From the NCBI GenBank assembly GCA_947259305.1, contig CAMYML010000010.1, forward strand, positions 1 through 37,852: a stretch of DNA of 37,852 nucleotides, written 5' to 3'. The stretch comes from an uncultured Gammaproteobacteria bacterium. Its GTDB lineage: Bacteria; Pseudomonadota; Gammaproteobacteria; GCA-001735895. A program made the translations under genes and the position numbers. Below, one piece after another: positions 1 to 37,852 of this stretch. The notes beneath the pieces are model-generated. The model was not told the DNA's origin, made no database searches, and worked only from the letters and a program-made list of their open reading frames with translations. Numbering within the stretch: the stretch's first letter is position 1; the number at the start of each line of letters is the position of its first letter.

Positions 1-143
1 CTTTTGCAACGAAAATTTTGAATCAGATCACTGGCTGCAGGCGTTATCTTCGGACATTTAGCGCGCCGACCGTGTCGGCGCGATAAATCTCCGAAGATAA
101 CGCCTGCAGCCTGTGATCTGATTCAAAATTGTCGTTGCAAAAG
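1..143. repeat. 143-bp near-perfect palindrome (long hairpin)
   Basis: Base i pairs with base 144-i over the whole segment. Arms 1-70 and 74-143 match at 66 of 70 positions, with mismatches at pairs 13/131, 32/112, 55/89 and 61/83, around a 3-base loop (71-73). The arms contain no evident ORF. The palindrome begins exactly at the first base of the window, so its left boundary is not known. As RNA it would fold into one long hairpin; as DNA it could extrude a cruciform. It may be a MITE-like or palindromic intergenic repeat, or a terminator for a gene to the left. The four mismatches argue against a simple assembly fold-back, which would be perfect. Confidence 0.9.
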
Positions 144-209
144 CTGATAGATCGCCAAATTGGGCTATAAATAACTGAATGCGAAGGTTCCGCTGCTGCA
201 GAAGAGACT

Positions 210-1286
210 ATGAAGATACTATTACCGATTGTTACGATTTTGCTGATTCATTTGAGTGCGACGCCCGTCGCCGCCGAAGTCTACAAGTACCAGGACAAGA
301 ACGGCAAATGGCACTTCACCGACAAGCCGCCGAAAAACAAGAACAGCAGTACGGTTGCCACTACCGCCAGCACCGGGGCGGTCAAGGCCGATTTGAAGAA
401 GGATCTGCAGCAGGCCTTCAACCCGGATTCGCAAACCGGCATCGCCTCGCTGTCGGTGGTTACCGTGCGGACCAGCAGCGGTTCCGGATCAGGATTTTTC
501 GTGACCGACGACGGTTACATTATTACCAATCGTCACGTGGTCAGGCCCGCGACCACGAGCCAGTGGAAAGATGCCGAGGAGAATCTCGGCGACTGGAAAC
601 AACGGCTGGCGGACTACAAGGTCGATCTCAAGGATGACGAAGAGCGGCTCAACGACGCCCGGCGCACCATCGATGAAAACCGCGAGTACATGGAGTCGAC
701 CAAAGCGTCGGATTCCGAGAAATCCCGCTACGAACGCTACGTCAAACGATACATGAAAAACAAGGAACGGCATGAAGACAATGTCAACAAGTACCGCAAG
801 CTGGAGCGCGACTACCGCAAGAAAAAATCGGATTTCGGCTTTAACAGCAGCATGAGTAATTTTTCCAAAAAATTCACCATCGTCCTGAAAAGCGGCAAAA
901 AGCTGAAAGCGAAGCTGGTCAAGGTCAGCAAGGAATACGACCTGGCGTTGCTGAAACTCGATAATTACAGCACGCCTTTTCTGACCTTATCCAGTCAGCA
1001 GTATCCACGGCAGGGAACCAGGGTGTTTGCCATCGGCAGCCCGCTTGGCATAACCGACTCGTTAACCGCGGGCATTGTCACCAAGTCGAGCAAGGACCAC
1101 CTGTTTACCGATACGCAGATACTGCCGGGCAACAGTGGCGGTCCGCTAATCGATGCCGACGGCAAGGTGCTGGGCGTCAATACCGCGGTCGTGGCCAAGA
1201 ATCAGAACGCGGATGGTCTCGGTCTCGCGATCTATGCTTCACGCATCCGCAGCGAGTTTGCGCGCGAACTGGGCGGCAGGCTCTAA
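210..1286 (+). CDS. Secreted trypsin-like serine protease with DUF4124 N-terminus and coiled-coil insert
   Basis: A 358-residue exported protein. Residues 1-22 are a signal peptide (cleavage near AAE). Residues 24-41 (VYKYQDKNGKWHFTDKPP) are a typical DUF4124 start. The rest is an S1C/DegP-like protease core with His109 (TNRHVV), Asp244 (YDLALLKL) and Ser309 (GNSGGPL), so the triad is complete. Between His109 and Asp244 lies a highly charged, Lys/Glu/Arg-rich segment (about 118-208) that looks like a coiled-coil hairpin; DegP-type proteases have only about 30 residues there. No PDZ domain follows, and the protein ends just after the protease fold. It probably acts in the periplasm on misfolded or envelope proteins, with substrate unknown. 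The upstream neighbour is the palindrome at 1-143. The next gene is convergent, 17 bases away. Confidence 0.88.
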   Translation: MKILLPIVTILLIHLSATPVAAEVYKYQDKNGKWHFTDKPPKNKNSSTVATTASTGAVKADLKKDLQQAFNPDSQTGIASLSVVTVRTSSGSGSGFFVTDDGYIITNRHVVRPATTSQWKDAEENLGDWKQRLADYKVDLKDDEERLNDARRTIDENREYMESTKASDSEKSRYERYVKRYMKNKERHEDNVNKYRKLERDYRKKKSDFGFNSSMSNFSKKFTIVLKSGKKLKAKLVKVSKEYDLALLKLDNYSTPFLTLSSQQYPRQGTRVFAIGSPLGITDSLTAGIVTKSSKDHLFTDTQILPGNSGGPLIDADGKVLGVNTAVVAKNQNADGLGLAIYASRIRSEFARELGGRL

Positions 1287-1303
1287 ACTTTTATTACCTG
1301 CAG

Positions 1304-1948
1304 TCAGGCCAGCAACACCGCTACTATGCCGGTCAGAAAGATACCGTCGAAAGTACCGGCGCCGCCGATCGACGCCACCGGCGTGCCGATTTTCCGAATA
1401 TCGTTCAGCCGCAGCAAATCCGCCCCTACCAGCACTCCCAGCGTGCCGCAGATATAAGCCAGCGGAGCGCTGCTGTCGGGCGCTATCAGTAGCGCGGTTA
1501 ACGCCGCGGTAATTGGCGCGACAAACACCGGCATGCCGATGCCGAGACCGCGCACCGGCCGGCTGGCGAAGTAGGAGACCGCGGCGACGATCGCGATTGC
1601 CAACAGGATTCGCGTGAATTCAAGCGGGTTGTGGCTCGCGAGGTAAATCGAAAAGCCGATCGGAATCAACGCGCCGCCGACGTTGATGGCGACGATCGTC
1701 TTGCCGGTGAAAGGCAACGGTCGGCCAAACAGCAAACCCTGCAGGGACTGGATTTCTTCATCCGGCGGTGCGTCTGCCGTAATCTGGAACAAAGGCAAAT
1801 TGATGCCGCTGCCGATCAGCGTGCAGGCGAGTAGCAGCATCGCCGAATGAGTCGATAACCCGAGCTTGTCGAGCGCGATCGTGAACACGCCCATGTAGAG
1901 GATGATCACCGCCAGCAGGAAGATGAATACCAGCAGCAGAAACTGCAT
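1304..1948 (-). CDS. DUF1614 family integral membrane protein
   Basis: A protein of about 214 residues made almost entirely of hydrophobic helices (roughly six to seven). It begins MQFLLLVFIFLLAVIIL and carries the Gly/Pro-rich stretch VGGALIPIGFS and the C-terminal DLLRLNDIRKIGTPVASIGG, which I recognise from DUF1614 proteins. No enzymatic or transport function is established for the family. A GTG at 1969 gives seven extra residues (MRPPPSA); neither start has a clear Shine-Dalgarno, and I prefer the ATG at 1948 because the first helix begins there. It converges with the protease gene and lies downstream of ytoQ on the same strand with a 72-base gap, so co-transcription with ytoQ is possible. 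Confidence 0.8.
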   Translation of the reverse strand: MQFLLLVFIFLLAVIILYMGVFTIALDKLGLSTHSAMLLLACTLIGSGINLPLFQITADAPPDEEIQSLQGLLFGRPLPFTGKTIVAINVGGALIPIGFSIYLASHNPLEFTRILLAIAIVAAVSYFASRPVRGLGIGMPVFVAPITAALTALLIAPDSSAPLAYICGTLGVLVGADLLRLNDIRKIGTPVASIGGAGTFDGIFLTGIVAVLLA

Positions 1949-2020
1949 CGCGGAAGGCGGCGGGCGCACGAAAAGCCGGGTCTTTAACGGGAGTTAGATG
2001 GAATTAACCGCTGGCTCGTT

Positions 2021-2461
2021 TCAGGCGTTGATCACGTAGTTCAGAATTTCGACTACCTGCGCCGGGGTTTCCGCCCAGGCCATCGCGGAGGCATCGACCT
2101 CTTTCAGCGGATGCACGATGTCATCGTCGTGCAGCGTGATATAGGGTTTGCCGGTCGCCGCGCAGTAGCCGGCGTCGAAAGCCGCGTTCCACTGCTTGTA
2201 CTTGTCACCGAAACGCACGACCGCGAGGTCGCATTTTTCGAGCAGGGTTTTGGTGCGGATGCCGTTGACCTTGGACGACTTGTGATCACGCCAGAAACCG
2301 CTGGCCTCGGGACCCAGCATGTCGCCGGCGGCGTCGCTGGCGTCGTGATCGGTCACCGCCGAGGTGAAATGGATGGGTAGATCGAGTTTTTCGGCGCCGG
2401 CGATAATCTGGTCACGCCAGTCGGTGTGTATTTCGCCGGATAAATATACATTCCAGGTCAT
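2021..2461 (-). CDS. ytoQ: YtoQ family protein
   Basis: A 146-residue soluble protein. The start MTWNVYLSGEIHTDWRDQI, the middle GFWRDHKSSKVNGIRTKTLLEKCDLAVVRFG and the run AAFDAGYCAATGKPYITLH are characteristic of the YtoQ family. The fold resembles nucleoside 2-deoxyribosyltransferase-like proteins (YLSGxI start, D-A-G-Y and K-P motifs), but no reaction is established for YtoQ. Length is normal for the family. A good Shine-Dalgarno (AGGAG) precedes the ATG at 2461 by about six bases, which fixes the start. There is no signal peptide, so it is cytoplasmic. Confidence 0.85.
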   Translation of the reverse strand: MTWNVYLSGEIHTDWRDQIIAGAEKLDLPIHFTSAVTDHDASDAAGDMLGPEASGFWRDHKSSKVNGIRTKTLLEKCDLAVVRFGDKYKQWNAAFDAGYCAATGKPYITLHDDDIVHPLKEVDASAMAWAETPAQVVEILNYVINA

Positions 2462-2587
2462 GGACTACTCCTGTTCGATTTGCTGTCTCGGCCCGGGTTA
2501 GCGCGCGAGGCGGTATTTTTAAAGAATGCCATTATTTAACAATTTCCGCGAGAAAGACAATGTTAAGATGGCGCGCATAAAATCCAT

Positions 2588-5500
2588 ATGAAGAACCTTA
2601 AGTTGCAGTTAATGCGGGCATCAATCGTTACCCTCCTGATCGGCTGTTGCCTGCTGCTGCCGCCGCTGGTGTCGGCGCAAAGCGCGCTATCGGCCGACTC
2701 GGGCGCGACCATCGAAATACTGCAAAGCCGTCTGCAGGAGGCGGAAACTTCGGGTGAACTCGACGACGCGGCCAGGTCGAGCCTGATCGATTTATATCGC
2801 AAGTCGATCAGCCTGGTGGAACAGCGGCGCAGTTACGAAGCTGCCACCGCCGACTTCGTTCGGGCGCGTGAAAGCGCGCCGAAAACATCCGCCGCGCTGC
2901 GTAAGGCGCTCGAACAACTCGAATCCAGGGCCGCGCAGAAACTTCCCGATTCGTTGACGCGCAGGGCCTTGCCGGTGCTCGAGCAGCAGTTACTCAGCGA
3001 AAAAGCCGATCTGACCGGGCTGACGACTGCGCTGGCGGAGCTGGAAGCCCAGCTGGAAAACCAGTCGCAACGCGCGCAGCAGGCGCGTGACCGTCTCACC
3101 GAAGTGAAAAAGTATCAGCCCGCAATCGCCGACGCGTTACAACTGCCGCTTGCCGAGAACCAGCCGCAACGTTTGACCGAGGCGCAGCGCTGGGCGCTGG
3201 AACTCGAAGCCCGGGCGCTGGCCGGCGAAATCGAGATGCTCGAGCAGGAATTGCTGAGCCAGCCGATGCGCGTCGAGTTACTCGGGGCTCAGCGCGACAA
3301 GGCGACGCTGGAATTGAGCCGGCAGCGCTATTATGTCGAGCTGCTGGAGGCGCTGGTGGTCGCGCGCCGCCTGCGCGAAGCCGAAAGCACCAGGGAAGAA
3401 ACCAAGGAGACGGAACGCCTGGCTTTCGGCAAACATGAGCTGGTGCAGGAATTTGCGCAACGGAACACGCAGCTCGGGGAAGAGTTGAATGCGCTGGCCG
3501 CGGAACTCGAACGAGTAACCCGGGAAGAAAATGCCGCCGCCGCCCAGGCCAAGCTCGTCGGCGATAATTTTCGCCTGGCGCGGCAGAAGCTGGAGATTGC
3601 CGGATTGAGCGAGGCGCTCGGGCAGATGCTGCTCGAACAGCGTCGCGGATTGCCCGATGCCGGGGATTTCAAGGCCGCCGAAGCGCGTCGCCGACAGCGG
3701 GTTATCGATTCCAGCCTGCGTCAGATCCGCAATCAACAGGAACGCGCCCGCATGCGCGATATCAACGTTTACGTCGATGACCTGATGGCGTCGCTGTCGG
3801 AGACCTGGCGCGGGCTGTTGCGCGAGGAGATTCTACAGTTCGCCGAGTTGCGGCGCGAGCTGCTGGATAAGGCGATCGCGGCCGACGATACCTACCTGCA
3901 GGCGCTCGGTGAACTCGACTTCGCGCAGCGCCAGCTGTCGGAGGCGGTAATCGCCTATAACGACTTTCTCGATGAACGCCTGCTGTGGGTTCGCACCGGC
4001 AAGCTGCCGTCCTGGGAGACGCTGGGTTCGATCTCGCAAAGCATCGCTATCTTTGTCTCGCCGAGCCACTGGCTGGAACTGGGCCGGGCATTGATACTGC
4101 CGGGCTCGTTTCCCTGGGTGCTGTTGCTGGGGCTGGCGCTGTTCGCTTTCCTGGTGAAAAATAGCCGCGCGTTGCGCGCTTCGCTCAAGCGGAGTGGGCG
4201 CAATGTCGGCCAGCTGCGGCACGATCGCTATGTCGCCTCGCTCAGGGCGCTGACCCTGACGCTGGTGCTGGCCTTGCCCTGGCCCATCCTGTTTACCGCA
4301 CTGGGGTTACACCTGCAGTTCGTGCAGAGTATCGATGCGCTCGATATCGAGACCCACCTCAAGCAGTCTGCCGTCTGGACCGGGCAGTTCGTGCCCGCGA
4401 TCGGCGCCGCGTTCTCCGGGATTGCGCTGTATTTCTTTTACTTCGTCGCGTTTCGGATTTTCTGTGAACCGAGGGGGCTTGCGGTCGCGCATTTTGGATG
4501 GAGCCCGCAAATAGCGGAAAAGCTGCGCCATCAAACCCGTCGGCTAATGTCGGTGTTCCTGCCCACGGCATTTCTGCTGATCGCATCGGTATCCTATGAT
4601 CCCGCGGCATTGGCCGGTGGCCTGAGCCGGCTGCTTTTTGTTATCGTCCTGGTGGCGTTGGCCTGGTTCTTCGGTCGCATACTTACTCCGGCCAACGGCG
4701 CGTTGCGAGAATTCTACAGCGCCAATCGGGGTAACCCGATTACCTGGTTTCGCTACCTGTGGCTGGTGCTGGGATTGACCTTGCCGGTCCTGCTCGGGGT
4801 GCTTGCAGCGGTGGGATATGTCTATACCGCCGCGCAGTTCGGTGCGCGCCTGATCGATACGCTATGGTTGATTGTCGCGCTTATATTGATCCATCAGCTG
4901 GTAGTGCGCTGGGTGTTATTGACCGAGCGCCGACTGGCGTTCAAGGATGCGCTGGAAAGGCGTCGGGCGCAGCGCGCGGCGAAGGACGGCGAGGGCGCTG
5001 CCGGCGAGGTCGACCCCTTGCAGCCCGATGAGCCCGTAATCGACTACGGGGCGCTGAGCGAGGATACCACCAAGTTGATTAATACCGCATTGGTGCTGGT
5101 CGCGGCCGTTGGCCTGTGGGTAATCTGGTCCGAAGTGCTGCCGGCCTTCGGCATTCTCGACGAAGTCTCGCTGTGGCAACGCAGCACGCTGGTTGACGGC
5201 GTGGAGCAGCTGGTGCCGGTTACCTTAAAAGACGTTATTCTCGGCCTGCTCGCGATCCTGATTATCTTCGCCGGTGCGCGCCGCCTGCCGGCGCTGCTCG
5301 AGATCGTGCTGCTGGCGCGCCTCAATATCACCGCCGGCAGCCGTTACGCGATCACGACGCTGACGCAGTACGCGATTGTCGCCATCGGCGTGGTGCTGGT
5401 GTTCAACCTGCTCGGCGGCAAATGGTCCGAGATCCAGTGGTTGATCGCGGCGCTGGGCGTTGGTATCGGTTTCGGCCTGCAGGAGATCGTGGCTAACTTT

Positions 5501-6040
5501 ATCAGCGGTTTGATTTTGCTATTCGAGCGTCCGATCCGGATCGGCGACGTGGTCACGGTAGGCGACACCGATGGGGTCGTGACCAAGATTCGCATCCGCT
5601 CCACCACGATTCGTGGCTGGGACCAGAAGGAGTTGCTGGTACCCAACAAGGAATTCATCACCGGCCGACTACTGAACTGGACGCTGACGGATCCGGTGAC
5701 GCGGATCGTGATTCCGGTCGGTATCGCCTACGGCAGCGATGTTGCGCGCGCGATCCAGCTGGTTCAGGCAGCGGCTGACGAACATGAGCGCGTGCTCGAC
5801 GATCCGCCGACCATGGTCGCGTTCGACAGCTTCGGCGATAGCTCGCTGGTGATTGTGTTGCGCTGTTTTATCGGCTCGATGGACTACTGGCGACAAACCA
5901 TGAGCGAGCTGCACCTGGCCATCAATAATAAATTCAACGAGGCCGGAATCGTCATCGCCTTCCCGCAGCGCGACATTCACCTGGATACCTCGCAGCCGCT
6001 CGATGTGCGTATTCACAAGGTGCAAACCGTCAGCGAATAA
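2588..6040 (+). CDS. mscK: MscK/KefA-type mechanosensitive channel with long periplasmic coiled-coil domain
   Basis: A 1150-residue protein, close to the size of E. coli MscK (about 1120). A signal peptide (1-30, ending VSAQ) is followed by a long Glu/Leu/Ala/Gln-rich helical region (about 35-480) predicted to be periplasmic coiled coil. Many membrane helices follow, and the MscS pore and beta domain lie in the last 250 residues. Diagnostic stretches are the Gly/Ala-rich pore helix (AALGVGIGFGLQEIVANFISG), FERPIRIGDVV, VTKIRIRSTTIR and LVPNKEF. The family opens under membrane tension to release solutes during osmotic downshock; MscK also responds to external K+. Whether this protein shares K+ gating cannot be read from sequence, so the symbol is by architecture. 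It is a single-gene unit; the gene downstream is convergent. A second, degenerate MscS-like gene lies at 26.7 kb. Confidence 0.9.
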   Translation: MKNLKLQLMRASIVTLLIGCCLLLPPLVSAQSALSADSGATIEILQSRLQEAETSGELDDAARSSLIDLYRKSISLVEQRRSYEAATADFVRARESAPKTSAALRKALEQLESRAAQKLPDSLTRRALPVLEQQLLSEKADLTGLTTALAELEAQLENQSQRAQQARDRLTEVKKYQPAIADALQLPLAENQPQRLTEAQRWALELEARALAGEIEMLEQELLSQPMRVELLGAQRDKATLELSRQRYYVELLEALVVARRLREAESTREETKETERLAFGKHELVQEFAQRNTQLGEELNALAAELERVTREENAAAAQAKLVGDNFRLARQKLEIAGLSEALGQMLLEQRRGLPDAGDFKAAEARRRQRVIDSSLRQIRNQQERARMRDINVYVDDLMASLSETWRGLLREEILQFAELRRELLDKAIAADDTYLQALGELDFAQRQLSEAVIAYNDFLDERLLWVRTGKLPSWETLGSISQSIAIFVSPSHWLELGRALILPGSFPWVLLLGLALFAFLVKNSRALRASLKRSGRNVGQLRHDRYVASLRALTLTLVLALPWPILFTALGLHLQFVQSIDALDIETHLKQSAVWTGQFVPAIGAAFSGIALYFFYFVAFRIFCEPRGLAVAHFGWSPQIAEKLRHQTRRLMSVFLPTAFLLIASVSYDPAALAGGLSRLLFVIVLVALAWFFGRILTPANGALREFYSANRGNPITWFRYLWLVLGLTLPVLLGVLAAVGYVYTAAQFGARLIDTLWLIVALILIHQLVVRWVLLTERRLAFKDALERRRAQRAAKDGEGAAGEVDPLQPDEPVIDYGALSEDTTKLINTALVLVAAVGLWVIWSEVLPAFGILDEVSLWQRSTLVDGVEQLVPVTLKDVILGLLAILIIFAGARRLPALLEIVLLARLNITAGSRYAITTLTQYAIVAIGVVLVFNLLGGKWSEIQWLIAALGVGIGFGLQEIVANFISGLILLFERPIRIGDVVTVGDTDGVVTKIRIRSTTIRGWDQKELLVPNKEFITGRLLNWTLTDPVTRIVIPVGIAYGSDVARAIQLVQAAADEHERVLDDPPTMVAFDSFGDSSLVIVLRCFIGSMDYWRQTMSELHLAINNKFNEAGIVIAFPQRDIHLDTSQPLDVRIHKVQTVSE

Positions 6041-6073
6041 TTCTGCAAAGCAGCCCCGGGTAATTCATACGGT

Positions 6074-6898
6074 TCAACCGGCGGCGACCCGGTTACGACC
6101 TTCGTTTTTTGCCTGGTAAAGATTCCGGTCCGCGCTGCCGATCAGAATTTCTTCGTTGTCGTTGCTGTCGCCAAAACTGGCCAGGCCAATGCTGACGGTC
6201 AGCTGCAGTTCGGGTTTCTGGATTCCTTCATAGTCCCGCAGAAAGCCATGTGCCTCGATACGCGCACGCAGGCGCTCCGCCAGCAATGCCGCCTCGGCCG
6301 GGCCGGTGTTAGGTGTGATAATGAGAAACTCTTCACCGCCATAGCGCGACAGGATGTCGGAATCGCGCAGTTGTCCATTCACCAGGGCACTGATTTCGAT
6401 CAGCACCTGGTCGCCGGCCTGGTGGCCATGCTCATCGTTAACCCGCTTGAAATGGTCGAGATCGAATAACAAAACCGAGAGCTGGAAACTATATCTTCGT
6501 GCTTTCGATATTTCTTCGGCGAGGCGTTGCTCCATGAAGCGGCGGTTGTATATGCCGGTCAATGGGTCGGTGAAAGTCTCGTGCTCGAGATCGCTTATAC
6601 GCATCACGTCGAGGGTGGTTTGCAGTGCGATAAAGGTCGAAAACCAGACGAAACAGGCGCCGAAAAAGAAAATGCCGGGTACGATCAAATCGATTATGGC
6701 AATCTGCTGATTCCAGAAAATCACGATGTAACCCAGGTAGCCGACCACAAATAAGGCGATCAGGCCAGCCATCGCGTACCAGCTTTTGCGGGATCGACCC
6801 GCCGGAAGTCGCCGGATAATTTTTCTGACGACCACCAGCGATACGATCAAAATGACGATCCCGACCAGCACCAGGCTGTGTGATACGATCGATAGCAA
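6074..6898 (-). CDS. Membrane-bound diguanylate cyclase (GGDEF domain)
   Basis: A 274-residue protein. Three hydrophobic helices (about 5-25, 40-61, 68-95) anchor a C-terminal GGDEF domain (about 105-272). The active-site loop is GGEEF (187-191), an active variant. The metal-binding LFDLDHFKRVND is intact (145-155), and DPLTGIYNRR (111-120) starts the domain. An RxxD inhibitory site (Arg178-Asp181) sits exactly five residues before GGEEF, so product inhibition by c-di-GMP is expected. Predicted reaction: two GTP to cyclic di-GMP at the inner membrane. No recognised sensory domain is present besides the helices, so the signal is unknown. The gene stands alone, convergent with the mscK-like gene. 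Confidence 0.93.
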   Translation of the reverse strand: MLSIVSHSLVLVGIVILIVSLVVVRKIIRRLPAGRSRKSWYAMAGLIALFVVGYLGYIVIFWNQQIAIIDLIVPGIFFFGACFVWFSTFIALQTTLDVMRISDLEHETFTDPLTGIYNRRFMEQRLAEEISKARRYSFQLSVLLFDLDHFKRVNDEHGHQAGDQVLIEISALVNGQLRDSDILSRYGGEEFLIITPNTGPAEAALLAERLRARIEAHGFLRDYEGIQKPELQLTVSIGLASFGDSNDNEEILIGSADRNLYQAKNEGRNRVAAG

Positions 6899-7217
6899 TG
6901 TAAACCCCTGTCTAGCGTTCAGCGATGAGAAGCTAACATTCAGAGCATAGCCGATATGGATTCGGGGGCTAAGAAAATTTTAATGTGAAATTAATCGCGC
7001 CTGGCCCGCTTCGCAAGACTGCTTCTGTATCTGGCCTTGTACAGAGGCACACCTGGAGTGCATGATTTATCGAAGAGCTCGGTAACGATTAACTCAGTAC
7101 AATCGCGTTAGACCTGGCACAACGCCTGCATCGAGAGCATCCGGAATCAAGCTTGCCTTGATCGATTAATCGGCATCGACCCTTTGATGGATAATTAGAT
7201 AGTTCTTGTCGCCAGCC
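6899..7217. other. Intergenic region upstream of the GGDEF gene
   Basis: A 319-base stretch without a credible ORF. It should hold the promoter for the minus-strand diguanylate cyclase gene; it is AT-richer around 6970-7000 and 7150-7200. I see no strong promoter, operator or terminator that I would defend. Confidence 0.4.
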
Positions 7218-7853
7218 TCAGGGGTAAAGTTTTTCGAGCCACTTGTCCCAGGCCGCGACCCGTTCGGCGATCAGCGCGTAACCGTCGTCGCCCGGATGCA
7301 CCTTGTCACCTGCCACCAGCGCAGCCTGGAACCGTGGATTGTTCAGGAAATCGGGGAACAGTTGCAGGTAGTCGACGCCGATGTCTGCGGCCAGCGCCGC
7401 GTAAGCCGCGTCGTAACGTTCGATATCCTTATTGCGCATATCCCAGCATGCATACTCGGTTTGCATCGGGTTGACTGATTCATCCAGCGGCGTGGGCCCG
7501 ATCCACAACACTTCCGAAACCGATTTTGCCGCGCTCATGATGTGGCTTGCCGCTGCGACCGAGGTCGCGAGATCAACCTGGAAACTGCCGCCATCGGCTT
7601 TGGCGGCATCGTTGAAGCCGAAGGCGAACACTAGCAGGCCCGGCGAATTACGGCTGCGAACCTCGGCTTCCGCCCGCCAGCGGGTCTCGATGTCGCGCGA
7701 AGTATCGCCATTAACCCCGAGGTTGTAGGCGGCGACGTGGTACTCGCCGTGTTTCAGTCCGCGACAGAGTCGTCCCGGCCAGCCTAGCCCCTGGCTATCG
7801 TTGTAGCCCAGGGTAATGCTGTCGCCGAAGCAGAAAATCCGTTCAAATTTCAT
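7218..7853 (-). CDS. SGNH/GDSL-family hydrolase
   Basis: A 211-residue protein of the SGNH lipase/esterase superfamily. Block I is FGDSITLG with nucleophile Ser12. Block II is NLGVNGDTS (Gly/Asn near 46-48). Block III is GFND (79-82) with the oxyanion Asn81. Block V is DKVHPGDDGY with Asp183 and His186. All catalytic blocks are therefore intact. There is no signal peptide, so it is probably cytoplasmic, unlike TesA-type periplasmic lysophospholipases. The substrate, an ester or a sugar acetyl group, cannot be predicted. It is divergent from the slp-like gene across a 187-base shared upstream region. Confidence 0.9.
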   Translation of the reverse strand: MKFERIFCFGDSITLGYNDSQGLGWPGRLCRGLKHGEYHVAAYNLGVNGDTSRDIETRWRAEAEVRSRNSPGLLVFAFGFNDAAKADGGSFQVDLATSVAAASHIMSAAKSVSEVLWIGPTPLDESVNPMQTEYACWDMRNKDIERYDAAYAALAADIGVDYLQLFPDFLNNPRFQAALVAGDKVHPGDDGYALIAERVAAWDKWLEKLYP

Positions 7854-8040
7854 CGGTTGCCCGTGTCAGTAGAACTATGTCAGGATTGTAAAAGGGGAGC
7901 GGATCGATTGACAGCGATTGACGCGGCCTGGCGCCGACGCGGTTACTGATCCAGGTCATTGTGGCAGCAGCATACTCTCGGTAAAGTGACTGAAGTCGCC
8001 GGGAGGGCGAACTTTTTGGGACTCTAGCTAACTAAAGGTT

Positions 8041-8571
8041 ATGAAAACTATACTACTCGTTTTAACGCTTGCGCTGCTTGCGGGCTGCGCCAGCAAGCCG
8101 CCGGCGGCGATCAGTAAGATCCCGCACGATAACCCGACGCTCACCAGGGTGCGACTGGACATCGATCGATTTATCGGTTCCGAGGTGCGCTGGGGTGGGG
8201 TGATTAGCAAGGTCGAGAACAAGGCCGACAGTACCTGGATCGAAATCGTGCGGCGCGAGCTGCACAACAACGGCAGGCCGGTATCCAGTGGCAAGAGCGA
8301 CGGACGTTTCATTGCCAGTTTCGAGAAATTTGCCGACCCGCTGGTTTATGTGGAGGGACGGCCGTTAACCGTGGTTGGAACAATCGTGTCCAGGACCAGC
8401 CGGCCGATAGGCGAATATGATTACATATTCCCGGTCGTGTCGGTCGAAGGTTCGTTTCTATGGAAGAAGCAGGATTCGGTTCCCGCATACGCTTATCCAC
8501 CGCCGTACTGGTATTACGATCCCTGGTTTTATAATCCCTGGCCGTACCGCCCCCATCGACACTATCACTGA
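8041..8571 (+). CDS. Slp family outer-membrane lipoprotein
   Basis: A 176-residue lipoprotein. The signal peptide ends in the lipobox LLAGC with lipidated Cys16; Ala17 after the Cys fits outer-membrane sorting. The body (residues 35-145) matches the Slp/YeaY fold, with features such as the IGSEVRWGGVISKVENK-like strand and PLTVVGTI. The C-terminal 27 residues are extremely rich in Tyr, Pro and Trp (YAYPPPYWYYDPWFYNPWPY) and end in Arg/His, a tail seen in other proteobacterial Slp homologues. E. coli Slp is induced by carbon starvation and acid; regulation here is not visible. An AAAGG Shine-Dalgarno precedes the ATG. Confidence 0.88.
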   Translation: MKTILLVLTLALLAGCASKPPAAISKIPHDNPTLTRVRLDIDRFIGSEVRWGGVISKVENKADSTWIEIVRRELHNNGRPVSSGKSDGRFIASFEKFADPLVYVEGRPLTVVGTIVSRTSRPIGEYDYIFPVVSVEGSFLWKKQDSVPAYAYPPPYWYYDPWFYNPWPYRPHRHYH

Positions 8572-8906
8572 TCGGCCTTCGGGCTGGGCTATCGAAGTAA
8601 ACCACGGCTATACCAGGGGCGGCTAGGCGAGACCATATCAGCGCGCCCTATGCACGGCAGGTGCAGGCCGCCCAGATCGTCGAGCACGACCGCGGGATGC
8701 GACTGTTCGCCGGCGCCGCCTGCTATCTCCGGGCTGAAATCCTGGTTCCATTCTTCGTCTTCGTAATAGTCGGAGAAGCGCCGTTAACGGGATTATCCTA
8801 CTAAATGTTCACTTCAGGAGACTGTAGATTTATAGTTTGACCCTGATCATCATGGCGTAACTGGCTAGCGTGTATTTTAGCAGGGTAAAGAAATGGGAGA
8901 ATTTCG
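8572..8906. other. Intergenic region with an open but start-less minus-strand frame
   Basis: A 335-base gap. A short hairpin with a TTCG tetraloop sits just after the slp stop (about 8574-8587) but has no T-tract. On the minus strand 8589-8783 stays open for 64 codons, reading an acidic peptide (DYYEDEEWNQDF near its beginning), but lacks an ATG and a ribosome-binding site. It could be a gene remnant or chance. The region should also contain the promoter for the phosphatase gene that follows. Confidence 0.35.
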
Positions 8907-8909
8907 GTG

Positions 8910-9305
8910 ATGAAAAAAGTCCTGTTCGTATGTGTCGAGAATTCCTGTCGCAGCCAGATGGCGGAGGCATTCGGCAAGATTCATGGCGCGGGGGTCATCG
9001 AATCCTATTCGAGTGGTTCGCGCCCATCCGGCGTGGTAAACGCAAAAGCCATTGCCACCATGGAAGATATCGGATACGACCTGACGACGCATAGCTCCAA
9101 ATCGCTGGAAGACATTCCCCGGGTCGAATTCGACTATGTCGTCACCATGGGTTGCGGTGACGAATGCCCCTATGTTCGCGCCAAAAGACGCGAGGATTGG
9201 CAGATCCCGGATCCCAAGCATATGCAGCCGGCGGAGTTTCGACAGGTTCGTAATGCGATCGGGGAAAAGGTCATTGGGCTTATTGCGGAAATTAAGGACG
9301 CCTGA
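8910..9305 (+). CDS. Low-molecular-weight phosphatase / arsenate-reductase-like protein
   Basis: A protein of about 131 residues with the low-molecular-weight PTPase fold. The N-terminal P-loop VCVENSCRSQMAEA holds the CX5R catalytic motif (Cys9 to Arg15, numbered from the GTG at 8907). The acid loop is IPDP (Asp102). A further cysteine pair, Cys83 and Cys87 in TMGCGDECPYV, matches the two resolving cysteines of thioredoxin-coupled ArsC, so arsenate reductase (AsO4 to AsO3) is the likeliest activity; protein tyrosine phosphatase is the alternative. No arsR, arsB or acr3 gene is nearby, so an arsenic role is not supported by context. A GGGAGA Shine-Dalgarno (8895-8900) is better spaced to the ATG at 8910 than to the overlapping GTG at 8907. 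Confidence 0.85.
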   Translation: MKKVLFVCVENSCRSQMAEAFGKIHGAGVIESYSSGSRPSGVVNAKAIATMEDIGYDLTTHSSKSLEDIPRVEFDYVVTMGCGDECPYVRAKRREDWQIPDPKHMQPAEFRQVRNAIGEKVIGLIAEIKDA

Positions 9306-9406
9306 CGAAGCCACCCATATGACGCGGCAGAATCGCCTGCGCTGAACGCTCACCGGGAACGTCGATTCTGGCCGGCATGGCTGTGACGCCAGGCGTTATT
9401 TGATGA

Positions 9407-9934
9407 CTAAATGGCCAGCGTGTAAGTCAGGATGCCGTCTTCGATTTTCGATTCGAGCGGCAGACCGGTGTGATGCAACAGGTTCGTCATGCGCGCGTTT
9501 TGCGGCAGCACCGAGGCGTCGAGATGCTGGACTCCGAGCTCACGCGCGCAGTGAATGAGCTGTCGCAACAACAGCTTGCCGATTCCCTGGCCATGCATTT
9601 TGTCGCTCACCGTTATCGCGAACTCGGAATGATCGGGATTTTCCTGGTTGCGCACGAATCGGCCCACGCCGACGGGGTGAAGTCGTGATTCGCATTCCAG
9701 TTCGGCTACCAGCGCAACGTGCATCGAAAAATCCACTTCGGTGAAATAGGTCAATTCCTTCGGCGTGAGGTCCTGTTTCACATTGAAAAATCGCTCACGC
9801 ACCGAAGCAGCGCTCAGCTTGTGAAATTCCTCCTGCAGCTTTTCCCGATCGTCGGGTCTGATCGCGCGAATATGAACGATGCGTCCGTCCGGCAACGTTT
9901 CCCGGGCGTGGTATGATGAGGAGATTCTGTGCAT
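9407..9934 (-). CDS. GNAT family N-acetyltransferase
   Basis: A 175-residue single-domain GNAT. The N-terminus GRIVHIRAIRPDDREKLQEEF is typical of the acetyltransferase module that also terminates Pat/PatZ protein acetylases. The acetyl-CoA pyrophosphate-binding loop is the MHGQGIGKLLL stretch (about residues 114-124, Q/RxxGxG/A pattern). LHPVGVGRFVRNQEN and ASVLPQNARMTNLLHHTGL complete the fold. It lacks the acyl-CoA-synthetase-like portion of PatZ, so it is a free-standing acetyltransferase, substrate unknown. It lies downstream of the cytochrome-like lipoprotein gene on the same strand, 146 bases away. Confidence 0.87.
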   Translation of the reverse strand: MHRISSSYHARETLPDGRIVHIRAIRPDDREKLQEEFHKLSAASVRERFFNVKQDLTPKELTYFTEVDFSMHVALVAELECESRLHPVGVGRFVRNQENPDHSEFAITVSDKMHGQGIGKLLLRQLIHCARELGVQHLDASVLPQNARMTNLLHHTGLPLESKIEDGILTYTLAI

Positions 9935-10080
9935 GGACGGAATTTTAGTTCATTTTATGTTGCGCTGCAACATAATCGGTTTTGCCCCGAATCACCCTGC
10001 TCATGGTGCCCGCGTGGCAGGTTACGAACGGTAGTTGCGTTTTAAACCGGGAGTCGCTGTTTCTGGTTCGAATCCTGGGA

Positions 10081-10557
10081 CTAGCGAAATTTGTGGCAAC
10101 CGACGCAGCTACCCGACAACCGGCCCAGCGCGAAGTAATTCGGCGGGTCGGCGCTGGCATTGCGTATCGCGGTGTAGACGTCGTTTTTGAATTGATCGAT
10201 ATGATCGTCGATGACCAGGTGATTGGTCCTGATGCTGCCGGAGCCAAGCGTGCTTGTGCCGGCTTCGATTTTAGACAGGATGGCGATGATTTGTTGTTGC
10301 TGCTCGCTGCTGACGGTCGAGTCATCCATCATAATCTGGTCGAGTTGGCGCAGGTAGAGACTGAATAACGCCATCTGGGTTTTAATTTGTTTTTGCTCGA
10401 GGTAAACAAAATCGCTGGGATAGGTCGCTTTGCGAACTTGAGCACAGCCGAGGAACAGGCCAGCGCAAAGCAGCGAGAGTAAAATCAGCTGCAACGTTGT
10501 TTTGCCGGACACAAGGCCATGTCTGCCTGCTGCTGGATTCGAGTGGTCGTTTTTCAT
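10081..10557 (-). CDS. Lipoprotein with C-terminal c-type heme motif (cytochrome c'-like)
   Basis: A 158-residue protein. After a polar N-terminus (1-20) comes a hydrophobic stretch ending in the lipobox LFLGC, lipidated Cys38. The mature part is helix-rich and ends with CVGCHKFR, a CxxCH heme-attachment motif (Cys151, Cys154, His155) four residues from the end. A CxxCH at the very C-terminus of a helical domain of about 120 residues is the hallmark of cytochrome c' four-helix bundles. Predicted location: periplasmic face of a membrane, lipid anchored. Possible roles are electron transfer or NO/O2 binding; neither is shown. No Ccm genes are in the window. I do not recognise a named family. 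A GTG at codon 16 is an alternative start. Confidence 0.72.
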   Translation of the reverse strand: MKNDHSNPAAGRHGLVSGKTTLQLILLSLLCAGLFLGCAQVRKATYPSDFVYLEQKQIKTQMALFSLYLRQLDQIMMDDSTVSSEQQQQIIAILSKIEAGTSTLGSGSIRTNHLVIDDHIDQFKNDVYTAIRNASADPPNYFALGRLSGSCVGCHKFR

Positions 10558-10889
10558 AATGGTACCGATAGCATCAAGGTTGTCAGATCAGATCGGCTAA
10601 CCGCCTGCCGACTGCGCTTCATAGATCGCTTCAAACAAATGCAGTAAATCACCGCGGACGGAACAGGGCATTGACCTGAATCATGATCCCGTGCATCCGA
10701 ATACAGTACTCGAGGCTGCCGAATCGGTATAGACGTTTGCTATCCGCAATTCCGGGAGGGGATTCAGGCTCGGCCCTGTGCTTCGCAGCGCTTGAAAAAT
10801 GCCTGCTGTGAATAGCCGGCGTACTGGACAGGCTGCTCCGGGCGTGATTCCATAACGCGGCATAAACTAACGCTGTCGCGGTAGACGCC
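10558..10889. other. Divergent intergenic region between the cytochrome-like lipoprotein and Rieske genes
   Basis: A 332-base gap that should contain both promoters. A minus-strand reading frame crosses it and runs into the Rieske gene, but its translation has no recognisable domain and no ribosome-binding site. I see no clear operator or riboswitch. Confidence 0.4.
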
Positions 10890-12008
10890 ATGAAAAGTCC
10901 TGAATTTCCTGAAGGGGAGCGCGGTGCGTTCAGTGCCGAAGCAGTTTCGTCACCCACCCTGCCATCGCGCTACTATCACGATCCGCAGATATATCTGCAG
11001 GAACAGCGCTCGATTTTTCATAAAAGCTGGTGTTACGTCGGCCACGTCAGCCAGTTTTCGGCGCCGGGCGACTATCGGGTCGAACGGGTCGCCGAGCAGT
11101 GTATTTTTCTGCTGTCTGACCAGAATTCGGAAATCAGGGCATTCTTCAACGTTTGCCAGCACCGTGGGCACGAGCTGCTGAGCGGCGACGGCAGGCGTAA
11201 AAACCGTATCGTCTGCCCTTACCATGCCTGGTCATACGGCCTCGACGGCAAATTGATTCAGGCGCCGCATACCGATCAGCTGCAGGATTTTGACCTGGCG
11301 GAATTCGCGCTGAAACCGGTACGGCTGGCCAACTGCGCCGGATTGTTGTTCGCCAACCTGGACGGCAACGCGGATGATTTCGCAACCGAGTACCCGGGCC
11401 TTGCACAGACACTGACCGATAGCCTGCCCGCGGTTGAAAGTTTTGCCATTGCTTACCAGTTCGATTACGACATCGAGGCCAACTGGAAAATTGTCGTCGA
11501 CAATTTTTCCGAGGGCTACCACATTCCGGTTGCCCATCGAAAACTGGCTCAGGTGCTGGATAGCGGTTCCGGCAGCTGCGCCCGCCAGGAACGGCGTTAC
11601 GCTTTTTTCGGGTCGCGTTCAAAGGCTGGCTATGAAGGTCTCGATCTCGAGCCGGGGTTGCCTTACCGCTCATGGACGCTGTGGCCGAATACCTGCATGC
11701 TGAGCCTGCCGGGCTGCGCCAACCTGGTCGTGATCCGCATGGCCGGGAATGGTCCGGATCGTTGCCTCGAACACGTCGACCTGTTAGCGGAGAAGGGCGG
11801 AGTATCGCCCGCGCTGGAAGCCCTGAAGCAATTATTCGCCGATCAATTCAACGCCGAGGATATCGCCATCGTCGAGAGCGTCCATCGCGGCCTCAAATCG
11901 CTTGGCTACGATCAGGGTCGCTACGTCGTCGATGCAGCCGATGCCTGGTATTCCGAATCCGGGTTGCACCGCTTTCACCGGCTGATCCTGGAAGCGCTGG
12001 AACACTGA
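10890..12008 (+). CDS. Rieske non-heme iron oxygenase, alpha subunit
   Basis: A 372-residue aromatic-ring-hydroxylating-type oxygenase subunit. The [2Fe-2S] Rieske site is Cys89-x-His91 with Cys109-x2-His112 (VCQHRGHE ... CPYHAW). The mononuclear iron site is in WKIVVDNFSEGYHIPVAH (His211, His216), with Asp324 (AEDIAIVE) the probable third ligand. Three residues before His211 is Glu208, where naphthalene-dioxygenase-type enzymes have the bridging Asp; Glu is typical of the quaternary-ammonium group (CntA, GbcA, stachydrine demethylase). The likely reaction is therefore NAD(P)H-dependent hydroxylation or N-demethylation of a betaine- or carnitine-like compound. The required reductase is not adjacent, so the partner must be elsewhere. 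The exact substrate is unknown. Confidence 0.88.
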   Translation: MKSPEFPEGERGAFSAEAVSSPTLPSRYYHDPQIYLQEQRSIFHKSWCYVGHVSQFSAPGDYRVERVAEQCIFLLSDQNSEIRAFFNVCQHRGHELLSGDGRRKNRIVCPYHAWSYGLDGKLIQAPHTDQLQDFDLAEFALKPVRLANCAGLLFANLDGNADDFATEYPGLAQTLTDSLPAVESFAIAYQFDYDIEANWKIVVDNFSEGYHIPVAHRKLAQVLDSGSGSCARQERRYAFFGSRSKAGYEGLDLEPGLPYRSWTLWPNTCMLSLPGCANLVVIRMAGNGPDRCLEHVDLLAEKGGVSPALEALKQLFADQFNAEDIAIVESVHRGLKSLGYDQGRYVVDAADAWYSESGLHRFHRLILEALEH

Positions 12009-12204
12009 CAGCAGCAGTCGCGCAGCGCCTGAGCGACGCTGCCGCAGGCGGCCCAGGTTGCCGTCTCTCGCCTTGCCTGTGTAAATTTTCGGTAAACATC
12101 GAGCGCGAATGTTTACCAGTCCGTGTCTAACTTCCCGGCGGCCTGAGGTCTAGGCTTTCTCCTGAACCCACGAATTTCATCAACTCAAGTTTCAGGAGAC
12201 GATC

Positions 12205-13458
12205 ATGCAAGTTAAACCAACACCCAATAATCAATCTCGAGTTACTTTCCCCCGCGCTCTGTTAAGTGCAGCAATCCTGGCGGCGCTGCTGACGCCGGTA
12301 ACGGAATCCGCACTGGCCAGCCGGGTGATCGAAAACTCGAACCAGCCGGTGACGCTGCAATTGGCAATGCAGGGCAATCCGGTTATTACAAACGAAGACA
12401 TCGAGGCGCCCAGGATCCAGCTGGCGATAGTGCTCGATACCAGCAACAGCATGGACGGTCTGATCGACCAGACGCGCAACCAGCTGTGGCAGGTAGTCAA
12501 CCAGTTTTCCGCGGCGCGACAAAATGGGATCACCCCGATCCTCGAGATCGCGCTATTCGAATATGGTAACGACGGCAATGCCGCCAACGCGGGCTATGTG
12601 CGCATGCTCAACGGTTTTACGCGCGAACTGGATGCGGTGTCGGCGGGCCTGTTTTCGCTGGCCACCAACGGCGGCAGCGAATATTGCGGATTTGCCATCG
12701 AATCGGTAGTCAACGGTTTGCAATGGAGTCAGTCGGAGAGCGACATCAAGACCATTTTTATCGCCGGTAACGAGTCTTTCGCGCAGGGGCCAGTCAACTA
12801 TCGGGAAGCCGTCAGGCTGGCGGGCCAGCACGGTATCTCGATCAACACCATTCACGCCGGCAGTCACGCGGAGGGCATCAGGGATCAATGGCAATCCGGT
12901 GCGCTGCTCGCGGGCGGCGACTATATGAGTATCGACGCCAATCAGCGGGTGGTGCACATCGTGGCCCCGCAGGACGACAGGATTGCCGAACTCAACGCCC
13001 GCCTGAACCAGACCTACGTTCCCTACGGCGACGCGGGTGCCGCAAGCGCGGATCGGCAAATGGAACAGGATGCGCTCAGCAGCGGAATTTCCGCGGGCCT
13101 GTTGGCGAAAAGGGCGAAGTCCAAGGCGTCCGCCTTTTATAACAACGCCAACTGGGACCTGGTCGACGCGCTCGAGGCAGGCAAGGTCGACGCCGAGGAG
13201 CTGGTGCTGATGGAAGACGAAAAGCTGCCCGAACCCATGCTGGGCATGTCGGCGCAGGAGAAACTGGACTACGTGCAGGCACAGACGACAGAGCGCAAAC
13301 GCATCAAACAGGAGATCTCCGAGCTGAGCGAGTCAAGAGCCGCCTATGTCGCCGAAAAGAAGCGTGCGCAGGTTGTCGCGGCGCCGAGCATGAGCGATGC
13401 CCTGAGCAACGCGATCAGGAAGCAGGCGCAGCAAAAGAATTTTGCCTTCGACGAATAG
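12205..13458 (+). CDS. Secreted von Willebrand factor A domain protein
   Basis: A 417-residue exported protein. A signal peptide (about 1-39, ending ALAS) is preceded by a polar N-terminus. The VWA domain spans about 70-280. The MIDAS signature DTSNS (Asp78, Ser80, Ser82) starts the domain, so metal-dependent ligand binding is likely. The GGSEYCGFAIESV stretch marks the second half. The C-terminal part (about 300-417) is a charged, probably coiled-coil region rich in Glu, Lys, Arg and Ala. A good Shine-Dalgarno (CAGGAGA, 12192-12198) precedes the ATG. It is a single-gene unit closed by a strong terminator. Families of this type have no fixed function; adhesion or envelope assembly are possibilities. 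Confidence 0.83.
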   Translation: MQVKPTPNNQSRVTFPRALLSAAILAALLTPVTESALASRVIENSNQPVTLQLAMQGNPVITNEDIEAPRIQLAIVLDTSNSMDGLIDQTRNQLWQVVNQFSAARQNGITPILEIALFEYGNDGNAANAGYVRMLNGFTRELDAVSAGLFSLATNGGSEYCGFAIESVVNGLQWSQSESDIKTIFIAGNESFAQGPVNYREAVRLAGQHGISINTIHAGSHAEGIRDQWQSGALLAGGDYMSIDANQRVVHIVAPQDDRIAELNARLNQTYVPYGDAGAASADRQMEQDALSSGISAGLLAKRAKSKASAFYNNANWDLVDALEAGKVDAEELVLMEDEKLPEPMLGMSAQEKLDYVQAQTTERKRIKQEISELSESRAAYVAEKKRAQVVAAPSMSDALSNAIRKQAQQKNFAFDE

Positions 13459-13482
13459 CCCGCGAAACAGGGGCGTTGCAAT

Positions 13483-13518
13483 AAAGGGAAGAGAGGTGAG
13501 GCCTCTTTTCCCTTTTTT
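13483..13518 (+). terminator. Strong intrinsic terminator after the VWA gene
   Basis: A 13-bp stem with one mismatch (13484-13496 with 13501-13513 region) is followed directly by a run of T. It ends VWA transcription and insulates the TRAP promoter region downstream. Confidence 0.85.
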
Positions 13519-13630
13519 ACGACACTAAGCCTGTCTCCACGGCAGGTGGTGGCCCGCTCGCATTAGCTGAGCGTCGAGCGTATTTGGAAAACTTATAGCT
13601 AGGCATGAAAATCAACTAAGTATTTGATTA

Positions 13631-13644
13631 TTGATGCATATCAA
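13631..13644 (+). promoter_or_regulatory. FNR/ANR box upstream of the TAXI-TRAP genes
   Basis: TTGATGCATATCAA is a full match to the FNR/ANR consensus TTGAT-N4-ATCAA. Its centre (13637.5) lies about 65 bases before the start codon at 13703. A TTAAAC hexamer at 13665-13670 could serve as a -10 element; that places transcription start near 13677-13679, so the box is centred near -41, the class II activator position. The promoter is therefore predicted to be activated when oxygen is low. I found no other full match in the intergenic regions I read. Confidence 0.75.
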
Positions 13645-13702
13645 TTACATCGGTGGCTCACGATTTAAACTGTCGGGCAATTAATAACAACCAGAGGTAA
13701 TT

Positions 13703-14665
13703 ATGAAAAAGCAAGTTTTAGCTTTAATGGGCATTTTCGTGCTGCTGGTCGCGGGCATGGCGACGACGGTGTCGGCCAAGGAAAGAGTCGTATTCAGCGG
13801 CGGTCCCGCCGGCGGCACCTTCCAGGTGGTGGCCAACGCGATGCAGGTTTTCAAGCCAATGAAGGCCTCCAAGGACTTCCGCGTTCGGGCCCAGTCGTCT
13901 GCCGGCTCGGTCGAAAACCTGCGCAAGGTGAATTCGGGCAAGGCGCAAATGGGCGTGGTTTATTCGGGCCACGTTTATCTCGGTCGCAACGGCAAGATGA
14001 AGAACGATCCCAAAAAGTATGAGGACGTCCTGGCGGTGGGCTGGCTTTACGGCGCCCCCGCGCAGCTGATCGTGCGTAAAGATTCGAATATCAAGAGCAC
14101 CAGGGACCTGGTGGGCAAGAAAGTCGGTGTCGGCAACGCCGGATCCGGCGCGTTTGCCAATTGCGAGCTGTTTTTCACCCATATGGGCATCTGGGACAAG
14201 ATCGAGCGCAACGCCATGGGCTATAACGACGCGGCGCAGGCTTTTGGTAACAATCAGCTCGATGCCTTCTGGCTGTTTACCGCCTTCCCGAGCGGTGCGG
14301 TCATAATGGCGGCGCAGACCAACGATATCGAAATGGTAAACCTGGGCCAGGACGCTGAAAGCAGCGGTTTTTATGATCAATACCCGTATTTTTCGAAGAT
14401 TTCGGTGCCGGCCGGCACCTATCGCGGCGTCGATTACGAGAGCCCCTCCTTCCAGGACTCGGCACTGTGGGTAGCCAATTCGAAAGTTACCGATGACACC
14501 GTCTACAAGATGCTGTCGATGATCTATACCGAGGAAGGCCTGGCGCACATGAAGGAACAGAAGAAGACCTTCAATAAAATGAGCCTCGATACCGGCGCCC
14601 AGGGTGTGGTCACTCCCTGGCATCCGGGCGCGGTCAAGTTCTGGAAAGAGAAAGGCATGATGTAA
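13703..14665 (+). CDS. TRAP transporter substrate-binding protein, TAXI family
   Basis: A 320-residue periplasmic binding protein. A signal peptide (1-25, VSAK) is followed by the TAXI start VVFSGGPAGGTFQVVANAM. Other family stretches are GSVENLRKVNSGKAQMGVVYSGH, LVGKKVGVGNAGSGAFANCELFF and the C-terminal GAVKFWKEKG. TAXI receptors capture carboxylates or amino acids (glutamate/glutamine in the structurally studied member) and deliver them to a fused DctQM permease, which follows here. The substrate cannot be predicted. Shine-Dalgarno AGAGG precedes the ATG. It lies behind the FNR box and is expected to be expressed in low oxygen. Confidence 0.93.
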   Translation: MKKQVLALMGIFVLLVAGMATTVSAKERVVFSGGPAGGTFQVVANAMQVFKPMKASKDFRVRAQSSAGSVENLRKVNSGKAQMGVVYSGHVYLGRNGKMKNDPKKYEDVLAVGWLYGAPAQLIVRKDSNIKSTRDLVGKKVGVGNAGSGAFANCELFFTHMGIWDKIERNAMGYNDAAQAFGNNQLDAFWLFTAFPSGAVIMAAQTNDIEMVNLGQDAESSGFYDQYPYFSKISVPAGTYRGVDYESPSFQDSALWVANSKVTDDTVYKMLSMIYTEEGLAHMKEQKKTFNKMSLDTGAQGVVTPWHPGAVKFWKEKGMM

Positions 14666-14674
14666 CAACCGGAC

Positions 14675-14694
14675 GGGGCAGGACCTCCTGCCCC
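14675..14694 (+). promoter_or_regulatory. Intercistronic hairpin between binding protein and permease
   Basis: Stem GGGGCAGG (14675-14682) pairs with CCTGCCCC (14687-14694) over a 4-base loop. There is no T-tract. Such hairpins often stabilise the 3' end of the upstream message or reduce read-through, giving more binding protein than permease. Confidence 0.6.
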
Positions 14695-14769
14695 TCTCCC
14701 GGGACCGGTAAATCTCGATGCTGCGGCCTGGCAGCGTCGATAATAATAACTAACGCGGAGGGGGAACGC

Positions 14770-16500
14770 GTGCGAGTCGAAGAGATGAACAAGGTCGAAC
14801 AGATAATGTTCGACGTCATGGCGCTGGGCCTGGTGCTGTTTTATTCCTACTCGGCGGTCATTTCACCCGCCGCCACCCAGTACCACCGCGGGATTTACGT
14901 GGTTGCGACCTATATGCTGGTGTTCCTGGTCTACCGCCTGAAAGGGCCGATCGGCCGCGTCATCGACTATGTCCTCATCCTGGCCTCGGTTCTGGCCCTG
15001 GGTTACTGGGTGGTCAATTTCGAAGTCATCAACTATCGCGCCGGGGCGGAGACCGAACTGGACAAGTGGATCGCCATGGTCGGCGTGCTGGTCGGTATCG
15101 AGGTGGCGCGTCGGGTGGTCGGTATGGCCTTCGTCATTATCGGCACGATCATGCTGCTCTTCGGCGTGTTCGGCGAGTATGCGCCCGAGCTGATCTCGCA
15201 CGCTGGCGACACCTTCCCGGATTTGTGCACCAGCATCTTCTACAAGAGCGACGGCGTATTCGGCATCATGGCCAACGTCCTCGCGACGTATATTATCCTG
15301 TTCGTGTTTTTCGGCGCGTTTCTCGAAAAATGCGGCGCGCAGCGATTCTTTATCGATTATCCGCTGGCCGCGGTCGGCCACAAGATCGGCGGTCCGGGCA
15401 AGGTAGCGGTTATTGCCAGCGGGCTGTTCGGATCCATCTCGGGCAGCGCGATCGCCAACACGGTATCCACCGGTGCCTTCACCATTCCGATGATGAAGAA
15501 GGCCGGCTTCCAGCCGCACGTGGCCGGCGGCATCGAACCGGCCGCGTCGATCGGCGGGATGTTCATGCCGCCGATCATGGGCGCGGGCGGTTTCATCATG
15601 GCGGAGATGACCGGCGTACCTTATTCGCAGATCATGCTGGTGGCGATTTTCCCGGCCTTCATGTATTTCTTCAGCGTCTTCATGATGGTTCATTACTATG
15701 CCAAGAAACACAATATCGTCGGCGAAAAAAGTGAGAGAAAAGCCATGGATATCCTGAAGACGGAATGGTTTTACGTGCTGCCGCTGGTCGCGATCACGAT
15801 CCTGATGCTGATGGGTTATTCACCCGGTTTTTCCGCGATAGTCGGCATGGTGACCTGTATCGCGGTCAGCTGGTTGCGCAAGGAGACCCGCATCGACCTC
15901 AGGGGTTTCGTTTCCGCCTCGCGTGCCGGCGCCGAGGCGAGCCTGAAGATCGGCGCAACCGTTGGCGTGATTGGCATCATCATCGGCGTGCTGACCTACA
16001 GCGGGCTGATCCTGACCTTTGCCGATATCGTCATCGAGCTCGCCGACGGCAAGCTTTACCTGACGATCCTGTTTATTGCGCTGGCCTCCCTGATCCTCGG
16101 CATGGGCGTGCCCGTTACGGCCGCTTACCTGATCACGGCAGTGGTCGCGGTGCCGGCCCTGACGCATCTTGGCGTCAACCTAATCGCCGCGCACATGATC
16201 GTTTACTGGCTATCACAGGATTCCAACATCACGCCGCCGGTCTGTATCGCGGCTTTCGCCGGCGCCACCATCGCCAAGGCCAACATGTGGGCGACTTCGT
16301 GGGTTGCATTCAAGATGGCCAAGTTCCTGTACCTGGCGCCATTCCTGTTTGGCTACGTTCCGGGATTTTCGCTAAACGGCACCGGCACCGATATCCTGAT
16401 TACCTTCGTGCTGATATTTTTTGGCACCTGGCTTTACAGCTGGTTGCTGAGCGGCATCTGGCTGCAATGGTTCAAAAAGGACAGCAAAGTTGCCGAGTAA
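14770..16500 (+). CDS. Fused TRAP transporter permease (DctQM type)
   Basis: A 576-residue inner-membrane protein. The N-terminal four helices (to about residue 130) correspond to the small DctQ subunit and the remainder to the large DctM subunit, the fused form that normally pairs with TAXI receptors. Diagnostic DctM stretches are GGPGKVAVIASGLFGSISGSA, TIPMMKKAGF, GIEPAASIGGMFMPPIMGAGGF and SQDSNITPPVCIAAF. It uses a Na+ or H+ gradient to import the substrate delivered by the protein encoded upstream. The start is GTG at 14770: an excellent Shine-Dalgarno GGAGGGGG (14757-14764) lies five bases before it. No third transporter gene follows; a hairpin ends the unit. Confidence 0.93.
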   Translation: MRVEEMNKVEQIMFDVMALGLVLFYSYSAVISPAATQYHRGIYVVATYMLVFLVYRLKGPIGRVIDYVLILASVLALGYWVVNFEVINYRAGAETELDKWIAMVGVLVGIEVARRVVGMAFVIIGTIMLLFGVFGEYAPELISHAGDTFPDLCTSIFYKSDGVFGIMANVLATYIILFVFFGAFLEKCGAQRFFIDYPLAAVGHKIGGPGKVAVIASGLFGSISGSAIANTVSTGAFTIPMMKKAGFQPHVAGGIEPAASIGGMFMPPIMGAGGFIMAEMTGVPYSQIMLVAIFPAFMYFFSVFMMVHYYAKKHNIVGEKSERKAMDILKTEWFYVLPLVAITILMLMGYSPGFSAIVGMVTCIAVSWLRKETRIDLRGFVSASRAGAEASLKIGATVGVIGIIIGVLTYSGLILTFADIVIELADGKLYLTILFIALASLILGMGVPVTAAYLITAVVAVPALTHLGVNLIAAHMIVYWLSQDSNITPPVCIAAFAGATIAKANMWATSWVAFKMAKFLYLAPFLFGYVPGFSLNGTGTDILITFVLIFFGTWLYSWLLSGIWLQWFKKDSKVAE

Positions 16501-16528
16501 TCCGAGACATTGGTAAAAAACGGAAAGT

Positions 16529-16558
16529 CAGGGCGCCACGTTTACCCGTGGCGCCCTG
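16529..16558. terminator. Bidirectional terminator between TRAP and cNMP-binding genes
   Basis: A perfect 12-bp inverted repeat (16529-16540 with 16547-16558) around a 6-base loop, located between two convergent genes. On the minus strand it is followed within a few bases by TTTTTT (complement of 16515-16520), which suits termination of the minus-strand gene. On the plus strand the T-run is missing. Confidence 0.75.
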
Positions 16559-16565
16559 GAGTCAA

Positions 16566-17261
16566 CTAGACGACGTAGTCGAGTTTTGTCGTCAGGTCGA
16601 GCTGCCTTTCATTGTGGTAATTCAGTTTTCGCACCAGGTCGCAGCCAATGATTGCGATGAATTTTTCGTAGGCTTTCAAGTTTTTAAGCCTGAGCTTTTC
16701 CAGATCGTCGTGGGTCCAGTAGGCGCACTGCACAAAATTTTCCGCATAGGCGTTCGCAGTGGCGCGTTCCTTGCTCAGGAAACTCATTTCGCCAATGAAA
16801 TCACCCGCTTTCAGCGTGGCGATGGTTACGTCATTTTTGACAATGTTGACTGTGCCTCTGAGCACGATAAACAGTCTGTCCGGCACCTCGGATTCGTCAA
16901 TAATGTTCTTGTCCTGAAAAATGCAGAAGCCATTACTGGTGATCAGCTTTTTGAATTCGCGGGTGGACAGGGTTGAAAAGTACCTGTGATAAATTTTTTT
17001 TGTTTCGTCGGGTAAGTTGATGGTAATCTTATCGAGCAGTAACAGCGTGATGTGGAACAGATTGATAGCGAGATAAGCGGCATTCCAGCCAATCATCGAA
17101 CTTATGCCCAGACTGACTCCGGAAACAATGTAGGTGATGGCGGCGCATACCAGGAAGATGCGTAACCAGAGGATGCTGCGTAATAAATAGGCCGCACAGC
17201 TAAAGATCGCGGCAATACTGTAAAAGTATTCGCCTGACAGATTGAGTAAATTCCCTTCCAT
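16566..17261 (-). CDS. Membrane protein with C-terminal cyclic-nucleotide-binding domain (Popeye-like layout)
   Basis: A 231-residue protein. Three N-terminal helices (about 13-30, 32-51, 58-77) lead into a cyclic-nucleotide-binding domain (about 95-200). RLFIVLRGTVNIVKND and GDFIGEMSFLS (153-163) are the typical beta-barrel and phosphate-binding-cassette stretches. Three helices plus a cyclic-nucleotide-type domain is the layout of animal Popeye proteins and their bacterial relatives. In an ungapped alignment to the protein kinase A cassette, the phosphate-binding Arg position is Ala167, with Arg166 one residue before. Ligand binding may therefore be altered. The C-terminal 30 residues have no clear domain. 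No promoter-linked partner is visible; the amidase upstream on the same strand is 160 bases away. Confidence 0.8.
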   Translation of the reverse strand: MEGNLLNLSGEYFYSIAAIFSCAAYLLRSILWLRIFLVCAAITYIVSGVSLGISSMIGWNAAYLAINLFHITLLLLDKITINLPDETKKIYHRYFSTLSTREFKKLITSNGFCIFQDKNIIDESEVPDRLFIVLRGTVNIVKNDVTIATLKAGDFIGEMSFLSKERATANAYAENFVQCAYWTHDDLEKLRLKNLKAYEKFIAIIGCDLVRKLNYHNERQLDLTTKLDYVV

Positions 17262-17421
17262 AAGACAGATTCCCGTTTATTTTTAGTTTTAGATTGGCCG
17301 GCTATGATATTACCTCGGAATAAGTAGTTCAAACCTTGATAATAAACAGGTGCCAGGCTACCCCATATCGAGAGGGATATTCGGAATTCACCGGTAACGG
17401 CAATCCGCCTGAGATCTCAGC

Positions 17422-18837
17422 TTAAATGTCTGGACGCTTATGTGCCCAGGGCATGGCCTTCTCGATGGCGGCGGCAATTCTTAGAGCCAGTGGGTCGTCC
17501 CAGCGGCGAGCCACGATCTGGGTAGCCGTGGGCAATCCATCGCTAAAGCCCGATGGGACCGACAGTGCGGGGCAGGGCGCCATATAGTTGAAGGCTCCGG
17601 TCATATCCATGCACTCGAGCAAGCCATCATCATTGGTTCCTGCGAAATCCTGGTCGCGCATTTCCACCGGGGGCGCAACGATTGCGGTCGTTGGGCAGAG
17701 CAGGGCATGGTGCTGCTCGAGAACCGCGCCCAGTTTGTGCCAGTAACGGGTCCGCTCGAACTCCCATTTGCGCGCCGTCACGGCGTCGATGTTCCGCCCC
17801 AGTTCAATCCACTTCACCAGGCCTGCGCTCATGCGTTCGCGATTTTCATCGAGCGGGACGTCGGTGAGGTTGTCATAAGCGGCCGCCATGAAAATCCCCC
17901 AGCTGCCATTCCACATATCGACGATCCTGCTGTCCCAGCCCAGATCGACTTCCTCGATTGTCGCGCCGGCATCGCTGAGGGCATCTGCCGTCGCGCGGAG
18001 GTTGGCTTCGACGCCGGGATCGACGGCGCAAAACCCGAGCGTAACGTCTAGCGCGAATTTCATGCCCTTGGCATCGGCGGGAAGCGGATGCTCGAGCTGG
18101 CAGCGTGGCAGGGATTGAATATCGGACGGGTGTTCGCCCTGTACGACGTTTAGAAAAAGTGCGACGTCGTCGACCGTGCGTGCCAGCGGGCCGAAATGGG
18201 AAATGTTGCAATAGGCGGTGTCGATGATATCCATCGGAATTCGGCCGAGCGACGGCTTGAGTCCAACGATACCGCAGAGCGCGGCCGGGATGCGCACGCT
18301 GCCGCCCATATCGGTACCCTCGGCCATCGGGACACAACCCGCCGCGACCGCGGCGCCCGATCCACCGGACGAACCGCCGGGGGTTCGCGCGCGGTTCCAG
18401 GGATTGCGAGTGATGCCCCATAACGGAGAGTCGGTAAAGCCCGAGGTGGCGAATTCCGGTGTTGTTGTCTTGCCGACCATGATGGCGCCGGCAGCCTCCA
18501 GTCGTTCGACGATTACCGGGTTCCAGTCGGGCACCCAGTCCTGCAGCAGGCGCGAACCGCGGGTTGTCACCTTGCCCCGGGTGGGCGTGAAGTCCTTGAT
18601 CGCAATTGGAATGCCCTCGAGCGGGCGCGCCTGGCCCGCGATCAGTCGCTGTTCGGCAGTCTTTGCCTGTTGCAGGGCTTCCTCGGGAAAGGTGAAACAG
18701 AAACAATTGAGGGTTTCGTTTACTTCTTCGATGCGCGCCAGGGAATTCTGCACGACTTCGACGGGTGAAATCTCCCTGGCGAGATACCGGCGAATTAACT
18801 CGGTCGCGGGCGTATAACAAAGATCGGGATCAGCCAT
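17422..18837 (-). CDS. Amidase (amidase signature family)
   Basis: A 471-residue amidase-signature hydrolase of normal length. The Ser-cisSer-Lys triad is intact: Lys81 in GIPIAIKD, Ser156 in the GGSSGGS loop (154-160), and nucleophile Ser180 in TDMGGSVRIPA, 24 residues after the cis-Ser as in the family. There is no signal peptide, so it is cytoplasmic. It hydrolyses a carboxamide to acid and ammonia; the family also contains aryl-acylamidases and GatA. GatA is unlikely because gatB and gatC are absent nearby. The substrate is unknown. No good Shine-Dalgarno precedes the ATG at 18837. Confidence 0.92.
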   Translation of the reverse strand: MADPDLCYTPATELIRRYLAREISPVEVVQNSLARIEEVNETLNCFCFTFPEEALQQAKTAEQRLIAGQARPLEGIPIAIKDFTPTRGKVTTRGSRLLQDWVPDWNPVIVERLEAAGAIMVGKTTTPEFATSGFTDSPLWGITRNPWNRARTPGGSSGGSGAAVAAGCVPMAEGTDMGGSVRIPAALCGIVGLKPSLGRIPMDIIDTAYCNISHFGPLARTVDDVALFLNVVQGEHPSDIQSLPRCQLEHPLPADAKGMKFALDVTLGFCAVDPGVEANLRATADALSDAGATIEEVDLGWDSRIVDMWNGSWGIFMAAAYDNLTDVPLDENRERMSAGLVKWIELGRNIDAVTARKWEFERTRYWHKLGAVLEQHHALLCPTTAIVAPPVEMRDQDFAGTNDDGLLECMDMTGAFNYMAPCPALSVPSGFSDGLPTATQIVARRWDDPLALRIAAAIEKAMPWAHKRPDI

Positions 18838-18988
18838 GCAAAACTCGACTCGCGGTGAAAATTCGAGTCATTATTCTAGTCGCTTGTGCGCGGCGTTGAC
18901 ATACACTAATTGGGTCGTTGCTGGAATAATATCCGTGGCATATTGCATGATGGTCGCTGGCACAGGACCGTGAGGGACCCGGTCTATT

Positions 18989-20716
18989 TTATCCGGCTTG
19001 CCAGAAATCCGGATACAGATAAGTAACGACCAGGGCTGCAGCAAGTAACAATAACCCGCCGGCCAGAAACCAGATGATGCGGCGATGGCGTTTTTTACGC
19101 GCGAGCGCGGCCTCGGGCAGCTTCCCCTTGAGCGCTTCGAGTCGGACTATGACTTTGTCGAATCGATCCTGGTAATTTGCGGAATCGGATTCCAGCATAT
19201 CTCGCAGCAGTGCCTGTAAACGGCTGTCGAGATTGTCGAAATCAGGGCAGGATTGTATGCGCCGATGGGCGAACCTGAGTGGCTCGCCGGTAAGCATGTG
19301 GTGAAAAATAGCGCCCATGGAATAAATGTCCCGTTCTATCGATGCGCCGGCCTTTAGCGCAGGCTGGTACCAGTCTTTACGGTCAGTGCGATAATGCTCC
19401 TCGAATCCAAAGTCGCTGATGCGGATTCTTTCCTTTTTGTCGAACAGAATATTACTGGGGCGCAAATTTCCGTGCAGGATGTCATTTTCGTGCGCGGCCT
19501 GCATGCCGCGGCATAGCTGCAGCGCGGTATTAACGAAGCGATCGCCGGTGTAGGGCCTGGAGAGGCGATCCTGGAGGCTGCCGCCGGCCAGGTGGCGCAT
19601 GACCACGATGAATGCATTATCGTTTTGCGAGGTGCCTAGCACTTCGATCAGGTTTTGATGCTTGATGCCGGTCAACAGCCGCGCCTCGCGTAATCCGGCT
19701 TCGGACCTGTGGCGTTTCTTGATGACCATTAACCGGTTACGTAACTTATCCTCGAACAGGTAAGCCGCCCCATGTTGGTTGCGTTCGATTACATCGAGTA
19801 ATACGAAATTATCGATTGCCTTGCCAACCAGGGCACTGGCTTCCTGTTTCTGGGTTTCGGCCAGGTGCGCGCCCTGCAAAAGGCGTAACAGACGCAGCCT
19901 GATTTCTTCAGCGGAAGCGGGACGGCGAGCAGGCTCGATCTCCAGGCATTGTTGAATCAGCGCGGCCAGTTTCGGTTGCAGCGAAGCCAGCGGTGCCTGC
20001 CAGTTTTTGATGTCGTCGACATGTTTTATACCAACGAACAGCTGGTACATGACGGCACCCAGCGAGTAAATGTCACTCAACTGGCTGACTGAATCGGGTG
20101 CGGTGAATTGCTCCGGGGACATAAAGTCGGGCGTGCCCAGGACTTCCCTGCCATCAGGATTGCCCCTGGCGTTCAACCAGGCGATCCCGAAGTCCAGGAT
20201 TCTGAGGTGACCCTCGCCGTCGATTAGCAGATTCGCGGGTTTGATGTCGCGATGGATGACGCCGTTCTTGTGGGCATAGGCAAGGCCGCTGCAGATTTGC
20301 ATCGACAGCATTACCCTGGCCAGGGGCGTCATCGTGGTTTGCTGTACCCTCTCGGCCAGAGTCTCGCCCTCGACGTATTCCATGACGAAATAAGGCCTGC
20401 CACCGGAACTGAAGCCGCGGTCGATGATATGAATAATGTTCGGGTGGTTGAGCTGGGCGATAACCAGTGATTCCTGGTCGAACAGCTCCTGCGCCTTGTG
20501 GTCCCAGAGATGTTCGGCGGATAAGAACTTTATCGCAACCGTACGGTTCAACGAGGACTGCTGCCCGCGGTAAATGGTTGCCATACCACCGCGGCCGATC
20601 TGGGTGAGGTCTGTGTAACCTTCCAATTGCATGTTTTCTGACATAAGAGAGCGAACCGCGAACCTGTTAGCGACTGTACTATCTATTTCGGGTGGGAGCT
20701 CGAAACCTTTAAGCAT
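18989..20716 (-). CDS. Membrane-anchored Ser/Thr protein kinase with tandem kinase and pseudokinase domains
   Basis: A 575-residue protein. Kinase domain 1 (about 34-285) is complete: IGRGGMATIYRG loop, VAIK (Lys63), HRDIKPANLL (Asp157), DFG (175-177), GTPDFMSPEQF. A second kinase-like domain follows (about 303-530): its glycine loop is degenerate, Lys333 or Lys334 in VIKK and DFG (435-437) remain, but HRD is replaced by HGN (415-417), so the catalytic Asp is Asn. It is predicted to be a pseudokinase, perhaps regulatory. A basic stretch and a single C-terminal helix (about 546-568) anchor the protein with the kinases in the cytoplasm and a very short tail outside. Neither ATG 20716 nor ATG 20644 (24 residues shorter, just before the domain) has a clear ribosome-binding site. 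A lone FHA protein is encoded 12 kb away. Confidence 0.9.
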   Translation of the reverse strand: MLKGFELPPEIDSTVANRFAVRSLMSENMQLEGYTDLTQIGRGGMATIYRGQQSSLNRTVAIKFLSAEHLWDHKAQELFDQESLVIAQLNHPNIIHIIDRGFSSGGRPYFVMEYVEGETLAERVQQTTMTPLARVMLSMQICSGLAYAHKNGVIHRDIKPANLLIDGEGHLRILDFGIAWLNARGNPDGREVLGTPDFMSPEQFTAPDSVSQLSDIYSLGAVMYQLFVGIKHVDDIKNWQAPLASLQPKLAALIQQCLEIEPARRPASAEEIRLRLLRLLQGAHLAETQKQEASALVGKAIDNFVLLDVIERNQHGAAYLFEDKLRNRLMVIKKRHRSEAGLREARLLTGIKHQNLIEVLGTSQNDNAFIVVMRHLAGGSLQDRLSRPYTGDRFVNTALQLCRGMQAAHENDILHGNLRPSNILFDKKERIRISDFGFEEHYRTDRKDWYQPALKAGASIERDIYSMGAIFHHMLTGEPLRFAHRRIQSCPDFDNLDSRLQALLRDMLESDSANYQDRFDKVIVRLEALKGKLPEAALARKKRHRRIIWFLAGGLLLLAAALVVTYLYPDFWQAG

Positions 20717-20844
20717 AAATCGCTACAGTTGGCTGACAGCCGGGCCAGGTTTTCAAATTTTTCCGAATGTGGTGTCAATTAAAAATGAACCCATATGTTG
20801 GGCTATTTATATATCCATGAATAATGAAAAGGATTAAGAGAACC

Positions 20845-21210
20845 ATGAAAACCTCCCTGTACTGCATTAGTTTGCTGGTAATTACGCTCATCGCCGGTTG
20901 TGCCGGCTCGCGTCATGCCAACCCCGTCATCGACCCGGCCGGCGTCGATATGGGGCAATACCAAAATGACCTGGCGGCCTGTGAACAGATTGCGCAACAG
21001 GTGCAACAAAAAGCCGGGGCTGGTGCAGTCGGTGGCGCTGTTGTCGGCGCGCTGGTGGGTTCGATTTTCGGTGATAGCCGATCGGCGATGAAGTCGGCCG
21101 GCGCAGGCGCCGTCGTTGGCGGTGCCAAAGGTGGTGCCGCAACCCACCGGGAAAAGGCGGTGGTCGTCAAGAACTGCATGCGAGAACGAGGTTATCGCGT
21201 TCTCAACTAG
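20845..21210 (+). CDS. Glycine-zipper lipoprotein
   Basis: A protein of about 121 residues with a signal peptide and a lipobox LIAGC. The mature part has an AACEQIAQQVQQ segment and then two Gly/Ala-rich helices (GAGAVGGAVVGALVGSIFG and SAGAGAVVGGAKGGAA), a glycine-zipper pattern as in Rickettsia 17-kDa-antigen-type and YMGG-like proteins, and ends with NCMRERGYRVLN. This CMRERGY ending is common in this class of outer-membrane lipoproteins. Function is unknown; glycine zippers insert in or pack against membranes. ATG 20845 is preferred over ATG 20824 because it gives a compact signal peptide and has AAGAGA just upstream. Confidence 0.82.
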   Translation: MKTSLYCISLLVITLIAGCAGSRHANPVIDPAGVDMGQYQNDLAACEQIAQQVQQKAGAGAVGGAVVGALVGSIFGDSRSAMKSAGAGAVVGGAKGGAATHREKAVVVKNCMRERGYRVLN

Positions 21211-21500
21211 ATTTTGGGCGGCGCAGGCAAGGCAGTTGATTGCCGATTAAAATGATTCGGTTGCGATTGGTTTTCGAGCGACATGAAAACCATTGGCCCG
21301 CTATCACCTGGGTTTACAACCACTGGAATTCCCCCGCCGAGATAAATCCGACCTGTAAACTTTCCGTAATACGAAATAGTTATCATGTTTCACCCGCAAT
21401 AAAAATTTAGGCTATTCTCCTTTTGCCCGTTACCGGCTGCTGCTATGCCCGCCTGCCGGTGCTGAATTTCGGCAGTTAACTTATCAGGGAACGCAACCAG

Positions 21501-22532
21501 GTGTTTATCGACTCCTTGCACAAAATTCGCGCTTATTTTCGCTGGTCGAATCTGAAACGATTGGCCAAGGCGCCATTCCGGGGCGGCCTTCAGGCCGCGT
21601 TGGTCGCCTGGCGCGAACGCAGGCGGGAAACGCTGCCAGACGATGTCACGCATACGTTTCGAGCGCAGGAGTATCCCGGATCGAGGACCCGTCGCTACCT
21701 GGTCCACGTGCCGCACGGTAAAACGGGTCGGCGTCCGCGACCCCTGGTCGTGGTATTGCACGGATGCCAGCAGGATAATCGCGATATCGAGAAGATATCC
21801 GGATTCAATCAATTGGCCGATCGCCAGGGTTTCCTGGTTGCTTATCCATTTGTCACCAGTTACCGCGGCATGCGTAACAGGAATTGCTGGGGCTGGTGGT
21901 TCGAGCGGGAAATCCGCGCGGGCGCGGGCGAGGTCGAAGACCTGTGGCAAATCGTCGAGGAAATACAACAGCATTATTCGGTCGACCCGGAGCGTATTCA
22001 CGTTACCGGTTTATCGTCAGGCGCGGGCATGGCCGTGGCCATGATGGTGGCGCATGCGGATAAGATCGCGTCGGGCGCCGCAGTCGCCGGGGTTCCCTAC
22101 GCGGAAAAAGCCGATGCCGTCCGGCACGAGTTCAATCGGACTCCGCGCAACCGGCCCGTGGTCTCCATCGTAAAAGCTATGCGCAATGAAATGGGTGATG
22201 CGGCGCGCGCCGTGCCGATTCAAATCGTGCATTCGAAAAATGACGATAAGGTCGATATTAATTCGGCAAGCGTCTTACGCGACAGCTGGGGGCATTGCTT
22301 TGGCGTCGATACTCGACACGCCTACAGGATTACCAGCGGTAACGCGAAAGGCACGGCCTGGCAACATAGCCAGTATCTGAATGACGCGGGCAAGTCGGTT
22401 ATCGAAACGCTGTTTCTGGAGGGCCCGGGTCATGGCTGGTACGGTGGCAATCCGGGGAAATACAGCTTCCCCGAGGCGCCGGATATCAAACAGGAACTGT
22501 GGAAGTTCTTTGCGGCGCATCACTTGCAATAG
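21501..22532 (+). CDS. PHB-depolymerase-family esterase
   Basis: A 343-residue alpha/beta hydrolase. The motif VVVLHGCQQDNRDI (about 83-96) is the oxyanion region characteristic of the Esterase_PHB family. The lipase box is GLSSG (170-174, Ser172). His311 in GPGHGWYGG is the catalytic His; Asp248 or a neighbour in HSKNDDKVD is the acid. Cys128 and Trp129-133 lie in the NCWGWWF stretch, common to this family. No signal peptide is seen, so extracellular polymer digestion is unlikely; it could act on intracellular hydroxyalkanoate oligomers or on carbohydrate or feruloyl esters. Start is GTG at 21501 with a weak CAGGGA upstream. It stands alone. Confidence 0.87.
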   Translation: MFIDSLHKIRAYFRWSNLKRLAKAPFRGGLQAALVAWRERRRETLPDDVTHTFRAQEYPGSRTRRYLVHVPHGKTGRRPRPLVVVLHGCQQDNRDIEKISGFNQLADRQGFLVAYPFVTSYRGMRNRNCWGWWFEREIRAGAGEVEDLWQIVEEIQQHYSVDPERIHVTGLSSGAGMAVAMMVAHADKIASGAAVAGVPYAEKADAVRHEFNRTPRNRPVVSIVKAMRNEMGDAARAVPIQIVHSKNDDKVDINSASVLRDSWGHCFGVDTRHAYRITSGNAKGTAWQHSQYLNDAGKSVIETLFLEGPGHGWYGGNPGKYSFPEAPDIKQELWKFFAAHHLQ

Positions 22533-22670
22533 GCTCGTTGGGCGGAACCTCTAATTGCCGCCGAATTAAGCCGCTTTCGATTGCTTTTCGATCGACACTG
22601 ACCCGACTGAAATCGAGGACGACAATGAGTCAATCGGCATGCGGTCGGGTCATGACGCAATGAGCGGCGA

Positions 22671-22699
22671 TAAAATTGCACGGCCAGCGTGCAATTTTA
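22671..22699. terminator. 11-bp palindromic hairpin downstream of the esterase gene
   Basis: TAAAATTGCAC (22671-22681) pairs perfectly with GTGCAATTTTA (22689-22699) over a 7-base loop, with an A/T-rich stem base on both sides. It sits 139 bases after the esterase stop. It may be a bidirectional terminator or an operator. Confidence 0.5.
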
Positions 22700-22811
22700 T
22701 GTAATTGACGCCTGTCCAGCGGAATCATAGAGTGGAATATCTCCTGGCGATCAGAACCTGCCTGCGTCCACGGCTGGAATCGATCCCAGATCACAACCGA
22801 GGAGACAAGTC

Positions 22812-23474
22812 ATGAAATTTTTCAGAAGCAGTACAATTCCCGTAACCGTATTCCTGATTCTAGCCTTTTCAGGCGCGCAGGCAGCCGGTGAACACCCGAT
22901 GGGATTTTTCGTTACCAGTAAAAGCATCGGCAAGGGTGCGGACCTGGGAGGGCTTGCAGGCGCTGACGCTCATTGCGCCAGTCTGGCCAGGGCCGCCGGC
23001 GCCACGGGCCGGACCTGGCGAGCCTACCTGAGCACTCAATCCACGGATGGCAAGACACGCGGGAAATCCGCCCGCGACAGAATCGGCAACGGCCCGTGGT
23101 ATAACGCCCGCGGTGAACTCATCGCCAGCGACCTTGACCAGTTGCACCTGAGTCCGAACCTCATCAAGCGCACCGCGCTCGATGAAAACGGGAATCAGAT
23201 CAAAGGACGTGGTGAAAAACCCAACGAGCACGATATTCTGACCGGATCAAAGAATGACGGTACCGCCTACTTCCCGTGGGAAGAGGGCGATCATACCTGC
23301 AGCAACTGGACCAGTTCGGCAGACGGCAAGGGCAGCGCGCAGGTCGGCCACCATGATCGTCACGGTGGCGGCAACACATCCTGGAACTCTGCCCACCCAT
23401 CACGCGGCTGCAGCCAGCAAAACCTGGTTGGCACCGGCGGGGCCGGGTACCTGTATTGTTTCGCTGCTGACTAG
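22812..23474 (+). CDS. Secreted lectin-like protein (C-type-lectin/endostatin-like fold)
   Basis: A 220-residue exported protein with a signal peptide (1-24, cut after AQA). The repeated landmarks GADLGGLAGADAHCASLA, GRTWRAYLST, ARDRIGNGPWYNARG and HDILTGSKNDG belong to a bacterial secreted family usually named lectin-like. I recall it as resembling C-type lectin or endostatin folds. Four cysteines remain after cleavage (55, 163, 200, 216), enough for two disulfides, suiting an extracellular location. The ligand, probably a sugar or polysaccharide, is not known. GAGGAGA Shine-Dalgarno precedes the ATG. A strong terminator follows, so it is a single-gene unit. Confidence 0.72.
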   Translation: MKFFRSSTIPVTVFLILAFSGAQAAGEHPMGFFVTSKSIGKGADLGGLAGADAHCASLARAAGATGRTWRAYLSTQSTDGKTRGKSARDRIGNGPWYNARGELIASDLDQLHLSPNLIKRTALDENGNQIKGRGEKPNEHDILTGSKNDGTAYFPWEEGDHTCSNWTSSADGKGSAQVGHHDRHGGGNTSWNSAHPSRGCSQQNLVGTGGAGYLYCFAAD

Positions 23475-23533
23475 GCGGCCGGGCTCTGCTGGAGAGCAGT
23501 GCAGTCGCTGCCGCAAGCGACCGGGAAGAGCGT

Positions 23534-23598
23534 AAAACAGGAGCAGGCCAGGATGAGCCGGATTCGATGGGTTTAATCCTGGCCTGTCTCCTGCTTTT
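23534..23598 (+). terminator. Intrinsic terminator after the lectin-like gene
   Basis: Left arm 23538-23554 pairs with right arm 23576-23593 (17 bp with one bulged base at 23587), loop of 21 bases, flanked by AAAA on the left and CTTTT on the right. It is the best terminator candidate between this gene and the next. Confidence 0.75.
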
Positions 23599-23718
23599 CC
23601 GCTGACGAAAAATGCAATCTTCGTTTTCGATAGAAAAATTGATCTGAGTCGGTTTCTGTTCTCGATTTAGGCATATTCTGATAAGTATCGTGTTGAACAA
23701 GCGAGAGAGAACAGGATT

Positions 23719-24153
23719 ATGTCCATATGTGTAGTTGTTGCGGATAGCAGTAAAGCGAGATTCCTGTTGGCCGAGAATGGGCGCAGCGCGTTAGTCGACC
23801 ACAGGGATTACGTGCATCCTGAAAGTCGACTTAGAGAGCAGGATCTGGTCAGCGATGGCACCGGCAGCGAATCTGATTCGGGTGGTTTCGGTAAACATTC
23901 GATGGGGCATGAAAACGCAGCCCATCGGAAGCATGCAGAAATCTTTGCCCATGAACTCTGTATTGAAATAGATAAACTGCGTCGGACCAGCGATCTGCGC
24001 AGAATCTACCTGGTCGCATCACCGAAATTTCTTGGATTGTTACGCGCCAGCATAAGTAAACAGTGCGTGGATTTACTGGCAGGTGAAATAAACAGGGATC
24101 TGGTAACTCACAGTATTGAAGATATCCGTACTCATTTACCCAAACTTCTGTAA
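23719..24153 (+). CDS. Host attachment protein family (PF10116-type)
   Basis: A 144-residue cytoplasmic protein. VVVADSSKARFLLAENG at the start, the GGFGKHSMGHENAAHRKHAEIFA middle and RIYLVASPKFLGLLRASISKQ are diagnostic of the family named after a plant-attachment protein of Agrobacterium. The fold relates to eRF1/baeRF-like domains. The attachment role is known only from that one case, and a ribosome- or stress-related role is equally possible. There is no signal peptide. Full length. It is followed by the MITE-like element. Confidence 0.85.
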   Translation: MSICVVVADSSKARFLLAENGRSALVDHRDYVHPESRLREQDLVSDGTGSESDSGGFGKHSMGHENAAHRKHAEIFAHELCIEIDKLRRTSDLRRIYLVASPKFLGLLRASISKQCVDLLAGEINRDLVTHSIEDIRTHLPKLL

Positions 24154-24208
24154 ATGAAACCGACGAACCAGGCGGCTCGACGCAGAGAGGAATTAAGCAA
24201 ACTGCCAC

Positions 24209-24363
24209 CAATGGCACTTACTTAACAGAAAACTGGTCATTCCCGCGCAAGCGGGAATCTTGTAACAGCTGCTATCCGGTAGTATCAAGACCGATACGTC
24301 GGACCGCCCGATACGTCGGACCGCCGCTTACGCGGGTATGACGCCCTTAAGTAAGTGCCATTG
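24209..24363. mobile_element. MITE-like element with 17-bp terminal inverted repeats
   Basis: Exact 17-bp inverted termini (CAATGGCACTTACTTAA at 24209-24225, complement at 24347-24363) enclose 121 bases with no ORF. Inside is a hairpin ATTCCCGC-GCAA-GCGGGAAT (24239-24258), whose left flank is complementary, 16 of 18 bases, to 24325-24342, and a perfect 17-bp tandem duplication (24291-24307 and 24308-24324). This nested layout fits a non-autonomous miniature element. Target-site duplications are not obvious at the ends. No transposase is in the window. Confidence 0.75.
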
Positions 24364-24375
24364 CCAACTGTCACT

Positions 24376-24795
24376 TTAATTGGCAGTGCTTGGGTCTGAA
24401 CTTTTAAGCGCGGCTACAATCAACGCACACCAGCCCATAATAAAGGCAACCCCGCCAATGGGTGTGATTGCACCCAGCCACTTGATGCCACTGAGCGCGA
24501 GTATATAAAGGGAGCCGCTAAACAGAACGATACCGAGGATAAAGGCAACTGCGGCGAGCATGAGCCAACGCGGTGAAAACTGCGGGATTGCTGAAATTAC
24601 ACCAACCACCACCAGCGCAATGGCATGGTACATCTGGTACCTGGCGGCAGTCTCGATGAGACCCAGTGAATAGGCATTCAGCACTGGCTTTAATCCATGG
24701 GCGGCAAATGCGCCAGCCATTACCGCGAGCATGGCAAAGCAGGCGCCCGCGATTACAAGCCGTCGATTGATTCTGGAAATTTGCAGAGTGCTCAT
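24376..24795 (-). CDS. DUF423 family small membrane protein
   Basis: A 139-residue protein with four hydrophobic helices. The landmarks GAFAAHGLKP (about 27-36), the YQMYHAIAL stretch, FSGSLYILAL and LGAITPIGGVAFIMGW define DUF423 (YwdK/YgdD relatives). Function is not established. The stop lies only 12 bases from the MITE-like element, so the element borders the 3' end of this gene. It follows the AruI-like gene on the same strand after 19 bases and is likely co-transcribed with it. Confidence 0.9.
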   Translation of the reverse strand: MSTLQISRINRRLVIAGACFAMLAVMAGAFAAHGLKPVLNAYSLGLIETAARYQMYHAIALVVVGVISAIPQFSPRWLMLAAVAFILGIVLFSGSLYILALSGIKWLGAITPIGGVAFIMGWCALIVAALKSSDPSTAN

Positions 24796-24816
24796 TTGTC
24801 CGCCGGCAATGCAAAC

Positions 24817-26415
24817 TTACCATTCAAGCGCGAGGGCTTCCGGGATATCGATGACGGTTGGTTTCGCGGCGCTAACCGCCGCTTTTAATGTCTCGATAAA
24901 TTCGGCTCGGGTCGCGACCCGCATGGCCTCGCAGCCAAACCCTTTGGCGATGGCGACGAAGTCGGGTGTGTAAATGTCGACACCGATGGTCGGAATGCCC
25001 CGTTCGATCATGTAACGTTTAATTTCACCGTAGCCGTTGTTGTTCCAGACCAGGATGGGTACCGCCAGATTTAATTCGACCGCCGTCGCCAGTTCACTCA
25101 GGGTAAACTGCAACCCGCCGTCGCCTGTCAGGCAAACCACCGGTCGCTGCGGTTGTGCCAGTTTCGCGCCAAGCGCGGCGGGTAAACCGTAGCCCAACGT
25201 GCCGTAACCCGTCGACGAGTTGAAATAGCTGCGCGGCGCGGCGGCTTCGTAAAACAGGTTGCCGCCATAGACCGGCTGGGTTGAATCACCCACGATGATG
25301 ACGCCGGGCAGGGTTCGCGCAATCAGATCCAGAAATTCACCGTGTTTGCGGTAGGCGTCAGGAGCCAGCGCGTCCGACTTTCGGCGCAAATCTGAAACTT
25401 CCGCCTGATGCTCGAAAGCCTTGAAGCCCTGCATCGCCTCGTATAATGCCTGCATGGTCAAACCGGCGTCGGCGCAGATCGAAATGAACGGCAGCACGTT
25501 TCGCGTTAACTGTTCGGGCTCGATATCGATGCGGATAACTTTGCCGCTGAGCCTGAGCTGGTCATCGAAAAGCAGGGTGTCGGTCTCACCGAGCTCGGTG
25601 CCGATAGCCAGCACCACGTCGGCCGCCTGTAGCGCATCGAGCACCGGCTGCTGCGGCATGCGGCTGCCGAGGCTTAACGGGTGATTCGGTTGCAGAACGC
25701 CCTTGGCGTTGACGGTCAGCAGCGTGCGGACTCCGAGCCTGTCGACCAGTTTCCCGGCTTCGGGCGACGCATCCTGGGTGCCACCGCCGAGGACGATAAA
25801 CGGATTCGATGCGTTTTGCAGTAACGCCGCCGCGTCGGCAATCGCCCGGCTGTCGGGACCGGAGCGGTAACGTGTACCGATGGTTCGTGCATTTGCGGAT
25901 GGCGTGACTGCGGTTATGACATCCAGGGGTAATTCGATGTGCACCGGACCCGGGCGGGCGCTATCGAAGACGGCAAATGCGCGCGCCAGGACTTCGTCGA
26001 GCTCCTTGGGTCGGGCCACGGTGTGGCTGAACACCGAAACGCCCGCGACCAGCTGACGCTGACTGGGAAGTTCGTGCAGTCGCCCCTGGCCGAGCGCGAG
26101 TTCATGTGAATTGTTGACGCTGGAGATGACCAGCATTGGCACCGAATCCGAATAAGCCTGGGCCATGGCGGTGACAATATTGGTCATGCCAGGGCCTGAA
26201 ATGATAAAACAGGCTGCAGGTTTGCCGGTGGCGCGCGCGTAGCCGTCGGCCATAAAACCGGCGCCTTGCTCATGCCTGGGCGTAATATGCTGAATGTCGG
26301 TGGCTGGCAGGCCGCGATACAGCTCAACCGTGTGGACCCCGGGTATACCGAAGACAATCTCGATACCATAGGCTTGCAGGAGTTCTACCAGTACTTCGCC
26401 ACAGGTCTTGGACAT
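24817..26415 (-). CDS. ThDP-dependent enzyme, AruI-like (probable 5-guanidino-2-oxopentanoate decarboxylase)
   Basis: A 532-residue member of the acetolactate-synthase/decarboxylase superfamily. The N-terminal catalytic Glu is in PRHEQGAGFMADGYAR, and the ThDP motif is GDGGLQFTLSELATAVEL ... WNNNGYGEIKRYM. FIISGPGMTNI and the GRLHELPSQ stretch resemble P. aeruginosa AruI, which decarboxylates 5-guanidino-2-oxopentanoate in the arginine transaminase pathway. The partner transaminase aruH is not adjacent, so the assignment rests on similarity. Other 2-oxo acid decarboxylases are possible. ATG 26415 has AGGGTG six bases upstream; the GTG at 26424 sits within that site and is less likely. DUF423 follows on the same strand. 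Confidence 0.82.
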   Translation of the reverse strand: MSKTCGEVLVELLQAYGIEIVFGIPGVHTVELYRGLPATDIQHITPRHEQGAGFMADGYARATGKPAACFIISGPGMTNIVTAMAQAYSDSVPMLVISSVNNSHELALGQGRLHELPSQRQLVAGVSVFSHTVARPKELDEVLARAFAVFDSARPGPVHIELPLDVITAVTPSANARTIGTRYRSGPDSRAIADAAALLQNASNPFIVLGGGTQDASPEAGKLVDRLGVRTLLTVNAKGVLQPNHPLSLGSRMPQQPVLDALQAADVVLAIGTELGETDTLLFDDQLRLSGKVIRIDIEPEQLTRNVLPFISICADAGLTMQALYEAMQGFKAFEHQAEVSDLRRKSDALAPDAYRKHGEFLDLIARTLPGVIIVGDSTQPVYGGNLFYEAAAPRSYFNSSTGYGTLGYGLPAALGAKLAQPQRPVVCLTGDGGLQFTLSELATAVELNLAVPILVWNNNGYGEIKRYMIERGIPTIGVDIYTPDFVAIAKGFGCEAMRVATRAEFIETLKAAVSAAKPTVIDIPEALALEW

Positions 26416-26421
26416 TAGATT

Positions 26422-26427
26422 CACCCT
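26422..26427 (-). promoter_or_regulatory. Ribosome-binding site deciding the AruI-like start
   Basis: On the minus strand AGGGTG lies six bases before ATG 26415 and overlaps the alternative GTG at 26424, favouring the ATG. Confidence 0.6.
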
Positions 26428-26730
26428 GGTTTGAAAATCCCGGCCGACAGGTTACGGGACAAGCGATTAACCTGCCGCAATGATAACATCGGCGCCTGTC
26501 TTGCCTAGCACGCAATTCGAACCAGCGCAGCGGCTGCTGAATCGGATTTAGTACGCAAACTGAAAATCGCCTGTGGCGTGGCGAGCATCAACACCGGTTA
26601 CCGCGGAGATGAATCAGGCTAAGCGTCGGGGTAATTCATATTTAAATTAGCCGTGGTTCAAATTTAATAATCCACTATCGCTCTCGCTGAACAAACGGTC
26701 GATATGACATAATGAAAGCCGGACTATCCC

Positions 26731-26736
26731 AGGTGG
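26731..26736 (+). promoter_or_regulatory. Ribosome-binding site deciding a TTG start
   Basis: AGGTGG lies eight bases before TTG 26745. The upstream ATG at 26712 has nothing comparable, so the MscS-like protein probably starts at TTG. Confidence 0.55.
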
Positions 26737-26744
26737 AAACAGCC

Positions 26745-28469
26745 TTGAACAGAAGTATCCTCATACGCGCACTGGTAACCGTGGTTGCTCTGCTACTGGT
26801 TATGCCAGTGGCCGTCGCGCAGACCGGCACGCCTGGCGCGGTAGCACAGCCGGCGGCGGAAACGACGCCAGCAATCGAAGTCGAGCTTCGGCAAACAATC
26901 CGCAAACTCCAGACCATCAGGAAAGCGCTGGAAGAAAGGCGTGAGCAAGTCCGAAACTTGCTCGAGCAACTGGAGGCGGCCGATGAACTCGACAAAAAGA
27001 AGATCGGGGAACAGATCTCCGAGCTGCAACTGCGAATCCGTGAATTGTCGGAATCGTTTGAAAAGATAGCCGTCGACGGTATCAGTCTGCGCAGCCTGGT
27101 GGACACCGCTGAACCCGAGTTCGACTGGCGAGAGGAGCTGGTTCAGATCGCCCAGCCGGTGCTCGACAGCCTGAAAGATGCGACCGCAAAGCCGCGCAGG
27201 ATTGCGCAATTGCGCACTTCCATGGAGCTTCACGAGCAACAACTTAAAGTTGCGGCAAAAGCGATCGAATCCCTCGCGCAGCTCGAGCAGGAGGAAATAC
27301 CGCCGTCGGTCGCCGACGGGCTAGACAAGGTCGCCACATCCTGGCGCCAGCGCCATGAGGAAATCAGGCACGCCCTCGAAGCTTCCAGAGACGAGCTGCG
27401 ATTTCTCGAGACCGAAAAGAGCCAGGTGTTCGAAACCTTGGGCGCTGGCGTTTATGAATTTATTCTCGGACGCGGGCTTACATTGCTGCTCGCGCTCCTT
27501 GCCGGTGTTTTTCTGTGGTACGTCATGCGCATGCTGCGGCGGCTGGCAAACATCCGGCAGCGATCTTCCCGTGGTGGCGCGTATGCGGCACAGACCCGCC
27601 TGTTGCTCTATGGCTACCATTTGTTGACGATCGTTTTGGTCGCGCTGACGATCCTGTCGGTATTCTATGCGCGTGGCGACGTGTTATTGCTGTCGCTGGC
27701 CATCATCGCCCTGATCATGCTCGCGCTCAGTGTCTGGCGCTTTCTGCCGGGCTACATTCTGGAGGTGCGACTGCTGCTCAATGCCGGTACCGCACGCGAG
27801 GGTGAGCGCCTGATTTATAACGAACTGCCGTTCAGGCTCACAGCGCTTAGCCTGTACTCGGAGCTGCGCAATCCCGAGCTGGAAGGCGTTGTTCGTTTGC
27901 CGCTGGCTGCGCTGGCCCAGTTGACTTCGCGTCCCGATACGGGCGAATCCTGGTTTCCCTGTCGCAGCGGCGATTACCTGCTGCTGCCCAATGGCGATTT
28001 TGCACAGGTCCTGGAGCAGACGGTCGAGTTAGTTCGACTCAAAGTGGTCGGCAGCATCGTACAGTTCGCCGCGGCAGATTTTTTGCAGCTCAATCCGCGT
28101 AATCTTTCGCGCGAAGGGTTCGCAGTTATCGTCGTCTTCGGGATCGATTACCAGCACCAGGACATCGCCCTGGATCGTGTGCCGCAGCGTTTCAGGACTG
28201 CCGTCGAAGAAGCCTTCGGCAAGGCCGGCTTTGGAGACGATCTGAAAAGCCTGCTGGTGGAATTCAAGGCGGCGAACAGCAGTTCCCTCGACTACCTGGT
28301 CTACGCGACCATGGACGGCAATAGCGCTGGCTCGTACTTTGCGCTTGGGCGGCTGATCCAGCAAACCTGCGTGGCCGTATGCGAAGAAGAGGGCTGGATT
28401 ATTCCGTTTGCGCAACTCACCGTTCATCGGGCCGAGGCGGCGTCATCCGAAAATGCTTCGGCAAACTAG
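26745..28469 (+). CDS. Divergent MscS-like membrane protein with periplasmic coiled coil
   Basis: A protein of about 574 residues from a TTG start. The signal peptide (about MNRSILIRALVTVVALLLVM, cleaved near VAVAQ) is followed by a Glu/Gln/Leu/Arg-rich coiled coil (about 40-240), then helices at roughly 245-265 and 285-340. The C-terminal half resembles MscS beta and alpha/beta domains in size and order, but the canonical pore helix and the RPF-GD-V pattern are lost: the corresponding region is LLNAGTAREGERLIYNELPFR. A channel role is therefore uncertain. AGGTGG (26731-26736) eight bases before TTG 26745 favours this start over ATG 26712, which has no ribosome-binding site. It is followed by the P1 peptidase after 66 bases. 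Confidence 0.75.
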   Translation: MNRSILIRALVTVVALLLVMPVAVAQTGTPGAVAQPAAETTPAIEVELRQTIRKLQTIRKALEERREQVRNLLEQLEAADELDKKKIGEQISELQLRIRELSESFEKIAVDGISLRSLVDTAEPEFDWREELVQIAQPVLDSLKDATAKPRRIAQLRTSMELHEQQLKVAAKAIESLAQLEQEEIPPSVADGLDKVATSWRQRHEEIRHALEASRDELRFLETEKSQVFETLGAGVYEFILGRGLTLLLALLAGVFLWYVMRMLRRLANIRQRSSRGGAYAAQTRLLLYGYHLLTIVLVALTILSVFYARGDVLLLSLAIIALIMLALSVWRFLPGYILEVRLLLNAGTAREGERLIYNELPFRLTALSLYSELRNPELEGVVRLPLAALAQLTSRPDTGESWFPCRSGDYLLLPNGDFAQVLEQTVELVRLKVVGSIVQFAAADFLQLNPRNLSREGFAVIVVFGIDYQHQDIALDRVPQRFRTAVEEAFGKAGFGDDLKSLLVEFKAANSSSLDYLVYATMDGNSAGSYFALGRLIQQTCVAVCEEEGWIIPFAQLTVHRAEAASSENASAN

Positions 28470-28535
28470 TCGGAGTCGAGTTCAATGGAAAGAGGCCCGT
28501 TTTATTTTACTCCTGGCCAGGTTAGAGGGCGTTAA

Positions 28536-29666
28536 ATGACAAAGCTATCGGCTAAGCCTGGAACAGTTCGGGCACGTGATCTGGGGCTGGATTTTCCCGG
28601 AACTCCGGGAACCTGCAATGCGCTCACCGACGTGCCCGGTGTGCTGGTGGGTTATTCGACGCTGGTTAGCGGTGACGGTCCCCTGGTTGTCGGCCAAGGG
28701 CCGGTGCGCACCGGAGTTACGGCGATTCTGCCGCGTGGAAATGATCCGCAGCCGACCCCCGTTTTTGCCGGTACTTATGCGCTCAATGGAAATGGTGAGA
28801 TGACGGGTACTCACTGGATTAAGGATGGCGGCTATTTTTTTGGGCCGGTGTGTATCACAAATACGCACAGCGTAGGCATTGCGCACCATGCGAGCGTGCG
28901 CTGGATGCTGGACAAATATCGTGAACCGTTCCAGCAGGAACATATGTGGGCGATGCCGGTCGTCGCCGAGACATACGATGGTGTTTTGAACGACATCAAT
29001 GGCCAGCACGTGACCGAGCAACATGTTCGCGAGGCGCTGGATAATGCGGCCGAGGGGCGGATTGCCGAAGGCAATGTCGGTGGCGGAACCGGTATGGTTT
29101 GCTACGAGTTCAAGGGCGGCACCGGCACCGCGTCGCGACGGGTCGAAATCGATGGCGAGACCTATACGATTGCCGCACTGGTGCAGGCAAACTACGGCAT
29201 ACGCCCGTGGCTCACCATTCTCGGTGTGCCGGTCGGCAAGCATTTGACGCAGGACCGAATACTGGCAGGAAACGAGCTTGGTTCGATCATCGTGATTCTT
29301 GCTACGGACGCGCCCATGCTTCCCCATCAGCTGCAGCGTATTGCCAGGCGCGGCGCAATCGGCATTGGCCGCTGCGGCTCGCCCGGAGGGCAAAGCTCGG
29401 GCGATATCTTTCTCGCATTCAGTGTCGCCAATGCCGAGCCCCTGCCGATGTTTCAACAATCGCATGCAACTGCGAAGTACGTCAATGACGACTATTTTGA
29501 TGGTTTTTACCAGGGGGCTGTCGAGTCGACAGAAGAAGCCATCGTCAATGCCATGCTGGCTGCCGAAGATACGCCGACCCTGAAAAATCCAGCCAACCGG
29601 ATTTGCCGGGCGCTGCCGCATGAGCAACTGCTCGAAATCATGCGTCGATATGGGCGCTGCGCATGA
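28536..29666 (+). CDS. P1 family peptidase (DmpA-like self-processing aminopeptidase)
   Basis: A 376-residue S58/P1-type N-terminal-nucleophile aminopeptidase. NALTDVPGVLVGY, GNVGGGTGMVCYEFKGGTGTASR, VQANYG and GSIIVILATDAPMLPHQ are diagnostic. Autocleavage in DmpA occurs between Gly249 and Ser250; here the residue before IIVILATDAP is also Ser250, following Gly249, so the precursor is expected to split into alpha and beta chains. The enzyme releases N-terminal amino acids, often D- or beta-residues. There is no signal peptide, so it is cytoplasmic. It may pair in function with the amidase, but they are 10 kb apart. It converges with hrpB. Confidence 0.92.
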   Translation: MTKLSAKPGTVRARDLGLDFPGTPGTCNALTDVPGVLVGYSTLVSGDGPLVVGQGPVRTGVTAILPRGNDPQPTPVFAGTYALNGNGEMTGTHWIKDGGYFFGPVCITNTHSVGIAHHASVRWMLDKYREPFQQEHMWAMPVVAETYDGVLNDINGQHVTEQHVREALDNAAEGRIAEGNVGGGTGMVCYEFKGGTGTASRRVEIDGETYTIAALVQANYGIRPWLTILGVPVGKHLTQDRILAGNELGSIIVILATDAPMLPHQLQRIARRGAIGIGRCGSPGGQSSGDIFLAFSVANAEPLPMFQQSHATAKYVNDDYFDGFYQGAVESTEEAIVNAMLAAEDTPTLKNPANRICRALPHEQLLEIMRRYGRCA

Positions 29667-29743
29667 ACAGAAAGAAATAAATTAGCCTGGCAATTAGACT
29701 GTTTTACTGTGTAGTCGAATCGAGTTAACTGCTGGCCCTGTTT

Positions 29744-32305
29744 TTAAGCCCGGTTTTTAGTCTTGCGCGTCGCTGGCGCGACCAGCGGATCGTCCGGCCA
29801 GGGGTGCTTGGGATAACGCCCCTTCATTTCCTTTTTGACCTCATGGTAAGACGAGCGCCAGAAACCGGCCAGGTCCTGGGTAATCTGCAGCGGCCTGCCG
29901 GCGGGCGACAACAGGTGAACCAACAGCGGCACTTTTCCACCTGCGACGGTCGGGGTTTGTTCGCAGCCAAACATTTCCTGCAGCTTGACCGCCAGCACCG
30001 GCGGTGACTGGGTATAATCGATCGCGATCGACGAGCCCGATGGCACGCGCAAGCGGGGAGGCACCAGCTGCTTTAATCGCTGCTGCAGATCCCAGGGCAG
30101 CAATGCGCCGAGAATATCTTTTAACTTGAGTTTCCTGAAATCCTGCAGCGAATTCACGCTATCCAGGTAAGGCGCCAGCCAGGTATCCAGCGTGGCGAGC
30201 AATGCTGCGTGACTGACGTCCGGCCAGTCCCGGCTGGGATCGAACGAGCGCGCCAGGCAAACCCGGGCGCACCACTGATGCAGGTCGTCACTCCACGGCA
30301 GCGGTTTGAGTGCTTCGGCCTGCAGGAACCGCATCAGCGCCTTACGTTTAGCCTCGGTCGGAACCTGGTCCAGGGCGCTCTTTTGCAACACCAGGGCACC
30401 GATTTTTTGCTGCGCCTCGGCGACAAAGCGAGCGGTTTTTTTATCCCATTCCGCAACGGTTTCACTGCGAACCAGGTCGCCCAGGGCCGCGTCAAAAAGG
30501 GCTTCATCGAGTACCGCCGCGGAGCGGATCACGTCGCCCTTGCCGCCTGCCATGCCGCTGACTTCAGCAACGGCCAGCCAGCGGTTTTTGCCCAGATGAT
30601 GGACGTCTGCGAGGTTGGCGCTGCGGCCGTTGGCCAGCTGGTAACCGCCCGAATGGCGCCGGCGAGCAACCCGATCCGGGTAGGCGCAGGCGAGTAAAAA
30701 CCCTGGCAGCTGCTCGGGCTGGAGTAAATACTGGATCGCGGGCTGTTTTATCTTCAGCCCGTTTAGCTGATGTTCCAGCTGTCGGGCCAGCTGGCGGGTT
30801 CGCTCTGACCAGCGCCTGTGTTGCGGGGGGCAGGGCGTTTCACCCGCCAGGATATCGAGCCGCTCGCCCAGGTCGGGGTTGCTCTCGCTTAGCGGATCGC
30901 GATCGGATAACAGGCTTGCCAGTAGCGCTGCCGGTTTAGCGCTGCCGATCTCGGCGCCACTTAGCAGTAAATGTGCGAGCCTGGGGTGCAGCGGCAACGC
31001 AGTCATGGCCTGCCCATGGGTGCTGAGCACGCGGGCACCGTGCCTGTTATCCAGTGCACCAAGTAACTCGAGCAAATCCAGGGCTTGCTGCCAGTGCCCA
31101 CTGGGCGGCGGGTCCTGCCAGGTCAGCTCGGTGGGATCGTCCACGCCCCATTGCAGCAGCTGCAGCGCCAGCGGCGCGAGGTCGGCCTGCAGTATTTCAG
31201 CCGTGCCGTGCTGCGCCAGTTGTTGCTGTTGTTCGGCCGACCACAGGCGATAACATTTACCTGGGCCCAATCTGCCGGCGCGACCCGCCCGCTGCACGCT
31301 GGATGCAGTTGAAATCTTCACGCTATGCAAACCGGTCATCCCCGTTGCCGGGTTGAACCGCGCCTCGCGCGCCAGGCCCGAATCGACCACGACATCGACG
31401 CCTTCGATGGTGAGGCTGGTTTCGGCAATATTGGTTGCGAGCACGACCTTCTGCTCGCCCGACTCCGTGCCCGACAGGGGTGCTATCGCGCTTTGCTGCT
31501 CGTCAATCGACAGGTTGCCGTACAGCGGGCGCAGGTGTACATGCTTAATTTTCTTCGCCAGCAGCCAGTCCGCCAGCGCCTCGGCAGTGCGGCGAATCTC
31601 CCCCTGTCCCGGCAGGAAGGCGAGCAGGCTACTCGCGGGATTATCCGTCAGCGCCTGCTTGATCGTGGCGACCATACGCTCGACGATGCGCTCGTTGGCC
31701 TGGCGCGCGCGACCGTAAATAATGTCAACCGGGTAGGCCCGGCCCTCGCTTTTCACGATCGGCGCATCCAGCAGCAACTGTGCAATATGCTTGCTGTCGA
31801 GCGTGGCCGACATGATGAGGATTTTTAAAGCGGGGCTTTCATCCTCGGTATTGCTGCGAAACAGCGCCCGCCCTTTCAGACACAGCGCCAGCGCCAGGTC
31901 CGAATCCAGGTTGCGTTCGTGGAATTCATCGAATATCACCAGCCCGACATCCTCCAGCGAGGGATCCCGCTGCAACATCCTGGTCAGAATGCCTTCCGTG
32001 ATAATTTCGATTTGGGTGCGGTTGCCAATTTTCGAGTCCAGCCGCATGCGATAGCCGACGGTCTGGCCGGGGTTTTCGTTTAACAGGCTGGCCATCCGAT
32101 AAGCGGCCGACCGGGTCGCAATCCGCCTTGGCTCCAGCATCAGGATCTTCCTGCCGGCAAGCCAGGGCTCGGCTAGCAGCGCCAGCGGAACCAGCGTCGT
32201 TTTACCCGCGCCCGGCGGCGCTTCCAGCACCACTTCGTCACGCTCGGATAAACGTTGTTTCAGGATATCGAGACATTCCTCGATGGGAAGAGGGAGCTGG
32301 GACAA
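29744..32305 (-). CDS. hrpB: ATP-dependent RNA helicase HrpB
   Basis: An 853-residue DEAH-type helicase of typical HrpB length. Walker A is PPGAGKTT (30-37) and Walker B DEFH (DEFHERN). SATLDSK, ATNIAETSLTIEGVD and QRAGRAGRLGPG complete the helicase core; the C-terminal region with LVHLLSPAGRPLQITQDLAGFW and the RYPKHPWPDDP ending is specific for HrpB. Function in cells is poorly known; no mRNA substrate is established. The start is TTG at 32305, with AGG nearby (weak); no in-frame ATG lies between it and the upstream TGA. The gene upstream is divergent. Confidence 0.95.
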   Translation of the reverse strand: MSQLPLPIEECLDILKQRLSERDEVVLEAPPGAGKTTLVPLALLAEPWLAGRKILMLEPRRIATRSAAYRMASLLNENPGQTVGYRMRLDSKIGNRTQIEIITEGILTRMLQRDPSLEDVGLVIFDEFHERNLDSDLALALCLKGRALFRSNTEDESPALKILIMSATLDSKHIAQLLLDAPIVKSEGRAYPVDIIYGRARQANERIVERMVATIKQALTDNPASSLLAFLPGQGEIRRTAEALADWLLAKKIKHVHLRPLYGNLSIDEQQSAIAPLSGTESGEQKVVLATNIAETSLTIEGVDVVVDSGLAREARFNPATGMTGLHSVKISTASSVQRAGRAGRLGPGKCYRLWSAEQQQQLAQHGTAEILQADLAPLALQLLQWGVDDPTELTWQDPPPSGHWQQALDLLELLGALDNRHGARVLSTHGQAMTALPLHPRLAHLLLSGAEIGSAKPAALLASLLSDRDPLSESNPDLGERLDILAGETPCPPQHRRWSERTRQLARQLEHQLNGLKIKQPAIQYLLQPEQLPGFLLACAYPDRVARRRHSGGYQLANGRSANLADVHHLGKNRWLAVAEVSGMAGGKGDVIRSAAVLDEALFDAALGDLVRSETVAEWDKKTARFVAEAQQKIGALVLQKSALDQVPTEAKRKALMRFLQAEALKPLPWSDDLHQWCARVCLARSFDPSRDWPDVSHAALLATLDTWLAPYLDSVNSLQDFRKLKLKDILGALLPWDLQQRLKQLVPPRLRVPSGSSIAIDYTQSPPVLAVKLQEMFGCEQTPTVAGGKVPLLVHLLSPAGRPLQITQDLAGFWRSSYHEVKKEMKGRYPKHPWPDDPLVAPATRKTKNRA

Positions 32306-32583
32306 GTCGCCTGGCCTTTTTGGCTGTCGTGATCAAGTATCGAAAAGCTTAACCCGAGTTTGCGTGGATATGAAAATTAATTGGCGCAGAACTTGGCACA
32401 GACTGGCGAATGATGCTGATCACCATCATTACTGCCGACCGAAAAGTGCATTTATCACTACAAAAACTCGCCGCCTTGATCTAATCTTAACCTCTACCGG
32501 GCTGGTAATTCGGTTACGCTTGTGATCTCGCATAGATCTGACAGGCGAGTGTAGCGCCTGGTTGACACAACGAGATTAGTAAA

Positions 32584-32949
32584 ATGAAAAATAACCTGAG
32601 CGCAAAACTGGAGCTCATGGAAGGCCGGACATTTATACTCGGACGTGAAGGTCATATTTATATCGAGTCGCCTACCGCGAGCAAGCACCATGCGGAAATC
32701 AGGATAATCGGCGGGAAAATCCACCTGCGGGACCTGGATTCGACCAACGGCACCTTTCTGAAAAAGAATAAGACGCTGATCAAATTCGATGAAGGATTCG
32801 TCAATCCGCTGCAGCCGATAACAATCGGCAAACATACCTATGTGATTCAGGATCTGCTGGCAATCGCCAGTGAATTTGTGTCCGTGGACGACAGCGAAAC
32901 GCTGGTTGAACTGGTGGATGAGCAGATTCAAAGCCTGACCGGCGGATAA
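32584..32949 (+). CDS. Single FHA-domain protein
   Basis: A 121-residue protein consisting of one forkhead-associated domain with a short acidic C-terminal extension. Conserved phosphothreonine-binding residues are present: Gly20-Arg21, Ser33, His35/His36 and Ser53-Thr54-Asn55-Gly56-Thr57. Such small FHA proteins bind phosphothreonine in partners of Ser/Thr kinases. The kinase at 18989-20716 is a possible source of the phosphate, but that is inference. No ribosome-binding site is clear before the ATG. It stands alone, divergent from hrpB. Confidence 0.9.
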   Translation: MKNNLSAKLELMEGRTFILGREGHIYIESPTASKHHAEIRIIGGKIHLRDLDSTNGTFLKKNKTLIKFDEGFVNPLQPITIGKHTYVIQDLLAIASEFVSVDDSETLVELVDEQIQSLTGG

Positions 32950-33336
32950 GCCTGGCCTCTCGATATTGCACGATCCCGTAATAACTGAAAAATAATAACC
33001 CGCATCGAAAGGAGCAGGGGATAGCGATTACAGGAATTTAACGCCGGGGTTAGCGTAACCCTAAAATAGACGCTCTGACTCGATTAGCCAGCGGCAAAAA
33101 CCGACCTCAAACGGCCCGCTGCCGAGCTTGATTACCTGCGATAAATTATTACAAAAATACCTGGCTGTAAGCCGGGTTTCAGTAAATTAGGTATATTGTC
33201 CCCGGCTTTCCCAATATCGGATGACCTGAAAAATCAATACTGGTATCGTGTAACGTCACGCGATACGTCATAAGCCTGTGCAGGATTATTCAGGATTTGA
33301 TGGCATTGGCTGGCTTTTCAGAGGAATCGAATAGTT
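32950..33336. other. Intergenic region with a weak inverted repeat
   Basis: A 387-base gap with no credible ORF. AAGCCGGG (33169-33176) and CCCGGCTT (33201-33208) form 8-bp inverted arms around an AT-rich centre that may include promoter elements for the next gene. Otherwise nothing recognised. Confidence 0.4.
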
Positions 33337-33789
33337 ATGGTAGACAGAGCACGTCACCCCGATACACTACAAAAACCATTTTTTATTTCGATCGGCAATT
33401 TTTTAGCCGTCAGTTATTGGATTATCGAGGCGTACTTCGATTCCATATTGATAGAAGATAGCTCCTTCACAATGCGTTTGTTTCCCTCAGATTCACATGA
33501 ACTCTGGATGCGGAGCCTTACCTCTGTAATGTTCGTCGGTTTTGGATTGTATGCTCACAGAGTTCACGCCCGCATCAGGACCACCGAGAAGTTGAATGTA
33601 GATGCAGCGTGGCTTCTTAAAAATGCTCTCTCCAAAACTGTAAGGGGTAAATTTCCAATCTGCGTATATTGTAAGAAAATCTGTGATCAGGATAGCCATT
33701 GGGTCGATCCTGACAGGTTCATTTCCGCCCGGACGGAAGCCGAGTTCTCACGCGGTATATGCAGTAATTGTCAGATCCAACACCGATAA
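33337..33789 (+). CDS. Two-helix membrane protein with C-terminal CxxC...CxxC module
   Basis: A 150-residue protein. Two hydrophobic helices (about 15-38 and 58-76) surround a short loop ending in SHELWMRSL. A short linker (about 80-105) leads to the C-terminal module with Cys109-x2-Cys112 and Cys142-x2-Cys145 (PICVYCKKI ... RGICSNCQ). These two pieces look like the first and last modules of membrane PAS/histidine-kinase or response-regulator proteins (I recall an ICxxCKKI...W...FSHGICPxC end), here joined without PAS, kinase or receiver domains. The Cys pairs probably bind a metal, likely zinc, or act in redox sensing. I cannot assign a function. A weak AGAGGA lies upstream. Confidence 0.7.
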   Translation: MVDRARHPDTLQKPFFISIGNFLAVSYWIIEAYFDSILIEDSSFTMRLFPSDSHELWMRSLTSVMFVGFGLYAHRVHARIRTTEKLNVDAAWLLKNALSKTVRGKFPICVYCKKICDQDSHWVDPDRFISARTEAEFSRGICSNCQIQHR

Positions 33790-34118
33790 TGTATCGGGCG
33801 AAGGGCAGGAAAATGAATTTCTCAAGCGCTAACCTGAGAGTACCGGATGTAGAGAATGAAGTTGACCTAAACCGATAGAGAATGGTGCGGCGTCTTCGCA
33901 GCAAAAGGCATGAAGCATGAGTATTAATGTCCGAGCCTGGCCGTTTCCGGTATCTCTTCTGGTGAATTTGAGCGTCTGCATACGGCAAAGCAGGCATTCA
34001 GAAACCTTTGATAAAAGGCTGATAATAAATCCTTGAAGATGTGGGCCTGGCAGCAGGGAGCAAATAAACCTGTATCCTTTCAATCCCCAACCAATGACCA
34101 GATCATTACCGCTAAAAT
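33790..34118. other. Convergent intergenic region, nothing recognised
   Basis: A 329-base gap between a plus-strand and a minus-strand gene. Short minus-strand frames have no recognisable domain or start signal. No terminator with a T-tract was seen. Confidence 0.4.
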
Positions 34119-34664
34119 CTAATGCTTCTTGCGGCGTGACTTTTTTGCCCTGTGTTTTGATGCTGGATGCGTTTCGGAGGTGCCGAACTTCGCCAGCCTG
34201 ATTTTCTTTTTACGGCGTCGCTCGAGATAAATTAGAATCATCATGAACAACAACAAACCGCCAACCGCATAGCTCCACGATGGAATACGAAAGCGCCCCA
34301 GGTTCCCTTCAATAAATTTACCGCCGACAAAATTTGCTTCGTGTATTCGTTCCGAGGTATCGTCTTTCACGTCGAATGTGACTCGCAGCTCGGCCTGGTG
34401 CGATCCTGCCTGTAGTTTGAGGGTGCGGTGATAATCTGAATTGTGCAGGTGTAAATGCATGGAGTAGTACCCGTCGGCGTCAGTCTTGCCGGTGCCGAGT
34501 AATTTGCCGTCAGCGAACGCTTGAACTGTTAAATTGTCGATGCCCTGCTGATTAGCATCGAGCACATAACCCCGGATGTTATAGCGATGATCAGCTTCAT
34601 GATCGGCCCAGACATTGTTGAAGAATAAGCTGCCTGCGATTAGGCAATAAATAATTGTTCTCAT
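34119..34664 (-). CDS. Secreted regulatory-domain protein with C-terminal membrane anchor
   Basis: A protein of about 181 residues from ATG 34664. A signal peptide (MRTIIYCLIAGSLFFNNVWA) precedes a beta-rich domain (about 25-95) of the carboxypeptidase-regulatory-like type (YNIRGYVLDANQQGIDNLTV, GKTDADGYYSMHLHLH). A single membrane helix follows (about 132-152, YAVGGLLLFMMILIYL) and a strongly basic cytoplasmic tail rich in Lys and Arg (ERRRKKKIR ... KKSRRKKH). Longer starts at 34751 or 34688 would put extra residues before the signal. A lipid- or protein-binding sensor of the periplasm is possible; no function is known. Confidence 0.65.
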   Translation of the reverse strand: MRTIIYCLIAGSLFFNNVWADHEADHRYNIRGYVLDANQQGIDNLTVQAFADGKLLGTGKTDADGYYSMHLHLHNSDYHRTLKLQAGSHQAELRVTFDVKDDTSERIHEANFVGGKFIEGNLGRFRIPSWSYAVGGLLLFMMILIYLERRRKKKIRLAKFGTSETHPASKHRAKKSRRKKH

Positions 34665-35066
34665 CAGGTTCTGATTCCAGGGAGACATAAGAGGTAGCGA
34701 AATTATACAAGACGGTGCCAACGGAGATGCAATATATTTAATAATTGCCAATTTCCGTTCCTGTAAGTTGCCTGCCCCTGAAAAATCTAAAACGGAGAAT
34801 CGAAGGGGGTCTGTGTCGATCGGTTAAGCTGGCAGTTGAAGATTGACGTTGGTAAGGCGTTTGTCAGTGGCTACTTTGGGGATTACAGATCCACCTGATC
34901 ATTTATTTCAACAGTCGAGTTCGGTTCAGCTTGCTTTCGATTATTTATCTGCAGGATCGTTAAGTTAACTGCCCGCGTGATTCGGAATGTGGCCGCAATC
35001 GATTACTGGAATATCGAGCTGGTTTGACGTAAAACGACTTTAGTAAATCACAGTAGAGGATACTTC
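34665..35066. other. Intergenic region before ridA
   Basis: About 400 bases between divergent genes. AT-rich stretches occur around 34720-34790 and 34890-34990. They presumably contain promoters for both flanking genes; I found no motif that I would name. Confidence 0.4.
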
Positions 35067-35462
35067 ATGCCGCGAAAAATATTGACCCCCGAACAGCTAG
35101 ATTTTCAACCACGTCCAAGCTATCCGTATTCGCCCGGGACCAGGGGCGGCGACATGGTTTATACCGCGGGTCAGGTTGCCTGGGGTAGCGATGGCAATAT
35201 CGTCGGCATTGGCGATATTGAAGCCCAGACCCGACAAACGCTGAGTAATGTCGAGGCGGTGCTTAATGCAGGCGGCGCGGGCTGGGACGATGTCCTCAAA
35301 TGCAATGTCTATCTCAAGGATATGCAAGACTTCCAGAAAATGAACGATGTATTCAGAGAAATTTTTCCCGAAAATCCGCCTGCCCGCACAACCGTGCAAA
35401 CACCCATGGCCGAGAAATCCATGCTGGTCGAAATCGAGGCGGTAGCCTACATAGGAGACTGA
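35067..35462 (+). CDS. RidA family reactive-intermediate deaminase
   Basis: A 131-residue Rid/YjgF/YER057c/UK114-family protein. The GGDMVYTAGQVAWG start, the ALTNVEAVL-like NVEAVLNAGGAGWDDVLKCNVYL and the C-terminal PARTTVQTPMAEKSMLVEIEAVA hold the conserved residues. The catalytic Arg (in PARTTV, about residue 110) is kept, as in true RidA enzymes that hydrolyse reactive enamine/imine intermediates from PLP enzymes. The subfamily (RidA versus Rid1-Rid7) cannot be set from here. Shine-Dalgarno GAGGA precedes the ATG. The homocysteine-methyltransferase-like gene follows after 97 bases. Confidence 0.9.
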   Translation: MPRKILTPEQLDFQPRPSYPYSPGTRGGDMVYTAGQVAWGSDGNIVGIGDIEAQTRQTLSNVEAVLNAGGAGWDDVLKCNVYLKDMQDFQKMNDVFREIFPENPPARTTVQTPMAEKSMLVEIEAVAYIGD

Positions 35463-35559
35463 CGGGGGCTCCACTTTGTATATTATTGATACGCACTTCA
35501 TCGATTCCTTGATTAATTCGGTAAACTGAATCGCGAATCCAGTCACGGGCCCATAGAAA

Positions 35560-36357
35560 ATGACAGCAAACAATCCGGTCGATTTTATCGAGTGCGTTCG
35601 CCGGGGTGAATTCGTGCTGATGGACGGCGCCATGGGTACCGAGCTGGAGCGTCGCGGTGTACCCATCGAGGGCTCGGGCTGGAGTGCGCTCGCGCTGCGC
35701 GACCATGCCGAGGTTATTCGAGAAATCCACGAAGATTATATTAAGGCAGGCGCAAGGCTTCATATTATCAACAGTTTTGCACTGGCAAGGCATGTGCTCG
35801 AGCCCCTGGGCCTGGGGCACGAGTTCGAGAATCTGAATCGACGGGCCATGGCCTTGTTCAATGACGCGGTAACGCGACTGGGCGTAAAGCGCAATGCTTT
35901 ATGGGCCGCGGGTTCATTGTCTACCTTTGCCGCGGGAATCGGGTTGCCGCTTATCCTGGGGGTTACCTGCGACTGGGGGCAAGGCGAAGGATTTAGCGTA
36001 ACCACGGCGCGGGGAATGGGTGGTCCTGTCTCTCCGCTCGAGGAGATGTTGCCGCAAGTTATTGCTGCTGCCGAATCGCATGATGTCATTCTGTCGATCA
36101 TGCACAGCGAGGCCGATGTAACCGACGCGGCTTTGGAAATCCTGCATCGATACTGGGATGGGCCCGTTGCAGTCTATCCAAATTCCGGGCGCTTCGTCGA
36201 TTTGCGCATGCAGTTTGATACCGTTTGCGACGTCGCGGAATTTCAGCAATCGGCGCAACGCTGGATTGACGCGGGAATCCAGATTATCGGCGGTTGTTGC
36301 GGCATAGGCCCCGCACATATTCAGGGGCTGGCGCGCGCGCCGCAGGCGCAGATTTAA
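35560..36357 (+). CDS. Homocysteine S-methyltransferase-like protein, shortened barrel
   Basis: A 265-residue homologue of the pfam homocysteine S-methyltransferase domain. FVLMDGAMGTELERRG (18-33) starts the barrel and GGCCG (244-248, Cys246 and Cys247) is the C-terminal zinc site. The first zinc Cys expected near residue 180 is absent; the region reads ILSIMHSEADVT. The protein is about 45-50 residues shorter than usual (about 310). The gap appears to lie between GSLSTF and AAGIGLP (about residues 118-130), where the family normally has another helix-strand unit. This is either a natural divergent form or an in-frame deletion, so methyltransferase activity is doubtful. It may be co-transcribed with ridA. 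Confidence 0.72.
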   Translation: MTANNPVDFIECVRRGEFVLMDGAMGTELERRGVPIEGSGWSALALRDHAEVIREIHEDYIKAGARLHIINSFALARHVLEPLGLGHEFENLNRRAMALFNDAVTRLGVKRNALWAAGSLSTFAAGIGLPLILGVTCDWGQGEGFSVTTARGMGGPVSPLEEMLPQVIAAAESHDVILSIMHSEADVTDAALEILHRYWDGPVAVYPNSGRFVDLRMQFDTVCDVAEFQQSAQRWIDAGIQIIGGCCGIGPAHIQGLARAPQAQI

Positions 36358-36435
36358 AAGCGATCCCGGTTCAGGACTGACGTCTCGGGCGAGGTCGGCT
36401 CTTAAATCGCCCGCAGCAGTAGAGGATGTCGGGCT

Positions 36436-36654
36436 TTAACCGCGGAAATGCGCGAACAACAATAGCAAGCCGGCGACAATGGGTAATATCGTATAACCGA
36501 ACAGGTGGATGGAATGCCCCATTTTTTCACCATTACGCTCGATCATCGTTTGCAGTTTTGCAATATTTTCGGGCGCGACCTTTCTCTGGTAAAAACTATA
36601 CAGGCCATAAACGATCGCCAGCACACCGATAATTAAATTGATACTGATATCCAT
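36436..36654 (-). CDS. Small two-helix membrane protein
   Basis: A 72-residue protein with helices at about 5-22 and 50-69 and a polar loop between them (QRKVAPENIAKLQTMIERNG). It looks real because its hydrophobic pattern is regular, it has a charged linker, and the start MDISINLIIGVLAIVYGLY resembles other small gammaproteobacterial membrane proteins. Function unknown. It converges with the homocysteine-methyltransferase-like gene. Confidence 0.6.
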   Translation of the reverse strand: MDISINLIIGVLAIVYGLYSFYQRKVAPENIAKLQTMIERNGEKMGHSIHLFGYTILPIVAGLLLLFAHFRG

Positions 36655-37204
36655 AGTCCGGTCATATTAACCCAGCTTATTGGCGAACCATACCTTTGAA
36701 TTGGGCATGCCTGCCGGGCGCGGGCGGGTAGCTCCTCCGGATCCGGCACCCGCCGCCAGAAACTTCCAAAAATGGATATCGGAAATGGCGGTTATCGGCA
36801 ACCGGCAATCAGGGGGGAACGGGCAATCCGAGGGGCGCAAAATACCGTGATTTTCTAGCTGGACAGCCATTCATGGCCGTTCCCGGAATCCCGTCATATG
36901 CCGTCAGGCGCCTGTCCCGGGGCAGGGCCAGAAAGCCCGTGCAGGCGCCGAATGAGAACAATTTATCAACGGCCCAAAATTTCTGCAAAAACGGCTTGAA
37001 AGCAGCTATCTTTTGTCGATAATGCTGCTCCGAGAGAAGCTATGCGCTATGGGTGTTCAAACCGAGCCTGGCGTCGATGGCGAACCAGTTGAAGGTCGTA
37101 ACGGCAAGGAGTTGTAGTAAAGGGTATCGAAGGCCTGTGTCACGAGATCAAGGTAATCCGGACGAGGTACTTGGACGTATCGGTGTAAGAAACTTTATTT
37201 TTGG
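36655..37204. other. 550-base intergenic region
   Basis: Between a minus-strand and a plus-strand gene. A repeated CAGGCGCC (36905-36912 and 36942-36949) flanks a GC-rich stretch, and an open minus-strand frame (36667-36870) has no domain or start support. Otherwise I see nothing to annotate. Confidence 0.4.
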
Positions 37205-37600
37205 ATGAACAGAATGTTGCGCAAAATCGAGGGTACAGTTCGAAGCTACAGGGCGATCGACGTGCGTAACGTTCAATTCGAAATTCAGGGCGCCAACAAC
37301 GTTATCGACCTCAACGTCGAGCAGCCCTGGATCCTGAAAAACGGCGATTATGTCGTCGTTGCCGGGGAAGACAGTTATTCTGGTAAATTCAACGGCTACG
37401 CCTACCGCAACGAGACCAAGGAAACCTTCGGCAAGAGCGACCCGGGTTTGCTCGATGGCTACCGCGATATTCTAATGGGCCTGATTTTCTCCTGGGCCAT
37501 CTTCCCCGTGTTCATTCACATTCCTGCGGGCCTGCGCCGGCTGGCATTCGGACGCAAGATCGATCGAGCCGCCTCGATGCTCTGGCCCACGAGTGGGTGA
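37205..37600 (+). CDS. Unknown protein with single C-terminal membrane helix
   Basis: A 131-residue protein that I do not recognise. The N-terminal half (about 1-80) is beta-rich (GTVRSYRAIDVRNVQFEIQG, GDYVVVAGED) and could be an OB- or SH3-like fold. A hydrophobic helix follows (about 88-108, ILMGLIFSWAIFPVFIHI), then a short tail ending LWPTSG. It might be membrane-attached. The start ATG 37205 has no good ribosome-binding site, and ATG 37214 is a second option. Confidence 0.5.
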   Translation: MNRMLRKIEGTVRSYRAIDVRNVQFEIQGANNVIDLNVEQPWILKNGDYVVVAGEDSYSGKFNGYAYRNETKETFGKSDPGLLDGYRDILMGLIFSWAIFPVFIHIPAGLRRLAFGRKIDRAASMLWPTSG

Positions 37601-37617
37601 CTCTTACCTCTAGTTAT

Positions 37618-37639
37618 CAGGGCCTGGCGCAAGGCCCTG
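37618..37639 (+). terminator. Short hairpin after the orphan gene
   Basis: CAGGGCCT (37618-37625) pairs with AGGCCCTG (37632-37639), loop of 6. No T-tract follows, so termination is uncertain. Confidence 0.4.
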
Positions 37640-37767
37640 GAACATGGGCAAGCCGACAGGTCGGACATCGGCGCTCAAACCCGGTGAAATCCGAGGCCTG
37701 CCCCGTTATTCACATTTAGCAGGGAATTAATGCCGCTGGCTGCTGTCTCAGGAAGCATCGATATTAT

Positions 37768-37774
37768 GGAGGTG
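37768..37774 (+). promoter_or_regulatory. Strong ribosome-binding site for the edge gene
   Basis: GGAGGTG lies five bases before ATG 37780 and fixes the start of the gene cut by the window end. Confidence 0.7.
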
Positions 37775-37779
37775 TCCTC

Positions 37780-37852
37780 ATGGACCGACGATTATTTATT
37801 GCCGCCGCGATCACTTCTGCGGCAGCTTTCAGCGCAACCAGGGGCGCCATTG
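37780..37852 (+). CDS. Exported protein, 5' end only (cut by window end)
   Basis: The first 24 codons read MDRRLFIAAAITSAAAFSAT and continue to the window edge. The Asp-Arg-Arg-Leu-Phe start followed by an Ala-rich hydrophobic stretch looks like a Tat- or Sec-type export signal; RRLF fits the twin-arginine pattern. Nothing further can be said about function. Confidence 0.65.
   Translation, partial: MDRRLFIAAAITSAAAFSATRGAI

Follow-up and report, generated by a model that had tools for sequence, protein, structure and literature searches.

What is a near-perfect palindrome of 143 bases doing at the very first base of a bacterial contig, i.e., is it a mobile element, a regulatory hairpin, a genuine duplication or an artefact? 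This question is raised by the window analyzed in this work (the whole stretch of 37,852 nucleotides), which starts at base 1 of contig C10 (44,101 bp) of the source genome G000, a draft of 4.29 Mb in 368 contigs (93% complete and 3% contaminated) that was probably assembled from a metagenome. Since the window opens at base 1 of the contig, its start coincides with the real end of the contig rather than with an arbitrary cut.

A recount of the pairs confirmed the preliminary description of the structure, i.e., a near-perfect palindrome at positions 1–143 with 66 of 70 pairs matched (94% complementarity) around a three-base loop (Table 1). Mismatches occur at four pairs, 61/83 (G.A), 55/89 (C.C), 32/112 (T.T), and 13/131 (A.G), all of them transversions. 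The chance of at least 66 matches in 70 pairs was calculated as 1.3 × 10−34 per site, which gives about 3 × 10−26 expected occurrences per genome, and the predicted RNA fold of bases 1–160 reached −113 kcal/mol against −40 on average for shuffled sequences (z = −20). The window contains no other inverted repeat of this class; the runners-up have arms of 21–26 nt with 77–81% complementarity. The pairing extends as far as contig base 1, and the left border of the palindrome thus lies off the contig.

Table 1. Features of the palindrome and of the adjacent downstream region (positions within the window).
Feature	Position	Strand	Remarks
Left arm	1..70	.	inverted copy of 74–143 with 4 substitutions; flush with contig base 1
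Loop CGT in GC-rich core hairpin GCGCCGAC-CGT-GTCGGCGC	71..73	.	9 perfect pairs adjoining the loop
Right arm	74..143	.	native intergenic DNA preceding the protease gene; homologous to relatives from about base 82
TGTGATCTGATTCAAA, CRP/FNR-like site	113..128	+	kept upstream of orthologues: CGTGATCTATTTCAAA (L016), TGTGATCCGATTCAAA (L020), TGTGAACCGATTCGAA (L019)
DUF4124 + trypsin-like serine protease, 358 aa	210..1286	+	PF13511, PF13365

The gene downstream of the palindrome made it possible to trace the origin of the two arms. Orthologues of the protease were identified in about half of 30 other genomes of the same genus, and the similarity of their upstream regions (genomes G029, G023, G016, and G006) to that of the window was plain from base 144 onward. 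In two of them the collinear alignment extended into the right arm, as far as about base 82 for G029 (locus L016) and about base 103 for G023 (locus L020); the arm alone gave a shuffle p of about 0.005, while the full stretch 74–209 scored above all 200 shuffles. The left arm, read in its own orientation, showed no similarity to the relatives. As the right arm aligns with the relatives and the left arm does not, the right arm is the old upstream DNA and the left one is its inverted copy. At the mismatch sites 83, 112 (with G023 and G006), and 131, the right arm carries the base shared with relatives; at site 89, where the alignment is gapped, the left arm may match the base of G029. No long palindrome was found in any of the 17 loci carrying orthologues or fragments of the protease gene. 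Together with the CRP/FNR-like site, a GCTATAAAT box about 50 bp further downstream (the −10-like TATAAAT at about 168–176) is conserved in front of the protease gene in several genomes of the genus (L016, L020, and L019).

The gene order in G029 is ectC (ectoine synthase), a chromate-transporter (chrA) remnant, and the protease gene. In the source genome, ectC and the chrA remnant close contig C135 on its right side; by synteny with G029, the last base of this contig falls 148 bp short of the position homologous to window base 82. Judging from this gene order, C135 and C10 very probably adjoin each other, with a small unassembled gap between them. Because C135 ends just upstream, the palindrome lies at an ordinary assembly gap, and the adjacency of the two contigs argues against a chromosome end. 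The preliminary description had suggested an assembly break at a repeated element; the break is borne out by the contig end at base 1 and by the gap in synteny, but the sequence concerned is single-copy. It was also observed that in both the source genome (L117 and L128) and G029 (L016) a decayed remnant of the chromate-transporter gene separates ectC from the protease gene, whereas in other genomes (L018, L019, and L021) an intact copy immediately precedes the protease gene.

A control survey of 920 stretches (8.19 Mb, mostly metagenomic contigs) was scanned for inverted repeats with loops of up to 60 bases. The pool comprised about 120 contigs of the source genome (about one third of them all), contigs of related genomes, and 769 stretches of viral metagenomes that had been selected with arbitrary 16-mers. 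Only three inverted repeats scored above 30, i.e., the window palindrome (58) and those of L476 (42) and L756 (69), and none of them was inside a contig, where the top score of any interior inverted repeat was 27. In L476, a viral contig of 8761 bp, the palindrome (positions 1–98, 45-bp arms with one mismatch) starts at base 1, and in L756 (L756:7983-8178) the palindrome, with perfect arms of 69 bp, ends at the last base of a 16,063-bp record. The probability that both would be placed flush at random is about 3 × 10−8 (2/8761 × 2/16,063). In each of these two contigs an arm lies within a gene, and the inverted copy disrupts the reading frame and ruins the protein sequence; they are therefore not plausible biological elements, and we take both palindromes to be artefacts. 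The window palindrome has the same anatomy, i.e., a native arm, a short seed hairpin, an inverted copy, and the contig end. The flush placement of all three is a signature of contig-tip fold-back chimeras. Among roughly 200 surveyed ends of the source genome, a single one carried such a tip, so this is not a general fault of the assembly, a point that counts against an artefact.

These observations point to a fold-back (snap-back) chimera at the contig tip, rather than a mobile element or a regulatory hairpin, as the best explanation of the palindrome, with a probability that we estimate at somewhat more than three in four (0.77). The copy is flush with the contig end, and one arm is native while the other is its inverted copy, as expected of a fold-back product. 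Chimeric reads of the fold-back or palindromic type, with short inverted repeats as seeds, have been documented for library preparation, with the PDSM model (PMC10908179), and likewise for whole-genome amplification (PMC6218980). In the present case, the native upstream DNA (right arm) would hold a short GC-rich inverted repeat at about bases 62–82, and the core hairpin around the loop CGT is the probable native repeat that seeded the event. While the library was being prepared or the DNA amplified, a single-stranded terminus would fold on this repeat, prime itself and copy the strand back, so that the new left arm would be complementary to the right one in reverse. In a low-coverage gap, the assembler would then run the contig into the chimeric sequence and stop there, and an inverted copy exactly flush with base 1 would be the result. 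Both the self-priming step and the low coverage are inferred from the final arrangement.

The main caveat to the fold-back chimera concerns the identity of the arms. An exact copy should differ from its template only through polymerase or read errors, and here there are four mismatches in 70 pairs, versus one in 45 in L476 and none in 69 in L756. The mismatches located 10 and 16 pairs away from the loop may fall within a native seed hairpin that was imperfect from the beginning, while those at pairs 39 and 58, outside the seed, have to be explained by errors of reading or of the polymerase, by strain variation, or by mutations acquired after a genuine inverted duplication. As for other assembly effects, a large inverted duplication that the assembler had collapsed was rejected because the genome carries the protease gene only once, and a break at an exact repeat in the de Bruijn graph was rejected because only 12 identical bases lie beyond the outermost mismatch, due to which the contig end is not a shared k-mer.

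The strongest alternative, which we nevertheless consider unlikely, is a genuine, lineage-specific inverted duplication, in which template switching or fold-back repair at the core hairpin within the cell copied 50–70 bp of the upstream region into a long imperfect palindrome, and short reads subsequently failed at the palindrome, so that the contig ended there. Such a duplication need have no function, or it could form a cruciform or a transcript hairpin upstream of the protease gene. The four substitutions between the arms could be mutations that followed the duplication, the predicted fold is very stable, and C135 and C10 both stop near the locus, as expected of a hairpin that is hard to sequence. 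On the other hand, all four differences are transversions, the palindrome is absent from every other genome searched, the pairing runs exactly to contig base 1, and the survey revealed no palindrome of such size inside any contig, those at contig ends being flush. A little more doubtful still is the complete form of this scenario, i.e., a real and recent 143-bp palindrome upstream of a secreted-type protease gene, formed by in-cell fold-back copying, with the CRP-like promoter site duplicated in inverted orientation.

It is very improbable that the palindrome is a copy of a MITE, of a REP/ERIC-like repeat, or of another dispersed palindromic element, in spite of a size and symmetry that resemble those of ERIC-type elements (about 127 bp). 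Across all contigs of the source genome, a BLAST-type search detected it at one locus only, together with its own reverse complement, and all other matches were noise of 14–29 nt. Searches of 94 further genomes at the genus, family, and class levels, of 40 further genomes from the family (largely overlapping the 94), and, in sensitive mode, of plasmid and phage collections gave no match; exact 18–19-mer matches to the core in viral and GTDB collections were limited to four scattered singles in unrelated records, about the number expected by chance. The single copy in 4.29 Mb and its absence from the 94 relatives, plasmids, and phages all but rule out a MITE or other repeat. In addition, the right arm represents the ancestral DNA in front of the gene, not an insertion. 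The idea of a palindromic repeat or MITE, put forward in the preliminary description together with the remark that a lone copy without relatives would refute it, is not supported, as exactly such a lone copy was found. Small dispersed inverted repeats were observed in the source genome, where GTCATCCCCGCG(C/A)AAGCGGGGATC occurs in several copies (L049:22-91, L051:3689-3758, and L075:186-234). Further short recurring palindrome families were GGGGACAGTATACTTAATTCC and GGGGTCAGGCCTTACAATT.

A regulatory RNA hairpin, also proposed at the outset, gained no positive support; a structured RNA was rejected for the lack of any Rfam match at gathering thresholds and of a conserved hairpin upstream of the orthologues. 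Finally, a linear replicon that ends in a covalently closed hairpin telomere, with the sequence running around the loop, would explain a small loop and a position flush with the contig end, but it is hardly credible, because the corresponding locus of G029 is interior to a 1.4-Mb contig, C135 supplies the expected upstream neighbour in the source genome, a hairpin end should give perfectly complementary arms, and no telomere resolvase (PF16684) is encoded in the genome (the control search was positive in 1 of 14 genomes); the missing resolvase and the continuing synteny were the grounds for rejecting the end of a linear replicon.

From the practical point of view, a long near-perfect palindrome that starts at base 1 or stops at the final base of a draft contig should be regarded as a fold-back chimera and removed by trimming before any MITE, hairpin RNA, or telomere is called. 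The survey provides a simple test, i.e., whether the palindrome is flush with the contig end and whether one of its arms is native in relatives. It also indicated fold-back tips that should be trimmed from two unrelated IMG/VR contigs (L476 and L756).

Compared with known systems, the window palindrome shares with ERIC, REP, and MITE repeats its intergenic location, imperfect symmetry, and comparable length, but in contrast to them it is not dispersed, has no conserved family, and draws its arms from local native sequence. It resembles natural quasi-palindromes formed by template switching in being a near-perfect inverted copy around a small hairpin, whereas it differs from them in having neither an interior example in the survey nor an allele common to relatives. 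With the chimeras described in PMC10908179 and PMC6218980 it shares the overall design, i.e., the original strand followed by its inverted complement and centred on a short native inverted repeat; mismatched bases also occur in palindromic artefacts described in PMC10908179. Unlike the documented chimeric reads, it persists as an assembled contig end, and it carries more mismatches than the two comparison contigs of the survey.
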